A DNA stretch of 51,907 nt, taken from assembly GCA_903825245.1 (NCBI GenBank), contig CAIJZX010000037.1, positions 1 through 51,907 of the forward strand. Reading direction: 5' to 3'. The DNA is from Candidatus Kerfeldbacteria bacterium (GTDB lineage Bacteria > Patescibacteriota > Patescibacteriia > SBBC01 > CAIJZX01). Positions within the stretch are counted from its first letter, which is position 1; each line of letters starts with the position of its first letter. A program made the position numbers and the translations under genes. Positions 1 through 51,907 of the stretch are shown piece by piece. The notes under the pieces were generated by a model that did no database searches, had not been told where the DNA came from, and was given only the letters and a program-made list of their open reading frames with translations.

Positions 1-509
1 ACAATCTCGATGCTGACCGTGCGCACACCCCATTGCAGGGCGGCAGTTCGGGTGGGCATCCAGATATCAATACGACTCGAGCCCCACTTCGCGTTCATGC
101 GGTCGGAGACCGTGAACACTTTATCGCCGTAGTAGGCCGGGATTCGGACTTTCGTACCGAAGGCAATGCCGTTCATAGCGATAATACCGTCAGCGACTTT
201 CTCGCCCGAGGCGGTGGTAAATGGATCACCATCGCATTGGTCAACGGTCGAGGAGTAGGCGCTAGCCCGGACCGTCATGGATTTAGCAATGACGATTGGC
301 TTATCGGTAGGAGTCGGGAGTGTTGTCAGGGGGCCGGTGTTTTCTGTCGGTTGGTTTTGGACGATGACTGTGTAGCTATTTCCAGTACTGTCCGACGGAG
401 AAACGATTTGCGCTTGTGCCGTGATCGGAACAAGAATGTTCAGAATCAGGGCGGCGGTCACAACGATGAGGTAGCGACGCAGGCGCTTCAACTGCTTGCG
501 ACTGTACAT
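1..509 (-). CDS. Secreted 3D-domain (RlpA-like barrel) protein, 3' end outside window
   Basis: This reading frame is missing from the ORF track because it runs off the left edge; I translated it from the reverse strand. It starts MYSRKQLKRLRRYLIVVTAA, a basic stretch followed by a hydrophobic signal segment ending near AQAQ, so it should be exported. After a Thr/Pro-rich linker (about residues 40-75) comes a 3D domain. Visible are AYSS, FTTASGEKVADG, IAMN, FGTKVRIP, VSDRM and SRIDIWMP, including the Asp residues in ADG, SDR and RID that typify PF06725-like domains. Such domains act in cell-wall turnover in other bacteria; that role is inferred here. 169 codons are in the window. The ATG at 509 is chosen because it is followed directly by the signal peptide; no good Shine-Dalgarno is seen. 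A consensus promoter lies 126 nt upstream. Confidence 0.85.
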   Translation of the reverse strand, partial: MYSRKQLKRLRRYLIVVTAALILNILVPITAQAQIVSPSDSTGNSYTVIVQNQPTENTGPLTTLPTPTDKPIVIAKSMTVRASAYSSTVDQCDGDPFTTASGEKVADGIIAMNGIAFGTKVRIPAYYGDKVFTVSDRMNAKWGSSRIDIWMPTRTAALQWGVRTVSIEI

Positions 510-634
510 TGGCCGATGGTCAATGGTAAGTCCGTAGAGAACTCTGCTCAGCTCGACAACTACGGTGGGAGACTCCCCGGGCGAGTCAACCGAATACAAT
601 GCACCCTAGAGACACTAGGTGTACCGGGAGTCAC
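510..634 (-). promoter_or_regulatory. Structured 5' leader of the 3D-domain gene
   Basis: About 120 nt separate the promoter from the ATG. On the minus strand the leader holds three hairpin candidates: CACCTAG/CTAGGGTG, GACTC-GCCCGGG-GAGTC and CCGTAG...CTACGG. Leaders of 3D/RlpA-type wall genes in other phyla often carry a c-di-AMP (ydaO) riboswitch, but I cannot match this leader to that consensus. It may be an unrelated structured leader. Confidence 0.4.
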
Positions 635-663
635 AGGTTATCAAAGGGTAACTACTTTGTCAA
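635..663 (-). promoter_or_regulatory. Sigma70-type promoter for the 3D-domain gene
   Basis: On the minus strand TTGACA (658-663) is followed by a 17-nt spacer and TAACCT (635-640). The spacer ends in TG followed by A (TGATAACCT), giving an extended -10 like that of several other small-gene cassettes in the window. Confidence 0.7.
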
Positions 664-778
664 CCCTCTGAGGGTCAGAAAACTCCCAATTTAGGCTAAG
701 ATTAGGGAAATTCAGGAAACTGAAAAAGTCCGATTTTTCGACCATGCGGGAAAAGTACGGACTTGACACGGGGTTTGT

Positions 779-809
779 AAAAACTGCCGTTCATTGTATC
801 GAACGGCAG
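779..809 (-). terminator. Rho-independent terminator of the dedA-pfkB pair
   Basis: Minus-strand stem CTGCCGTTC, 8-nt loop, GAACGGCAG, then TTTTT. It lies 39 nt past the PfkB stop codon. Confidence 0.85.
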
Positions 810-847
810 CAGACTTTGAGAAACCAGCACTTTTTTAGTGAGAAGTT

Positions 848-1759
848 CTACTCGATCGGCCGTTCTTTGAGTGTCGCCTCGATATCTTCGCGGTTTTCTC
901 GTAGCGGCCCCGGGTAGGCGAGCTTTAAACTTGCGGCAGCAGCGGCGAAACGAGCGGCGGCGTGCGGAACATCAGACAATAAATGTTCAGCGACGTAGGC
1001 GGCAATAAACGTATCACCGGCGCCCGTTGGTTCAACGATTTTTTGGGCGGGAAAGGCTGGAACCTCAACCAATTCATTTGTTTCGCGGTGGAATATTGAA
1101 GCGCCTTTACTGCCTTGGGTGACAATCACTTCACTTGGTCCTTGTTCAGCCATAGCCCTAGCAACTGACAAAATTGATTCGCCCCGCTCGAGCGCCGGGG
1201 CAATATCTTCAACCGAAACGAAGACCATATTTAATGATTGCAATGTTTCCGCTTGGTTTGGCCAGGGATACCGCGGTTCAAGTACACCGTCTGGACGTAG
1301 GGTTCGGAAAAACTTTCCGACATCAGCCGCAAGCGATACGCCGAGTGAATGGCTAAGGTAGCGAATGAGATCGAGTGATAATTTTCCCTCAAGATCCGGC
1401 ATGAGCAACACCATGTCGCTGGAAATAATTGCTTGGCGCATATCTTCGGTCAGGTCGCTGACCGAAACGCTGTACGGATCGAGTTTGGTGGTCGCGATGG
1501 CCACATCGCCGTCGTGTGAATTTGTATTGACGGTGCCGGTGGGAATCGGAATGACGTGGGTGGTGACGGCATAACTGTTAAGCTCCTCGAGCAGGTCAAG
1601 ATCTTCTTCCGGCAACCACGTAATGAGTTCAACTTCAATACCGGTTTGTGCAGCTGCGGCGGCCGCAAATAATCCCTTACCCCCGACGATTTCGTGGACT
1701 TCGCCGTTGACTAAACTATTTCGATCGCGGCAGAGATATCCAAAGATAGTAATTTTCAT
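848..1759 (-). CDS. PfkB-family carbohydrate kinase
   Basis: 303 aa, the normal length for ribokinase-fold sugar kinases. Both family signatures are visible: the N-terminal Gly-rich segment GGKGLFAAAAAAQTG (about residues 26-40), which contacts the sugar, and the C-terminal EPTGAGDTFIAAY (about 243-255), containing the GAGD anion hole and catalytic Asp. It should phosphorylate a sugar or nucleoside with ATP in the cytoplasm; the substrate cannot be read from the sequence. The start codon overlaps the stop of the upstream dedA-like gene by one base (TAATG), so the two are translationally coupled in one operon that ends at the 779-809 terminator. Confidence 0.85.
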   Translation of the reverse strand: MKITIFGYLCRDRNSLVNGEVHEIVGGKGLFAAAAAAQTGIEVELITWLPEEDLDLLEELNSYAVTTHVIPIPTGTVNTNSHDGDVAIATTKLDPYSVSVSDLTEDMRQAIISSDMVLLMPDLEGKLSLDLIRYLSHSLGVSLAADVGKFFRTLRPDGVLEPRYPWPNQAETLQSLNMVFVSVEDIAPALERGESILSVARAMAEQGPSEVIVTQGSKGASIFHRETNELVEVPAFPAQKIVEPTGAGDTFIAAYVAEHLLSDVPHAAARFAAAAASLKLAYPGPLRENREDIEATLKERPIE

Positions 1760-2433
1760 TACGGTTTTGGGGAGCGACTAAACATACCGCGAATGGTATC
1801 CATTGTACCTCGTCGTCGTTCCGGCGTTTTCAGCATGGCCATAATGCCTGGCGCAACAGACAACAGGATAATAATGAAAATTATCGGTAACAAATACTTA
1901 TCGATGTTACTGACTTTTTCCCCGAGCCAATATCCAGCGCCGACAACCCCGGCGACCCACACCACGCCGCCGATAATGTTGTAGAGAATAAGCTTGGCGT
2001 AGGACATTTTGCTGATACCGGCCACGACCGGAACAAACGTACGGACGATCGGAATAAAACGAGCGAGGATGATTGTCTTGCCGCCGTGCTTGGTATAAAA
2101 GGCTTCGGCTTTTTCGAGGTTTTCTTTTTTAAAAAAACGTGAATCCGGACGTTGGAATAATTTCCGTCCCCACTTTGCACCGACGCCGTAGCCGACAGAT
2201 ACGCCGATGATGGCCGCGGCTAAAAGGAGAATCATGACCACCCAAATATTGAACAACCCCTGCGCGGCTAGGACGCCGGCGGCGAAGAGCAAGCTATCAC
2301 CTGGCAAAAAGAAGCCGACGAGTAATCCGCATTCGGCGAAAATGATGGCAGTAATGAGAATATAGCCGCCGATTTGGCCGGCGGATTGAATGGTTGAGGT
2401 TGGGTTGATGATGCTGCTAAGAAGAGGGTGCAT
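1759..2433 (-). CDS. DedA-family (SNARE-associated/VTT domain) membrane protein
   Basis: 224 aa with about five hydrophobic segments. The DedA hallmarks are present: the E-containing re-entrant region FAECGLLVGFFLPGDSLLF (about 33-51) and the arginine motif ARFIPIVRTFVPVVAG (about 124-139). DedA proteins are inner-membrane proteins linked to undecaprenyl-phosphate or phospholipid flipping in other bacteria. First gene of a two-gene operon with the PfkB kinase, overlapping its start by 1 nt. It is divergent from the dCMP deaminase gene across a 73-nt gap. Confidence 0.9.
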   Translation of the reverse strand: MHPLLSSIINPTSTIQSAGQIGGYILITAIIFAECGLLVGFFLPGDSLLFAAGVLAAQGLFNIWVVMILLLAAAIIGVSVGYGVGAKWGRKLFQRPDSRFFKKENLEKAEAFYTKHGGKTIILARFIPIVRTFVPVVAGISKMSYAKLILYNIIGGVVWVAGVVGAGYWLGEKVSNIDKYLLPIIFIIILLSVAPGIMAMLKTPERRRGTMDTIRGMFSRSPKP

Positions 2434-2506
2434 AGCGGTTGTGGTAGTTGTGGAACTCGTGATAGACTAGACTGCAGTATAGCATATTCATTGTCTTCAT
2501 CCGCCT

Positions 2507-3058
2507 ATGGCCACAGCGCATAATCACCGACCAACCTGGGATGATTACTTTATGTCGATCGCGCGGATTATCGCCACGCGAAGTACTTGCGATCGGCTGG
2601 AAGCCGGCGCGGTTCTGGTGAAAAATAATCGCATCATTTCCACCGGCTACAACGGTTCACCGCCGGGGTTGCCACATTGTGATGATGTTGGGCATTTACT
2701 GGAAGAAGGGCATTGCGTGCGGACGATCCACGGAGAACACAATGCAATTCTGCAGGCCGCTACAGTTCCCGGAGCTTCAACAGAAGGCTCGACAATGTAC
2801 ACGAAATACACGCCCTGCATTCATTGCGCGAAGTACGTTATTGCGACTGGAGTAAAACGCGTTGTGGTTGGTAAAGTATATCGAAATGCTCAAGCAATGG
2901 AGTATTTGCGTGATGCCGGAATACAAGTTGAATTGTATGAACCAGGGTTGGATTGGAACAACCGCGTGGTGGAAATATTTACTCGGGATATTGAAGATCG
3001 GTACGCTAAAGAAGGCAACGTCCAGCTCGAAGAAAAAACCGCTACGAAGAATCCGTAG
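2507..3058 (+). CDS. dCMP deaminase (ComEB-like, zinc cytidine-deaminase fold)
   Basis: 183 aa. Zinc ligands are visible as HGEHNAI (about residues 75-81, the H-x-E motif with the catalytic Glu) and PCIHC (about 103-107, P-C-x-x-C). The N-terminal WDDYFMSIARIIATRSTCDR and GYNGSPPGLPHC stretches are typical of deoxycytidylate deaminases, which make dUMP for thymidylate synthesis. No Shine-Dalgarno precedes the ATG. The last 17 bases overlap the convergent 88-aa gene, and its 3' end also encodes that gene's terminator on the other strand. Confidence 0.9.
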   Translation: MATAHNHRPTWDDYFMSIARIIATRSTCDRLEAGAVLVKNNRIISTGYNGSPPGLPHCDDVGHLLEEGHCVRTIHGEHNAILQAATVPGASTEGSTMYTKYTPCIHCAKYVIATGVKRVVVGKVYRNAQAMEYLRDAGIQVELYEPGLDWNNRVVEIFTRDIEDRYAKEGNVQLEEKTATKNP

Positions 3059-3062
3059 CGGT
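3032..3062 (-). terminator. Terminator for the 3042-3570 small genes, inside the deaminase coding end
   Basis: Minus-strand stem ACCGCTACG, loop GATTCTT, stem CGTAGCGGT, then TTTTTC. The stop codon of the 88-aa minus gene (TAG) lies inside the second stem arm, so coding and termination signals overlap on both strands. Confidence 0.8.
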
Positions 3063-3308
3063 GTGGCCATGCCAATCTTGGGTACGCACGTTGAACGTTC
3101 CCAGAATGGTGTAGAGGCGATCGCCGATGGCGAGCTTGCCGGTAAATGAGCGGAGGCTGAACTTCTGGCCGAAGGGCGCCGTAACATTCGTCATAGCGAG
3201 TTGTCCGGTACCGCAATCATCTCCTTCGAGATTGACGGTGACAACATCACCGGATTTAATGTCCGCTAGGTCATGCCGGCCTCCCGAGAGTTTCCACTGC
3301 CGAAACAT
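3042..3308 (-). CDS. Small orphan protein (88 aa), overlapping the gene upstream
   Basis: No family recognised. The ORF track starts it at 3398, but I prefer ATG 3308 (MFRQWKLSGG), which has GAGGAG just upstream; the spacing is short. The protein looks beta-rich (SGDVVTVNLEGDDCGTGQL, GKLAIGDRLYTIL). It overlaps the end of the 99-aa gene by 38 nt in another frame and ends inside a terminator stem. The 99-aa and 88-aa products could instead be two parts of one protein joined by a frameshift near CAGAATCGAGGAG. Reality of the gene is supported by the strong upstream promoter, the Shine-Dalgarno and the downstream terminator, all on the minus strand. Confidence 0.55.
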   Translation of the reverse strand: MFRQWKLSGGRHDLADIKSGDVVTVNLEGDDCGTGQLAMTNVTAPFGQKFSLRSFTGKLAIGDRLYTILGTFNVRTQDWHGHTATDSS

Positions 3309-3570
3309 GTGCTCCTCGATTCTGAGGGATGAAGGTAAAAGCCAACGCCCCGTCCTCGTCCAGGATGGTGAGTTGCCACCAGGGAGCGTAGTTTTCATGA
3401 ATAGCTCTGAGCACGAATACGTCGTAACGTCCGCGCTCCAACTTAATGGTGACCGCCTGATGGTTACTGCCGCGTTCGCAGAGTGCCATATCGAGCGTCA
3501 GTTGGAGCATTATGACGACCTTCAGTTTGCTCTTCGGCAGCGTGTCTACTTGGTGTGGTGTGACAGCCAC
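3271..3570 (-). CDS. Small orphan protein (99 aa) with strong Shine-Dalgarno
   Basis: Starts at GTG 3570, with AAGGAGG 5 nt upstream. A TTGACA box lies about 65-70 nt upstream of the start. The product begins MAVTPHQVDT and contains the beta-like run ERGRYDVFVLRAIHENY and WWQLTILDEDGALAFTF. No known domain recognised. It is the first gene of a two-gene overlapping unit. The ending GAHVSAVETLGRPA overlaps the start of the 88-aa gene, so either translational coupling or a frameshifted single gene is possible. Confidence 0.6.
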   Translation of the reverse strand: MAVTPHQVDTLPKSKLKVVIMLQLTLDMALCERGSNHQAVTIKLERGRYDVFVLRAIHENYAPWWQLTILDEDGALAFTFIPQNRGAHVSAVETLGRPA

Positions 3571-3611
3571 GAAGCCTCCTTTGGAATTTTCAAGGAATCG
3601 AAAGCTTCGTA

Positions 3612-3640
3612 GTTGTATACCTTTGCGATTCGGGTGTCAA
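3612..3640 (-). promoter_or_regulatory. Promoter for the 3042-3570 unit
   Basis: Minus strand: TTGACA (3635-3640), 17-nt spacer, TACAAC (3612-3617); TATACA with a 15-nt spacer is an alternative -10. It lies back to back with the tRNA-Gly promoter on plus. Confidence 0.55.
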
Positions 3641-3665
3641 CTTTTTCATAGCAGTAAAAGGAGGC

Positions 3666-3694
3666 TTGAATATCACAAAGAAATACGCTACACT
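3666..3694 (+). promoter_or_regulatory. Promoter of the tRNA-Gly locus
   Basis: TTGAAT (3666-3671), 17-nt spacer, TACACT (3689-3694). Transcription should begin near 3701, just before the first tRNA-Gly-like segment, so that segment is probably a transcribed leader rather than silent debris. Confidence 0.65.
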
Positions 3695-3706
3695 GTGACC
3701 GAACGT

Positions 3707-3793
3707 GCGGGTATCCCCGGCCTTAGCCGGGGCGAGCTCCTATCGGTATTATCTCGTCGTTCGACGGGATAGATGATCAGCTTTCTCCCGCTC
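3707..3793 (+). other. tRNA-Gly 5'-half-like leader with inserted hairpins
   Basis: The segment repeats pieces of the 5' half of the nearby tRNA-Gly in order: GCGGGTATC, TATCGGTATTA and TCAGCTTTC, stopping in the middle of the anticodon loop. Between them are insertions: a strong hairpin CCCCGGC-CTTA-GCCGGGG and a second hairpin TCTCGTC-GTTC-GACGGGATA. It ends TCCCGCTC. It is not a functional tRNA as it stands. The GCGGGTA at its start can pair with TACCCGC at 4079-4085, at the end of the matching 3'-half copy. Confidence 0.65.
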
Positions 3794-3848
3794 ACTACAA
3801 CTAAACATTAACTTGCGGGATCTCGCACGACGAAATCGTGTCCCGCGA

Positions 3849-3919
3849 GCGGGTATCGTATATCGGTATTACCTCAGCTTTCCAAGCTGATGAGAGGAGT
3901 TCGACTCTCCTTACCCGCT
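3849..3919 (+). tRNA. tRNA-Gly(UCC)
   Basis: A full cloverleaf can be drawn: acceptor GCGGGTA/TACCCGC with discriminator T, anticodon arm TCAGC-TTTCCAA-GCTGA (anticodon TCC), T arm AGGAG-TTCGACT-CTCCT. CCA is not encoded. The flanks TCCCGCGA (3841-3848) and TCGCGGGA (3919-3926, including the discriminator) are perfectly complementary and extend the acceptor helix to 15 bp. Confidence 0.93.
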
Positions 3920-3956
3920 CGCGGGACGGAATTTTCAGTAGATATCAAAATGTCGT

Positions 3957-4089
3957 GCGGGACAAGCTGATGAGAGGGTTGAGTCGGCATCCGGAGGATA
4001 GCGACTGAACTGCTTCAGTCGCGGCCGTCGAAACGAGCAGCGCATGTTTCGAAGGAACAGCGATGCCTAGGACTCTCCTTACCCGCTCC
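3957..4089 (+). other. tRNA-Gly 3'-half-like trailer with insertion in the T loop
   Basis: Begins GTGCGGGA, then CAAGCTGATGAGAGG, exactly where the 5'-half copy stopped in the anticodon loop, and ends CTCTCCTTACCCGCTC. It is identical to the 3' half of tRNA-Gly except that the T loop is replaced by RNA element A. The GTGCGGGA can pair with the TCCCGCTCAC that ends the 5'-half copy, so the two halves could be brought together around the intact tRNA. Confidence 0.65.
3978..4073 (+). ncRNA. Conserved structured RNA element, copy A
   Basis: 96 nt beginning GTTGAGTC and ending GGAC. Hairpins: ATCC-GGA-GGAT; the 9-bp GCGACTGAA-CTGC-TTCAGTCGC at 4001-4022; and GTTTC-GAA-GGAAC at 4046-4058 within the longer TCGAAAC...GTTTCGA pairing. 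CGGC and GCCG can close the first two hairpins into a junction. It aligns with copies B and C along its length. Unknown family; whether it is an expressed functional RNA or a small mobile insertion is open. Confidence 0.6.
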
Positions 4090-4109
4090 AAGCGAATTTA
4101 CATTGAAAG

Positions 4110-4137
4110 AAAAACGTCGATCCTGTATTGATCGACG
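4110..4137 (-). terminator. Terminator of the 4154-4447 gene
   Basis: Minus-strand stem CGTCGATC, 7-nt loop, GATCGACG, then TTTTT. It lies 17 nt beyond the stop codon. Confidence 0.8.
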
Positions 4138-4153
4138 GTATTGTGTTTGATGC

Positions 4154-4447
4154 TCATTGAAGATCGGTTTCGAGAACCTCTATACACAACTGAATCGTTG
4201 CCCATACCAAGTTTTTGGCAACTGGATGGGAGGTGTGCCAGTTCGTGATTACTGCGGTCATAAGCCCAGCATCATGACTATGAAGCAGGTTGCTGAGCCT
4301 AGCTTTCTCAATTACTCCAATACACCTAGTAACACCATCGACTCGCAATACATCTGGAATGGGAGTGTTCGGAAGACGCCCTGCTACCGATATAAGTGGA
4401 GCCACTGAAGGCCGAAGCTCTGAAAGCGTTAGTCGGCGAAAGTGCAT
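4154..4447 (-). CDS. Small orphan protein (97 aa)
   Basis: No family recognised. The track uses a TTG two codons upstream; I prefer ATG 4447 (MHFRRLTLSELRPSV), which has GAGGTG 8 nt upstream. The protein is mixed hydrophobic/polar without an obvious signal peptide. It has its own TTGACA promoter, a ~60-nt leader and a hairpin/T-tract terminator, which argues for a real single-gene unit. Its neighbour upstream on the same strand is the NadR-like gene, whose stop overlaps the promoter region. Confidence 0.6.
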   Translation of the reverse strand: MHFRRLTLSELRPSVAPLISVAGRLPNTPIPDVLRVDGVTRCIGVIEKARLSNLLHSHDAGLMTAVITNWHTSHPVAKNLVWATIQLCIEVLETDLQ

Positions 4448-4511
4448 AATCAATCACCTCGTGGTAATTAGCTGATGTGAAAGGACAAAAAACTTTTCTA
4501 TTCGTAGAGAA

Positions 4512-4540
4512 GTCCTAACATGATTATGTCTTTATGTCAA
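4512..4540 (-). promoter_or_regulatory. Promoter for the 97-aa orphan gene
   Basis: Minus strand: TTGACA (4535-4540), 17-nt spacer, TAGGAC (4512-4517). The -10 is weak but spacing is ideal. It sits just past the stop of the NadR-like gene. Confidence 0.55.
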
Positions 4541-4544
4541 TCCA

Positions 4545-4997
4545 CTAGCAAAAATACTCCCACACCATCGGATCGAGGAAGTGCTTATATGCCTCGGGAT
4601 GTTTTCGTATTTCGCTGGCCGAAATCGGGACAATCGTGCGGTCGCGGTCGACTTGAATATGAGCGCACTCGAGAAAGTCGGCGAGTTGATGACCATAGTC
4701 TTCTGAACTGAAGACGGCGTCAATCGTTTTTCTGACCGCATGGTGAACGCCGATGGCCCAGGCGCGTCCGTCTGTTATGTCCCATGACACCAGCATGATG
4801 GCTATGGCGGTTGTTGGGTAGAGTTGGCGTAGCCAGGCGGCGCGTTGCTCCGCAGGGATAGTGTCTGACGGCAAAATACTGACAACCAACGTTACGTGTT
4901 GTGATTGTTTGAGTGCCGTCTCAATTACGAGTTTATGGCCGTGATGCGGCGGCATGAATTTCCCGAGAACGATGCCTTCGGTAAAAGGTGATGGCAT
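4545..4997 (-). CDS. NadR-type nicotinamide-nucleotide adenylyltransferase-like protein
   Basis: 150 aa, a single nucleotidyltransferase domain. The HxGH-type site appears as GKFMPPHHGHKLVIETA (about residues 12-28). The C-terminal half has SSEDYGHQLADFL and VPISASEIRKHPEAYKHF, matching the ISGTxIR-like phosphate-binding motif of NadR (here ISASEIR). NadR enzymes join NMN or a related mononucleotide with ATP to make NAD. The ribosylnicotinamide kinase domain of full NadR is absent. The start follows the stop of the ABC transporter gene by one base, so the two are co-transcribed. Substrate is uncertain; related cytidylyltransferases share the fold. Confidence 0.75.
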   Translation of the reverse strand: MPSPFTEGIVLGKFMPPHHGHKLVIETALKQSQHVTLVVSILPSDTIPAEQRAAWLRQLYPTTAIAIMLVSWDITDGRAWAIGVHHAVRKTIDAVFSSEDYGHQLADFLECAHIQVDRDRTIVPISASEIRKHPEAYKHFLDPMVWEYFC

Positions 4998-4998
4998 A

Positions 4999-6627
4999 TT
5001 ATTCGACCAGGGTCAGCGTGTGACCTTGAACACGATACGTGTGGTCACACAGTTGTCGGATTTGATCGTGGTGCGTAACGATCACAAATGTTTTTTGGTG
5101 GAGGCGAGCGCGAATGCAATCAATTGTTCGAGCGGCGGTGACGATATCCAGGTGAGAAATAGGCTCATCCAGTAAATAGAGATCACGGTCGAGCAGAATG
5201 GCTCGGGCTACATTCAATCGCTGTTTTTGGCCGGCCGATAATTTGACACCCTTTTCACCGACCACGGTATTGAGTCCTTCCGGTAAGGTCTGAACCCATG
5301 GCTCAAGGTCGAGATCGGCCAGCAACTGGTGGATGGTGGAGTCGCCCATGGTTTTTCCCAGTAACAGGTTTTCACGCAATGAGGCGTTGAAAATTTCTAC
5401 CTCTTGACTGACAAAAGCGATACGTTCTTGCCAGCTCACAACATCAAGATTGTCGAACGACTGGCCATCAATGGTTAGTGCACCGGATTGCGGTTCAAGG
5501 AACCCGGCCAGAATATTGAGCAATGTCGATTTACCCTCACCCGAGGTTCCGATGATGGCGAGATGCTCGCCACGTTGCAATAATAACCGAGGAATGGTGA
5601 TTGGCACATGATTGAGGTCGTAGCGAAAAACAACGTCCTGAAGCTCAACCCGGTGCCAGTCCGTTAACGGTATGCCATGTCGCTCAACCGCTTGGTTGAG
5701 GATATCGGTGAGATTATGCAGATAGGCTTGGTAGATCATCAGGCGGCGAATATTTTCGGTTGCTCGATCAATCGTGCCGCGAATAAACAAATAGGCGGAA
5801 ATGAAAATAATTAAGAGTGACACCGGTAGTTGTCCGCGTCCGACGCGTAAGGCAATCGTGCTCAGCGTGCTGATGAAGATCAGGCCGGACAGAAGATGAA
5901 GGAAGAACCAGCGCTTGGCGTGGAATGCTTGTAGTTGGTCGATATTGTCACTGACGGACACGATACGATCAGACATGACTGTTTCCGTGTATGATGCTAG
6001 TCCGAGTTTTCGGACGGTATGCATATTCGTCAAAAAATCGACGAAGCGTTCCATGTAGGCTGCTCGAGCGAGATTATATGTTTTTGCCTTGGGAATTTGG
6101 CCGCGCGACATCCAGGTACCAAAAACAAAGAACGCGATGAAGAGGATGACATTGAGAATTGCCAGTGTCAGTGAAGCCGCGGCGGTAAAGTAGAAGAAGA
6201 GTATGATTTGGGGCAAACTACTCACGGTTGACCAAAACGCATCCATCAAGATTGGCACCACGCCGTCAGACAGACGATTCATCAACGTCAATACTTGGCC
6301 GGAGTGGTGCTTGGTCAACTTATCAATCGGTACCCGTTCATATTCGCGGTAGAGACGGAGTAACGACTCAGTTTCGGTTTTCATGGCCGCTGCCTCACCA
6401 TACTTGCGAATGATCCATTGTAATCCCAGGCCGATAGCGTAAATAGCGATGACCAACCCGATCAGGAACGGATAGTGGTCGGGAGCGTTACTTGGTTTGG
6501 TGAATTCACTAAGCGTAATCGGAATCAAAAAAACACCGATACCATTGAGGAAGGCGATGATGAAGATAAACGTAAACGTACCGCGGTGCTCCCGCATCGT
6601 GCGCCCAATAAATCGTAGAATATCCAT
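4999..6627 (-). CDS. ABC transporter, fused permease and ATPase (exporter type)
   Basis: 542 aa. The N-terminal half holds about six hydrophobic segments (first at about residues 17-36). The C-terminal ATPase has Walker A GTSGEGKST, Q-loop FVSQE, signature LSAGQKQRLNVARA (canonical LSGGQ is LSAGQ here), Walker B LYLLDEP and the H-loop VTHH. This is a half-transporter that should work as a homodimer or with a partner. The substrate is unknown. It lies one base upstream of the NadR-like gene, an odd pairing, and starts about 20 nt past the alkyltransferase-like gene. Confidence 0.88.
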   Translation of the reverse strand: MDILRFIGRTMREHRGTFTFIFIIAFLNGIGVFLIPITLSEFTKPSNAPDHYPFLIGLVIAIYAIGLGLQWIIRKYGEAAAMKTETESLLRLYREYERVPIDKLTKHHSGQVLTLMNRLSDGVVPILMDAFWSTVSSLPQIILFFYFTAAASLTLAILNVILFIAFFVFGTWMSRGQIPKAKTYNLARAAYMERFVDFLTNMHTVRKLGLASYTETVMSDRIVSVSDNIDQLQAFHAKRWFFLHLLSGLIFISTLSTIALRVGRGQLPVSLLIIFISAYLFIRGTIDRATENIRRLMIYQAYLHNLTDILNQAVERHGIPLTDWHRVELQDVVFRYDLNHVPITIPRLLLQRGEHLAIIGTSGEGKSTLLNILAGFLEPQSGALTIDGQSFDNLDVVSWQERIAFVSQEVEIFNASLRENLLLGKTMGDSTIHQLLADLDLEPWVQTLPEGLNTVVGEKGVKLSAGQKQRLNVARAILLDRDLYLLDEPISHLDIVTAARTIDCIRARLHQKTFVIVTHHDQIRQLCDHTYRVQGHTLTLVE

Positions 6628-6650
6628 GCGTTTAGTTTAGCACAGCCGAG

Positions 6651-6977
6651 CTATTCCGGCTTCCACCAATACGACTCGGGAATAAAGAAATTGCCCTCAC
6701 GTTCCTCAATGTTTATCCCTTCTTCGCGAAGTTTCGCTGCTTGCGCCTCTTTCGGCGTGGTCATATTTTCAATGGAAATCATGCCGTCTTTATTGACGAC
6801 GCGGTGCCAGGGGACATTGGTGGTCGGTTTTAGGGTTCGCAACGCCCAACCAACCACCTGAGAAGCGCGCGGACTGCCGATGAGTGTAGCGATTTGGCCG
6901 TACGAAGCAACTTTGCCTTTCGGGATTTTCCGAACGGCACCGTAGATCTTGAAGTACAAGTTCTGTCCTCTTGGCAT
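6651..6977 (-). CDS. Alkyltransferase-like protein (ATL; MGMT fold without the active Cys)
   Basis: 108 aa, matching the C-terminal domain of O6-alkylguanine-DNA alkyltransferase. The active-site PCHRV of true alkyltransferases reads PWHRV here (about residues 56-60), so it cannot accept an alkyl group. The helix-turn-helix KVASYGQIATLIGSPRASQVV is intact. ATL proteins bind alkylated DNA and hand it to nucleotide excision repair. It is followed closely downstream by the ABC transporter gene and preceded by the zincin gene (3-nt gap), so it is likely part of one minus-strand operon with mscL. Confidence 0.88.
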   Translation of the reverse strand: MPRGQNLYFKIYGAVRKIPKGKVASYGQIATLIGSPRASQVVGWALRTLKPTTNVPWHRVVNKDGMISIENMTTPKEAQAAKLREEGINIEEREGNFFIPESYWWKPE

Positions 6978-6979
6978 TC

Positions 6980-7387
6980 TTATGCAGTTCGTGATTTACG
7001 GTTGCGTTCCCAAGTCCGCACCTTCACCTCATCAAATCCGAAGTAGTGGCCAATCTCATGGTGGACGACCTCAATGGTTAATTTCTTGATTTTCTCCGGA
7101 TCGTCGCCAACGGAGGCTTCGATGGAGCGTTGAAAAATCGTAATCTTATCGGGCAGGACGCCGGTGTATCCTTGTCCGCGTTTCGTGAGCGGAATACCGG
7201 AATAGAGCCCGAGCAAATTAGTGAGCTGAGTATCGTTGACGACGAAGGCGACGTTTTCAATGCGACGGCGAATATGCGCCGGCACCATATCAATTGCCTC
7301 GGTGATGTACGCTTCGAATTGCGCGGACTCGGTTGGCAAGATGATGGTGCTAGATATCGCTCGTGCAATGCGGACAGCGCGTCGCAT
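6980..7387 (-). CDS. Zincin-like metallopeptidase family protein (PF06262-like)
   Basis: Up to 135 aa. The HExxH-type zinc site is HHEIGHYFGFDE near the C-terminus, preceded by ITIFQRSIEA, typical of this short zincin family. Function is unknown; proteins of this family are small and soluble. The track start (ATG 7387) makes the gene overlap mscL by 38 nt. The family normally begins close to the segment FEAYITEAIDMVP, so a TTG at 7339 (LPTESAQF) that avoids the overlap is a serious alternative. The C-terminal KVRTWERNRKSRTA is a short basic tail. Confidence 0.75.
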   Translation of the reverse strand: MRRAVRIARAISSTIILPTESAQFEAYITEAIDMVPAHIRRRIENVAFVVNDTQLTNLLGLYSGIPLTKRGQGYTGVLPDKITIFQRSIEASVGDDPEKIKKLTIEVVHHEIGHYFGFDEVKVRTWERNRKSRTA

Positions 7388-7748
7388 CTTTACTGATCGA
7401 CATTTTGCATCGCGGACACTCTTTGGTAGTCGTCGGTGCTATGACTGGTTTGTGTAATGTGTTGACGATTTTCACCATCATGAAAATAACCAAAGCAACG
7501 ATGAGAAAATCAATTGTGTTTTGAATAAACTTCCCGTAGGTCAGGAGAACCGGTGCGGCGTCGGTGCCGCCAATTTTGACATTGAGTCCGCTCAAGTCAA
7601 CACCACCGGTAACGATACTGATGACCGGGGTAATGATATCGGACACAAGTGAGCTGACGATTTTACCGAAAGCGCCGCCGATGATAACGCCGACCGCTAA
7701 GTCCATGACATTGCCACGGAGGATGAAGGTTTTGAATTCTTTGAACAT
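7350..7748 (-). CDS. mscL: Large-conductance mechanosensitive channel MscL with zinc-ribbon tail
   Basis: The track begins at 7772, but the conserved start MFKEFKTFILRGNVMDLAVG places the ATG at 7748 (132 aa). Two transmembrane helices are visible: VGVIIGGAFGKIVSSLVSDI with its Gly/Ala-rich pore lining, and FLIVALVIFMMVKIVN. MscL opens under membrane tension to release solutes. After the second helix, a tail carries CPRC and CPHC, a zinc ribbon that replaces the usual C-terminal helical bundle. The tail overlaps the annotated start of the zincin gene. Confidence 0.92.
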   Translation of the reverse strand: MFKEFKTFILRGNVMDLAVGVIIGGAFGKIVSSLVSDIITPVISIVTGGVDLSGLNVKIGGTDAAPVLLTYGKFIQNTIDFLIVALVIFMMVKIVNTLHKPVIAPTTTKECPRCKMSISKDATRCPHCTSDI

Positions 7749-7784
7749 AGAAGAATGGTGAATAATGAACATGGGTAGTATATC

Positions 7785-7816
7785 AAAAAACAGGCGCTTC
7801 CGGGGAAGGCCTGTTT
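7785..7816 (-). terminator. Terminator downstream of the 7852 gene
   Basis: Minus-strand stem AACAGGC-CTTCC / GGAAG-C-GCCTGTT, with one bulged C, followed by TTTTTT. Confidence 0.75.
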
Positions 7817-7851
7817 ATGGGTGATTGGACTTGAGTGACTGACGAACGACG

Positions 7852-8424
7852 TTAGTGCGCAAGGTCGGATGGCAATCGTAGCCAGTCGTTCTTGTAGCAG
7901 AGATCGATCACACCTTCTTCACGTGTCCACCAATCTTTTGCGTTTCTGGTCCAAGATTGAGCGGAGAATATATCGTACTCAATTGTCTCTAAACCAAGTG
8001 GTGCGATAGTTACTATCCCGATCGATGAACAGGCATAGTCATTACGTGCTTCGAGTGCAGGGTGAGTAACGATAATGGCTCGTTGCCAGCTATGTGCTAC
8101 CATATATTCATGTGCCTGTCTGGCAACTTCGCCGGAGTCAAGATATTTTCCAGGGATATAATGTGTGGTAATGGCGTAAGTAGCAGAAATTTTTTGTAGC
8201 GCTGTGCCGATTTCGAATTGTGCAATCACCGGAATAGTAGAAAAGCGTTCTTCAATGAAGGATGCTAACTGTTGATTGCTCTTACCGGGAAGCACCTTTT
8301 CACCTTGTTGAACGTAACCAAAAGAAAAGGCAATAACGCAATCAGCGGTTTGTGGGTCTCCGTGTGCGTGATAGGTGTTTGACCGAGCCAACTTCTTTAA
8401 CTCGATGAGCTCAGCTTCAGTCAT
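7852..8424 (-). CDS. Hypothetical protein, possibly DUF218/YdcF-like (190 aa)
   Basis: The track extends this frame to 8769, through the end of the P-ATPase gene in another frame; that part is a shadow. The likely start is ATG 8424 (MTEAELIELKKLARSNT), 21 nt after the P-ATPase stop. Visible are ADCVIAFSFGYVQQGEK and QRAIIVTHPALEARNDYAC, which faintly recall the DUF218 fold, where a strand is followed by 'vtsp.h..Ra'. No signal peptide. Likely co-transcribed with the P-ATPase and ended by the 7785 terminator. Function unknown. Confidence 0.7.
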   Translation of the reverse strand: MTEAELIELKKLARSNTYHAHGDPQTADCVIAFSFGYVQQGEKVLPGKSNQQLASFIEERFSTIPVIAQFEIGTALQKISATYAITTHYIPGKYLDSGEVARQAHEYMVAHSWQRAIIVTHPALEARNDYACSSIGIVTIAPLGLETIEYDIFSAQSWTRNAKDWWTREEGVIDLCYKNDWLRLPSDLAH

Positions 8425-8444
8425 ACATTTCTTAATACCATGAA

Positions 8445-11018
8445 TTAATCGAAACCGTATTTTCGGACGAAAATATTTTTGACGAATTGCGTGAGGACGA
8501 GGTAGGCAATAGCCATGGCCGAGACAATGAGGAAGAACAACGGTGGGAGCGGTACGAATTTGAAGAAGGTGCCGATCGGGGTGTAGGGGAGAATACAGCC
8601 AAGCGCCACAATGCCGAATGTCGAGAGAAATAATGTTCGGCTCGGACGGCTTTCGAGGAAGGGAATTTTTTGGGTGCGGATGATGTAAATGACGAACGTT
8701 TGGGTGAGCAACGATTCGACAAACCAACCGGTGCGGAAGAGTGCCGGGGAAGCGTGAAAGACAAACCACATTACTCCAAAGGTCATAAAGTCAAAAATCG
8801 AACTGACCGGTCCGATCGCGAAAATAAAACGCTTGATGAAGGTAATATTCCACGGTCGCGGTTTTTGCAGGTAGTCTGCATCGACACTATCGGACGGAAT
8901 GGTGACCTGCGACAAGTCGTACAAGAAGTTATTTAACAGTATTTGCGTCGGCAACATCGGTAAGAACGGCAAGAAGATGCTGGCACCGGTCATGCTCAAC
9001 ATATTGCCGAAATTCGAACTGGCGCCCATCTTAATGTACTTCAACGAATTAGCAAATGTCTTCCGACCTTCCGTCACGACGTTGCTGAGCACTAACAAAC
9101 TTTTTTCCAGCAAAATAATATCAGCATTTTCCTTAGCAATGTCGACAGCGTTATCAACTGACAATCCGACGTCAGCGGCTTTGAGTGCCGGGGCGTCATT
9201 AATGCCGTCGCCCATGTAGCCGACGATGTGGCCGGCCCGTTGGAGCGCTTTAATGAGCCGCTCTTTTTGAATCGGCGTGACACGTGCAAAGATGGTGGTG
9301 GTTTCCACTGCTTTTTGCAAACCTTCATCAGTCATGTGGTCGATATCTTGTCCGGTCAACATTGATGCGGTTGATAAACCGACATCATGGCCGATTTTTT
9401 CATTGACGAGCTCGTTATCTCCGGACAGTACTTTCAAGGTGATACCGAGTTGTTCTAGTTGCTTGATCGCTTGAATCGCGCTTTCCTTCGGCGGATCGAG
9501 AAAAGCCACGAACCCAGCGAAGATCAAATCATGTTCATCCGACGTCGTGTATGCTTCTTGCTGATTGGCCACATCACGATAAGCGATTGCCAAGACGCGA
9601 AAGCCTTGCCGCGAAAACGTTTCTTCCAGCTGCACGATTTTTGTTTCTTCGGTACCGGTGAAGGAGCGAACCGAGCCGCGATCGACGAATTGCGTGCTTC
9701 GCTTAAACACTTCTTCCGGAGCGCCCTTGGTGATGAGGCGGTGCTGACCGCCAATATCAACGACGACGGATAACACTTTGCGCTGAAAATCGAAGGGAAT
9801 TTCGTCAACTTTTTTAATATCGGAAATATCAAGCTTGGTGGCATTCAGCACAGCTTTTTCTAGCACATTGTTCATGCCGGTTTGGAAGGCGCTCGTCAGG
9901 TACGCGTCCTTAAGAATTTGTTCATCTTCACGACCTTCAACGTCGCAGTGTTTAACGAGCGTCACTTGGTCGAGCGTCAATGTCCCAGTTTTATCGGTGC
10001 ACAAAACATCCATGGCGCCGAAATTTTGGATAGCATCAAGGCGTTTGATGATTACTTTTTTCTTGGACATGGCCAATGCGCCCTTCGATAAGTTGACCGT
10101 AACGATCATCGGCAACATTTCCGGAGCGAGGCCGACCGCTACGGCAACTGCAAACAAGAGCGCCTCTAAGGCATTGTGTTTAAAGACGGCATTGACGACG
10201 AAAATGAACACCGCGAGCACGGTAATTAATCGGATCATCAACAAGGTAAACGATTTGATACCACGGTCAAAACTGGTGGCGGTTTCACCGGATAACAAGT
10301 GTTGTGAGAGTTGTCCGAATTGTGTTTGTTTACCGGTGGCTACTACCAAACCGATAGCGGTACCACTGACCACGCTGCCGCCCATGCAAGCGATGTTTGG
10401 CAAATCGAAAACCGAGTCCTTCGCCTCGGCCTGGTGGTCGGGCCATTTTTCCGTCGGGAATGATTCGCCGTTCAGTGCCGACTGGGCAATGAAAAGATCT
10501 TTGCTACTGATAATGCGCACATCAGCTGGAATCATATCGCCAGCCGCTAGTTCAATAATATCGCCCGGCACGATGTCACGAAGCTGGAGATCGATCGGAC
10601 CGCTGTGACGGATAACACGGCAGGTAATTCGAACCATGGCTTGGAGTTTATCGGCGTTGTTTTGTGCGCGGTGTTCCTGAACGTACGACAAGACGACACT
10701 CAAGACCGCCATAGCGATGATAATGATGGCGCTAATTTTATCGCTAAAGAAATAGGAAACCGCAGCTAGTACGAACAGCAGGAGCACTAATGGACTGGCG
10801 AACCGTTTTGCGAGATCGCGCAGCATTCCGACACGTTCTTTACTGGCTACTTCGTTCGGACCATATTGGACCAATCGTTGCTGAACATCGTCGACGGTCA
10901 GTCCAGTGTGTGATGTTTTGAGTTGCAGTAAGGCCGCAGGAGCAGGCAGGTTGTTGATCGATCGCAGGAGATCATCATTCGTGTGATGGGTCTGGTGTGG
11001 TGTTGTAGGAGTGGGCAT
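8445..11018 (-). CDS. P-type ATPase, magnesium-transporter (MgtA/MgtB) type
   Basis: 857 aa, full length for P3B ATPases. Seen in order: N-terminal cation-ATPase segment GLTVDDVQQRLVQYGPNEV, actuator ALNGESFPTEK (about 181-191), the ion-site helix VGLAPEMLPMIV (about 295-306) as in MgtA, phosphorylation site CTDKTGTLT (Asp about 342), nucleotide-binding KGAPEEV, hinge GYMGDGINDAPALKAADVG, and further C-terminal membrane helices. It probably imports Mg2+ using ATP. No protein-coding Mg sensor is adjacent. Divergent from the 11173 cassette. Confidence 0.9.
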   Translation of the reverse strand: MPTPTTPHQTHHTNDDLLRSINNLPAPAALLQLKTSHTGLTVDDVQQRLVQYGPNEVASKERVGMLRDLAKRFASPLVLLLFVLAAVSYFFSDKISAIIIIAMAVLSVVLSYVQEHRAQNNADKLQAMVRITCRVIRHSGPIDLQLRDIVPGDIIELAAGDMIPADVRIISSKDLFIAQSALNGESFPTEKWPDHQAEAKDSVFDLPNIACMGGSVVSGTAIGLVVATGKQTQFGQLSQHLLSGETATSFDRGIKSFTLLMIRLITVLAVFIFVVNAVFKHNALEALLFAVAVAVGLAPEMLPMIVTVNLSKGALAMSKKKVIIKRLDAIQNFGAMDVLCTDKTGTLTLDQVTLVKHCDVEGREDEQILKDAYLTSAFQTGMNNVLEKAVLNATKLDISDIKKVDEIPFDFQRKVLSVVVDIGGQHRLITKGAPEEVFKRSTQFVDRGSVRSFTGTEETKIVQLEETFSRQGFRVLAIAYRDVANQQEAYTTSDEHDLIFAGFVAFLDPPKESAIQAIKQLEQLGITLKVLSGDNELVNEKIGHDVGLSTASMLTGQDIDHMTDEGLQKAVETTTIFARVTPIQKERLIKALQRAGHIVGYMGDGINDAPALKAADVGLSVDNAVDIAKENADIILLEKSLLVLSNVVTEGRKTFANSLKYIKMGASSNFGNMLSMTGASIFLPFLPMLPTQILLNNFLYDLSQVTIPSDSVDADYLQKPRPWNITFIKRFIFAIGPVSSIFDFMTFGVMWFVFHASPALFRTGWFVESLLTQTFVIYIIRTQKIPFLESRPSRTLFLSTFGIVALGCILPYTPIGTFFKFVPLPPLFFLIVSAMAIAYLVLTQFVKNIFVRKYGFD

Positions 11019-11062
11019 ATCGGCAAAGTAAGTCCTTTCGTTATATGTAGTATATCATGATC

Positions 11063-11090
11063 TTGACATTTGGTCGGTACATGATAGTGT
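11063..11090 (+). promoter_or_regulatory. Promoter for the 11173-11819 cassette
   Basis: TTGACA (11063-11068), 16-nt spacer, TAGTGT (11085-11090), preceded by TGA as an extended -10. The leader to the first ATG is about 75 nt. Confidence 0.6.
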
Positions 11091-11172
11091 GTCGCCAGAA
11101 GTACCTTTCATGACTGACGGCATGTTCACATTTGCCTAGTCGCTGAACGACAGTCATTGCCCCGAGGGTCGC

Positions 11173-11436
11173 ATGGCGCATACGAAACCCCGACGAAATC
11201 ACTCGGCCTATCGCTGTGAAGCGTGTGGCGGACGATTTCATCACGGTCAAACCATCGATGTAGGTATCAAAGGAAGTGGTCGCAAACGCCGGATTCATAA
11301 GATCGCCGCTTGTATAAAGATCTGGACCAAAGTGGGACCCGAGCGGATGTTGAAATGGATCGAGCTTCGGCAACTATTGCCGACCTCACGGCAACAGCCA
11401 GTATTTTTCCAGGAGGGACAATGCAAACAAGCATAG
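11173..11436 (+). CDS. Small Cys/His protein (87 aa), possible zinc-binding
   Basis: No named family recognised. The protein begins MAHTKPRRNHSAYRCEACGG. It has CEAC, FHHG and RRIHKIAAC, which could hold a zinc ion, and is Arg/Lys-rich, hinting at nucleic-acid binding. GAGGG lies about 5 nt upstream of the ATG. Its end overlaps the start of the 132-aa gene by 16 nt, and both sit between a plus-strand promoter and terminator. The opposing 110-aa ORF (11041-11373) has no signals and is treated as a shadow. Confidence 0.55.
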   Translation: MAHTKPRRNHSAYRCEACGGRFHHGQTIDVGIKGSGRKRRIHKIAACIKIWTKVGPERMLKWIELRQLLPTSRQQPVFFQEGQCKQA

Positions 11437-11819
11437 CTGTTGATGTACACTATCGCCCGGGTATCGGCGCGAGCAGACTCGATCAATCAGTTCTTCACCA
11501 TCTGCACGCACGTTTGGTTGTAGGGATACAGCACTTGCTCGACAGTGCGAATGTCGGTGGCTTCATACCGAACGTGACAATCGCGGAGGCGCTCAATGGA
11601 GAGTGCAAGTCGTACGAAATCGTGGCACGCATCTCGCTGGAGCCGTCTATCGCTTCAGTAGACTTTGCCAGGCAGTGTGCTGACAAGGTCTGTGCCATTG
11701 TCCGTGACAATCTCACGGGGCATTCCAATCAGGTAACCATTCCTGAGCCGGACACGAAAGCCGTCTACGATCCACACGATCTTGAGGAGCAATTCGGACA
11801 GTCTCCGCCGTCCCACTAA
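11421..11819 (+). CDS. Orphan protein (132 aa) with consensus Shine-Dalgarno
   Basis: The track begins at 11310, but AGGAGGGACA immediately before ATG 11421 fixes the start (MQTSIAVDVHYRPGIGASR). No known domain. The sequence contains LHHLHARLVVGIQHLL and CKSYEIVARISLEPS, consistent with a small alpha/beta protein, and ends with an acidic tail DPHDLEEQFGQSPPSH. It is the second gene of a cassette with the Cys/His protein and is followed 32 nt later by a strong terminator. No signal peptide. Confidence 0.65.
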   Translation: MQTSIAVDVHYRPGIGASRLDQSVLHHLHARLVVGIQHLLDSANVGGFIPNVTIAEALNGECKSYEIVARISLEPSIASVDFARQCADKVCAIVRDNLTGHSNQVTIPEPDTKAVYDPHDLEEQFGQSPPSH

Positions 11820-11851
11820 GCTACTTGGGTGATACACAAACCAACCCTAAC

Positions 11852-11879
11852 ACCACCGAAACGTTCACGGTGGTTTTTT
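11852..11879 (+). terminator. Terminator of the 11173-11819 cassette
   Basis: Stem ACCACCG, loop AAACGTTCA, stem CGGTGGT, then TTTTTCTTTTT. The same T5-6/C/T tail style recurs in other cassettes here. Confidence 0.8.
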
Positions 11880-11900
11880 CTTTTTCGGTGGAATTCGGAA

Positions 11901-12039
11901 TCTCCCGCTCCCAAAGCAGGCGCGCTTCCGGGGCGCCGCCTGTTCCTTCGAAACATGGCGTCGTCCGTCTCGATCGTCGGAAGCAAAGCAGTTTGCTTCC
12001 TGACCGTTACACGGTCACGATCTCGACCCAACTGCGCCA
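11901..12039 (-). pseudogene. tRNA-Pro-like copy interrupted in the D loop by element B
   Basis: On the minus strand TGGCGCAGTTGG matches the D arm of the neighbouring tRNA-Pro. Then comes RNA element B, then GCGCGCCTGCTTTGGGAGC, which matches the rest of the D arm and the anticodon arm (anticodon TGG retained). The acceptor and T arms are degenerate. It cannot be a normal tRNA. Confidence 0.65.
11926..12028 (-). ncRNA. Conserved structured RNA element, copy B
   Basis: 103 nt on the minus strand, aligning with copies A and C. Hairpins: GACCG-TGTA-ACGGTC-type first stem; 9-bp GGAAGCAAA-CTGC-TTTGCTTCC (11979-12000), same CTGC loop as A and C but a different stem sequence; and GTTTC-GAA-GGAAC. 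GATCGT...ACGATC closes the first two hairpins. The block CATGTTTCGAAGGAACAG is identical to copy A apart from its first context base. Confidence 0.6.
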
Positions 12040-12057
12040 TTCATAAAATATCCACTG

Positions 12058-12130
12058 TCGGGGCGCCGAGACTCGAACTCGGGGCCTCCTGCTCCCAAAG
12101 CAGGCGCGCTACCAACTGCGCCACGCCCCG
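12058..12130 (-). tRNA. tRNA-Pro(UGG)
   Basis: Acceptor CGGGGCG/CGCCCCG with discriminator A, D arm GGCGCAGTTGGTAGCGC, anticodon arm CCTGC-TTTGGGA-GCAGG (anticodon TGG), T arm with GTTCGAG. CCA is not encoded. Flanks TATCCACTG and CAGTGGATA extend the acceptor stem with perfect complementarity. Confidence 0.94.
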
Positions 12131-12216
12131 ACAGTGGATACATGATTTGTCATTGTACTTGGTGCACCCGGAAAAAATATGGTAAGTACGGACGAAGCGT
12201 TTTCCTTAGCAGTTGG

Positions 12217-12289
12217 TGCGCCCGGAGGGAGTCGAACCCCCAACCTTCTGGTCCGAAGCCAGACACTCTATCCATTGAGCTACGGGCGC
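12217..12289 (-). tRNA. tRNA-Arg(UCG)
   Basis: Acceptor GCGCCCG/CGGGCGC with discriminator A, D arm AGCTCAATGGATAGAGT, anticodon arm TCTGG-CTTCGGA-CCAGA (anticodon TCG), T arm GGGGG-TTCGACT-CCCTC. CCA is not encoded. The flanks TTAGCAGTTGGT and ACCAACTGCTAA make a 19-bp perfect helix with the acceptor stem. Upstream of tRNA-Pro in the same probable transcript. Confidence 0.95.
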
Positions 12290-12318
12290 ACCAACTGCTA
12301 ACGAGTATTGTCACCCCC

Positions 12319-12408
12319 AGTCCCGGGCGTCGCTGTACCTATGATACATCGCGCCGCCCGTCTCGTCCCGCGAAAACTGAAGCAGTTCAGTTTTCTTGTA
12401 GACTCAAC
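12319..12408 (-). ncRNA. Conserved structured RNA element, copy C
   Basis: 90 nt on the minus strand, GTTGAGTC at the start as in copy A and GGGACT at the end. Hairpins: 10-bp GAAAACTGAA-CTGC-TTCAGTTTTC (12372-12395) and GTATC-ATA-GGTAC (12335-12347). The latter carries a compensated T-A to A-T change relative to GTTTC-GAA-GGAAC in A and B. GGGCG/CGCCC closes the 3' hairpin. The small first hairpin is missing. It sits in the leader of tRNA-Arg(UCG). Confidence 0.6.
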
Positions 12409-12484
12409 TCTTCCGGTTCGTAGTCAGACAAATTTTCATTGGGCGGAGTTTATCCCGTCATCTGACGAGAGGCGCATGTGACGC
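12409..12484 (-). other. tRNA-Arg-like leader fragment upstream of tRNA-Arg(UCG)
   Basis: On the minus strand the leader has TCTCGTC-AGAT-GACGGGATA (12451-12470), matching the tRNA-Gly leader except in the 4-nt loop. It then has TGTCTGACTACGAACCGGAA, which resembles the anticodon arm of the downstream tRNA-Arg(UCG) (TGTCTGGCTTCGGACCAGAA) with an ACG-type loop. Element C follows where a T arm would be. Confidence 0.5.
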
Positions 12485-12490
12485 GGAGCT

Positions 12491-12519
12491 AAGGTACCAC
12501 ACTCTTGGGAGATGTTCAA
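12491..12519 (-). promoter_or_regulatory. Promoter of the tRNA-Arg(UCG)/tRNA-Pro locus
   Basis: Minus strand TTGAAC (12514-12519), 17-nt spacer, TACCTT (12491-12496). Predicted start near 12484, at the beginning of the structured leader. Confidence 0.5.
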
Positions 12520-12527
12520 GGCGTTCC

Positions 12528-12556
12528 TTGCTGATGCATGGGACTGGTACTATACT
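12528..12556 (+). promoter_or_regulatory. Promoter of the PAS-domain gene
   Basis: TTGCTG (12528-12533), 17-nt spacer, TATACT (12551-12556). It is divergent from the tRNA promoter nearby. Confidence 0.6.
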
Positions 12557-12590
12557 ATATATTGTGGGTTGATATTGACTAAACAAACGT

Positions 12591-13193
12591 ATGAATTCGA
12601 TTATCCAACTCGTTGCCTCCGCCATCATTGCGATTATTATTGTGGTCATCGTTATGCGCCAGACTAAACGCGCAGAAACAAAAATGTCCGACTCGATTGG
12701 TGAATTAAAGACTTCGCTCAAGCAGGTAACATCGATTCTTCATGAGTACCGAAAATTTCGTACGGCCTTTGATAGTTCGTATGACGCCATGGTTATTGCC
12801 GATATTAACGGTACAGTCCTTTTCATCAATAGCAGTGTTACCAGAATTACCGGTTTTAGCCGAGCGGAAGCAATCGGTACCAAGGCGGGTAAATTGTGGG
12901 GAGGTTTAATGGGTACGAAATACTATGAACGTCTTTGGAAGCAGGTGAAGAGTGATAAACAACCGTTGGTGACTCGGATCGTAAACAAGCGGAAAAATGG
13001 CGAGCGATATTTAGCCGATGTTACCATCACGCCGATTCTCGACGATAATGGAAAAAAAGTAGAACATTTCATTGCTGTTGAACGGGATCTTGGGATGCCG
13101 CCGGTTGGTGCTATCGCTGCGCTGAATGCCGGTGGAATAGTGAAGGCACTCTACCTACCAGAAAAAAGTAAGCGAGTTGCTCGTAAGGTGTAA
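12591..13193 (+). CDS. Membrane-anchored single PAS-domain protein
   Basis: 200 aa. An N-terminal membrane helix IIQLVASAIIAIIIVVIVM (residues 3-21) is followed by a short coiled segment and a PAS domain (about 60-165): FDSSYDAMVIADINGTVLFI, NSSVTRITGFSRAEAIG and a PAC-like VTITPILDDNGKKVEHFIAV. No kinase, GGDEF or other output domain follows, only a basic tail ending KSKRVARKV. It may act by binding a partner. Own promoter upstream and terminator downstream, so it is a single-gene unit. Ligand unknown. Confidence 0.85.
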   Translation: MNSIIQLVASAIIAIIIVVIVMRQTKRAETKMSDSIGELKTSLKQVTSILHEYRKFRTAFDSSYDAMVIADINGTVLFINSSVTRITGFSRAEAIGTKAGKLWGGLMGTKYYERLWKQVKSDKQPLVTRIVNKRKNGERYLADVTITPILDDNGKKVEHFIAVERDLGMPPVGAIAALNAGGIVKALYLPEKSKRVARKV

Positions 13194-13203
13194 CCAGAAA
13201 ATA

Positions 13204-13238
13204 AACACCCGGCTTTCACCGGGTGTTGTTTTATTTTT
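13204..13238 (+). terminator. Terminator between the PAS gene and pilT (convergent)
   Basis: Stem AACACCCGG, loop CTTTCA, stem CCGGGTGTT, then GTTTTATTTTTT. On minus it also has an A/T-rich tail and may serve pilT. Confidence 0.8.
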
Positions 13239-13242
13239 TGTA

Positions 13243-14298
13243 CTACTTTAAATCAGATGGATTGACCATGTAGGCCATGGCCGTTTCCTCGGAGATGATG
13301 CCGTCGCCGAAGAGTTTCTTGATGTTCTGATCCATGGTGAACATGCCGTCTTCAGCCGAGGTTTGAATTGCGGTTTTAATTTGTGGAACTTTATTCTCGC
13401 GAATCAAGTTCGCGATTGCCGGTGTATTGATAAGTACTTCTCGCGCGGCAACACGGCCACCGTTGATGCCGGGCAATAGTTGCTGCGAAATAATTCCTTT
13501 TAGGAAGAGCGAAATTTGTAATCGCACCTGCGATTGTTGGTACGGCGGGAAGACATCAATGATACGGTCAATGGTTTGGGCGGCATTGAGGGTGTGGAGT
13601 GTAGCTAGGACGAGGTGTCCAGTTTCGGCCAGGGTAATCGTCGAAGCAATGGTTTCTAAGTCGCGCATTTCGCCGACCATAATCACATTCGGATCTTGGC
13701 GCAAGACGTGTTTCAGTCCTTGGGTGAAGGACATGATATCCGTGCCGAGTTGGCGCTGCTTGATGATCGCTTTCTTCGGCGCATAGACAAATTCGATGGG
13801 GTCTTCAAGGGTGACAATGTGAGCCGATCGTTCACTATTTATTAAATCAATCATTGCTGCCAGAGTGGTTGATTTTCCCATTCCCGTCGGACCGGTAACC
13901 AGGACTAAGCCTTGCTTCAAGCGCACAAGATCATAAGTAATCGGCGGCATATTCAAGCTAGCCATCGTCGGGATGGTGTTGGAAATGACACGAGCGACAA
14001 GTCCAGCTGATCCTTTTTCCCAGTGCAGGTTAATACGAAAACGCGACAAGCCGGCGATTTCGTACCCGATGTCGAGTTCGCGTTCTGTATCAAAAACTTC
14101 CTTTTGTTCGGGCGTACAAAGGCTGTAGCAAATATCGAGCGTGTCTTGGGCGGACAATTCTTTTTCGTGCGGGAGTTTCTGTAATTCGCCGTCGACGCGA
14201 ATGACCGGCGGCATATTTTCGACAATATGAATATCCGACGCGCCCTTCTCAACGGCGGTCGTGAATATGCTATCAATAAACTTGGTTGTTGTAGGCAT
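13243..14298 (-). CDS. pilT: PilT-family twitching-motility ATPase
   Basis: 351 aa, standard length. Walker A GPTGMGKST (about 136-144), Asp box TLEDPIEF (about 163-170), Walker B-like VIMVGEMRD (about 205-213) and His box LATLHTLNAAQTIDRIIDVF (about 231-250). The VGEMRD sequence matches the AIRAGE-region signature of retraction ATPases. It should power disassembly of type IV pili at the membrane. No other pilus gene is in the window. A leader of about 15 nt lies between the promoter start and the ATG. Confidence 0.92.
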   Translation of the reverse strand: MPTTTKFIDSIFTTAVEKGASDIHIVENMPPVIRVDGELQKLPHEKELSAQDTLDICYSLCTPEQKEVFDTERELDIGYEIAGLSRFRINLHWEKGSAGLVARVISNTIPTMASLNMPPITYDLVRLKQGLVLVTGPTGMGKSTTLAAMIDLINSERSAHIVTLEDPIEFVYAPKKAIIKQRQLGTDIMSFTQGLKHVLRQDPNVIMVGEMRDLETIASTITLAETGHLVLATLHTLNAAQTIDRIIDVFPPYQQSQVRLQISLFLKGIISQQLLPGINGGRVAAREVLINTPAIANLIRENKVPQIKTAIQTSAEDGMFTMDQNIKKLFGDGIISEETAMAYMVNPSDLK

Positions 14299-14319
14299 GT
14301 TTTTTCTTTTAGTATACGT

Positions 14320-14348
14320 AGTCTATCATATTTTATGGGTTTTGTCAA
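14320..14348 (-). promoter_or_regulatory. Promoter of pilT
   Basis: Minus strand TTGACA (14343-14348), 17-nt spacer ending in TGA, TAGACT (14320-14325): an extended -10 of the TGATAG type. Confidence 0.7.
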
Positions 14349-14457
14349 TAAGTTTTAAACGTCAAAAATATGTTTAATAATTGAATGCTGTCGCTGTAAA
14401 AAAAGAATATATCGATATTTATCTTGTCGTTCTAGCAGCAAATCTGCTTACCAAGAA

Positions 14458-14486
14458 TTGACAAAACAGTGAAGTTGTGATAGCAT
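14458..14486 (+). promoter_or_regulatory. Promoter of the NUDIX gene
   Basis: TTGACA (14458-14463), 17-nt spacer ending in TGTGA, TAGCAT (14481-14486). Confidence 0.7.
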
Positions 14487-14532
14487 GTTTTGTTTTACAA
14501 CAATTGCTATTCCTTTATTACAGGAGGGAGTT

Positions 14533-14967
14533 ATGCCAGACTGCTCGTTTGGCACTATCCCTTTCCGAGTAGAATTAGGGATAGTGTATTTTCTGCTCGT
14601 TTGGGAAACCTGGGGAAAAGGTATGTGGAACTTTCCCAAGGGCCACGCCGAAGAAGGCGAAACTCATTTGCAGACAGCCCTTCGTGAACTGAAGGAAGAA
14701 ACTGGATTCCTTCCGCTCGAAGTGATTGTACATGAGCCCTTGGTACGAACGTATTCGTTCGAGCATCAGGGTCACACTATTCATCGGCGGTTGGAGTACT
14801 TCTTAGTACGTGTGGCTGAACAAGAGGTTCAACTTCAGTCGAGTGAAGTCAGTAATAGTCGGTGGATGACGCTCGAGGAGCTGTTGGCGGTCACGCCCTT
14901 CGCAGAGTTGCAAGAGTCGGCTCGGCAGGCGCAAAGCATAGTACAGAAGGTCGGGGGTAACGCGTAA
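14533..14967 (+). CDS. NUDIX hydrolase (144 aa)
   Basis: The track starts at 14485, but ATG 14533 has AGGAGGGAG 4-5 nt upstream and is the better start (MPDCSFGTIPFRVELGIVYF). The Nudix box is complete: GHAEEGETHLQTALRELKEETG (22 residues; first part GHAEEGE, second REL-EETG), preceded by WNFPKGHAEEG as in diadenosine-polyphosphate hydrolases. NUDIX enzymes cleave nucleoside diphosphate-linked compounds using Mg2+. The WxFPKG motif favours an Ap4A-type or housecleaning role. Its terminator overlaps the stop codon region. Confidence 0.88.
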   Translation: MPDCSFGTIPFRVELGIVYFLLVWETWGKGMWNFPKGHAEEGETHLQTALRELKEETGFLPLEVIVHEPLVRTYSFEHQGHTIHRRLEYFLVRVAEQEVQLQSSEVSNSRWMTLEELLAVTPFAELQESARQAQSIVQKVGGNA

Positions 14968-14983
14968 TGGCGACCCTCTTTTT
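14953..14983 (+). terminator. Terminator overlapping the NUDIX stop codon
   Basis: GGGGGT ... ACCCTC followed by TTTTT; the stop TAA is in the loop. Stem is short and includes one G-U pair. Confidence 0.5.
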
Positions 14984-15016
14984 GCTTTAAATATTTCTGG
15001 GGTGGCTAACGGTTTC

Positions 15017-15862
15017 CTACTCTAAGCGAAACGTTACCGTGCCAGTATATGTTTTCCCCGGCTTCACCAGCTCCGGGTCATCGACTAACCCGCCAGCATT
15101 TCGCATCACCGGTTCAACACACACAAAATCTTTCCCCGGCTGCGACCAAACCCACAACTTTTTATATTCTGAGGAAATATCCATGACCAAAGTCCCAAGA
15201 TCAGGAATGTGTACACGAATAACCGCTGATGGATCTTTGACTTTCGGATTATCGATGTTCACCGCTTTGCCATTGGCCCACTGTTTAACCGATTCCTCAA
15301 CAACGTCTCCGCCCGGGAATTGGAATTGAATATCGCCCTTCTTTTCTGTGGGGACAGGAAAGTATGGATGGAGACCCATGGATAGTGGCAGGTCGTGCTC
15401 TTTCTCTTGATTCGTAACGGACTGGGTTAGCGCTAGCGATCCATCATCGGAAAATTTACCCTCCATTCGGAGTACGTGATCATAAGGAAAAACGCGCCGG
15501 CTCTCTTCGTCAGCTACTAATGTTTGTGTAAATATGTTTGGTTCCACTCCTTGCTCCCCATTCCAGCTCTTTGCATCGCGGGCGAACCCGTGTTGTTTCA
15601 AACCGGGGAATTTTGAATTATCAATTGGGCCAGCGTTCGGAAATAGGATCGGTATGCCGCCCTTCACATTTTTTGTCGCATCGTTGAATGTTTCCTCGTC
15701 GATGTACAACAGTTCAACAAGCTGATCGTCTCGCAGTAATTTGATGGAGGTAATAATACCGCCTCGTTCTGGAGAATATGAAGCCTCACCCCATGGAGTG
15801 CGAAGAGTCTCGACTCGTGGTGACTGTGGTTCTCGGAAATCAGAGGAAGCAATCTCGTTCAT
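15017..15862 (-). CDS. Aldose 1-epimerase-like (galactose-mutarotase fold) protein
   Basis: 281 aa. Family landmarks: ILFPNAGPIDN (about 71-81), KQHGFARD (about 88-95, the substrate-binding His), MGLHPYFPV (about 161-169, catalytic-His region) and FVCVEPV (about 244-250, with the catalytic Glu). Such enzymes interconvert anomers of sugars or sugar phosphates. Substrate not determinable. The track start MNEIASSDFREPQSP is plausible. Monocistronic; no promoter identified with confidence. Confidence 0.85.
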   Translation of the reverse strand: MNEIASSDFREPQSPRVETLRTPWGEASYSPERGGIITSIKLLRDDQLVELLYIDEETFNDATKNVKGGIPILFPNAGPIDNSKFPGLKQHGFARDAKSWNGEQGVEPNIFTQTLVADEESRRVFPYDHVLRMEGKFSDDGSLALTQSVTNQEKEHDLPLSMGLHPYFPVPTEKKGDIQFQFPGGDVVEESVKQWANGKAVNIDNPKVKDPSAVIRVHIPDLGTLVMDISSEYKKLWVWSQPGKDFVCVEPVMRNAGGLVDDPELVKPGKTYTGTVTFRLE

Positions 15863-15977
15863 AATCCAGTCCGGAATATTTTCTGGGGTCAGAGTTCAAG
15901 AAGTAAACTAACCCGGCTAATGGACGTTTTATAGGATTCGGTTTATCTTCAGAGAGTTCTGACGTCCTTGGCTCTAA

Positions 15978-16208
15978 TTAACCAATATGCTCGGGCTTGA
16001 ATGGACTATATAACTTATCCAGGTATTCAGTTGTGTTTTCAGACAAAACCCCATTATTCTCGATCTCTTTGTAAGCCGCATCAACTGCTTGACGAACATC
16101 TTCTAATTGTTCTCCAAGAATTTCGGGGTTTTCTTCTAAAAGACTTTTTAACCTCAAGAGGGTGTAATCCCGCTCAATATCTCGATCTGGTTCTTGTTCT
16201 TGTTCCAT
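15978..16208 (-). CDS. Small acidic hypothetical protein (76 aa)
   Basis: Not recognised. Highly charged and predicted helical (MEQEQEPDRDIERDYTLLRL, LEDVRQAVDAAYKEIENN), soluble, with no signal peptide. On the minus strand TATAAT lies 5 nt before the ATG, so the mRNA may be leaderless. It stands between the epimerase-like gene and the tRNA-His locus. Confidence 0.6.
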   Translation of the reverse strand: MEQEQEPDRDIERDYTLLRLKSLLEENPEILGEQLEDVRQAVDAAYKEIENNGVLSENTTEYLDKLYSPFKPEHIG

Positions 16209-16244
16209 ACTATATTATATATTATTTACTAATCAATGAAGGTT

Positions 16245-16330
16245 GGGGTGGCTATCCCCGTATCCCAACTGCGTCGGGTACGGGGCAGGCGGGATACGTC
16301 GTCGATTTGTATTATGCCCGCGCGGGTGGG
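16245..16330 (-). other. tRNA-His 3'-end-like trailer
   Basis: On the minus strand this segment ends GATAGCCACCCCA, identical to the 3' end of tRNA-His over 13 nt including the CCA. The T arm is replaced by a longer hairpin, CCCCGTACCC...GGGATACGGGG. It lies about 25-110 nt downstream of the intact tRNA. A companion 5'-half copy lies upstream (16476-16529). Confidence 0.55.
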
Positions 16331-16353
16331 TGTCACCCCAGACAAAAATTGTC

Positions 16354-16428
16354 TGGGGTGGCTATCGGGGTTCGAACCCGAGATAAAGGCTCCACAGGCC
16401 TCTGTGTTACCACTACACCATAGCCACC
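16354..16428 (-). tRNA. tRNA-His(GUG)
   Basis: Acceptor GTGGCTA/TAGCCAC with the extra G at -1 opposite C73, anticodon arm AGGC-CTGTGGA-GCCT (anticodon GTG), T arm CGGG-TTCGAAC-CCCG. The genome sequence continues CCA after C73. A 10-bp hairpin CACCCCAGAC-AATTTTT-GTCTGGGGTG (16334-16360) starts inside the acceptor 3' strand and would compete with the acceptor stem. Confidence 0.93.
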
Positions 16429-16475
16429 CGTGCGGACACGATTATGAGATTTGAAAAGGTTTAGGCCAGCGCCTG

Positions 16476-16529
16476 CCCCGTAAAACGCTCGGCGTTTTTC
16501 GGGGTGTTACCACTATCGCCTATGCCACC
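16476..16529 (-). other. tRNA-His 5'-half-like leader
   Basis: Minus strand GGTGGCATAGGCGATAGTGG followed by TAACAC resembles the 5' half of tRNA-His (GGTGGCTATGGTGTAGTGG-TAACAC). It then runs into a strong hairpin CCCCG-AAAAACGC-CGA-GCGTTTT-ACGGGG in place of the anticodon arm. Upstream of the intact tRNA on the same strand. Confidence 0.5.
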
Positions 16530-16628
16530 ATGTGTAGGCGGATTTTCCCAAAAAAAAGACATATTGTCAACCCAACATCGCTTTTTCTTACGTATAACGT
16601 TTTTCGGTCGGCGCTGAGGTAGTCGAGT

Positions 16629-16656
16629 TTGTCTTTTTGCTAAAGTACAGTAGTAT
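16629..16656 (+). promoter_or_regulatory. Promoter of the tRNA-Arg(UCU) locus
   Basis: TTGTCT (16629-16634), 16-nt spacer, TAGTAT (16651-16656). Start predicted near 16663. Confidence 0.5.
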
Positions 16657-16662
16657 AGAGGC

Positions 16663-16742
16663 ACGCGTGCCCCTCCCTCGGCGCACTCGGGATAAATTCC
16701 GCACAACCGATTGTTGAGGATATTTGTTCAGACTTGTGTAGC
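16663..16742 (+). other. Structured leader of tRNA-Arg(UCU)
   Basis: Contains GTGCCCC (16667-16673), complementary to GGGGCAC at 16865-16871 in the trailer. It then has CTCG...CGGGATAAATTCCGCACAA, which matches CGGGATAAACTCCGCCCAA in the leader of tRNA-Arg(UCG). ACTTGTG just before the tRNA pairs with CACAAGT just after it. Confidence 0.5.
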
Positions 16743-16817
16743 GGCCCTATAGTTCAACGGATAGAACACCGGACTTCTAAGCCGGTTATGGAGGTTCGAT
16801 TCCTCCTGGGGCCACCA
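16743..16817 (+). tRNA. tRNA-Arg(UCU)
   Basis: Acceptor GGCCCTA/TGGGGCC with one G-U pair, discriminator A and encoded CCA. Anticodon arm CCGGA-CTTCTAA-GCCGG gives anticodon TCT (with an A-G mismatch closing the loop). T arm GGAGG-TTCGATT-CCTCC. Third distinct flank style: 7-bp ACTTGTG/CACAAGT beyond a short internal loop. Confidence 0.92.
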
Positions 16818-16837
16818 CACAAGTTTGATAAAATAAG

Positions 16838-16873
16838 CCCGTGATGATGGTTCAACTCCATCCGGGGGCACCA
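16838..16873 (+). other. Orphan tRNA 3'-half (T arm, acceptor strand, CCA)
   Basis: The sequence has a perfect T arm GATGG-TTCAACT-CCATC, then CGGGGGC-A-CCA, but no D or anticodon arm before it. It starts AAGCCCG, like the post-anticodon part of tRNA-Arg(UCU). The leader GCCCCT (from 16669) could serve as its 5' acceptor strand across the intact tRNA. Confidence 0.6.
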
Positions 16874-16907
16874 TACTGTGTTATTTCGTCATTGTACAAA
16901 ATGTATC

Positions 16908-17378
16908 ATGGAAACCGAAAGGTCACACGAAGAAACGGAAACCCATCGCGTCATTGAAGGCGACGGCGCATTTGCCAGGATTTCGGTTCAGGAATCGGAG
17001 AAAAAAGTTTTTATCGAAGACATTGAATCCGAGCAAACGGGACAGGGCGCAGGATCCCAGCTTCTCAACACGATCAAAACCGAATATCCGGACTACAGCA
17101 TTGAAGGTATCGCCATGCCATATGATCGGCAAAATCCACATGAAGAAGTAAAAGAAGAGGATATAGAAAAAGTTATACTCCTTGAATCGGAAGCAGACTA
17201 TCGGACGCTGAGCGATGCAGAAAAAGAATTCGTAGCGAGAATCCGCCAGCAACACAAATCTCAATCAACGTTCGATCCATTTACTCGGCTCATCAAGTTT
17301 TATCGAGAGAATAACTTCGAGATTGGCGTCGGCGGCCATTTTTTTTCACAACCGCCGCATCAATTACGAAAGGTGTAA
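16908..17378 (+). CDS. GNAT-like acetyltransferase-fold protein
   Basis: 156 aa from ATG 16908. The track's GTG at 16878 overlaps the putative -10 TACAAA, which lies 7 nt before this ATG, so a leaderless start is favoured. The acetyl-CoA loop is EQTGQGAGSQLL (Q/R-x-x-G-x-G/A). The C-terminal IKFYRENNFEIGVGGHFF resembles the closing strand of GNAT proteins. Between them lies a long charged stretch (NPHEEVKEEDIEKVILLESE), which is unusual. Substrate unknown. Confidence 0.65.
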   Translation: METERSHEETETHRVIEGDGAFARISVQESEKKVFIEDIESEQTGQGAGSQLLNTIKTEYPDYSIEGIAMPYDRQNPHEEVKEEDIEKVILLESEADYRTLSDAEKEFVARIRQQHKSQSTFDPFTRLIKFYRENNFEIGVGGHFFSQPPHQLRKV

Positions 17379-17404
17379 GCGGGCAGAACCAACGCTGTTT
17401 CATT

Positions 17405-18112
17405 ATGGCCATTACGAACCCCCGACAACTTCTCTCGGCGCCGACTGCTCGTGAACCTCTCGAGCGGAAAACCTCCTTTTTACAGTTTATGCTTGTGCCG
17501 GCGTTGTTTGCAGTGCTGGCAATCGTCGTGGCAGGAGGATCGTGGTTTTTGCTACGACCACAACCGTTCGTGACGGCGCAAATAACCACCTCCACAGTTC
17601 GCGCGGGAGATGTCATCACAGTAGTAGCTATGTATCGAAATGCAAAAAACCTCGGTGTTGATGAAAACGCACTTTCTGTCACGGATGTCAGCGGTCATGA
17701 TGTAACTCTGCACGACCTTATGGATCAACCAATGTTCACTGATCAGGTTGAGGCTTCGCAGCAGGGGTTACTTGGTACATCAACAGTCGAACAACGACGA
17801 CAGTGGGGTAATTCAATGCAACATTCGCTAGGGCTGCTGTCCGGCTTTTCTGTTGGCGGTGAGTATGATACCGCTAGTGCCTATGCATCGTCGCTCTCCG
17901 AGGGAGAGACTGCGCCGTATGTGGCAAAACTTATCTCATGTCCGACAATTCCAGTAGACGTAGTGCCAACGACCATCACCAAGGAATATCATATTATTGT
18001 CCTTCCACAGACGCCGCCGGGACAGTATATTGTTTCTATTCCGACAATTTTTTTCTGTGGAAGTTCGGCGCCTTCGCTGTCGTATTCGGTGACAGTTGAA
18101 GCGGGGGAATAG
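17405..18112 (+). CDS. Membrane-anchored extracellular hypothetical protein (235 aa)
   Basis: A cytoplasmic N-terminus (about 25 aa) is followed by one hydrophobic helix FMLVPALFAVLAIVVAGGSW (about 28-47). The extracellular region starts with a beta-type segment (AQITTSTVRAGDVITVVAMY) and ends VSIPTIFFCGSSAPSLSYSV. Two Cys (ISCP and FFCG) could form a disulphide, in keeping with the DsbA-like gene nearby. No family recognised. It precedes the 548-aa membrane protein gene by about 80 nt, which has its own promoter. Confidence 0.7.
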   Translation: MAITNPRQLLSAPTAREPLERKTSFLQFMLVPALFAVLAIVVAGGSWFLLRPQPFVTAQITTSTVRAGDVITVVAMYRNAKNLGVDENALSVTDVSGHDVTLHDLMDQPMFTDQVEASQQGLLGTSTVEQRRQWGNSMQHSLGLLSGFSVGGEYDTASAYASSLSEGETAPYVAKLISCPTIPVDVVPTTITKEYHIIVLPQTPPGQYIVSIPTIFFCGSSAPSLSYSVTVEAGE

Positions 18113-18132
18113 CGAACAGAAAAACAAATAAC

Positions 18133-18161
18133 TTGCTTTCCTTGTTGATTTATGGTACAAT
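18133..18161 (+). promoter_or_regulatory. Promoter of the 548-aa membrane protein gene
   Basis: TTGCTT (18133-18138), 17-nt spacer, TACAAT (18156-18161). Leader of about 25 nt. Confidence 0.65.
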
Positions 18162-18193
18162 AGCAATGTTCTGTTACCGAAAATATTTAGCAC

Positions 18194-19840
18194 ATGCCGT
18201 ATCTAACGAAAGTCCAGAAAGCGAGCAGTGAAAAACCGAGATTAACGCAACGTCCGCTCTCTGATGCGGCGTACCGTACGCTCGAGGCGTTTTCGCGTAC
18301 CCTTCCGAAACCGATTGATGAAAACGTAGCTACGATTGAAGTTCACGATACAATTTCGAATGTTGCCTGGGCGTACGAAAAGCTCCGGCAGGCTATCGAT
18401 TACCAGGACGAACACTTGTTGCGGAAGAACGCGATCGAGCGGATGCTCAAGCGCCGCTTAGTGGCGGGCGTGACCGCCGACACCGTTGCTGAACCGTTAA
18501 TTCTCGAACTTATCCGTGGCCGGTATCTACCGAACGCCACATTACCGGTGACGCTCATCGCTCAAACAGCGGAAATACTGAATCGGGCGATTCACCTGTG
18601 GACGCAGGTGCCTCACTTGACGCACGAGGAGCATGACCAACTCTTCAATTGGTACGTCGGCATTTTATCAGTGGAAATTAATGAATTACTCTCGCCAACT
18701 GAGCATGATGAGGCACTACTTCAGCTCATGTACCGTGTTACGCATCGGGATATCATTTTCGATGAATCGCACCTCAGCGAACAAGAAAAGAACACCCAAC
18801 TGTATATTGCTATCCATCGCGCACTCCTGAAGTCTGATCAGAACATTATTCGCTTCCACTTAGCGGTTCGCCAGTATCCGGAATGGACGGCTATGACACC
18901 GCAGGCAGTTACATCTTTAGCGCATCAATTGCCGGCAATTCGTGCTTCTGTAGAAGCACAGTTAATGCATCCGGTTGGCGATCTACTCCAACGGATAATG
19001 AAGAACTACACGATCATCTTTTTAGTGTTTGACGATATTGCACGACAATATGGCGTTGAAGCTGCACAAAAAATGAGTTTTCAGGAGGAGCTTATTAACG
19101 ACATCAAGCAGGCGTACGCGAATCGCCGAAAAAACATCCTCGGAAAAATTACACGAAGCATTATTCGGTCCATTATCTACGTCTTCCTAACAAAAATGTT
19201 CTTACTGGTGTTAATCGAAGTACCGGTCGAAAAGATTATTTATGCTCACGGCGCTACGAATTACGTTCCATTGATCATCAATGTTTCCTTTCCGCCATTG
19301 TTGCTCTTTTTGCTCGGTATATCTATCCGACCGGCGGGCAAGAAAAATGAGGTGGGAGTTGTCGAGAAAGTTACCGCTTTGGTGTACAACGGTGATGAAC
19401 GAAATGCCCTCGTCAAGCCGCGCAAGCCGATTCGCCGCAGTAGTTTCTTTACGAATTTATTCCGGCTAACGTACGCCATTATTTTCGTTATTGTTTTCGC
19501 GGGTATCATCGCCGTCTTATCGATGTTACATTTTACCTTCATCAGTATCATCATTTTCTTACTCTTCCTATCGATTGTCAGCTTTTTCGGTATTCGGGTT
19601 CGATTGCTGTCAAAGGAGCTACTTGTTGTTGACCAACGCGAAAATCTTTTTACGGTGCTCTTCGACTTTTTCACGTTGCCGATCCTTCAGGTTGGCCGTT
19701 GGATTTCTATTCGTGTGCCGAAAATCAACGTTCTCATCTTCTTCCTCGACGTTATCATTGAAGCGCCGTTCAAGGCGTTCCTTGAAGCGTCCGAAGGGTT
19801 CTTCGGGTTCCTACGGGAAAAGAGGGAAGAAATCTATTAG
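18194..19840 (+). CDS. Large membrane hypothetical protein (548 aa)
   Basis: Unrecognised, though its design resembles conserved unnamed Patescibacteria membrane proteins. Residues 1-310 are soluble and helix-rich. Then come about four hydrophobic segments: SIIYVFLTKMFLLVLIEV, VPLIINVSFPPLLLFLLGIS, RLTYAIIFVIVFAGIIAV and FISIIIFLLFLSIVSFFGI. The amphipathic C-terminal region ends GFFGFLREKREEIY. A large N-terminal cytoplasmic domain with a membrane tail suggests a scaffold or regulator, but no function can be assigned. Followed by a palindromic repeat. Confidence 0.8.
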   Translation: MPYLTKVQKASSEKPRLTQRPLSDAAYRTLEAFSRTLPKPIDENVATIEVHDTISNVAWAYEKLRQAIDYQDEHLLRKNAIERMLKRRLVAGVTADTVAEPLILELIRGRYLPNATLPVTLIAQTAEILNRAIHLWTQVPHLTHEEHDQLFNWYVGILSVEINELLSPTEHDEALLQLMYRVTHRDIIFDESHLSEQEKNTQLYIAIHRALLKSDQNIIRFHLAVRQYPEWTAMTPQAVTSLAHQLPAIRASVEAQLMHPVGDLLQRIMKNYTIIFLVFDDIARQYGVEAAQKMSFQEELINDIKQAYANRRKNILGKITRSIIRSIIYVFLTKMFLLVLIEVPVEKIIYAHGATNYVPLIINVSFPPLLLFLLGISIRPAGKKNEVGVVEKVTALVYNGDERNALVKPRKPIRRSSFFTNLFRLTYAIIFVIVFAGIIAVLSMLHFTFISIIIFLLFLSIVSFFGIRVRLLSKELLVVDQRENLFTVLFDFFTLPILQVGRWISIRVPKINVLIFFLDVIIEAPFKAFLEASEGFFGFLREKREEIY

Positions 19841-19848
19841 TGCGATAA

Positions 19849-19910
19849 AGCTTCCCTCCTAAATCAGGAGGAGGGGTGGCCGACAGGCGAGTGGATGGTC
19901 GGGGTAAAAC
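19849..19910 (+). repeat. Interspersed palindromic repeat (CCCTCCT/AGGAGG type)
   Basis: TTCCCTCCT-AAATC-AGGAGGAGGGG followed by a GGTCGGGGT tail. Similar CT-rich palindromes occur at 21355 and in a cluster at 45923-46060. Confidence 0.6.
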
Positions 19911-19918
19911 GTCAGGGC

Positions 19919-19947
19919 TTTGTTTTTTTTTCAAAAGTGTATATACT
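19919..19947 (+). promoter_or_regulatory. Leaderless promoter of the 83-aa gene
   Basis: TTTGTT (19919-19924), 17-nt spacer, TATACT (19942-19947), exactly 6 nt before ATG 19954. Confidence 0.7.
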
Positions 19948-19953
19948 GTCCCC

Positions 19954-20205
19954 ATGGACAACCTGGTTTTCAATTTGAATTCAGTTTTCAATGATGTTAT
20001 CCGCCGCATGGAGGATGAGGGTGCCTTTGATCGCGATGCGTATTACGATTTTGTGACGGAGATTATTGAAGAAAAACGCGAACTCGGTGAAATCACTGAT
20101 GACGACGATATCGACGAAATGATGGAAGTGCTGAAGAAGCGTTGGCCGGATGCTGAAGGTGCACTCCAAAGCGGCCACGGTGACGATATTCTCGACGAGT
20201 CCTAA
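19954..20205 (+). CDS. Small acidic hypothetical protein (83 aa)
   Basis: The track starts at 19876, upstream of the promoter; the real start is ATG 19954 (MDNLVFNLNSVFNDVIRRME). Very acidic and helical: DFVTEIIEEKRELGEITDDD and IDEMMEVLKKRWPD. Unrecognised. The stop overlaps the ATG of the ferredoxin gene by one base (TAATG), so the two are translated together and may act together, for example as a partner protein for the iron-sulphur protein. Confidence 0.7.
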   Translation: MDNLVFNLNSVFNDVIRRMEDEGAFDRDAYYDFVTEIIEEKRELGEITDDDDIDEMMEVLKKRWPDAEGALQSGHGDDILDES

Positions 20206-20459
20206 TGACCGAACAGCAGTCGCAGTCCACCTCGCCAATCATCCGGGTCGAAATCGATCGGGAATTGTGCATTGGTGCGGCTTCGTGTATTGCTGTGGCG
20301 CCAGAAGCGTTTGAACTTGATGGTGAGAATAAAGCGATTACCAAGCCGATGTGGCGTGATTTGACGGATGAACAGCTGTTCAATGCCGCGAAATCCTGCC
20401 CCGTAGCAGCTATCTATCTCTATAATCAACAACAGCAGCGCCTCTATCCTGCGGCGTAA
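20205..20459 (+). CDS. Ferredoxin, probably 3Fe-4S type (84 aa)
   Basis: The family pattern is VEIDRELCIGAASCIAVAPE ... AAKSCPVAAI. The cluster-binding motif reads C-x-x-A-x-x-C with a distant C-P, so the second Cys of a 4Fe-4S CxxCxxC site is Ala. This fits single [3Fe-4S] ferredoxins that feed monooxygenases or other redox enzymes; a 4Fe-4S cluster with another ligand is possible. Coupled to the acidic 83-aa gene. No obvious redox partner is encoded in the window. Confidence 0.82.
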   Translation: MTEQQSQSTSPIIRVEIDRELCIGAASCIAVAPEAFELDGENKAITKPMWRDLTDEQLFNAAKSCPVAAIYLYNQQQQRLYPAA

Positions 20460-20478
20460 ACGTTTCCACATGTCGGGG

Positions 20479-20507
20479 TTGCATCAATTTTCTCATTCGT
20501 CTATACT
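20479..20507 (+). promoter_or_regulatory. Promoter of the DsbA-like gene
   Basis: TTGCAT (20479-20484), 17-nt spacer, TATACT (20502-20507). Confidence 0.7.
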
Positions 20508-20535
20508 ACACTGTGTAGTAGCCTCATCATATTAA

Positions 20536-21330
20536 ATGCAAAAACCTATGGAGAGTACTCATCCAACGCCGGTCGCCAAGACGGGATCCGGCATCTTCGA
20601 CGGAGCGTCACCGAAACTAACGTTCCTTTTTGGTTTTATCGCTGGTGTTGCCTTAACCGGTATTATCGGATTAGCGATCGTTTTACCGAAAGTCTATAGT
20701 TCATCAAAGACATCAACCGCTGCTGCGGCTACTAATACAACGAATACGGCGGCAGCAGCGGCTACGTTTTCGAATGTTAAGGCTGTTACCTCAGCTGATT
20801 TGATGCGCGGCGATAAGAACGCCAAGTTGACCTTGGTAGAATTTTCAGATTTGGAGTGCCCATACTGCAAAACATTCCACGCGACGATGAAGCAGATGTT
20901 GACCGACTATGCCGGAAAAGTGAATTGGGTCTATCGAAACTTCCCGCTGTCCTTCCACGCCAATGGCCAGAAAGAAGCTGAGGCGCAGCTTTGTGTCGGT
21001 AAACTGGGCGGCCAGACTAAGGAATGGGATTTCATCGACAAGATCTATGAACGGACAACCTCGAATGGTACGGGTTTTGCTTTAACTGCACTTGGACCCT
21101 TAGCTAAGGAGGTCGGTGTTGACCAGACCAAATTCCAAAGTTGTCTTGACAGTAATGAAATGGCGCAGACCGTCAAAGATCAAGAAGCAGATGGAACGAC
21201 TGGTGGCGTGACAGGAACACCGACAACGTTGATTGTTGATCAGAATGGCAAGACGCTCGACGGTATTCCGGGCGCCTACCCAATTGATCAGGCGAAAGCA
21301 TATATCGACAAAGCATTGGCGGCACTCTAA
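20536..21330 (+). CDS. Membrane-anchored DsbA/BdbD-like thiol oxidoreductase
   Basis: 264 aa. An N-terminal membrane anchor LTFLFGFIAGVALTGIIGLA (about 28-47) is followed by an Ala/Thr-rich linker and a thioredoxin fold with active site ECPYCKTF (about 110-117). A cis-Pro loop is in GTPTTLIVDQNGK. The inserted helical part between them is typical of DsbA-type proteins. It should introduce or reshuffle disulphides in exported proteins, such as the many Cys-containing surface proteins nearby. Own promoter and terminator. Confidence 0.9.
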   Translation: MQKPMESTHPTPVAKTGSGIFDGASPKLTFLFGFIAGVALTGIIGLAIVLPKVYSSSKTSTAAAATNTTNTAAAAATFSNVKAVTSADLMRGDKNAKLTLVEFSDLECPYCKTFHATMKQMLTDYAGKVNWVYRNFPLSFHANGQKEAEAQLCVGKLGGQTKEWDFIDKIYERTTSNGTGFALTALGPLAKEVGVDQTKFQSCLDSNEMAQTVKDQEADGTTGGVTGTPTTLIVDQNGKTLDGIPGAYPIDQAKAYIDKALAAL

Positions 21331-21354
21331 TCCCTTACTTTCGTTTACATTGTA

Positions 21355-21383
21355 TCCCTCTCCTCCAATAGGAGAGGGATTTT
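21355..21383 (+). terminator. Terminator of the DsbA-like gene (palindromic-repeat type)
   Basis: TCCCTCTCCT-CCAAT-AGGAGAGGGA then TTTTAGTT. Nearly the same element occurs at 46031-46060, so this is also a repeat family. Confidence 0.7.
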
Positions 21384-21451
21384 AGTTATTTGGGATTTTT
21401 CAAGCATTTTCATGATGTCGCATGCTCTAATCGAACAAATGAACGTAAAGC

Positions 21452-21480
21452 TTGCTTTTATCATAAAAATGTGCTATACT
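21452..21480 (+). promoter_or_regulatory. Promoter of the GH43-like/giant-protein operon
   Basis: TTGCTT (21452-21457), 17-nt spacer, TATACT (21475-21480). A ~30-nt A-rich leader has no Shine-Dalgarno. Confidence 0.7.
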
Positions 21481-21515
21481 ATAGACAAATCAAAAAGTAA
21501 AAAAACAAAAAACTT

Positions 21516-24500
21516 ATGTTTCGCCGGGTGCAGAGTGAAATACAGCGTTTAAGTAGGTATTTTCGATTATACCAAAATAAATGGCACATTATCGGTTTTA
21601 CCGGCGTGGCGCTGCTTTTTGTTGGGGGAATATTCTGGTCTCAAGCCTCTCACGCGGGGGCAACAACTACCTATCCCCACACCCTACCGGCTACGCCCGG
21701 GGTATTGGCTTCAAGTGGTAGTCAGGACAAAGATTTTGCCATGATCAAAAAAGATGGCGTTTGGCATGTTTTTGCAATTTATGCCTGTGCGGAGACGCAA
21801 GGTATTCCGTGTCTTGGACTGATGCACGTGCATTCGACCGATTTGACCAACTGGACAGAAGATGGGTATGTTATTCCGCCCAGTAGTGATGCGGCGGCCT
21901 GGAATTCTTTGGATATTTGGGCCCCCACGGTTGTCAAAAACCCTACGGATGGGAAATATTATCTCTTTTACACCGGAGTTAAGAAAGATGTGAATGGCGT
22001 CCGGGAGCAGCGAATCGGCGTGGCTACGTCGACGAATTTGTACGACTGGGACATGGTGGACTATCCGAACCCAGTTGTTGACTGTTCGACGTTCAGTTGG
22101 ACGTATTACAAACCCGCCGATACTAGCGGCGACGCGGCTGCTTGCCGTGATCCGTATGTTAACTGGGATCCCGACCAGGGACAATGGGTGATGACGATGG
22201 CGACGCGAGGTAATAACCCTGGATCGTATGCCTGGACACCTGGAGACGTGATGATCGCGGGGATCGCTACTTCTCACGACCTTATCCATTGGACGGATTC
22301 TGGGTATATCACGCAAACTAAAGGGTATAAATTAGAATCACCGCATTTTTTTAAACACGGTTCGACATGGTATTTGCTCTGGACAGGCGATGCTGGTTCG
22401 CCTCCGGACTATGTCCACGGACTGTATTTGAGTAACCGGAATATTCACTATTCCACCTCATCGTCGCTCTACAGCGGTTTTAGCGCTGGGGCTTCATTTG
22501 CTCCCGCCGACTATTGGAATTACGCCTCGGAATATTATGATGATGGAGCGTATCAATATTTTGCCAGTGTTATGGGAAGTTCGTTAGATTTTTATTCTAC
22601 TGTCTGGAGCGGGGATGCTATCTCCTTATATCATACTCCCGAAGAGCTGCTCAAACCCCACCCAATAGCCAGTGTGGCCTTTGGGAAAATTAGCGGCACA
22701 GTCTGGGCCGACACGAATGGCGACGGTGTTCGACAAAATTATGAGTCGGGAAAGAATGGCGTGACGATAACGCTGTATGAAGATGATGGTGATGGAAAAT
22801 TTGATGTCACGAAAGATGGTATTTCTCCCTACGTCACGACTACTACCGGAGATGATCCGAATACTGTTGGGACGCAAACTGGCTACTACGGGTTCACAAA
22901 CGTTTTGCCGGGAACATATTGGGTATCAATTGACTCGGTGAATTATAGTGTCGGGCACGCGTTAGCCGGATATGCTCCGCGTATCGGCTCAAACATCACG
23001 AAGTTCGTGGTTGGTGAGGCTCAGAGTTACAGTAGTCAAGATATTGTTTTTGGTGCCGACAGCACGGTTTGGGATCTGAACAATGTAAGTATGTTTACCA
23101 CCAACGGCGTGATCATGGCAAATGGTCGAGCGACGATCACCTCGGGGACGGGAACGCTGCAACCAGTTGTTGACCAGCCCATACCTTTCTCACGTCTGAA
23201 AAATTTTGATGCCGACGTTCTGGAACAAGGCGGTGTGGTACATTTTGTCCTGTCCAATGATAATGGCACATCATGGTTGTATTGGAACGGCAGTGGCTGG
23301 GTTCTCAGTGACAGTAGCGTCAGCCAAAGTTCGAGCGTTCCCGATATTCGAACGAACGCCATGTCGTTTCCGGCCGGAGCTGGGGAGTTCTTGTGGCGGG
23401 CGGTGCTCCAAAGTCCAAGTGATGCGCCGGCGATTCTTTTGCGAGTCGGAGTGTTGACGAATAGTACCCCGGCTATACCGATTGTTGTATGTCCAACGAA
23501 CGGGCAGGTTGAAACCGCTCAACCGCAGTTATGTTTTTCTTCGACCGACCCCGAGGGTGAAGGAATGCAATTTGTAGTTGATCTTGATACGATGCCGACG
23601 TTTACCTCGAGTAACTATCGCCGCTATTCTCAGTCCAGCTCGCAGTTTGGATGGTTGGGACAAAATAATGGGAATTTAACTATGTTTGGCAATGCTGCTT
23701 TGGCCACTCTGACAATCAACAATCCGTTGACTCCGGGAACGTGGTACTGGCGAGTAGCTGCAGAAGATCCACTCGGCTCAGATCTACTTTCCGTAGCTTC
23801 GACAACGCACTCGTTTGTTGTACCGGCGCCGGTAACCTTGGGCCTGATAACCACCCGATCGACCACATCATCAATCACGGTCAGCTGGACGACGAACACA
23901 TCGGTCACAAGTTCGGTGCAGTTTGGCGCGACGACGGCGTATGGAAGTCAAACAGAAACTAGCGCTGGAATCACACATACGGCAACCATCAGCGGACTTG
24001 CGTTTGGGACAAAGTATCATCTGCGAGTCACCGCCGATGCTGGCAGTGGGCAGACGATTAGAAGCGGGGATATCGTGGCGCAAACAAACGTCGCGACTAT
24101 TTCTGGAATAACGGTTATGGCTATTGGGACGAGTATCACCGTTCGTTGGCAAACAGACATTGCTGTTCCCAGTTCGGTTTTGTTCGGAACGACGACGGCG
24201 TATGGTGGTCAAACAATGAGCCGTACCAGTACCGATCACGAGGCGATCATCAACGGGCTTAAAGCAGGCGCGACCTACCATCTGCGGGTGGTATCGGATG
24301 CGGGTAACGGATGGCTAGTACAAAGCGGAGATGTCATGGCGCAAACAGCCGGTACGAGCATTTCCGGTATATCGGTTACGACCACGAAAAATAGTGCTAC
24401 CATTACATGGATGACCACCGATTCGGCTACTACCAAAGTGCTCTATCGAAAATCATCACTGAAGACTGATCAAAGCATCTCTAGTAAGGGTCTTACACGT

Positions 24501-24620
24501 CAACATAAAGTAACGCTTGCGAAATTGTCGGCGAAAACAAAGTATCAGTACCAAATTCTCAGTACCGGCTCCTCGATCGCAAAATCAACGACACTATTCT
24601 TCACTACCAAAGCAAAATAA
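21516..24620 (+). CDS. Secreted GH43-like beta-propeller protein with SdrD-B-like and FN3-like domains
   Basis: 1034 aa. N-terminal membrane/signal segment IIGFTGVALLFVGGIFWS (about 24-41). Residues ~65-380 resemble a five-bladed propeller of the GH43/GH32 type: DKDFAMIKKDGVWHVFA, TDLTNWTEDG, DIWAPTVV, CRDPYVNWD and LESPHFFKHGSTWYLLWTG. The Asp/Asp/Glu positions fit catalytic residues, but activity is unproven. Next is an SdrD-B-like domain (GTVWADTNGDGVRQNYESGK, NGVTITLYEDDGDG), a beta region, and three C-terminal FN3-like repeats (TSSITVSWTTNTSVTSSVQFG and relatives). No cell-wall anchor is seen. Two bases separate it from the 2221-aa gene; the 31371 gene encodes a paralogue. Confidence 0.82.
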   Translation: MFRRVQSEIQRLSRYFRLYQNKWHIIGFTGVALLFVGGIFWSQASHAGATTTYPHTLPATPGVLASSGSQDKDFAMIKKDGVWHVFAIYACAETQGIPCLGLMHVHSTDLTNWTEDGYVIPPSSDAAAWNSLDIWAPTVVKNPTDGKYYLFYTGVKKDVNGVREQRIGVATSTNLYDWDMVDYPNPVVDCSTFSWTYYKPADTSGDAAACRDPYVNWDPDQGQWVMTMATRGNNPGSYAWTPGDVMIAGIATSHDLIHWTDSGYITQTKGYKLESPHFFKHGSTWYLLWTGDAGSPPDYVHGLYLSNRNIHYSTSSSLYSGFSAGASFAPADYWNYASEYYDDGAYQYFASVMGSSLDFYSTVWSGDAISLYHTPEELLKPHPIASVAFGKISGTVWADTNGDGVRQNYESGKNGVTITLYEDDGDGKFDVTKDGISPYVTTTTGDDPNTVGTQTGYYGFTNVLPGTYWVSIDSVNYSVGHALAGYAPRIGSNITKFVVGEAQSYSSQDIVFGADSTVWDLNNVSMFTTNGVIMANGRATITSGTGTLQPVVDQPIPFSRLKNFDADVLEQGGVVHFVLSNDNGTSWLYWNGSGWVLSDSSVSQSSSVPDIRTNAMSFPAGAGEFLWRAVLQSPSDAPAILLRVGVLTNSTPAIPIVVCPTNGQVETAQPQLCFSSTDPEGEGMQFVVDLDTMPTFTSSNYRRYSQSSSQFGWLGQNNGNLTMFGNAALATLTINNPLTPGTWYWRVAAEDPLGSDLLSVASTTHSFVVPAPVTLGLITTRSTTSSITVSWTTNTSVTSSVQFGATTAYGSQTETSAGITHTATISGLAFGTKYHLRVTADAGSGQTIRSGDIVAQTNVATISGITVMAIGTSITVRWQTDIAVPSSVLFGTTTAYGGQTMSRTSTDHEAIINGLKAGATYHLRVVSDAGNGWLVQSGDVMAQTAGTSISGISVTTTKNSATITWMTTDSATTKVLYRKSSLKTDQSISSKGLTRQHKVTLAKLSAKTKYQYQILSTGSSIAKSTTLFFTTKAK

Positions 24621-24622
24621 TC

Positions 24623-27600
24623 GTGTTACTTCACTTGTCACAATTGAAAAGCCGCCAAGCACGAATCAAAATCACCACGCTGCTGGTCGGTGCTTTGTTG
24701 GTATCACTTATCAGCTATGGTATTTCGGTTCGACCGCAAACCGTTCGAGCAGACACCGTTTCCATTACGGGCACGATATTCGATAATGGTGGAGATCCGC
24801 CGGATGCTCCGTACATCCTCTGTGCCTCAAATCCCACGATGGTGGTGGATATGCGTGTTACTAGTGCCGACCACTCAAACAGTGCCGACTACTCAACGGC
24901 AATAACTTGCGACGGTAATGGGTATGTCGTGTATTCCATACCAAACGTAAGTCTCTCGGCCAATGCCATCATCACGGCAGTCATGCACGATGATACTGGA
25001 TACCAAGGGAGCGTTGTCGTTCGTGGCCCATCGAATCCGGCGAGTATTGACCCAGTTGATATTGTAGCCTGGGAAACGACAATTGAACAGTTTGGTGTTG
25101 GCGCCATCACGAATAGTGATCTTGATACCTATGATCAAGGGGATAACCCTTCTATCGACTACCTCGTTACCGGCACGGCACTCACAATTCCGAGCCCGGC
25201 GACCAGTGCGTTTCATGTTCTGACGAATACCGCTTATGCACCAGGTGGAAACACAAACTTTAGTTCACTGGGGGTCATTCTCGAAACTGGAGCCAGTATT
25301 ACGTTGAATGGAACCACAAATACACTTTCGTCCCTCTCAATGAGTCCAAGTTCAACCGCGGTATTTAATGGTAGTTCGAACACCCTGGGCTCTGTATCAA
25401 TCGGCACTGGGGCAACATTGACTACGGCCGGATCGACGAAAAATAATTTTTCCGGGTTAACAGTTACCGGTGGGTTTGTTCATATCAATAGTGTGGCACA
25501 ATTGACTGGCAGTGTGTCGAACGTTGGCGGTACAATTGATTATACAATCGGTACACCAACGGTCACGCTCTTCCTGGCCATAGTTAGTGGTCAGTTTCAT
25601 ACGTACAATGCCACAGTCAGCAGCCATGCCACTTTTACAACAACGGCCGTTGCTACTATAGACAATGACCTTAACGATACTGGCCAAAAAATCGATTTGC
25701 AGGGTAATGCATCGGTAACTGTAGGACACGATTTGACTGTAGGTCTCGGAATGGTGAATTTATCGGGCACGTTAACGGTGGGGAACAACCTGACGACCAG
25801 TTCAGTGGGCACTATTAAGTTGCAAACCTCTGTCACCCAAAGTACCGTCACCGTAAACGGTTCAACACTTGGTGGCGGCACAGGGGACTTGGTGTTCAAT
25901 AATCTGTCGAAATCCCAGTCAGGGACGCTGACGTGGAGCAATGCGGGTGGAAATATTGTGACCGGTCGGCTCACTGTTTCATCGGGGACACTTGTTTTAC
26001 CGAACGCGCTCACTGTCCAATCCATCGATGACACTGGAGGAAGTATAGATTCTAGTAACAATAGCGCGTTGCATCTCCAAAGCAGGACAGATTCGACATT
26101 GAATATTCATTCGACACTGAAAAATGTTGATATCAACGACGGACTGGTCGGGTACTATAAACTCGATGACTCAGCATCGGGAACAACGACCGATAGTTCG
26201 AGCTTTGGCAATACCGGGACGGTTGGTCACGATGCCGGCGGATCAGACCCCACATTAAGTACGGATTTTCCGTCGCAAATACAGTTCAACGATTCACATA
26301 GTATGAGTTTCAATGGAATGACGTCATATTCATATGTTGGTCTTGGGAACCCGGCCAGCTTGAATTATAATTTTGGCGACACAATCAGCATGTCGGCTTG
26401 GATAAAGCCAAGCACGTTATCGGGCAATCGCAATATTATCTCCAAATCGTACAACACGACACAGGGCGCGCCATATTATGCCTGGGATCTAATGCAAATT
26501 AACAATTGGCTAACGTGTCGGATTAGCAGTGCCAGCACAAGCACGATGACGGTCATTAGCTCTGGAGTTGGTCCCGGTGCGCTCTTACAGAATACCTGGC
26601 AACATGTAGCCTGTATCTACGACGGAACAAATGTAAAAATTTTCATTAATGGTGTTGATGTTGGAACAACGTCCGGTGCGTGGGCTGGTAACGATGTGGC
26701 GGCTACCGCGCCAACCGTGCGCATCGGCGCTCGCAGTGCCACCCCTACTGGGGTCGGTGGGGGGGATGAATATTTTAGCGGCTTGATTGATGATGTGCGA
26801 ATTTATAATCGGGCGCTCAGTTCGGGCCCATTGTCTGAACTCAGTACTCTTGCGAATGGCGGCACGGCACTCAATTTTTCTGGCAGTACGTATACCCTCG
26901 GTCACGCACTCAGTATTTCCGGCAACCTTACACTGCCGACAGGAACGTTGGATGTTAGTACAAATAATTACCCGATTTCGGTTGGCGGATCGATCAACCT
27001 AACGGGCGGCGTCCTGGTTCCGCGAGCGGGAACAGTTACATTGACGGGGTCCGGCACAGGAAATACGATCACCAGCGCCGGCCAGCAGTTTAGTGGTTTG
27101 ATGGTCAACGGTTCCGGCGGAATATGGACACTCAGTGATCCACTCACCGTAACGGGAGCACTTGGAATTCAAAATGGCACGCTTGATGTCGGATCTAACT
27201 TAGCAATTTCGGCGGCCACGCTCAATCAAACCGGTGGCACATTGCAATCACGCGCGGGAACGATCTCGCTAACGAGCGCCTCGGATGTTCCGGTTGCCGT
27301 TCTTTCACCGCTGAATATTTTACAATTGCAAGGAGCGGCAACATATACCTTTTCGGGCACGGCAACCATTGCCACGCTAACGCCATCTGTTGGCAGCACC
27401 CTGAATGCCGGTACATCTGCTTTAACGATAAGTAATGATTTCACAGTTCCTAATGGTGTCGGGTTCGTTGGAGGGTCGGGTAGTGTATCTTTTGCTGGAA
27501 ACATGACCCTGGGAAACAGCGTTTCATTTATACCGGGCACGTCAACGATCACGATGACCGGGGCATCAAAGAACCTGACATTGAACGGCACGCAATCATT

Positions 27601-30600
27601 TTACAATATTACGTTTTCCGGTTCGACGACCGTTGATGCCTCGTCAACTGCCAACATTACCCATACGCTTGATTTGGTCGGAACAGTGACGAATAACGCG
27701 GCACAGTTTGTTCTGTCGCTCTCTGGTAGTTCAATTTCTGGGCACGGGCACACCATCGGAAACATTTCGATTGCTAGCAACGTTGCCGCTAGCGTGACGA
27801 CGAACCTGACTGTGGCCAATACCCTGGCCGTGAATTCCGGCGCCGATCTGACTGTTGCTTCCGGACAGACACTGACTGACAGCGCCGTAACCTCGACGAC
27901 AATTACTGGGACAATTGACAGCGCTGACGGGACGAGCCTGATGGTGTTTACACCGACCTCAACTGGTCCTGGAACCGCTGGCACGCTATCTGTGCCGGTT
28001 CGATTCGACGCCTCAAATAATAATATTGCTAGCGGAGTTGTCGATGGACGATCATACCTTGGCCTGGTTGAATTTTATGCCAATAACGCGGCCACTCGCA
28101 CGGTGACGTTGCCAGCCAGTCCAGCATTCTCGTTCATCGGCGGAGTGACCACAACGGAGATTGACATTGGTGGAAGTTTACTAGTTGACGTCAATACGAA
28201 CGACCCGACAGTAATAATTTCCGGTGCCACAACCATCGGTATACATACGACCTGGTCAGCCAGTGCTACAGGATCATTGAACATCAATGGTAACTATACA
28301 AATTCCGGAACCTTTACGAGTAATGGTGGTACGGTGACGATGGCTGGCGGATCGCTTCAGACACTCAGTGGAACGATGACTGGTGTCTCGGCATTCAATA
28401 ATTTTATTGTGGCCGGTGGTGCGAATGTTTTGCTCCATAATGACGCGGAGCTGACGCAGACCCTTAACGTTACCTCAACGGGAATCTTGACGCTTGATTC
28501 TGGAAAAACATTAACACTAAATTCTCCGGTCACACTGCAGGGAGAAATCGTTGGTGATGGTGTGCTTGTACTTGGTCCGTTGGCGACCATTGGTACCACA
28601 GGAACAATTTCTACGAATGTAACCTTTGACGCTACGACCGGAGATGTTACGGTGCCAACCCGATCCTTTCTGGGATCGAACCATACGGTCTCACTTTATC
28701 TTGATTCCGGCTCGATGCTGTATAACGGGTATTCAATTTTTATTGGAAATACAAGCGGCACGTTATCGATCTCAGGGAACCTCTACCTCAATGACACCGG
28801 AGCTTCAGCCAATTATGATGCGAGTGGGAGCAACCCGATAGTCAACATCGGTGGCAATCTCACGAACGATGCAAACTCAGCTCCGTCAATTAATCTCGGT
28901 TCAAGTAAATGGACGGTCGGTGGCAATATTGATCTTTCGACGCTCACCTCATTAGTTGGCACACCTGCAGCGCTAGTGATGACGGGTACGGGGACAACGC
29001 TAGGTATGAATATGCCGGTTGACGCTGTGACGATTCAAGGTTCGACAACATTGGTTACAGCACTTCGGGTGAATCAATCGGTGACGATTTCCTCGGGAGC
29101 CTCGCTGACCGTTTCCGGCACAAAAACAATAACAATAGCCGGCGATTTTCTCAACTCGGGAACATTTCATGGTGGTACAGGCACAGTCACGTTTAACACG
29201 AATACGACAGGTCACAGCATTATCTGTGGCGCCGGATCATTCTACAAAATGACCATCGGTAACGCACTTGGTGGATGGACGATGCAGTCCAGTGATTGTA
29301 CGGTTGATAATAATTTTACCTTAACGAGCGCCGCATCATTTACCTTGGAGGCTGGCCGCACGCTGAGCGTCGCTGGAACATTTACCAATTCTATCCCCGG
29401 TGTGAAAACAAATTGGGATGGCACATTGTCTTTACTAGGGAGTGGAGTAGAAACGCTGACGCCAAAAACGGCATCTGAGACTTATAGTTCGCTCCGTGTC
29501 GGATCAAATCGACAGGTGACAACGTGGAATACGAGTATTGCATCTGCTACGGTTGATACCGGCGGGAGCCTCGTATCATATAATGACCAACAGGTGAGTG
29601 GTCGATTATATATGAGTGGCGCTGTGCATGTCGCCAACGGAGAGTATTGGAGCAATACGGTAGATTTTGATGGAGCAATGTTAGAATCGCCGCGCGATGT
29701 GCGGGTGGTGGTTGATCCGGATAGTGTTGTCAACATTGATAGTGGTCGTACACTAACAATTGCCGGACAAGCATCAACACAAAATCGAGTCAATATTGAT
29801 CGCGTTGGTTCGACTGGTACTTTTGGTTTCGTCATAAATGGTGCGCTGGCGGCATCCTTCTTTGAAGTACATCATTTGAATGCGCAGGGGATAGCCGTCA
29901 CTTCAAGTGGAAACGTCTCCCAGCTGGATTACGGGATTTTAGACGACGGGATGTCTGGTGGTTCATACATCACCCTTGCTAACCCCACTTCAACACTCAC
30001 TTCAACGGGCATGGTTTTTGATGCGGTAAGTAACGGTGTCGATACAGCAACACCATACGCAATTACTGCCACTGGGAGTGGAGTGAACTGGACGATGAAT
30101 CTGGCGGCGGGAAATCGTAGCGGCAGCGATGCAACACAAACCAGTTCAAGCGCGGTTGTAACATGGAACATGCCGTCCTTAACGGTACAAGATGGTATTT
30201 CCAGCGATGCAGATGTTATCACTAGTAGTGATCACTTAGCTATTAGCTGGTCACCTTCAAATACAAACTATATTTCCAGTTTCACCTTGGCGGTAGGCAC
30301 GACGCCTGGCGCCAGTAACGTCTACCCGACAACAAATGTCGGAGCAATCCTTTCGACTACACTAGAATCGTTATCGTTGGTTGACGGACAAACATATTAT
30401 GCGACGGTGACAGCATACGATGTATTTGGTGAGCCGATTATTTTGGCAACCAGTAACGGTGTTCGGGTTGATATTTCCGCTCCAGACATTACAGATTTGT
30501 CCATTAGTGCTGGACTAACTTCGGCGACGGTGACGTGGACAACCAACGAGGTTGCGACGACTCATGTGGCCATAGGAACGACCGCCGATATGGGCACGGT

Positions 30601-31288
30601 CGTACTGGATGCGGTGACTTTAACGACGAGTCATGCCGCGACGATAAACACTCTCCAATCGGGGACGACATACTACCTGCAAGTCCAGAGCGTCGACAGC
30701 GCCGGAAACAGCGCTCAATCAATGATGCTGGTTTTCACTACCACGCGAAGTGGCGAGGAGAATATTCTGCAGCCATCCTCCACGCCGACCATTGCTTCGA
30801 CGCCAACACTGTTTCCTCCCGTATATCGACGATCGGGAAACGTGGTGACGATTATGATTACCGGTATAACCCGAGATAGTTCAGCTGTTCGTTTGTATCT
30901 CGATGGACATTTGAAGACCACGTTCAAACTAAAAAATGACGGAGGAGTTACATCTTTCGCTATTCCGTTTTCCACCACCGGAGTAGCAAATGGTAAACAC
31001 ACTTATTATGTGCGAGCGGTGAGCGCTAACGGAAGCTTAAGTAAGGCGAGTACAACCATTCGATTTACCGTCGCCGGATCGGTATCAATGAAACGTTTCA
31101 CCTTAAACACGGTCGCAGTCTACGTTGTTCAAAAAGGTGACTCGTTATGGGGGATTGCTCGTCAGTACTTGGGTGCAGGATCGCAGTATACAAAAATCGC
31201 TGCCGTCAATGCCAAGACATATCCGATACTGTTTCGCATATTTTCTAGAATACTCACGGGTTGGGTATTGAAAATTCCTGGAAGTTAA
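24623..31288 (+). CDS. Giant secreted repeat protein with LamG-like, FN3-like and LysM domains (2221 aa)
   Basis: GTG start two bases after the GH43-like gene, so co-translated. Signal segment TTLLVGALLVSLISYGISV (about 19-37). Most of the protein is Thr/Ser/Gly-rich beta repeats (for example GSVSIGTGATLTTAGS, LTVTGALGIQNGTLDVGSN, TVTMAGGSLQTLSG) that look like a beta-solenoid stalk. A LamG/concanavalin-like domain occurs at about 510-750 (DGLVGYYKLDD ... GLIDDVRIYNRALS). FN3-like units lie near 1880-2050. The C-terminus is a LysM module, YVVQKGDSLWGIARQYLG, which should bind peptidoglycan. Likely a surface adhesin or stalk; ligand unknown. Confidence 0.8.
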   Translation: MLLHLSQLKSRQARIKITTLLVGALLVSLISYGISVRPQTVRADTVSITGTIFDNGGDPPDAPYILCASNPTMVVDMRVTSADHSNSADYSTAITCDGNGYVVYSIPNVSLSANAIITAVMHDDTGYQGSVVVRGPSNPASIDPVDIVAWETTIEQFGVGAITNSDLDTYDQGDNPSIDYLVTGTALTIPSPATSAFHVLTNTAYAPGGNTNFSSLGVILETGASITLNGTTNTLSSLSMSPSSTAVFNGSSNTLGSVSIGTGATLTTAGSTKNNFSGLTVTGGFVHINSVAQLTGSVSNVGGTIDYTIGTPTVTLFLAIVSGQFHTYNATVSSHATFTTTAVATIDNDLNDTGQKIDLQGNASVTVGHDLTVGLGMVNLSGTLTVGNNLTTSSVGTIKLQTSVTQSTVTVNGSTLGGGTGDLVFNNLSKSQSGTLTWSNAGGNIVTGRLTVSSGTLVLPNALTVQSIDDTGGSIDSSNNSALHLQSRTDSTLNIHSTLKNVDINDGLVGYYKLDDSASGTTTDSSSFGNTGTVGHDAGGSDPTLSTDFPSQIQFNDSHSMSFNGMTSYSYVGLGNPASLNYNFGDTISMSAWIKPSTLSGNRNIISKSYNTTQGAPYYAWDLMQINNWLTCRISSASTSTMTVISSGVGPGALLQNTWQHVACIYDGTNVKIFINGVDVGTTSGAWAGNDVAATAPTVRIGARSATPTGVGGGDEYFSGLIDDVRIYNRALSSGPLSELSTLANGGTALNFSGSTYTLGHALSISGNLTLPTGTLDVSTNNYPISVGGSINLTGGVLVPRAGTVTLTGSGTGNTITSAGQQFSGLMVNGSGGIWTLSDPLTVTGALGIQNGTLDVGSNLAISAATLNQTGGTLQSRAGTISLTSASDVPVAVLSPLNILQLQGAATYTFSGTATIATLTPSVGSTLNAGTSALTISNDFTVPNGVGFVGGSGSVSFAGNMTLGNSVSFIPGTSTITMTGASKNLTLNGTQSFYNITFSGSTTVDASSTANITHTLDLVGTVTNNAAQFVLSLSGSSISGHGHTIGNISIASNVAASVTTNLTVANTLAVNSGADLTVASGQTLTDSAVTSTTITGTIDSADGTSLMVFTPTSTGPGTAGTLSVPVRFDASNNNIASGVVDGRSYLGLVEFYANNAATRTVTLPASPAFSFIGGVTTTEIDIGGSLLVDVNTNDPTVIISGATTIGIHTTWSASATGSLNINGNYTNSGTFTSNGGTVTMAGGSLQTLSGTMTGVSAFNNFIVAGGANVLLHNDAELTQTLNVTSTGILTLDSGKTLTLNSPVTLQGEIVGDGVLVLGPLATIGTTGTISTNVTFDATTGDVTVPTRSFLGSNHTVSLYLDSGSMLYNGYSIFIGNTSGTLSISGNLYLNDTGASANYDASGSNPIVNIGGNLTNDANSAPSINLGSSKWTVGGNIDLSTLTSLVGTPAALVMTGTGTTLGMNMPVDAVTIQGSTTLVTALRVNQSVTISSGASLTVSGTKTITIAGDFLNSGTFHGGTGTVTFNTNTTGHSIICGAGSFYKMTIGNALGGWTMQSSDCTVDNNFTLTSAASFTLEAGRTLSVAGTFTNSIPGVKTNWDGTLSLLGSGVETLTPKTASETYSSLRVGSNRQVTTWNTSIASATVDTGGSLVSYNDQQVSGRLYMSGAVHVANGEYWSNTVDFDGAMLESPRDVRVVVDPDSVVNIDSGRTLTIAGQASTQNRVNIDRVGSTGTFGFVINGALAASFFEVHHLNAQGIAVTSSGNVSQLDYGILDDGMSGGSYITLANPTSTLTSTGMVFDAVSNGVDTATPYAITATGSGVNWTMNLAAGNRSGSDATQTSSSAVVTWNMPSLTVQDGISSDADVITSSDHLAISWSPSNTNYISSFTLAVGTTPGASNVYPTTNVGAILSTTLESLSLVDGQTYYATVTAYDVFGEPIILATSNGVRVDISAPDITDLSISAGLTSATVTWTTNEVATTHVAIGTTADMGTVVLDAVTLTTSHAATINTLQSGTTYYLQVQSVDSAGNSAQSMMLVFTTTRSGEENILQPSSTPTIASTPTLFPPVYRRSGNVVTIMITGITRDSSAVRLYLDGHLKTTFKLKNDGGVTSFAIPFSTTGVANGKHTYYVRAVSANGSLSKASTTIRFTVAGSVSMKRFTLNTVAVYVVQKGDSLWGIARQYLGAGSQYTKIAAVNAKTYPILFRIFSRILTGWVLKIPGS

Positions 31289-31333
31289 AATACCCCCCGC
31301 AGGATCTTATGCAATCTGTAGGGCGGTCTAGGG

Positions 31334-31362
31334 TTGACAAACTTATGGATTTGTGAAATACT
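31334..31362 (+). promoter_or_regulatory. Promoter of the second GH43-like gene, probably leaderless
   Basis: TTGACA (31334-31339), 17-nt spacer, AATACT (31357-31362), 8 nt before ATG 31371. The track's GTG at 31353 lies inside the promoter and is rejected. Confidence 0.65.
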
Positions 31363-31370
31363 ACCTCGTC

Positions 31371-33983
31371 ATGAAAAATTTACACCGGATACTGATATTA
31401 CTTGTTACAGTCGTTGGTGCGTTTGCATTGTCATCCGCTCCGGCCCATGCAAATCAGTATTATAGTATCCCCAGTCCTCCCCACGAGCGGTTGAAGGATT
31501 TTTCGGTGGTTGAGGACAATGGGGTGTGGCATGCCTTTGCCATGTCGGTCTGTACCGACTCGCTGTGTGGTCATCCGAACTCGGTTATTTGGCACTACAT
31601 ATCGTATGATCTGGTCCATTGGACGAATCTTGGGATTGTGATCGCGCCGCGTACAGGTACGTCCGAGGCAGACCGTGATGATGTCTGGGCGCCAACGGTT
31701 TTTCGTGCCAATGGGCAGTGGTATATGTACTACACTGCCGTACAAGATGTTACAGGCGGTCCGACGACCTCTACAGCGCAGAAGATTGCCGTCGCCACCT
31801 CAAGCGATTTAATGACCTGGAACCGTACCACAAATAATGTGGTGTTCGATTGTAGTACGGTATCGTGGATGTATTGGGATCCGGCGGATCCTAATCACAC
31901 ATGGGATGGCGCCGCTTGTCGCGATCCGTACGTCATGTGGGATGCGGCCAACAACCGTTGGTTGATGAATGTCTCGACGCGACACATGGTGGGATGGAAC
32001 TACCCGATGATTGTCGGACAGTTGTGGTCGGATGACCTCCAAACCTGGCACGATCTTGGTTCCGTAGCTACAACAAGTGGTGGAGTTGCCGAATCATCGC
32101 ACATCATCTTCTTAAATGGGCAATATTATTTACTTTGGACCAGTAACTCAATCAAATGGGCAAGTGGTCCAACAGCTCAAGGGCCATTTACTGGGGTGAA
32201 CAATGTTGGTGGAAACTCTTGGGGCTATGCATCGGAGGCGCTCAGTATCGACAATCAAATGCTCTTCTTTTCTGTGGCGGGGTATGGCATCGTCGAAAAC
32301 TCTTTGTATGCGTCGAATGGTCAGCTTAATTCACAGCCAATACTTCTTGGCGAAACGGTGGTAAAAACAACTGTCTCGGTACCTGGCTTAACCGCTGACC
32401 AAAGTCCAGTATTAAAAAATGTTCCATTCTTACTCTATCGTGATAATGGCGATATGCAGTGGGACGCGAGCACCGATCTTTATGTCGGTTCATACATGTC
32501 GGATACCAATGGTTCGGTTACTGTCGGTGCATCACCGGGCCAGTATTGGCTCGTGCCCGATCCGAATGATTTTTCCGCTGGGAATGCCTTAGCGAAATAT
32601 GCGCCGACGAATTATGCGACACCGATTACGAGCACGTGGGGTTCACAAAGTTCTGCGTCTTGGACGGCGAGCGTCGCCGGTCGACGTTGGGTGATCGACT
32701 CTTCAGAAACCACCGTTTCACATGCGGTTATTCCGGCGACTGCTACCGCAACTGCCAGTACACCTTTTTCAGAAATTCATGGTATTTCTCTGGTCGGGTC
32801 TCATGTAGAAAACGCTACCCTGATGTTATCGAACGATAATGGCGATACGTGGTTGACGGTAGAAAATGGACAATGGGTTTCGGAGACGCTCGATGCTGAA
32901 CATGCAGCTACAGTGACGGACGTCAACGCGATCATTGATTCATTCCCAATCGGGGATGGTCAGCTTCAGTGGCAACTTTTCTTACCAGACAATTCAACCG
33001 TTATTGCGTTTGATGCTGCGCTCGACCATGGCCCAACCACACCGCAAATGATTGCGCCGCTGAACGGCGCCTACGTTGATGATCCATTGCCAACCTTGCA
33101 AATGCAAGGTGGAGATCAAGACGGTTCGTCGTTGATGTATGTTCTCCAGTACTGCAATGGCGGAGTGTGTCAAAGTATTGATTCACTTCAGACAAAAGCT
33201 TCTTGGACGGGTTTAGTGAATGGTGTTGCACCAGCCCAAACCTTGGTCAACTGGACATCACCACAGTACATAAATGGTTCGACGACTTGGCGTGTTCGTT
33301 CGGTTGATACTGGTGGAGCAGGTATGTGGTCAGACTGGACGGACTGGCAAAACTTGCAAACGCCGGATGCAATCAGTATCACATTTCCGCAAACAACTAT
33401 CGTCAGTACGACCAGCGTAATATTACATTGGGCGACGAACAATCCATCATACATCTATATTTGGTATTATGATGGCGCTGGAGTTGAGCATGATCTCTCC
33501 TTTGACTCAACATATACTACGAGTGGCTCAGTAACTATTACTGGCTTGAAAGCGGGGCGAACTTCATTATTCTACTTCGATGCAGTTGATAGCTATGGAC
33601 AAGAAAATGGTGATCCGGTACTTACAGTGAAGATGCCGACCGTGGCGACAACCGCCTCACAAATCAAGAGTGGGTATGATGGAACACTCTGTCATGTCAG
33701 CTGGCAGACCAGCGATAGTTCGATTGGCGCCCTGTCCTATGGATTTACCAATCAGCTTGGTCACACGGTCGTGGAAACTTCTTCTGGGACAGCGCACGAA
33801 GTAACCTTTAGTTGTAGTGTTGGTCAAACAATTTACTATCAAGTTTCTGGCCAAGGAGCAACACAATATACATCGGCGATCACGAAGTTTCTGGTACCAT
33901 CATTGGAGAATGTCTTTGACCAGGAATTACCTTTGCCGCTGCCGATAATGCGGCCGATTCCCGGCGGTTCACGACGAATGTAA
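31371..33983 (+). CDS. Secreted GH43-like beta-propeller protein, paralogue of the 21516 product
   Basis: 870 aa from ATG 31371 (MKNLHRILILLVTVVGAFAL), a clean signal peptide ending APAHANQ. The propeller (about 30-320) repeats the paralogue's landmarks: LKDFSVVEDNGVWHAFA, YDLVHWTNLG, DVWAPTVF, CRDPYVMWD and AESSHIIFLNGQYYLLWT. It is followed by a DNGDMQWD-type SdrD-B remnant, beta domains and two FN3-like repeats near 640-830. It ends LPLPIMRPIPGGSRRM without an anchor. Possible sugar-binding or hydrolytic function is inferred from fold only. Its terminator overlaps the next promoter. Confidence 0.8.
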   Translation: MKNLHRILILLVTVVGAFALSSAPAHANQYYSIPSPPHERLKDFSVVEDNGVWHAFAMSVCTDSLCGHPNSVIWHYISYDLVHWTNLGIVIAPRTGTSEADRDDVWAPTVFRANGQWYMYYTAVQDVTGGPTTSTAQKIAVATSSDLMTWNRTTNNVVFDCSTVSWMYWDPADPNHTWDGAACRDPYVMWDAANNRWLMNVSTRHMVGWNYPMIVGQLWSDDLQTWHDLGSVATTSGGVAESSHIIFLNGQYYLLWTSNSIKWASGPTAQGPFTGVNNVGGNSWGYASEALSIDNQMLFFSVAGYGIVENSLYASNGQLNSQPILLGETVVKTTVSVPGLTADQSPVLKNVPFLLYRDNGDMQWDASTDLYVGSYMSDTNGSVTVGASPGQYWLVPDPNDFSAGNALAKYAPTNYATPITSTWGSQSSASWTASVAGRRWVIDSSETTVSHAVIPATATATASTPFSEIHGISLVGSHVENATLMLSNDNGDTWLTVENGQWVSETLDAEHAATVTDVNAIIDSFPIGDGQLQWQLFLPDNSTVIAFDAALDHGPTTPQMIAPLNGAYVDDPLPTLQMQGGDQDGSSLMYVLQYCNGGVCQSIDSLQTKASWTGLVNGVAPAQTLVNWTSPQYINGSTTWRVRSVDTGGAGMWSDWTDWQNLQTPDAISITFPQTTIVSTTSVILHWATNNPSYIYIWYYDGAGVEHDLSFDSTYTTSGSVTITGLKAGRTSLFYFDAVDSYGQENGDPVLTVKMPTVATTASQIKSGYDGTLCHVSWQTSDSSIGALSYGFTNQLGHTVVETSSGTAHEVTFSCSVGQTIYYQVSGQGATQYTSAITKFLVPSLENVFDQELPLPLPIMRPIPGGSRRM

Positions 33984-34017
33984 TTCTTTCTCCTCACAAG
34001 TAAAAATAGTGCCCTAG

Positions 34018-34044
34018 CCACCATTGACAACATGGTGGTTTTGT
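34018..34044 (+). terminator. Terminator of the second GH43-like gene
   Basis: CCACCAT-TGACAAC-ATGGTGG followed by TTTTGTG. The loop contains most of the -35 box of the next promoter. Confidence 0.65.
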
Positions 34045-34052
34045 GATAGGTT
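34024..34052 (+). promoter_or_regulatory. Promoter of the 34106-34973 cassette
   Basis: TTGACA (34024-34029), 17-nt spacer ending TGTGA, TAGGTT (34047-34052). It overlaps the preceding terminator hairpin. Confidence 0.7.
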
Positions 34053-34105
34053 CCTCGGTCAAATACAACCGATAATTGTCCTCTGACAACTTGCAAGGAG
34101 GGTTT

Positions 34106-34402
34106 ATGCGCCCGCGGCTACTGAAGTATGTGATCGCCTTTGTGCTGGGCGCAGTCTTTATGGCCAGCGCAATATCAGCGGGACAGTACGTCGAGGGTCT
34201 CACCGTATCGACGACGTATGTCATCCGCTATGAGCATGGTGTCTACACGATTACGGTGTTACGGATCGGCAGTCGTTACCTCCATGGTCGGGATCGTATC
34301 ATCGCTTCTGGCCGACCGGATAACCAGGGATACATTCGTACGCGAGTGTTTGTACCATGCCCGCCCGCGGTGGCGCGCATCCTCATGCCGTTCGTACAGT
34401 AA
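34106..34402 (+). CDS. Small secreted/membrane-anchored orphan protein (98 aa)
   Basis: The start ATG 34106 is fixed by AAGGAGGG 4 nt upstream; the track's 34076 start is too early. N-terminal signal/anchor LKYVIAFVLGAVFMASAIS (about 5-23), then a short beta-looking region (TTYVIRYEHGVYTITVLRIG) and a Cys near the end (VPCPPAVARI). No family recognised. It shares a promoter and terminator with the next gene, 19 nt downstream, which also has a strong Shine-Dalgarno. Confidence 0.65.
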   Translation: MRPRLLKYVIAFVLGAVFMASAISAGQYVEGLTVSTTYVIRYEHGVYTITVLRIGSRYLHGRDRIIASGRPDNQGYIRTRVFVPCPPAVARILMPFVQ

Positions 34403-34421
34403 ACCTCAAGGAGGAAGTGTT

Positions 34422-34973
34422 ATGAGACGCTTGATTGTGCTGTGTCTGTCGATGATGCTGGTTGCGACGGTCGCTTCGGCTTGTGGTGTGCTGACGCGGC
34501 TGCAGTTGAATAGCCCAGCCGGCGAGTACATTGGCCAGGGCAAGTCGCTGTCGTACACGCCGGTTGACGGCAGTTTCCTGGTGACGCGCAACTTCGATAA
34601 CGGCATCTCAGTACAGTTCAAGAGTAGCACCAACAACGACTACTGGTACCTTGATTTCGCTAGCGCCGACAGGTCGCCGCTAGTTGCCGGCAAGTACAAG
34701 GGCGCGGAACGTTTCGGCTTCCAGTCTGCCGGGTGTCCCGGTCTGAGCATCACCGGCTGTGGCCGTGACTGTAATACGTTGACCGGTTTCTTCGAGGTCA
34801 AGCGCGTGGTGTACGATATCGATGGCTCTGTGCTCGAACTGTGGATCACCTTTAGCCAGTCATATGGCGGTTTCCAGCCGGCGTTGACTGGTGAGGTGTT
34901 GATCAACATCGCACCCGCGCTGACGCCGACGATCTCCGAGAGCTTTGGCGCGCTGAAGGCACGCTATCGGTAG
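34422..34973 (+). CDS. Secreted beta-domain protein with the GRxCNTLTG signature (183 aa)
   Basis: ATG 34422 has AGGAGGAAG 4-5 nt upstream. Signal peptide MRRLIVLCLSMMLVATVASA, then Cys, which could be a lipobox although the -3 residue is Ala. The mature part matches an unnamed extracellular domain I have seen in larger secreted proteins of soil bacteria: AGEYIGQGKSLSYT, WYLDFASADRSPLVAGKYKG, CPGLSITGCGRDCNTLTGFF and a final beta strand pair. Here it stands alone. Function unknown. Second gene of the cassette. Confidence 0.75.
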   Translation: MRRLIVLCLSMMLVATVASACGVLTRLQLNSPAGEYIGQGKSLSYTPVDGSFLVTRNFDNGISVQFKSSTNNDYWYLDFASADRSPLVAGKYKGAERFGFQSAGCPGLSITGCGRDCNTLTGFFEVKRVVYDIDGSVLELWITFSQSYGGFQPALTGEVLINIAPALTPTISESFGALKARYR

Positions 34974-35004
34974 ATCGGGACGTTTCCTGGTCAAAGTAAA
35001 CATT

Positions 35005-35041
35005 ACCATCCTGGCGTAAGCTCGGATGGTTTTTTCTTTTT
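35005..35041 (+). terminator. Terminator of the 34106-34973 cassette
   Basis: ACCATCC-(12-nt loop)-GGATGGT then TTTTTCTTTTT, the same tail style as at 11852 and 38095. Confidence 0.75.
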
Positions 35042-35047
35042 CTCCAG

Positions 35048-35137
35048 CACCACAATGATTGATTTGATGTTGTTCCGGAATTTATATTCTCGGACGAAAA
35101 AACATTGGCGCTGTACTAAACCCACTTCATTGTGGTG
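35048..35137. repeat. 90-bp unit bounded by 11-bp inverted repeats
   Basis: CACCACAATGA (35048-35058) and TCATTGTGGTG (35127-35137) are perfect inverted repeats, with near-complementary CCAG/TTGG outside. The interior has no ORF. It could be a long-range hairpin at the end of the DUF2079 gene or a small insertion. Confidence 0.4.
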
Positions 35138-35143
35138 TTGGAT

Positions 35144-36643
35144 TTACCGCTGAAATACGGTCAGAGAATCTTTTTCCATCACCAAATGCCAGGCGGGATC
35201 ACGTTTGATGGTTTGCTGAAAAACTTTCACCTGATCGGAAGTCATCGGCCAACTCGGGGCTCGCGGATCGAGGATGAGCCATTGAGCATTAGCTAGCGTC
35301 GGTGCTTGATAGATTCCTTGGCGATGGGCGAGATGTGGTACAAAAGCATCTTGCGCCGACACGGGCACCTTAGCTGGAATCTTGGCCAGCGCCGCATCCC
35401 AATCCTGTATTGGTCGGCTGAGAATTGTTGGATCAGAATATATCTTCCACGGCTGCAGTTTGCTGTATGTCCAGCCGGTGCCGGCAATGAGCATCAGCGC
35501 AAAAACCGCACTGACGCCGCGGAACCATTTCCAACGTTCTGCGTCGTGAGCAACATAGAGCACGCTGATGCCAAAAACCGCAACCATATTGAGTTGATAG
35601 TGGAACTGAAACAGCCAAATACCATACGAGCTTGTCCAGAAGCGCTCACCAAGGGCAAGTACGAGCAATGGCCATGTTGACCACGAGAGCAGCGGTAAAA
35701 AACCGCTGGTGGCTAACATCTCTTTCATGGTCAGTCGTTTATCCAGGTGATCAAAAAAGAATCCAAAGGTTCGAATCGGATGAACAATAATATTTTTTAC
35801 TAACAACATCGGCGTAGCGCCAACGGCGCTGTATTGATGCCAGTACGTATAGCCCTGTCCGTTAGAGATACTCGGAATAACAAGTCTGGTGATGAGGAAA
35901 AACGCGGAAATCCCAATCACCATCGTAGCCAGGGCATGCCAGATTGACCGGTCATGCCAGCCGGCACGACAGCGTCGAAGTACGAACATGAAGCCAAGTA
36001 GAGCAACGTAGAGTGTTAAGGATTCTTTGGTGAGTACAAGACCGCCAATAGCTGCCCAGTACCACCGCCAATGCCGAGACTCAAATGCCCAGACAGCAGA
36101 AAAAAATAGCACTGGTGCAAATGCGACTTCGTGAAAATCAAAATTCGTAGCCATGAGCATGCCAGGATTGGCGGCGATGGCAAAGGCGATAATGGCGGCC
36201 GGGATTGCAGGGAGTCGCAAGCGGTGGGCAACGGCGAAGACGATGGGGCCGACTAGTGCAAGAAGTGCTGCTTGGCCAATAAGTAAAACGACTGGTGAAT
36301 TGAATAGCCAATAGAGAGGAATGAAAAGAGAAATGATCGGGTGAAAATGATCCCCAAAAAGATTGGCAACACCTCGAATTGTGCTGGCTGGTGCTTGTAG
36401 TCGGCTGAGGTGCCAAATCGCTTGATCAAATATTGCCAGGTCAAAGGCGTGTGTTTCAAAAAACATGTGGCGCCACACGGCATTAACGGCGTACAGTGTT
36501 GCTACTACCGATGATGATATCCAAACATATGGCCATACTCGTTGGTATGATACCGTCCATCGTCGTGTGGCCCACCAACTCACGCCTCCAAGAACGGCCA
36601 CGAAGCCGAGTGTTGCCCAAGTTGTGACTGCAAATCCAAACAT
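35144..36643 (-). CDS. DUF2079 family membrane protein
   Basis: 499 aa with about ten hydrophobic segments. The DUF2079 hallmarks are clear: HAFDLAIFDQAIWHLSR (about 57-73), FGDHFHPIISLFIPLYWLF (about 90-108), NFDFHEVAFAPVLFFSAVW (about 168-186) and LVLTKESLTLYVALLGFMFV. The family resembles GT-C glycosyltransferases and may move sugars onto lipid- or protein-bound acceptors outside the membrane; function is not proven. The ATG overlaps the stop of xer by one base (TAATG), so both are in one transcript. Confidence 0.88.
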   Translation of the reverse strand: MFGFAVTTWATLGFVAVLGGVSWWATRRWTVSYQRVWPYVWISSSVVATLYAVNAVWRHMFFETHAFDLAIFDQAIWHLSRLQAPASTIRGVANLFGDHFHPIISLFIPLYWLFNSPVVLLIGQAALLALVGPIVFAVAHRLRLPAIPAAIIAFAIAANPGMLMATNFDFHEVAFAPVLFFSAVWAFESRHWRWYWAAIGGLVLTKESLTLYVALLGFMFVLRRCRAGWHDRSIWHALATMVIGISAFFLITRLVIPSISNGQGYTYWHQYSAVGATPMLLVKNIIVHPIRTFGFFFDHLDKRLTMKEMLATSGFLPLLSWSTWPLLVLALGERFWTSSYGIWLFQFHYQLNMVAVFGISVLYVAHDAERWKWFRGVSAVFALMLIAGTGWTYSKLQPWKIYSDPTILSRPIQDWDAALAKIPAKVPVSAQDAFVPHLAHRQGIYQAPTLANAQWLILDPRAPSWPMTSDQVKVFQQTIKRDPAWHLVMEKDSLTVFQR

Positions 36644-37590
36644 TAGCTCTTCCGTTTCTTGCCGTGATGCTGGCTGTAGATTTCTCGCAGTCGTGGATTG
36701 GTGATGTGGGTGTATATTTGCGTGGTTTGAATCGAGGCGTGGCCAAGCATCGCCTGGACGCTGCGAATATCGGCGCCGTTCATGAGCAAGTCGGTAGCGT
36801 AGGAATGTCGCAAAGTGTGTGGCGTGATGCGCTTCGTAATACCGGCGGCACGAGCGTAGTGGTCGACAAGACGCTGGATGGAGCGCGGCGTCAGATAGCC
36901 GACATCATTTCGTTTCATGCCGGCGCGATCTTGGCGCAGGAATAAATACGGTTCGGTATCGTGACGGCGATCGAGATATTCTTTAACCCACAATTTCGCC
37001 GCTGGCGACATGAAGACGATGCGGAGCTTATCGCCTTTACCGCGAACCGTAAATTCATCTTTGTGCAAGTTAATGTTGTCTTTTTTCAAACTGGCCAATT
37101 CGGAAACGCGAAGACCGGTCGAAAAGAGTAATTCGAGTATCGCTTTATCGCGGTAGGCGAGGAGATCACGATGCTCGCCGGCGAGGGGAGCACTCAAGAA
37201 TCGCTCTAAATCATCGCCTTCGAGAAAACTTACTTGGCGTTCGCTGGTTTTAGAAAGTTCGATTTTTTCAGCGGCCATGGTTTGCACATCATTGCGCGCT
37301 AAATACTTCAAGAACGACCGCAGGGCTATGAGGTGATAATTCTGCGTCGATTTCTTCAGCGTCTGACCACGTTGATTTGTTTGGCGATTGAGCCACAACC
37401 GAAAGTCACGCACATCATCGAGAGTAATTTGGCTTGGCTTCGTTAATTTTGAAATTTCAAAAAAACGAGTCAGATAAAAATCGTAATTCCGTCGTGTTAG
37501 CAGGCTTTTATTTTTCTCAACCTCAATATAGGTCAAGAAACGATTCTTCCACATCCCAAGTTCGGTTTGTTGTTTGTCGCCGTTAGCCAT
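36643..37590 (-). CDS. xer: Tyrosine recombinase XerC/XerD type
   Basis: 315 aa from ATG 37590 (MANGDKQQTELGMWKNRFLT). The track extends 47 codons further, beyond the promoter, which is rejected. SAM-like N-terminal domain, then catalytic residues: Arg in FSTGLRVSEL, Lys in RGKGDKLR, HTLRHSYATDLL, and LGHASIQTTQIYTH with the second His and the nucleophile Tyr. As the only recombinase in view it probably resolves chromosome dimers. Operon partner is the DUF2079 gene. The mRNA should be leaderless. Confidence 0.9.
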   Translation of the reverse strand: MANGDKQQTELGMWKNRFLTYIEVEKNKSLLTRRNYDFYLTRFFEISKLTKPSQITLDDVRDFRLWLNRQTNQRGQTLKKSTQNYHLIALRSFLKYLARNDVQTMAAEKIELSKTSERQVSFLEGDDLERFLSAPLAGEHRDLLAYRDKAILELLFSTGLRVSELASLKKDNINLHKDEFTVRGKGDKLRIVFMSPAAKLWVKEYLDRRHDTEPYLFLRQDRAGMKRNDVGYLTPRSIQRLVDHYARAAGITKRITPHTLRHSYATDLLMNGADIRSVQAMLGHASIQTTQIYTHITNPRLREIYSQHHGKKRKS

Positions 37591-37596
37591 GAAAGT

Positions 37597-37624
37597 ATTG
37601 TACGACACATGTACATAATTGCAA
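37597..37624 (-). promoter_or_regulatory. Leaderless promoter of xer
   Basis: Minus strand TTGCAA (37619-37624), 16-nt spacer, TACAAT (37597-37602), 6 nt before ATG 37590. Confidence 0.7.
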
Positions 37625-37637
37625 GTAGCGTTGTGGA

Positions 37638-37666
37638 TTGACGAGAAGCGGATTTTTACGTATACT
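37638..37666 (+). promoter_or_regulatory. Promoter of the first HTH cassette
   Basis: TTGACG (37638-37643), 17-nt spacer, TATACT (37661-37666). Leader of about 110 nt. Confidence 0.65.
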
Positions 37667-37782
37667 TTGACTTCTACGTTTTCGTACCTTTGAAAGCGGG
37701 GTTCAACATCGTCGCTGAGCCCTAGGCGCATACACCATTCTCACGGGAGCGACCGCATTGTTCCCGAGTTAGGAGGAAAGGG

Positions 37783-38064
37783 ATGTCCGAAAAAAGCGCC
37801 GAACACCATTTGTTCTCCAAACCAATCAAGCCCAGCCTTCAGGCACACGAATCGTTCGTCCAGCAGACTACCGATGATATTTGCGCCGAGATGAAACGAC
37901 AGGGTGTGACCGAAAGCACGTTGGCAGAGTGGATGGACATGCCTGAACCCAAGGTCAAAACGCTGCTGAACGGGAAGTGTTCGTCGCTCTGTGCTTTGGC
38001 TGAAGTATGCCTGGTGCTCGGCATCAGGCCAAGAAATTCTTTATTGGATGGAAACGAACCGTAA
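37783..38064 (+). CDS. Small HTH (XRE-like) protein (93 aa), tandem copy 1
   Basis: TAGGAGGAAAGGG directly precedes the ATG. Residues ~33-85 read as an XRE-type helix-turn-helix: ICAEMKRQGVTESTLAEWMD, MPEPKVKTLLNGKCSS and LCALAEVCLVLGIRPRNSL. A DNA-binding regulator is inferred; the target is unknown. It aligns with the 94-aa protein encoded 245 nt downstream, and both genes have the same cassette layout and almost the same terminator, pointing to a tandem duplication. Confidence 0.75.
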   Translation: MSEKSAEHHLFSKPIKPSLQAHESFVQQTTDDICAEMKRQGVTESTLAEWMDMPEPKVKTLLNGKCSSLCALAEVCLVLGIRPRNSLLDGNEP

Positions 38065-38094
38065 CCGCTGTTTGTTCTTTGTGTTGTAAATCGG

Positions 38095-38124
38095 GACGCT
38101 ACTTTTCACGTAGCGTCTTTTTTC
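38095..38124 (+). terminator. Terminator of HTH cassette 1
   Basis: GACGCTAC-TTTTCAC-GTAGCGTC then TTTTTT. Confidence 0.85.
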
Positions 38125-38167
38125 TTTTCTCCGTTTGTCTTCAGTTCATTTATACAAACCACATGCA

Positions 38168-38196
38168 TTGACAGTTTCAGTCAGTCATGATAGGTT
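38168..38196 (+). promoter_or_regulatory. Promoter of the second HTH cassette
   Basis: TTGACA (38168-38173), 17-nt spacer ending CATGA, TAGGTT (38191-38196). A second TTGACA at 38281 has no usable -10. Leader of about 105 nt. Confidence 0.7.
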
Positions 38197-38308
38197 GTGT
38201 CACCAATCAATACTGTTGTTCTTTTACTATTATGCTCCGACTCAGGGAGCTCCACATAGCTCACGCATTCACGACTCTTTTTGACATAGTTCAACTAGGA
38301 GGAACCGC

Positions 38309-38593
38309 ATGTCGAAACGCGTAGGAGAAGAACTTCTTGATGCGAGATCGTCGCAAACGCAGTCAGCGTTCGTCCGCCGAGTCATCATCATTGTTCGGGA
38401 GGAAATCGCCGCCCAGGGAATATCAGGCGATAGTCTTGCTCGTCAGTTGGAAGATTCGGAAGAGAAGGTTGCCGAAATCCTCGACTCTGACGATATATCA
38501 TTCCCCATGATGGCCAAGCTTTGTTTGGCGGTCGGTCTCGAACCGGGTCCGGCATTGAGCGAACGGCTGGATGCGGTCGATATAGGAGATTGA
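38309..38593 (+). CDS. Small HTH (XRE-like) protein (94 aa), tandem copy 2
   Basis: TAGGAGGAACCGC precedes the ATG. The HTH region reads IVREEIAAQGISGDSLARQL, DSEEKVAEILDSDDISF and MMAKLCLAVGLEPGPAL, position-for-position similar to copy 1. The turn region is more acidic than in copy 1, so DNA-binding ability may differ. Ends ERLDAVDIGD. The terminator T-tract overlaps the -35 of the CSLREA gene downstream. Confidence 0.75.
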   Translation: MSKRVGEELLDARSSQTQSAFVRRVIIIVREEIAAQGISGDSLARQLEDSEEKVAEILDSDDISFPMMAKLCLAVGLEPGPALSERLDAVDIGD

Positions 38594-38598
38594 TCTTT

Positions 38599-38626
38599 GA
38601 CGCTACTACCAAGTGGCGTCTTTTTC
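38599..38626 (+). terminator. Terminator of HTH cassette 2
   Basis: GACGCTAC-TACCAA-GTGGCGTC then TTTTTCTTTTT; same left arm as the terminator of cassette 1. Confidence 0.8.
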
Positions 38627-38629
38627 TTT

Positions 38630-38658
38630 TTGCGTTTATAAACAAAGACAGATATACT
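38630..38658 (+). promoter_or_regulatory. Promoter of the first CSLREA gene
   Basis: TTGCGT (38630-38635), 17-nt spacer, TATACT (38653-38658). Confidence 0.65.
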
Positions 38659-38687
38659 GTTTCTACGTACTAACTCACAACAATAGT

Positions 38688-41603
38688 ATGCGCATGCGCA
38701 CAGGTTTGATAGCGGTCGGTCTGGTGACAGCTCTTTTCGCTGTGCCGAAAACTACTTGGGCGGCGGCCATTACTGTGACCACAACTGCTGATGATATGGC
38801 GAATAACGGTAATTGCACACTTCGCGAAGCGATTCAGGCGGCCAACACGAATACCGTAGTTGATGCCTGCTCGGCTGGTAGTGCGAGTGGTACGGACATC
38901 ATTACTGTAGGTACGGGAACGTACAACATCACGATAGCTGGTGCTGGTGAAGATTCGAACGCTACCGGAGATTTTGATATCCATTCAAATATCGAAATCA
39001 ATGGCGCCGGAATGAAATCGACCGTAATAAACGGTAATCAACTCGATCGTATTTTTGATATCTTTGCCGGAGCTTTTCTCGATCTACGGAATGTAACGGT
39101 TCAAAATGGAACAGTTACGAACGATGTCGGCGGCGGTATCGCAAACTCAGGCGACATGGATTTTCAAAACGTTATCGTTCTCAATAATTCAGCTTCTGGA
39201 ATGTCGTCGGCTGGTGGTGGTATTTACAATGACGGCACGATGGCCATGAATTCGAGTGTTGTCAAAGGCAATACGGTGACCAGCGGCAGCGGAGCTAGCG
39301 ACATCGCTAGCGGTGGCGGCATTGAAAATGATGCAGGGACGACGTGGATTCTTACTTCAACAATTGAAAGCAATGCGGTCATTGCAACCGGTTCCAGTGG
39401 GGCGTATGCATATGGTGCAGGTATTTCGAATTTCGCTACTTTAAAAGTAGATATCAGCACAATAAGCAGTAATGCAGTAACCGGCGGTGACAGCGGCGGT
39501 ATATCAAATGCGTTGACCGGTGTGGCCACAATTCGCGACACCACGATTGCCATGAATACTGCGGATCTTGGAACCGGCGGGATCATGAATGATCCGGGCG
39601 GGACGGTCAATATTCTCAATACATTGCTTGGTCGCAATGTTGGGGGGATTGCACCGGACTGTGTCGGAACACTAACCTCGCAAGGATATAACTTGGTAGA
39701 TTTTATTACCGGCTGTACGATCTCCGGTATTACAACCGGAAACATTACCAACCAAGATCCGCAAATTTTCTCATTGGAAGACAATAACGCTCAGATGCGG
39801 ACGCACGCACTCCTGACCGGAAGTCCGGCAATTGATGCCGGGCATTGTACAACATTTCAACAAGATGAACGGTCAGTGTTCTATCAAGTGGGCAAGGCGG
39901 GCGGTTCAGGGGCGTGCGATATCGGTTCGTACGAGTTGGATATAACTCCGCCCACAGCCAGTTCACTTTCAGCGCCATATTTCCAAAATATAGCTAAGAC
40001 GTCGGCTTCATTTTCCTTTATTGCCAGTGAAATCAGCACGGTTTCAGTTTCCGGTTCTTGTGTTGTTGCTCCGACGCTTATTGGTTCAGGCTTAAATATC
40101 CTGACGTTCCCTACGACAGTAGATAAAACGTATAACGATTGTTTTCTGTCGATACGAGATGTGGCCGGTACCTCGAACTTTCCATATCATCTCACGTCGT
40201 TCACCCTTGATCGATCTGCACCGACAGTGACACTCGTTTCGGCAATCGCATCGCCGACGAATTCGCCAACAGCTACCATCCGTTCATCAGAATTCGGTAT
40301 GTTGACGTTGACGGGCTGCTTCTCAACATATTCTGCCATTAGTCCAAATACCGATTTGATTTTACCGCTCACTGGTTTCACTGAAGGTAGTAATCGACAA
40401 TGTTCAGTTACGGTGACCGACACGTCGGGAAACACTAGTAGTCCATTGTCTCTCGGCACCTTTACATACGATATTACTCCGCCGTCGATCGCGTTTAAAG
40501 GTGATGGTAAACTCTACCAAGGCGCAACTGCGATTGATAACCTGTCGGGTGTGAATGCGAATGGCGTGGTGGTAACAAATTACACCGGCGGTCTTAACGG
40601 CGCGTATGACGGCAAAAAATATGGCCTGTATAGCGTACGGTATGATGCAACGGATAATGCTGGTAATGCGGCCACGCCATTGTATCGAATGGTCGTTGTC
40701 CGACCAAAAGTGGAAACGGTATCTGTAAAAAATAATGCCTTTACTATCACTAAACCGAACGGTAAAAAGTTGACTATTACACCGTTCGGGAAAAACAATA
40801 GTGTGGCGTTCATCGTCCAAAAAGTAACATTCAATCCGGGTGTTGATGCGACATATATGGCCATGATGATTGGACCGACAAAAAACTGGTCAACGAAAAT
40901 CTACACTATTCAGGGGGCTGAACAGCACGTCTTTACTTCAACTGCTGGAAAAATACTCAAAACATTAACACTGCCGAGTTCAATAACTGCCAAAGGAATT
41001 AACTGGACGTCGGCGTTTGACGATTCGAACGGCAAGTTCTTTGTGGCTATTACACCGAAATCTGGAAGTGACGTTCCGCAAGTACTCACCATCCAACCGA
41101 CGTACTCCGGTTGGGTAAAACTTACTACCAAGACGAAAGCAACGAATGGCAACGTCCTGGTCAAGTTTCTGTCGCTCGACGGTAACGGCCAACGAATCGT
41201 CACGGTCACCGGAAAGGCTGTTCGTATTTGGAAGACCGACAGTTCTGGTCAACTCTTTACACAGGACACCGTGACAAAGACGGGACGATTTACGGTCACG
41301 AAAGGTATTATTACTCAATATGCGCCGACGCTTCTATCAACGAATATAGTGCCAAGCAGTGTTGCGGGCACGGGTAGTATCACGTGGAAGTTTGATAAGC
41401 CGGTTACCCTCACCTGGGAGTACGGTCAGACGACAAAATATGGAACGAGCGTGAGGAAAAAAACGGCAAGCGCGACTCAAACGATTCCATTCGTTCTGCA
41501 CGCGAATACCTATTACCAATATCGTTTTACGGCCTGCACTAAAGGTGTAGCCGCGAGCATTGGGTGTATGACATCAGCGAATCAATACTTCAAGACGCTT
41601 TAA
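38688..41603 (+). CDS. Secreted CSLREA-domain beta-helix protein 1 (971 aa)
   Basis: ATG 38688 (MRMRTGLIAVGLVTALFAVP) begins a signal peptide ending TTWAA; the track's 38613 start precedes the promoter. The mature N-terminus is a CSLREA domain, DDMANNGNCTLREAIQAANT. A right-handed beta-helix follows (about 90-385: VTVQNGTVTNDVGGGIANSG, DIASGGGIENDAGTTW, SPAIDAGHC), then Ig-like repeats, a distinctive KPNGKKLTITPFGKN / YSGWVKLTTKTKATNG module and a C-terminal FN3-like domain (LTWEYGQTTKYG). A secreted surface protein of unknown ligand. Paralogue at 48583. Confidence 0.82.
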   Translation: MRMRTGLIAVGLVTALFAVPKTTWAAAITVTTTADDMANNGNCTLREAIQAANTNTVVDACSAGSASGTDIITVGTGTYNITIAGAGEDSNATGDFDIHSNIEINGAGMKSTVINGNQLDRIFDIFAGAFLDLRNVTVQNGTVTNDVGGGIANSGDMDFQNVIVLNNSASGMSSAGGGIYNDGTMAMNSSVVKGNTVTSGSGASDIASGGGIENDAGTTWILTSTIESNAVIATGSSGAYAYGAGISNFATLKVDISTISSNAVTGGDSGGISNALTGVATIRDTTIAMNTADLGTGGIMNDPGGTVNILNTLLGRNVGGIAPDCVGTLTSQGYNLVDFITGCTISGITTGNITNQDPQIFSLEDNNAQMRTHALLTGSPAIDAGHCTTFQQDERSVFYQVGKAGGSGACDIGSYELDITPPTASSLSAPYFQNIAKTSASFSFIASEISTVSVSGSCVVAPTLIGSGLNILTFPTTVDKTYNDCFLSIRDVAGTSNFPYHLTSFTLDRSAPTVTLVSAIASPTNSPTATIRSSEFGMLTLTGCFSTYSAISPNTDLILPLTGFTEGSNRQCSVTVTDTSGNTSSPLSLGTFTYDITPPSIAFKGDGKLYQGATAIDNLSGVNANGVVVTNYTGGLNGAYDGKKYGLYSVRYDATDNAGNAATPLYRMVVVRPKVETVSVKNNAFTITKPNGKKLTITPFGKNNSVAFIVQKVTFNPGVDATYMAMMIGPTKNWSTKIYTIQGAEQHVFTSTAGKILKTLTLPSSITAKGINWTSAFDDSNGKFFVAITPKSGSDVPQVLTIQPTYSGWVKLTTKTKATNGNVLVKFLSLDGNGQRIVTVTGKAVRIWKTDSSGQLFTQDTVTKTGRFTVTKGIITQYAPTLLSTNIVPSSVAGTGSITWKFDKPVTLTWEYGQTTKYGTSVRKKTASATQTIPFVLHANTYYQYRFTACTKGVAASIGCMTSANQYFKTL

Positions 41604-41617
41604 CCTAGAACATCAAA

Positions 41618-41650
41618 GCCGCCCGCCGCGCTGTAACGGCGGGCGGCTCA
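41618..41650 (+). terminator. GC-rich terminator-like hairpin after CSLREA protein 1
   Basis: 11-bp stem GCCGCCCGCCG / CGGCGGGCGGC with an 8-nt loop. The tail is only TCATTCTT, so T-tract support is weak. Confidence 0.55.
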
Positions 41651-41673
41651 TTCTTGATACGATTGACGTTACA

Positions 41674-41702
41674 TTGACAGGCTGGCGTTCTTTTGGTATG
41701 CT
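41674..41702 (+). promoter_or_regulatory. Promoter of the rpsO operon
   Basis: TTGACA (41674-41679), 17-nt spacer, TATGCT (41697-41702). The ~95-nt leader includes the hairpin CCCCG-CAC-GGGG, which could be a site for S15 autoregulation (inference). Confidence 0.7.
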
Positions 41703-41803
41703 GTTTTCGCTTAATTCACTCTCGACGTGTACTTGGAACAGCCATAATGTACCCCGCACGGGGAGGCTCTTCTCGGTTCTCGCCATATAGAAAGGGCATC
41801 ACC

Positions 41804-42073
41804 ATGCCGCTCGCCAAAGAAGACAAGGATAAAATCATCAAGAAGTACAAGGTTCATGAATCGGACACCGGTTCGTCAGAAGTTCAGGTCGCTATTTTGA
41901 CGGCCGAAATCGAACAGTTGACCGGTCACCTCAAGACACACAAGAAAGATTTCTCATCGCGCCGCGGTCTCTTAAAGAAGGTCGGACAACGCCGACGCCT
42001 ACTTCGTTTTTTGCAGAAAGATAATTTGGCTTCGTTTGAAGAAATAACGAAGAAACTTAAACTCAAGATCTAG
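41804..42073 (+). CDS. rpsO: 30S ribosomal protein S15
   Basis: 89 aa from ATG 41804 (MPLAKEDKDKIIKKYKVHES), the usual S15 length; the track's 41693 start is too early. Family marks: DTGSSEVQVAILTAEIEQLT, HLKTHKKDFSSRRGLL and the C-terminal LVGxR-type region KKVGQRRRLLRFLQ. S15 binds 16S rRNA helices 20-22 and starts platform assembly of the small subunit. The stop overlaps the GTG of the NYN gene by one base. The neighbourhood rpsO ... pnp is the classical arrangement with two genes inserted between. Confidence 0.96.
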   Translation: MPLAKEDKDKIIKKYKVHESDTGSSEVQVAILTAEIEQLTGHLKTHKKDFSSRRGLLKKVGQRRRLLRFLQKDNLASFEEITKKLKLKI

Positions 42074-42732
42074 TGAAAACATCAGAACAACGAGTCGGAG
42101 TGTTGGTCGATGTGGCCAACATGTACTATTCGGCCAAGAATATTCACGGCACACGCGTCAATTTCGGCAAGGTGCTGGAAGAAGCTGTTGGCGACCGAAG
42201 CTTGGTGCGCGCATTAGCGTATGTTATCAAGGCTGACACGACGGAAGAGCAGAAATTTTTTGAAGCACTCGAAAAGCAGGGTTTCGAAGTGAAGATGAAA
42301 GATCTGCAAATTTTTGCCGGTGGCGCAAAAAAAGGCGATTGGGATGTTGGTATTACGGTTGACGCAATCAAACTCGCTGAGCGGCTTGATACAATCGTGA
42401 TCGTCGCCGGCGATGGTGACTATATTCCGCTTGTCCGTTATTTGCAGGAAGCGAAAGGTTGCCGCGTCGAGGTGATGGCGTTTCAGGAGTCGACCTCGTT
42501 GAAACTTCGTGAAGTGTCGGATAAGTTCATCGATCTCTCCGGCGATAAGAAGAAATATTTGTTGCCAATGAGAACGCCGTTGCGGGTGTCGGTGCCGCGT
42601 CCGCGATTCATGCAAGGGCGTGATCAGCACCACGATCGCATCCAACAACCTCAGAATTCGGTACAGCCCGTGCAGCCAGAGAACCACGAAGATGTGAACG
42701 TCGTTACCTCGGATGATCTTCATTTGGACTAA
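42073..42732 (+). CDS. NYN-domain (LabA/DUF88-like) PIN-fold protein
   Basis: 219 aa, GTG start coupled to the rpsO stop. The PIN-like acidic site is seen in VGVLVDVANMYYSAKN (first Asp), GDWDVGITVDAIKLAE and IVIVAGDGDYIPLVRYLQ (GDGD). NYN domains are predicted metal-dependent RNases. The C-terminal 50 aa are low-complexity (QPQNSVQPVQPENHEDV). Its placement between rpsO and pnp fits a role in RNA turnover, but that is inference from context. Confidence 0.88.
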   Translation: MKTSEQRVGVLVDVANMYYSAKNIHGTRVNFGKVLEEAVGDRSLVRALAYVIKADTTEEQKFFEALEKQGFEVKMKDLQIFAGGAKKGDWDVGITVDAIKLAERLDTIVIVAGDGDYIPLVRYLQEAKGCRVEVMAFQESTSLKLREVSDKFIDLSGDKKKYLLPMRTPLRVSVPRPRFMQGRDQHHDRIQQPQNSVQPVQPENHEDVNVVTSDDLHLD

Positions 42733-42734
42733 CT

Positions 42735-43469
42735 ATGGACGGAATACAAACACCTCCACAAGAATTACCGCCGGTGCAACCGGTGCAAGAAATTCGTCCG
42801 GTGGAAATCATGACCGGGCCAGTGTTCGAGCGCTACTCAATCGGCGAAGCACTACATCAACAGTTTCTTGAGCTTGAACAGGGCGGGTATACGGAATCGT
42901 GGAATAGTCCGGAGTATTGGGAGCAAGAATATCCGTCGGATACGGAAGCGTACCGATCGTACATGAAAGAAGTTCTTCATAACTTGAAAGAAAGCTCGGC
43001 AGTCAACGAGCTTCGGACAGTAGCGAAGGCTGGCGGAGAAATCACGGACGAGCTCTGTGACCGTGTCGAAGGAGCGCTTAAACGAGCGGAAGAGGCAGCA
43101 ATGAAAACATTGCGAGACGCGGGCGAAGTCAGTCCGGAGCAATTACGCAAACTCCATCAAGCCAGCACGAGTGAAATCGACTATGGCTTTCGAGACTTAT
43201 TGGCGGAACGATTGACGGCCGATAAGGGAGTACCGCTGCGACGCCAAAAGAAAACCTTGTCGTTCCTGGTCAATCCGAAAATCCGTAACGTGCAATACAT
43301 GGACTCGAAAGAAATTCTCAGCGGCCTCCGACGTTCACTCGGTCGCGGTACATACGATCAACTCAAACGTGAAGTGAACGTGATTCATCAGAACGAGAGC
43401 GCTCCGGAAGTTCAGACCGTGCTCGGATCCGATGAATTTTCCTCTATCGAAACTCAATCAACTCATTAA
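42735..43469 (+). CDS. Hypothetical protein between NYN gene and pnp (244 aa)
   Basis: Unrecognised. Starts MDGIQTPPQELPPVQPVQEI, a Pro/Gln-rich tail reminiscent of the C-terminus of the preceding protein. It is then predicted helical and charged (VNELRTVAKAGGEITDELCD, GALKRAEEAAMKTLRDAGEV) with a basic segment KGVPLRRQKKTLSFLVNPKI. No signal peptide or membrane segment. Two bases from the preceding stop, so it is in the rpsO operon. Confidence 0.75.
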   Translation: MDGIQTPPQELPPVQPVQEIRPVEIMTGPVFERYSIGEALHQQFLELEQGGYTESWNSPEYWEQEYPSDTEAYRSYMKEVLHNLKESSAVNELRTVAKAGGEITDELCDRVEGALKRAEEAAMKTLRDAGEVSPEQLRKLHQASTSEIDYGFRDLLAERLTADKGVPLRRQKKTLSFLVNPKIRNVQYMDSKEILSGLRRSLGRGTYDQLKREVNVIHQNESAPEVQTVLGSDEFSSIETQSTH

Positions 43470-43578
43470 CCAGAAAATTTACTAACGAAGTATTTATTCA
43501 ATAACTGATGGCCATCGGACAGGCAGTCTGGATCACACCAGTCTGAAGTCCGCGGGTCATCGGACAAGGAACTATAGT
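43470..43578 (+). promoter_or_regulatory. pnp leader with repeats and hairpin
   Basis: The 109-nt gap contains two direct copies of CATCGGACA. Between them is a near-perfect hairpin CAGTCTGG-ATCACA-CCAGTCTG with one mismatch. PNPase autoregulates through a leader stem-loop in other bacteria; a similar role here is conjecture. Confidence 0.4.
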
Positions 43579-45909
43579 ATGGAAGCAAAGAAGTTTACCG
43601 TCGACCTCGGCGGTCGGACCCTCGAAATTGGTACCGGACAACTTGCCGGACAAGCCGGCGCAGCCGTCACCGTCCGTTATGGCGACACCGTCGTTTTAGC
43701 AACGGCGACGATGAGTAAGACCCAGCGCGAAGGAATCGAATTCTTTCCGCTGATGGTTGATTACGAAGAACGGCTGTATGCCGCGGGCAAGATTAAGAGC
43801 TCGCGCTTCATGAAGCGCGAAGGCCGCGCCAGCGATGACGCGATCTTGACGTCACGCGTGGTCGATCGTTCGATCCGACCGTTGTTCGATGACCGGATGC
43901 GTAATGACATCCAAGTTGTCATTACCGTCTTGTCGTGGGATCAAGAAAATGATGCTGACGTTCTCGGCATGATCGGCGCGTCCGCTGCCTTGCACATGTC
44001 CAGCATACCGTGGACCGGCCCAATCGGCGCAGTGCGCGTCGGTCGCGTTGGCGGCGAGTGGGTGTTGAACCCGACCTATGTGGCTCGTGAAAAGAGCGAT
44101 CTGGAAATTATTCTGGCTGCGACGAATGACGAACATGTGATGATTGAAGCCTCGGGCAATGAAGTCGATGAACAATCGATGCTTGACGGTTTAGAATTTG
44201 CACATAAGCACTCCCGCAAAGTCATCGAACTCATCAATCAATTGCAAAAAGAATTCGGCAAGGAAAAAGTCAAAGCTGATACGACTGAATTAACCGCGGA
44301 AGAACAAGCGGCCCACGAACAATTGAAGACCAAGGTGCTCGCCTTCGCCGAAGGAAAACTTCGCGCGATTTGGAAGCAAACCGATAAACTCGCTCGCGAA
44401 GAGGCGATTCTGAAATTGACGACTGACCTTGACGAGAAAATGAAGTCAGACAATGACGTCTCGAAAGATCAGCGCACCGAAGCTCGCCACATTCTTGAAT
44501 TAGAACTCGATGAGGAAGCGCGCAAGATGGTGCTTGAAGAAGGCATTCGCGTTGATGGACGAAAACTTGATGAGGTTCGACCACTCGCCGCGCATGTTGG
44601 ATTAATTCCGCGAACACATGGTTCAGGCTTGTTTGATCGCGGTGAAACACAAGTCCTCTCGCTCGTCACGCTCGGCAGTCCTGGCGATGAACAAACGCTC
44701 GACGGTATGGAATTGACCGGCAAGAAGCGGTACATGCACCACTACAATTTCCCGGCCTTCTCGACCGGCGAAACGAAACCGATGCGCGGACCAGGCCGAC
44801 GAGAAATCGGACATGGCGCGTTAGCAGAAAAAGCACTCGTGCCGGTCATCCCGACGAAGGATGAGTTCCCGTACACCATTCGCGTCGTCTCAGAAGTATT
44901 GTCCTCGAACGGTTCGAGTTCGCAAGCCTCAATCTGTGGTTCAACGCTCAGTTTGATGGACGCCGGTGTGCCGATTAAGGCGCCGGTCGCCGGTATTGCC
45001 ATGGGTTTGATCACGAACTTGAAGACGAAGGAATATAAAGTCTTGACCGACATTCAAGGCATCGAAGATCACGCCGGTGATATGGATTATAAAGTCGCCG
45101 GTACGACGAAAGGTATTACTGCTATCCAACTCGATATTAAACTCGGCGGTATTCCGGTCAGCGTTTCCAAGGATGCGCTTGAAGGGGCAAAGAAAGCGCG
45201 ACTGCAAATTCTTGAAGTGATGGCCAAAGCAATTGCCGAACCGCGAAAAGAATTATCGCAGTACGCGCCGCGCATTATTACGATTCATATTGATCCAGAA
45301 AAAATCCGCGAAGTCATCGGTAAAGGCGGCGAAACAATCAATAAGATTATTGAAGAGTGTGGCGGTGCAGATGTCATCAAAATTGACCTCGAAGACGACG
45401 GCCAGGTCTACATCACGAGCACCAACGCCGACATGGCGAACAAGGCCAAGGATTGGATTGCTAACCTGGTCAAAGACTTGGTGGTTGGTGAAATCTACGA
45501 CGGTGTCGTGACCGACATCATTCGCGATCGCATGCGCGGTAACGAAATCGGTGCCATCGTCGAAGTCTTGCCGGGCAAAGACGGTATGGTTCACGTCTCG
45601 AACATCTCGATGAACCACGTCGTCAACGTTTCCGATGTCCTCAAAATCGGCGATAAGGTCAAAGTAAAAGTCATGGAAGTCGACGCTGTTCGCGGCAAGG
45701 TCAGCTTGTCGATGAAAGCCCTTGATCCGAATTACACCGGTGAAGCCGAGCGACCGCGTGGTCCTCGTCCGCCGCACCGCGGATTCAACGATCGTGGTCC
45801 GCGCAATTTCGATGGTCCTCGCCCGATGCCGCCGCAAGCACCTCAAGCTCCGCAGGCGCCACGTCCGCCACAAGCCGGCGGCACGTACGATAGTGGTACG
45901 AAGTTCTAA
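43579..45909 (+). CDS. pnp: Polyribonucleotide nucleotidyltransferase (PNPase)
   Basis: 776 aa. Two RNase PH-like domains (first from FTVDLGGRTLEIGTGQLAGQ; second with RVDGRKLDEVRPL, GLIPRTHGSGLFDRGETQ and FPYTIRVVSEVLSSNGSSS), a helical linker between, a KH domain (IREVIGKGGETINKI, about 573-587) and an S1 domain (VGEIYDGVVTDIIRDRMRGN, KVKVMEVDAVRGKVSLSMKA). The C-terminal ~50 residues are Pro/Arg/Gly-rich (PPHRGFNDRGPRNFDGPRPM), an extra RNA-binding-like tail. Degrades RNA 3' to 5' using phosphate. Confidence 0.97.
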   Translation: MEAKKFTVDLGGRTLEIGTGQLAGQAGAAVTVRYGDTVVLATATMSKTQREGIEFFPLMVDYEERLYAAGKIKSSRFMKREGRASDDAILTSRVVDRSIRPLFDDRMRNDIQVVITVLSWDQENDADVLGMIGASAALHMSSIPWTGPIGAVRVGRVGGEWVLNPTYVAREKSDLEIILAATNDEHVMIEASGNEVDEQSMLDGLEFAHKHSRKVIELINQLQKEFGKEKVKADTTELTAEEQAAHEQLKTKVLAFAEGKLRAIWKQTDKLAREEAILKLTTDLDEKMKSDNDVSKDQRTEARHILELELDEEARKMVLEEGIRVDGRKLDEVRPLAAHVGLIPRTHGSGLFDRGETQVLSLVTLGSPGDEQTLDGMELTGKKRYMHHYNFPAFSTGETKPMRGPGRREIGHGALAEKALVPVIPTKDEFPYTIRVVSEVLSSNGSSSQASICGSTLSLMDAGVPIKAPVAGIAMGLITNLKTKEYKVLTDIQGIEDHAGDMDYKVAGTTKGITAIQLDIKLGGIPVSVSKDALEGAKKARLQILEVMAKAIAEPRKELSQYAPRIITIHIDPEKIREVIGKGGETINKIIEECGGADVIKIDLEDDGQVYITSTNADMANKAKDWIANLVKDLVVGEIYDGVVTDIIRDRMRGNEIGAIVEVLPGKDGMVHVSNISMNHVVNVSDVLKIGDKVKVKVMEVDAVRGKVSLSMKALDPNYTGEAERPRGPRPPHRGFNDRGPRNFDGPRPMPPQAPQAPQAPRPPQAGGTYDSGTKF

Positions 45910-45922
45910 CCCCACCCGGCGA

Positions 45923-46060
45923 TCCCTCCCCTGAATACAGGGGAGGGAAGTTTCCACCCCTTTCGCACGCTGGCGTGCGAACCCCTCCTACGGATAAGGA
46001 GGGGTGAACCTCACCCTCGGCTAAGCCGTATCCCCCTCCTGCATGAGGAGAGGGATTTTG
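45923..46060 (+). repeat. Cluster of CT-rich palindromic repeats after pnp
   Basis: Four hairpins in a row: TCCCTCCCCT/AGGGGAGGGA (45923-45948), TTCGCACG/CGTGCGAA (45962-45981), ACCCCTCCT/AGGAGGGGT (45981-46005) and TCCCCCTCCT/AGGAGAGGGA with one mismatch plus TTTT (46031-46060). These resemble interspersed palindromes common in Parcubacteria intergenic DNA; the last may terminate pnp transcription. Confidence 0.65.
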
Positions 46061-46092
46061 GTTATGCTAAAAGGAGGAGTTTTGTGAAGAAG

Positions 46093-46109
46093 ACTTTGTC
46101 CTGTATACT
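46093..46109 (+). promoter_or_regulatory. Leaderless promoter of the CMP-kinase-like gene
   Basis: A TATACT box stands 6 nt before ATG 46116 with TTGTGA 16 nt upstream of it. Confidence 0.6.
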
Positions 46110-46115
46110 TTTCCT

Positions 46116-46676
46116 ATGCTTATCACTATCTCTGGTATGGTCGGTTCGGGAAAAGGAACAGTGGCGGCGTTACTGGGAAAACGATTGCGCATGCCGGTGT
46201 ACTCCATCGGCGATATTCGTCGTGCTGTCGCAAAGAAGTATGGCATGACCCTTGAACAGTACAACAGATACGGTGAAACACATCCGGCAACAGATCATGA
46301 ACCGGATAACTGGGCAGCACGAGAGGCAAAAAAAACCGGTCGCGGCGTATATGATGGCCGTGTCATGTTTCATTTTATCCCGCAATCTGTGAAAGTATTT
46401 CTCGATTGTGATGAACGAGTCGGGGCACAACGCATTTCCCGCGATACAAGTGAGAAGCGTAAAAGTGAAGCTGACCTGACGGAAGAGAAAAAAGCATTAG
46501 CCGCTCTGCGCCGTAGGATTGCGAGCGATAAGCGCCGGTATTGGAAATTCTATAAGCTCGATGTTTTTGATATGCGGAACTATGATCTTGTGGTTGATAC
46601 GACAAATATAACGCCAGAGCAAACAATGAAGAAAATTATGGAATATTTGGCAAACCCAAATAAAGATATAATCTGA
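46116..46676 (+). CDS. Cytidylate-kinase-like P-loop nucleotide kinase
   Basis: 186 aa. P-loop ITISGMVGSGKGTVAALLGK (about 3-22), DIRR after YSIGD, AREAKKTGRGVYDGRVMFHF (acceptor-site region) and a lid-like RISRDTSEKRKSEADLTEEK. The pattern resembles the compact archaeal-type (d)CMP kinases (CmkB). It would phosphorylate CMP/dCMP using ATP, upstream of CTP synthesis. The -10 box lies 6 nt from the ATG, so the mRNA should be leaderless; GTG 46083 is not used. Confidence 0.82.
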   Translation: MLITISGMVGSGKGTVAALLGKRLRMPVYSIGDIRRAVAKKYGMTLEQYNRYGETHPATDHEPDNWAAREAKKTGRGVYDGRVMFHFIPQSVKVFLDCDERVGAQRISRDTSEKRKSEADLTEEKKALAALRRRIASDKRRYWKFYKLDVFDMRNYDLVVDTTNITPEQTMKKIMEYLANPNKDII

Positions 46677-46746
46677 ATACTATTCCTTGTTTATTTTGTT
46701 GATTTGTTAGATAATTCAGCTAACGATATTCACTTACGATAACTAT

Positions 46747-47382
46747 ATGCCAGAAGGTGAACAAAGTAATCCAGCGGATTTGGGGGATAAACCAGACGAA
46801 TCGGAACGTGTAATAGATCCAGCAAAGGCAGCAGCCATGGCGCGCGCTAGTAAAGAGTTTCATGACAAGGCTGCTGAGGAACGTCATAAAGCAGCTATTT
46901 TACGCGATCCCGCGAATACCTCGGAGGAGGCAGTGGAATTGCAAAAAACCTTAACCAAATACCATTTGGATTATGATGGTTCAATGGAAGCGCGCGAGAA
47001 GATTGCCACAAGCTTGGAAGAGGGTGCAAAAAGTAATGAAAATCAGGCGAAGTATAGAGAAGTAGATGCTAGCATAACCCATGAAGTCCAAGATGACGTT
47101 GATCGCAACTTTGATTATTACTCTTCCTCGAATGGGTTTGATGCGATAGTTATGAAAGCAATGGAGTGTCAGTATTACTTCGAGTTTCTTGATAAGAAGG
47201 CAGAAACAACGCCAGATGACTATCGCGAATTTCAGCAAGCGCGTGATAAATACAAGCGTGCTCTGCTCAAAGTGCGGTTGGTTGAAAAACGAATAAACGA
47301 AAACAGAACGGACGGTACGGAGGTTCGCCATGAATTTGCAGGTGATTCTTCCTATAGGAGAATAAACCTAGGAATAGATTAA
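46747..47382 (+). CDS. Acidic coiled-coil hypothetical protein (211 aa)
   Basis: Unrecognised. Helical and charged throughout (AAAMARASKEFHDKAAEERH, ARDKYKRALLKVRLVEKRIN), with no membrane segment or signal. Cys residue only in AMECQYYFEF. After its TAA stop the same frame stays open for a further 85 Lys/Arg-rich codons, which raises the possibility that the protein was once longer or is read through. Confidence 0.7.
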   Translation: MPEGEQSNPADLGDKPDESERVIDPAKAAAMARASKEFHDKAAEERHKAAILRDPANTSEEAVELQKTLTKYHLDYDGSMEAREKIATSLEEGAKSNENQAKYREVDASITHEVQDDVDRNFDYYSSSNGFDAIVMKAMECQYYFEFLDKKAETTPDDYREFQQARDKYKRALLKVRLVEKRINENRTDGTEVRHEFAGDSSYRRINLGID

Positions 47383-47640
47383 ATTTGGAAAGTTAGGTCC
47401 GGCAACACGAAATTTCTGGATTCGAGCAGAAAATTAAAACAAGGTGGTACCCGGGCAAATAAATGTAAAACACACATTAGTGCCTTTAGTTGGGCTAAGA
47501 TAAAAGAAAAAACGACTAATGGGGATAGCTTGGGGACAAAAACAAAGATTGTGCATAAGCGGGGGATAGTAAATACAAGGACTGGGAATGGCAAAAAAGG
47601 AGCTAAGGTTAGCGCAAAGAGTGCCAGAAAAGGTCGATAG
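47383..47640 (+). pseudogene. Lys/Arg-rich open frame in frame after the stop of the 211-aa gene
   Basis: 85 codons without a stop, beginning IWKVRSGNTKFLDSSRKLKQ and ending KKGAKVSAKSARKGR before TAG. About 17 Lys and 7 Arg. It contains no ATG and no Shine-Dalgarno. It may be the lost C-terminal tail of the upstream protein after a TAA mutation. The promoter at 47641 starts immediately after its stop. The opposing hydrophobic ORF (47379-47672) is an antisense shadow. Confidence 0.45.
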
Positions 47641-47669
47641 TTGACAAAAGGTAAAAAATGCGCTATACT
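47641..47669 (+). promoter_or_regulatory. Perfect-consensus promoter of the structured ncRNA
   Basis: TTGACA (47641-47646), 17-nt spacer, TATACT (47664-47669): the best sigma70 match in the window, with no ORF downstream until lspA, which has its own promoter. Confidence 0.85.
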
Positions 47670-47675
47670 CAAGAA

Positions 47676-48037
47676 AGATTGATATTTGGCAACGAATTAG
47701 GAGGTTAGTCAAGAAATCAGTATTGCGATGATCACCATCGCGCGACCGATGTCTCGACTATCCGATTGGTAACCGAGTACCTCAGTTTAAAACAAAACAA
47801 AGGTTCATTCTGGTAACGGGTAATACCGGCCGGGGTAGAACCACAAGGACGGTCGAGCATAGCTCTTCGACATCTCGGTATACAAGGGCACTGGTAAAAC
47901 GGCTTCATGCCTACTGGTGTAGTTCCTCTCTTCGATCAATTCGAGTCGAGAAACTACGCCAGTACGCTGGCTATCTTACCCTTAAGGCCTATCAGGCCCA
48001 TTTAACCACAATTATTTGGCTTTCGATAGGCCTTTAA
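47676..48037 (+). ncRNA. Highly structured ncRNA of unknown family (~360 nt)
   Basis: No ORF of note. Many helices: GCGATG-ATCAC-CATCGC, GGTTC...GAACC enclosing CTGGTA...TACCGG, GAGC-ATA-GCTC inside GTC/GAC, CACTGGTA...TACTGGTG enclosing GGC-TTCAT-GCC, GTAGTT...AACTAC, and GCCAG-TACG-CTGGC. It ends with AAGGCCTATC pairing to GATAGGCCTT. I do not see the conserved cores of RNase P RNA (GAGGAAA..., ACAGAA...), tmRNA (no tRNA-like ends or tag) or SRP RNA. Highly expressed RNA is likely from the promoter. Confidence 0.65.
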
Positions 48038-48076
48038 CATATCCAAAATATTTCGAAGTTTGTCGATAAATCATGG

Positions 48077-48082
48077 TACACT
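48077..48082 (+). promoter_or_regulatory. -10 box of leaderless lspA
   Basis: TACACT ends exactly 6 nt before ATG 48089, the same spacing as for xer, the 19954 gene and the 46116 kinase. The -35 is poor. Confidence 0.55.
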
Positions 48083-48088
48083 GGCACC

Positions 48089-48526
48089 ATGATGTTTTTG
48101 TTTTTACTTGTCCTGGCCGGAGTAGCGGCAGTTGATCGGTGGTTAAAACTTTTGGCGTTGCACGGGCAAACACACGATTTGGGTTTTGCTTCGTTCATAT
48201 TAGTGAAGAATGACGCCTTAGTGTTTAGTTGGCCGGCGCCGAATAGCGTGGCTATCGGATTAATGTGTGTAGCCATACTACTGGTGGCGATTTTTGCTTG
48301 GCGGACGATGCAATCTCATCGCACAATGTCGATGATCGGTTGTTTACTGATTCTCCTGGGCGCGTTGAGCAATCTTTTTGATCGAATAGCATACGGGTTT
48401 GTGATTGATTGGGCGTATCTCGGGCATTGGTGGCCGGTATTTAATATTGCCGATATGATGATTACAGTTGGCGTAGTTGTGGTGGCGATTAAAATGAAAA
48501 AAACCACAAATAAGATTGACAAATAA
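48089..48526 (+). CDS. lspA: Lipoprotein signal peptidase (signal peptidase II)
   Basis: 145 aa with four membrane helices. Family motifs: VAAVDRWLKLLAL (helix 1), VKNDALVFSW (usual NxGxAF region, here NDALVF), GALSNLFDRIAYGFVIDW with catalytic Asp, and VFNIADMMITVG with the second catalytic Asp. It removes signal peptides from prolipoproteins. Its presence makes lipoproteins such as the 34422 product possible. Its 3' end carries the -35 box of the next gene. Confidence 0.92.
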   Translation: MMFLFLLVLAGVAAVDRWLKLLALHGQTHDLGFASFILVKNDALVFSWPAPNSVAIGLMCVAILLVAIFAWRTMQSHRTMSMIGCLLILLGALSNLFDRIAYGFVIDWAYLGHWWPVFNIADMMITVGVVVVAIKMKKTTNKIDK

Positions 48527-48544
48527 GGAAAAAAGTGCTAAACT
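48516..48544 (+). promoter_or_regulatory. Promoter of the second CSLREA gene
   Basis: TTGACA (48516-48521), 17-nt spacer, TAAACT (48539-48544). The -35 overlaps the last codons of lspA. Confidence 0.75.
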
Positions 48545-48582
48545 GAATTACGAGATAAAGCTTTATTAAAAAACATACGTAC

Positions 48583-51159
48583 ATGTCGCACACACTGCGG
48601 GTTTCAATCACCAGTGTTTTTTTGTTGTTAGGAACCCTTCTCTATACCCATTCAATTCATGCCGCGACGATTACCGTAACTGCGTTCACTGATGATGTGA
48701 CGAATAATGGCAATTGTACACTCCGGGAGGCAATCAAAGCAGCGAACACAAACTTAGCGGTTGACGCATGTACGGCCGGGAGTGCTAGCGGAACAGACAC
48801 AATTGTGCTAGCGGGAGATCAACAGAATGCCTACATACTGACCATTCTTGGTGCTGGTGAGGATAACAACGCAACCGGTGACTTAGATATCACTTCAAAT
48901 GTTGCTTTTCAGGGAGCGGGTCGAAACACAACTGGAATTATGGGCTACTATAATGGTGAAGGCGACGTCAATAATTTCAATGATCGAATATTCGATGTAC
49001 ATTCCGGCGGTGTGTTGGCGGCTAGCGACCTTTCGATACTCGGCGGAAACGCTACTGAGAATGGTGGCGGAATAGAAACAGCCGGAACAGTTACACTCAC
49101 TCGGGTTGATGTGGTTTTCAATACGACGACGGCAAGCGGTGGGGCGGTCGATATCAGTGCTGGTGGAAACCTCATTACGCGATACACAAACATGTATTTT
49201 AATGATGCGAGATACGGCGGTGCGATAGAAAGTAATGGCGGAGATTTTACTATTGATCAAAGTTATATTGCCATTAATCAGGCCACGTATGGTTCGGGGG
49301 GTGGTATTGACGATCAGGGGTATGGCACGGGAGTCATTTCTAATACCAGTATCGTCGATAACACGGCCAAGGTTGCCGGTGGGGCGATCGTTAGTGTTGG
49401 CGGAAGTTTAACGCTTGATAGTGATACCATTGTAGAAAATTCGGCCGGAAATTACGACGGCGGTATCACCGGTCATGCAACAATTCAGCGCACAATTATT
49501 AGCGGTAATTCAATTTCCGCGGATAACTCCGAATCGGACTGTACTGGCACGTTTACTTCAGGAGATTATAATTTAATTACCAGTCTTACTGGTTGCACAT
49601 TGACCGGAACGACCGCGCACAATATAACTGGTGTCAAACCAATATTTAACTTTTCTAACGGCGGAGTTACGGCGAATGGGACTGGCGATCTTCCGATCGA
49701 ATATGGTAGTCCAACAATTGACGCCGCTGGGCCTTCGTGTCTTCCTGTCGACGTCGCTGATACCTCGCGTCCGCAACGCGGAACTCACGGACCGAATGCT
49801 TTGTGTGATATAGGTGCCTATGAATATGTCATTGATGAAACGGCACCGGTGGTGAGCGCGGTAGTGAATATAAGCGGCACCACAACCAATAATACACCAA
49901 CCGTCTCTATCACATCTAACGAGACGGGTACGTTGAGTTTTTCCTGTACGACGGGGACGACCTGGACATCAGTGATTACCTCGGTAGGCACAACGATGAC
50001 CAATGTGGTGCTAAATTCTCTGGCCGATGGCCCATATACATGTACAGCTCAAGTCACTGATGCTGCCCAAAACGTTGGCCAGAGCGCGGCTATGAGTTTT
50101 ACGGTGGCAACTATTGTCGCTACGCCGGCACCGATTATCGTCCTTGGTCCTTACACTACTACCCAGACGAATCAAAACATTACAGTGTATGCCACGACTG
50201 GCAATGCGACCTTGAATGTTGCGAATCACACTTTTACTGCAAATGGATCATTTGATTTTATAGCTACGAATTCAGCGGGCAAAACTACGACAAAAACAGT
50301 GACCATCACGAATATTGATAAAGTAGTTCCGGTGATAATCTTAAATGGTGGGGCACTTGTAACGACGAAACCTGGACAGGCATATAGTGATCCTGGCGCG
50401 ACTGCCACTGATGATGTTGATGGGAATATTTCCACCAGCATTACAAAGATAGGCACCGTCAATACTTCCGCAGTTGGAGAATACGCTTACGTGTATTCGG
50501 TTACTGATCGCGCAGGGAATACGACGAGTGTGTCGAGGAAAGTTATTGTGACCGCGCTTATTTCATCTATCAGCTTAACCAAAGGCACATACACTACGAC
50601 ATTTAATGGTAAAAAAAGAACTATCAAACCTCTCGGCACCTACACCGGCCAAGTATTCGCTAAAAAAATGATTGTCGATAAGTATAGTCAACCATTCTAT
50701 GTCTTTATTCCGTTAGACCCGCAAAAATCACCGAATATCGTGGTGGTGAATTATAAAGGAGATATTGTGCGCCGAACTTCTTTGACCTCGTTATCAACCA
50801 AGGGATTCAATATCGATGCCGCATATAATGGCACATCAGCGAATATTGCGATTGGGGCACTTTCGAAGGGCTCATCAGTCCAGCTTTATCGTCTGACATC
50901 GTCAGCGACGCAACTTGTTGGCACGCTCAAACAAGCAACCACGGGCACCGTATTTGTGCGGTTTATGAATCTCATAAGTACGCCGGGTCAAGGGTATGCG
51001 TTAGTCACGGCGGTCAAAGGAAAACCAGGCTCCATTAAAGTTTGGCGCTACAACCCGACGACAAAAAAGTATCCTCAAGTAGCGACATATATTATTAAAA
51101 ATATTATTCTCACGGTTGCTGGTTTAACATTGAAGGCGGGAACAGCTTTGATCCCATAG
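48583..51159 (+). CDS. Secreted CSLREA-domain beta-helix protein 2 (858 aa)
   Basis: Signal peptide VFLLLGTLLYTHSIHAA, then CSLREA motif NNGNCTLREAIKAANT. Beta-helix repeats (ASDLSILGGNATENGGGIET, VDISAGGNLITRYTNMYFND, SPTIDAAGPSC) occupy about 50-410. Ig-like domains and a DUF5011/HYR-like domain (SDPGATATDDVDGNISTSIT, about 600-620) follow. The C-terminal module KPLGTYTGQVFAKKMIVDKY / LKQATTGTVFVRFMNL matches one in the 38688 paralogue; the FN3-like end of that paralogue is missing. Surface protein of unknown ligand. Confidence 0.82.
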   Translation: MSHTLRVSITSVFLLLGTLLYTHSIHAATITVTAFTDDVTNNGNCTLREAIKAANTNLAVDACTAGSASGTDTIVLAGDQQNAYILTILGAGEDNNATGDLDITSNVAFQGAGRNTTGIMGYYNGEGDVNNFNDRIFDVHSGGVLAASDLSILGGNATENGGGIETAGTVTLTRVDVVFNTTTASGGAVDISAGGNLITRYTNMYFNDARYGGAIESNGGDFTIDQSYIAINQATYGSGGGIDDQGYGTGVISNTSIVDNTAKVAGGAIVSVGGSLTLDSDTIVENSAGNYDGGITGHATIQRTIISGNSISADNSESDCTGTFTSGDYNLITSLTGCTLTGTTAHNITGVKPIFNFSNGGVTANGTGDLPIEYGSPTIDAAGPSCLPVDVADTSRPQRGTHGPNALCDIGAYEYVIDETAPVVSAVVNISGTTTNNTPTVSITSNETGTLSFSCTTGTTWTSVITSVGTTMTNVVLNSLADGPYTCTAQVTDAAQNVGQSAAMSFTVATIVATPAPIIVLGPYTTTQTNQNITVYATTGNATLNVANHTFTANGSFDFIATNSAGKTTTKTVTITNIDKVVPVIILNGGALVTTKPGQAYSDPGATATDDVDGNISTSITKIGTVNTSAVGEYAYVYSVTDRAGNTTSVSRKVIVTALISSISLTKGTYTTTFNGKKRTIKPLGTYTGQVFAKKMIVDKYSQPFYVFIPLDPQKSPNIVVVNYKGDIVRRTSLTSLSTKGFNIDAAYNGTSANIAIGALSKGSSVQLYRLTSSATQLVGTLKQATTGTVFVRFMNLISTPGQGYALVTAVKGKPGSIKVWRYNPTTKKYPQVATYIIKNIILTVAGLTLKAGTALIP

Positions 51160-51208
51160 AACAACGCCGGTACAGCTTGACAATCGTAACCAAATAACTT
51201 ACTCTCAA

Positions 51209-51247
51209 AACACTACGGCTTGGCACACGACCCGCCGTGTTGTTTTT
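51209..51247 (+). terminator. Terminator after CSLREA protein 2
   Basis: AACA...CGGC pairing with GCCG-TGTT, then GTTTTT. The left arm has a small bulge. Confidence 0.55.
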
Positions 51248-51264
51248 GCGGTCAATTTTATCAT

Positions 51265-51907
51265 ATGCCAGGAACCACAACCAGTGCTGCAATTTACGGA
51301 ATTGATGCCCGCCCCGTGACGGTCGAAGTTGACGTGCACGGCGGCTTGCCGAAAATTATGGTGGTTGGATTACCCGACGCGGCGGTGCAAGAAGCACGCG
51401 AGCGAATACGATCGGCGATAAAAAACAGTGGCGGTCATTTTCCCACCACGCACGTCACAATTAGCTTATCGCCGGCCGAATGGCGTAAGGAGGGTTCCGG
51501 TTTTGATTTACCGGTGGCGATTGCATTGTTGATTGCAACCGGGCAAGTACCAGACGTATTTACCGATAAACTGATTGTTGGTGAATTAAATCTTGCCGGA
51601 CAAATAAAATCAACAACCGGTGTTTTAGCGATTGCCGAATTAGCGCGGCGGCTTCACAAACAACTCATCGTACCAGAGGCTAACGCAGCTGAGGCGGCAT
51701 TGATTGACGGCGTTGTGGTTCATCCGTTCTCCACATTAGAACAAGTCATGGAACAAGCGTATGCGACAACGCCGTGGCCGGTCTATACAAACACCAGCTC
51801 ATTAGAACCAACACCGCCGCCGTGGACTATCTGGCCGACCATTCGCGGTCAGGCATCGGCAAAAAGAGCGATGGTTATTGCCGCCGCTGGCGGACACAAC
51901 GTCCTGA
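51265..51907 (+). CDS. ComM/YifB-like Mg-chelatase-family ATPase, N-terminal part (runs off window)
   Basis: Missing from the track because it lacks a stop in the window. From ATG 51265 it begins MPGTTTSAAIYGIDARPVTV. It shows the lon-protease-like ChlI N-domain of YifB/ComM: VDVHGGLPKIMVVGLPDAAV, ARERIRSAIKNSG, THVTISLSPAEWRKEGSGFD, LPVAIALL and VGELNLAGQIKSTTGVL, then IRGQASAKRAMVIAAAGGHN at the edge, just before the Walker A. ComM is a branch-migration helicase in natural transformation. 214 codons are visible. Confidence 0.92.
   Translation, partial: MPGTTTSAAIYGIDARPVTVEVDVHGGLPKIMVVGLPDAAVQEARERIRSAIKNSGGHFPTTHVTISLSPAEWRKEGSGFDLPVAIALLIATGQVPDVFTDKLIVGELNLAGQIKSTTGVLAIAELARRLHKQLIVPEANAAEAALIDGVVVHPFSTLEQVMEQAYATTPWPVYTNTSSLEPTPPPWTIWPTIRGQASAKRAMVIAAAGGHNVL

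Follow-up and report, generated by a model that had tools for sequence, protein, structure and literature searches.

Long leader-trailer helices of tRNA genes in a Kerfeldbacteria genome as probable arms of palindromic insertions within broken copies of the same tRNAs

The window, the whole 51,907-nt stretch analyzed here (contig CAIJZX010000037.1, assembly GCA_903825245.1, Candidatus Kerfeldbacteria bacterium), carries several tRNA genes whose flanking sequences pair with each other. The genome to which it belongs is designated G000, and other G numbers denote the further genomes compared. An intact tRNA-Pro(UGG) without an encoded CCA lies on the reverse strand at 12057–12130 (identified by ARAGORN; Rfam score of 69.9 bits). 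Its 5′ arm and acceptor 5′ strand (12124–12140, reverse strand, with the leader at 12131–12140) form a 17-bp perfect inverted repeat with the 3′ arm and acceptor 3′ strand (12049–12065, reverse strand, with the trailer, including the discriminator, at 12049–12058). The leader-trailer duplex was calculated at −17.3 kcal/mol, compared with −10.1 at best for any other G000 trailer. The neighboring tRNA-Arg(UCG) (12214–12289, reverse strand) is also intact and encodes its CCA. Its 5′ arm and acceptor 5′ strand (12283–12301, reverse strand, leader 12290–12301) form a 19-bp perfect helix with its 3′ arm and acceptor 3′ strand (12206–12224, reverse strand, trailer 12206–12217), and the leader-trailer duplex was −22.3 kcal/mol. 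Both helix lengths count the 7-bp acceptor stem.

Pieces of a second tRNA-Pro lie beyond the 3′ arm of the intact one, all on the reverse strand. Spliced alignment identified a fragment corresponding to tRNA positions 8–17 (12030–12039), a hairpin element located in the D loop of this outer copy (11930–12029; GGGTCGAG..CTGC-loop hairpin..GACGCC), and a fragment corresponding to tRNA positions 18–56 (11891–11929), which matched at 33 of 39 positions. The outer copy had a spliced-alignment score of 57, versus 25 for the best of 47 decoy tRNAs. No Rfam family except tRNA scored above its gathering score for the 100-nt element. At tRNA-Arg(UCG), a possible 3′ fragment of an outer tRNA-Arg was recognized by eye (tRNA positions 64–76, 12 of 13 matching; 12160–12172, reverse strand), but four decoys score equally high and the match is not significant alone. 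Immediately upstream of this tRNA, one copy of the CTGC-loop/GACGGGCGGCGCGATG element occupies 12326–12395.

The tRNA-Gly(UCC) locus, on the forward strand, has a similar arrangement. The intact inner copy (3849–3920) is bordered by a 5′ arm (3839–3848) and a 3′ arm (3919–3928) that form 10 consecutive pairs, 9 or 10 of them being extra to the tRNA. Around it are outer fragments corresponding to tRNA positions 13–25 (3741–3753), 26–34 (3777–3785, ending within the anticodon), 35–53 (3963–3980), and 54–74 (4070–4090), and a hairpin element of the CTGC-loop type occupies the T loop of the outer copy (3981–4069). The score of this outer copy was 72, compared with 27 for the best of 47 decoys. Its insertion point after position 34 is common to G000 and the relative G002, and a pattern search for the orthologous Gly-UCC locus gave matches in only three genomes.

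The intact tRNA-Arg(UCU) (16743–16817, forward strand) has a 5′ arm (16728–16739) and a 3′ arm (16817–16828) that form a 12-pair helix past a small internal loop (duplex of −17.7 kcal/mol). The 3′ half of a second tRNA-Arg (positions 36–75, 30 of 40 matching) follows at 16834–16873 on the same strand, with a score not above the best decoys for the locus. Spliced alignment thus did not separate outer copies from decoys at either tRNA-Arg(UCG) or tRNA-Arg(UCU). A sequence-only reading of the window had reported long perfect helices on tRNA-Pro and tRNA-Arg(UCG), and further ones on tRNA-Gly(UCC) and tRNA-Arg(UCU), and we found all of them. The tRNA-His of the window has no helix; a 13-nt exact repeat of its 3′ end occurs ~100 nt downstream (16244–16256), within a palindromic stretch. 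The window also encodes a P-type cation ATPase (8445–11018) whose best relatives (51–58% identity) are in unrelated phyla and archaea, which suggests horizontal transfer of that gene.

Flank complementarity was calculated across G000 for 50 tRNAs drawn from the genome's 52 tRNA matches, a set that lacks only one or two of its tRNAs. The duplex between 20 nt of leader and 22 nt of trailer was compared with permutations pairing leader i with trailer j. The mean duplex was −10.2 kcal/mol, versus −6.1 ± 0.37 for the permuted pairs (z = −11.2). A strong duplex was present in 16 of the 50 tRNAs (2.4 expected), and 14 reached −16 kcal/mol (0.4 expected). The distribution was bimodal, with a helix on ~18 tRNAs and none on ~30. 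The helices are therefore a genome-wide feature of G000 and not a product of chance.

The same test gave a strong excess in several relatives, including G002 of the same family (z = −16.1), G003 (−5.6), G007 of the same order (−8.3), and G032 of the same class (−8.9). No excess was detected in G001 of the same genus (z = −0.7) or in G015 of the same class (z = −0.3). The claim that ordinary tRNAs lack such helices held for tRNAs from other phyla (z = +0.45, n = 11), and across tens of genomes representing the remainder of the phylum the signal was slight (z = −2.1; 4 of 87 tRNAs at or below −12 kcal/mol, 1.9 expected). The excess is strong yet patchy inside one class.

Pairing of the arms is retained while their sequence changes. 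Among eight tRNA-Pro genes from five genomes, both sides of the arms had changed in 12 of 14 pairs, and covariation was 0.85, compared with 0.24 ± 0.05 when shuffled and at most 0.24 when slid. The tRNA-Pro(CGG) locus adjoins uppS in G000, G001, and G007, and its arms differ among these genomes yet still pair. Pairing has thus been maintained during sequence turnover, a pattern that fits selection on structure or else recurrent template-switch copying (PMC8794818).

The sequence-only reading had proposed that the helix is a device for pre-tRNA processing, cut by an RNase III-like nuclease before RNase P and RNase Z act, or else a barrier to maturation. The covariation of the tRNA-Pro arms is in favor of a processing device, as are the presence of RNase III and the fact that arms, acceptor stem, and T stem make up one continuous long helix. 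The unusual RNase III or RNase P complement that was looked for did not appear, however. G000 has RnpA and a class A RNase P RNA (191.8 bits). Whether rich or poor in helices, the genomes compared have one RNase III, and RNase P RNA was likewise found in relatives of both kinds, so an anomaly in these enzymes was rejected as the cause of the helices. Double-strand-specific processing is further opposed by the roughly two thirds of G000 tRNAs that have no helix, by G001 and G015, which mostly lack helices despite having RNase P RNA and RNase III, and by the outer tRNA copies, which it leaves unexplained. We regard a dedicated processing device as distinctly improbable. The idea of a barrier fared better. 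The RNase P of E. coli is slowed when the leader pairs with the 3′ RCCA but unwinds this pairing (PMC9433436), and by analogy a kinetic cost of the helices to tRNA maturation is plausible.

Direct reading of loci showed that partial tRNAs surround intact ones, and local alignment of tRNAs with their own flanks gave a large excess over controls that used tRNAs for other amino acids. For a stricter count, outer copies were called by spliced alignment, which permits insertions, at a score of at least 45, with the expectation taken from decoys. Collinear outer copies were found at 9 of 50 loci in G000 (0.2 expected), 17 of 47 in G002 (0.2 expected), and 8 of 44 in G032 (0.1 expected). They accompanied 38 of 83 helix tRNAs, compared with 27 of 154 others (Fisher p = 7e-6). 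Breakpoints lay near positions 10–12, 17–20, 22–26, 29–40, 44–46, and 53–57, which are mostly loops, and many outer copies had lost segments. The interruptions are GC-rich hairpin insertions, and the intact tRNA sits at the tip of one of them. Among 23 tRNA-holding insertions bounded by two solid outer exons, 14 were in or at the edge of the outer anticodon loop. Insertions of this kind have flanks of ~9–270 nt on each side of the tRNA. The nesting of intact tRNAs in broken copies of the same identity is very likely the true architecture of these loci. Our search of literature available without subscription returned no account of such nesting in bacteria, which is a weak negative.

Other repeated pieces of tRNA were observed in the relatives. 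Many tRNAs without a helix in G001, G002, G003, and G032 (for example, loci L116, L112, L091, and L151) have their own last ~20 nt, from the T loop to CCA, repeated 80–180 nt downstream. This repeat closes a structured element (GAAGGGCAG..CTGCCCAGGGA); covariation links the first stem of the element to the T-loop sequence of the tRNA. In G032, a broken tRNA-Lys(UUU) and a broken tRNA-Lys(CUU) (loci L078 and L082, respectively) are both interrupted at position 39/40 by 56-nt elements that are homologous and consist of two hairpins and a conserved CGAGGATC linker.

Broken outer tRNAs might instead be functional interrupted genes, with the hairpin insertions, including the one that contains a second tRNA, being removed as introns. 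The preference of insertions for loops would suit this explanation, and some outer copies do keep complete, pairing-competent exons; those of the G002 tRNA-Thr(CGU) join to give a perfect tRNA. Many others, however, are missing segments, and an intact gene exists for every isoacceptor in both G000 and G002, where no outer tRNA is the only copy of its isoacceptor. The sole isoacceptor present only in interrupted form, the tRNA-Asn of G032, has a group-I-like intron and not a hairpin. Splicing of the outer copies is, on this evidence, highly improbable. The G032 tRNA-Asn (L284, 1501–1791) was the only one found in that genome and was missed by automatic tRNA finders. Its anticodon loop is interrupted by 217 nt that, judged from core sequence, look like a group I intron, and it is a separate case. 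In the window, tRNA was the only Rfam family matched, with no group I intron.

The insertions themselves have recurrent features. Their outer ends are inverted repeats (for instance, CCCGCCCGCC/GGGCGGG, TCCCGC/GCGGGA, CCCCGTA/TACGGGG, and CCTGCCCGCC/GGCGGGCAGG), and the same stem continues inward to form the helix adjoining the tRNA. Insertions free of cargo share ends with those that hold a tRNA, for example, CCCCGTAAAAGTTTCGCTTCGCTCAACTTCACGGGGCAAG in G007. Leader arms were similar across genomes, with 48 pairs scoring at least 18 among 93 helix tRNAs, compared with 1 in shuffles, and the arm TCCCGCACCATCCTGG is common to the tRNA-Thr(UGU) of G007 and the tRNA-Val(GAC) of G003. A count of five hairpin patterns covered tRNA regions and the window, together 384 kb without redundancy. 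Of the 50 copies, 48 lay no more than 400 nt from a tRNA, a zone that makes up 37% of this sequence.

At one locus, the inner and outer tRNAs appear to have different origins. The outer exons of the G002 tRNA-Thr(CGU), once joined, are called as a complete tRNA-Thr(cgt) by ARAGORN, and where outer and inner copies differ in the acceptor and anticodon stems, the changes are compensatory. The nearest sequences to the outer copy are natives of the same order (92–95% identity). The inner copy is only 82% identical to its own family, and its nearest sequences are in scattered families (G007, 95%; G022, 93%; G083, 92%; G014, 90%). Conservation in G000 and G001 of the protein gene that separates tRNA-Gly(CCC) from tRNA-Thr(CGU) indicates that the site is orthologous. 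Inner-type tRNA-Thr genes in G007, G014, and G021 are also flanked by helices and lie beside pieces that match the native type. These sequence relationships make a clear case for a native, broken outer tRNA and a foreign, intact inner one. There are hints of the same pattern at tRNA-Lys(CTT) and tRNA-Thr(GGT) of G002. A general tendency of helix tRNAs to xenology was not supported: 11 of 57 helix tRNAs were nearer to another family than to their own, compared with 12 of 75 others (p = 0.65); foreign cargo is therefore shown at one locus only and hinted at in two more. The inner copies of G000 are almost the same as their outer copies, and local duplication fits as well.

Template switching during replication offers another origin for the arms. 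By switching at a tRNA cruciform, the polymerase would make the two flanks reverse complements, and its backward jumps would leave partial tRNA copies, so that arms and fragments would be by-products and repeated switching would keep the pairing. Perfect RNA hairpins are known to be created and maintained by template switching (PMC8794818), which provides a precedent. The arms begin exactly at the discriminator in 27 of 39 CCA-less tRNAs, as this process might produce. Also in its favor is the tRNA-Pro(CGG) gene of G000 (L026) and G001 (L094), in which positions 31–76 of the outer tRNA equal those of its own inner tRNA (46/46) while the inner tRNAs differ between the genomes, a pattern attributable to concerted evolution or repeated copying. 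Local template switching could account for many G000 loci, including those of the window. It does not explain arms shared by different tRNA identities and by different families of the class, or the foreign inner tRNA-Thr within a native outer one. Its case is also weakened by the lineage-restricted occurrence of the helices and by the cargo-free hairpin families that have common ends at several loops. Template switching is thus an unlikely explanation for the phenomenon as a whole.

The reading that we prefer, with a probability of roughly 0.6, is that each long helix consists of the arms of a palindromic insertion of a mobile element, with an intact tRNA at its tip and a second, broken copy of that tRNA around it. 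Tiny non-autonomous palindromic elements would insert into tRNA genes, and where the gene that was hit is needed, the surviving insertions would be those that hold a functional tRNA of the same identity (insert-and-rescue). In the resulting transcript the acceptor stem would be extended and would have to be unwound by RNase P or cut by another nuclease. Several observations count against this mobile-element reading: no outer copy was detectable by spliced alignment for 45 of 83 helix tRNAs, no end motif is common to the arms of most G000 helices, helix tRNAs show no excess of xenology, the inner and outer copies of G000 are close to identical, and no mobilizing enzyme was found. A Y1/RAYT transposase was considered as the mobilizer and rejected; it is absent from G000, and in G002, G003, G007, and G032 it is not consistently flanked by the hairpins. 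A more specific version is put forward tentatively and may well prove wrong. It envisions a minimal selfish palindrome of ~100 bp, specific to tRNA genes, that kills the gene, mostly at the anticodon loop, carries its replacement, is locked in by insert-and-rescue, and moves between lineages with nothing but an essential tRNA of the host as cargo.

Among known systems, tRNA-dependent lysogeny offers the nearest working analogy; there, insertion of a temperate phage destroys a host tRNA gene and the phage supplies an intact tRNA of the same isotype (PMC10865867). In both systems the insertion interrupts a host tRNA gene without rebuilding it, here seen as outer copies broken at loops, and a same-isotype tRNA is present. 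Here that tRNA is clearly foreign for the G002 tRNA-Thr(CGU), and foreign origin is not enriched overall. The analogy is one without phage or integrase. Phages bring an integrase and kilobases of genes, whereas the shortest insertions here are ~105–150 bp, with paired arms around a tRNA and no gene, and their flanks are too short for a tyrosine integrase gene. The integrase islands cataloged by Islander likewise have partial tRNA copies beside an intact one, with breakpoints at the anticodon or T loop, and their displaced fragments resemble the downstream repeats of positions 54–76 seen here (PMC4383910). Unlike those islands, the loci described here have ~60–200 bp between copies, no integrase, outer fragments on both sides, and several hairpins per copy.

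REP/REPIN and MITE-type palindromes are also short, GC-rich, and non-coding, with recurrent ends, but the hairpins described here are, in the sequence examined, nearly confined to tRNA loci, sometimes contain a tRNA, and have no link to a Y1 transposase. Leader-trailer stems of rRNA, which are cut by RNase III, are similar in that the flanks of a stable RNA pair and extend its terminal stem; in contrast, the helices here occur on a minority of tRNAs, are diverse in sequence, and are tied to broken tRNA copies. In Caldiarchaeum, a mobile element was proposed to have disrupted a tRNA-Thr gene and scattered its fragments (PMC3293823), as is suggested here, although that case is archaeal, its introns can be spliced, and its 1.8-kb element has a recombinase gene. 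On the features that were tested, the insertions do not belong with phages, REP elements, or group I introns.

If the mobile-element reading is correct, a non-coding element far smaller than the phages that use the same logic would survive by breaking an essential tRNA gene and supplying a spare. This would account for the turnover of tRNA genes, the horizontal replacement of tRNAs, the partial tRNA predictions, and the missing CCA ends in these genomes. The way in which RNase P handles 10–17 extra base pairs on its substrate would become testable, and gene finders and tRNA-based phylogenies for this class should allow for nested tRNAs.

Follow-up and report, generated by a model that had tools for sequence, protein, structure and literature searches.

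We report that tRNA genes of a Candidatus Kerfeldbacteria bacterium, which from the names of the genome and its relatives we take to belong to the class ABY1 of Patescibacteria, are repeatedly accompanied by a second, interrupted copy of the same tRNA, and that in the clearest cases the intact tRNA gene lies inside this outer copy. The arrangement, its breadth and the structured RNA motif inserted in such copies are established by computation. Our reading that these are nested tRNA genes, i.e. that one transcript carries an outer tRNA-like RNA with a functional tRNA embedded in it, is inferred without expression data and we give it a probability of roughly 0.5. The stretch of DNA analysed (the window; 51,907 nt) is contig C37 of a genome of 1.30 Mb in 42 contigs, and for the genome-wide survey sequence stretches around the tRNAs were examined.

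The locus in focus is that of tRNA-His, on the minus strand. The sole intact tRNA-His (GTG) gene was located by both ARAGORN and Rfam at 16427-16354 with G-1 at 16428 (16354-16428 with G-1 and CCA), and no second tRNA-His is present among the tRNAs found in this genome. Parts of another copy match in sequence on both sides of it: a 5' part with G-1, the acceptor 5' strand and the D-arm (16504-16529), and a 3' part, GATAGCCACCCCA, with the acceptor 3' strand, the discriminator and CCA (16244-16256). Specifically, besides its copy in the intact gene, GATAGCCACCCCA has a single further occurrence in the window, at 16244-16256, and the same is true of TAGTGGTAACAC, whose only other occurrence is at 16504-16515. 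Alignment of the intact tRNA-His with its own flanks, inserts being allowed, gave a score of 42, the best of 760 control flanks reaching 38. An earlier note, made from the sequence alone, had described this 5'-part/intact/3'-part layout on the minus strand and a strong hairpin following the 5' part; both held, while its 3'-part coordinates, 16245-16257, were off by one, the actual position being one base lower.

The outer 5' copy starts with GGTGGC at 16529 and leads into this strong D-side hairpin, CCCCGAAAAACGC..GCGTTTTACGGGG followed by CAGG, at 16504-16476 (identified by folding and motif comparison). Folding also gives an extended T-arm hairpin of the outer copy (16256-16285), and a further hairpin (16334-16360; from sequence and fold) overlaps the 3' end of the inner tRNA-His. 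Promoter scoring identified a promoter-like site, TTGACA-17-GAAAAT with TG preceding the second hexamer, at 16542-16570, which ends 12 nt upstream of the outer 5' end. The 301-nt strand of the locus has a predicted fold of -137 kcal/mol (z -6.45), in which the outer 5' GGTGGC pairs with the outer 3' GCCACC and encloses the region of the intact tRNA; by this prediction the two outer parts can pair with each other as a single acceptor stem that surrounds the intact gene. The minimum-energy fold lacks the inner acceptor stem, of which the 3' strand pairs with the trailer and the 5' strand with sequence further along. Here the 12-bp hairpin at 16360-16334 competes with the acceptor stem of the intact tRNA-His in the predicted fold. 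This alternative pairing might represent a switch, or merely be a property of the predictor. The outer His copy has a bulge in its acceptor and no recognisable anticodon loop, and it is likely to be an older, partly decayed example of nesting.

Other tRNA copies in the window are nested or interrupted as well. The earlier note had compared the His layout with that of a tRNA-Gly, and this held: on the plus strand, sequence matches to an outer tRNA-Gly(TCC) at 3707-3785 (t1-34, with two inserted hairpins) and 3963-4090 (t35 to CCA; tRNA match t35-72) flank an intact tRNA-Gly(TCC) at 3849-3920, found by tRNA search, whose CCA is not encoded. The promoter-like site TTGAAT-17-TACACT (3666-3694, promoter scoring) precedes the outer copy, and the insert motif described below was placed within its T-loop by the motif model (3976-4073). 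On the minus strand, an interrupted tRNA-Pro(TGG) copy, with the insert motif in its D-loop (11926-12029; motif model and match), comes after the intact tRNA-Pro at 12130-12057, and the motif model places a further motif (12320-12410) upstream of tRNA-Arg(TCG) at 12289-12214. A tRNA-Arg-like 3' half with CCA was seen in the sequence at 16835-16873 on the plus strand, i.e. opposite to the His locus, 18 nt past the intact tRNA-Arg(TCT) at 16743-16817; nested tRNA-Arg(TCT) loci were also observed in genomes G006, G009 and G014.

Exact matches of at least 12 nt to a tRNA gene within 350 nt of that gene, with the expectation derived from other tRNAs, were counted in three settings. Such self-fragments are present near 17 of the 45 tRNA genes of this genome (0.57 expected), which supports the earlier suggestion that recurrence at a second tRNA makes a one-off chance duplication less likely. 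In the same-family genome G002 the count was 12/36 (1.13 expected), and in five Patescibacteria outside the class it was 2/54 (1.05 expected). In a sample of 128 tRNA contexts, enriched for loci with tRNA fragments, 53 were above the 99% null. Fragment order is mostly tRNA-like, with 5' pieces ahead of the intact gene and 3' pieces behind it, or with the whole interrupted copy lying to one side, e.g. Ser-TGA in G059 (t1-34 upstream and t37-87 downstream of the intact tRNA) and Pro-TGG in L113 (outer parts t1-35 and t36-77). At the clearest loci the intact tRNA interrupts the outer anticodon loop and more structured inserts are present in the outer D-loop and T-loop. Junctions of the intact tRNA with the outer copy peak at positions 32-35 and 38-39, the remaining ones at 19 (G19) and 54/55 (T54/55). 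The excess in the anticodon loop is modest overall (13/40 junctions in positions 31-37 vs 21% in the null) and plain among the high-scoring cases.

Occurrence of nesting is patchy between close relatives. According to the earlier note, absence of the half copies from all close relatives would refute its claim; the comparison was run and this is not the case. In the same-family genome G002 (Kerfeldbacteria, 857-kb contig) a complete nested tRNA-His is present, with a compensated acceptor stem of its own, and in a same-order genome an interrupted tRNA-His copy lies downstream of the intact tRNA-His. His halves were not seen in the available flanks of the congener G001, and presence therefore varies between species. 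At L153 in genome G150, outside the class, a 5' half with a short insert on the D-side precedes tRNA-Ile(TAT) and ends at the anticodon (CTTAT; 1400-1750, minus strand), hence nesting-like copies occur at low frequency outside ABY1. Three further observations concern related arrangements. Two identical tRNA-Trp genes lie 109 nt apart at L068 (479-737 on G000:C2). At L067 (1130-1640 on G000:C41) tRNA-Cys is followed by a 5' part of tRNA-Gly whose D-loop holds the motif, and then by a second tRNA-Gly start, which beyond approximately position 43 gives way to a long stretch of unidentified sequence. L110 has a comparable motif-bearing tRNA-Gly part 730 nt past tRNA-Cys.

Whether the outer copies are maintained or decaying was judged from their stems and upstream sequences. 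At 20 loci, compared with 6.5 in controls, the upstream strand of the outer acceptor matches the downstream one, and therefore some of the 20 are chance matches. Several outer acceptors differ from the inner one and are nevertheless paired (His GTGACCA/TGGTCAC, Phe GCCGCGG/CCGCGGC and Pro CGGGGTG/CACCCCG). Where both sides of an outer stem pair have changed, 53 of 63 remain paired and 10 do not (37.5% paired is expected for random letters). Where only one side has changed, 41 are paired and 100 unpaired, some of these being alignment errors; as one-sided changes are mostly broken, decay coexists with constraint. It is possible that sequence differences between outer and inner copies predate the nesting. 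The signs as to whether the inner or the outer copy is ancestral are mixed: an outer Val acceptor resembles the functional tRNA-Val of a relative, and the outer His of G002 is unlike the usual tRNA-His. Promoter scores of at least 9 were obtained before 35% of nested outer 5' ends and 36% of plain tRNAs, vs 12% at the inner starts of nested loci and 10% at random sites; the paired test of outer vs inner sites gave only p = 0.06.

The main insert is a covarying RNA motif of approximately 100 nt, found mainly in class ABY1. Alignment of six inserts from this genome showed double changes in 13/31 pairs, and the model built from them (R1) detected 8 copies in this genome and had hits in 17 of the 95 class genomes. 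Outside the class R1 was found in one family only, among 287 genomes drawn from the phylum, where one copy belongs to a nested tRNA-Trp locus. An alignment of 59 copies shows double changes at 30 of the 31 pairs, and 91% of its cells are paired vs 65% after shuffling. The motif has no Rfam match. Its share of G-U pairs (3.8%) equals that of tRNA stems, so the argument from few G-U pairs for a hairpin element acting as DNA only is uninformative. The D-side hairpin of the His locus (there with CAGG) represents a second motif, CCCCGUA..UACGGGGCARG, which recurs in outer copies of other tRNAs in several species; four sequences suggest a third one, in T-loops.

Of 51 copies of the main motif, 37 have an intact tRNA on their own strand no more than 400 nt away, 2 have one nearby on the opposite strand, and for 12 ARAGORN found none nearby. 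Copies away from tRNAs are found after 5S rRNA, before msrA, between genes and in repeats (genes following some copies we take to be fmt and murI), and a duplicated fragment of the neighbouring gene is often alongside. The motif after the 5S rRNA gene at L076 (G000:C27, 15960-16057, minus strand) is bracketed by two copies of the 5S 3' end and its flank, one inverted and one direct (22 nt identical). At L119 (G002 contig, 6047-6470, minus strand) three insert motifs are upstream of an intact msrA, each following or adjoining a diverged msrA start fragment. At L141 (G048) the motif is amid copies of another repeat (TTTGTCATCCCGGAATCGTGAGCGAGCG..). In G064 it lies between 11-nt direct repeats, and copy number differs strongly between genomes. 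The duplicated gene fragments at these non-tRNA sites favour an origin as an inserting, target-duplicating element, whatever the outer RNA does now. A pattern scan of IMG/VR for a viral origin returned nothing, although an exact pattern is insensitive; exact-pattern matches in Myxococcales, Deltaproteobacteria, Verrucomicrobiia and Planctomycetota were set aside since they had no covariance-model match.

The nested-gene reading can be put as follows for the His locus. A single transcript would start at the promoter just ahead of the outer tRNA-His-derived RNA, which would retain the acceptor stem and CCA end and have its arms expanded by structured inserts. The functional tRNA-His would be embedded between the outer halves (in the clearest loci within the anticodon loop) and is inferred to be released by ordinary tRNA processing, i.e. 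RNase P and 3' trimming, the outer parts putatively surviving as a structured, non-decoding tRNA-like RNA. Such loci would likely have originated by duplication of a tRNA, or half of one, with structured elements inserted into the loops and the stems left intact. Co-transcription of outer and inner parts is inferred, promoter scores being its only support, and processing and any function of the outer RNA are likewise inferred.

The rival that survives best, and which remains possible, is a small non-coding structured insertion element that inserts preferentially into loops of RNA genes, namely at T54/55, within the anticodon loop or following GG in the D-loop, and copies a portion of its target, leaving an intact gene beside a displaced fragment; the outer halves would then be functionless relics. 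In its favour are the motif beside duplicated 5S rRNA pieces (22-nt direct repeat and inverted copy), the motif before msrA after three start fragments, the copy between direct repeats in G064 and the variable copy number. Against it, copies within a genome are very diverged while each still folds, unlike a recent burst; outer stems show compensatory changes and promoters are present at the outer end; and no mobilising enzyme has been identified. Specifically, Y1 transposase was found neither in this genome nor in G004, G010, G023, G063, G073, G089 and G095, all of which bear the motif. An element derived from REP/RAYT or IS200/IS605 was rejected on this ground, its expected Y1 transposase being missing from the motif-bearing genomes checked.

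We consider it unlikely that ordinary tandem duplication or replication slippage at tRNA hairpins, with decaying partial copies and the hairpins serving only as breakpoints, accounts for the data. Some loci (L085, L120) do duplicate a tRNA 5' half together with its upstream flank, and the outer His copy and many one-sided changes look decayed. However, this explanation predicts neither the shared covarying insert motif nor inserts restricted to loops, and neither two-sided nesting nor compensated outer acceptor stems.

Even less credible is that the inserts, including the one bearing the inner tRNA, are introns whose removal joins the outer halves into another functional tRNA. When joined, the outer halves of Gly-TCC, Pro-TGG and Arg-TCT do yield an entire anticodon loop carrying the correct anticodon, and their stems pair. 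The anticodon loop of this genome's outer His copy is, however, unrecognisable, and T-loops are replaced in many outer copies. Neither tRNA splicing endonuclease (PF01974) nor RtcB (PF01139) had a match in the genome, which is estimated to be 100% complete, controls being as expected; archaeal-type splicing was rejected because its enzymes are absent, and splicing of the outer halves with known enzymes is improbable. Group I/II intron covariance models gave no match in the window and ten loci at gathering thresholds, or in six loci at permissive thresholds. Finally, chance was rejected by the cross-locus, shuffled and out-of-class controls, and an assembly artefact because the arrangement recurs on long contigs (857 kb and 881 kb) of other assemblies.

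A 2014 review describes bacterial tRNA genes as structurally uniform apart from group I/II introns (PMC4033280), and we found no report of a nested-tRNA arrangement in bacteria in the open-access literature searched. Archaeal disrupted tRNAs (multi-intron, split and tri-split; PMC4033280) are similar in that the anticodon loop and other loops are interrupted and paired flanks hold the halves together, but here the organism is bacterial, the interruption contains an intact tRNA of the same kind, and splicing endonuclease and RtcB are lacking. At the Caldiarchaeum tRNA-Thr(GGU) locus (PMC3293823) a tRNA 5' fragment also precedes a tRNA of the same kind, an arrangement attributed to a mobile element; that, however, is one locus with a 1.8-kb recombinase-encoding element, whereas here many loci carry structured inserts of approximately 100 nt without a gene. 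Group I introns of bacterial tRNAs share the insertion in the anticodon loop; such introns are usually larger than the present inserts. They differ in that our inserts match no intron family and that the interrupted copy is accompanied by an intact tRNA. GOLLD RNA is likewise a large structured RNA near tRNA genes that sometimes contains a tRNA-like gene (PMC6582537), but it is linked to phages and is not known to derive from tRNA; the covariance models of GOLLD, ROOL and other Rfam RNAs found no match here. Integrative elements that attach at tRNAs also leave an intact tRNA with a downstream copy of its 3' end (about T-loop to CCA). The criterion of an integrase gene inside the element is not met here, because the spacers between intact and displaced sequence, mostly 50-200 nt, are too short for one, and unlike such elements these loci also have 5' halves and compensated outer stems.

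A bolder reading, to which we give clearly less than even credence, is that ABY1 encodes an expressed family of tRNA-like outer RNAs with a function of its own, one for each of many tRNAs, built around the cognate tRNA and often expanded by the motif, with roles in e.g. tRNA maturation, charging or control. Nested tRNAs across a bacterial class, together with a structured insert unknown to Rfam and signs of selection on the outer RNA, would amount to both a new gene architecture and a new family of RNAs. Nesting may also account for some truncated tRNA calls and contig breaks in these genomes, and the loci make tRNA maturation in the candidate phyla radiation directly testable.
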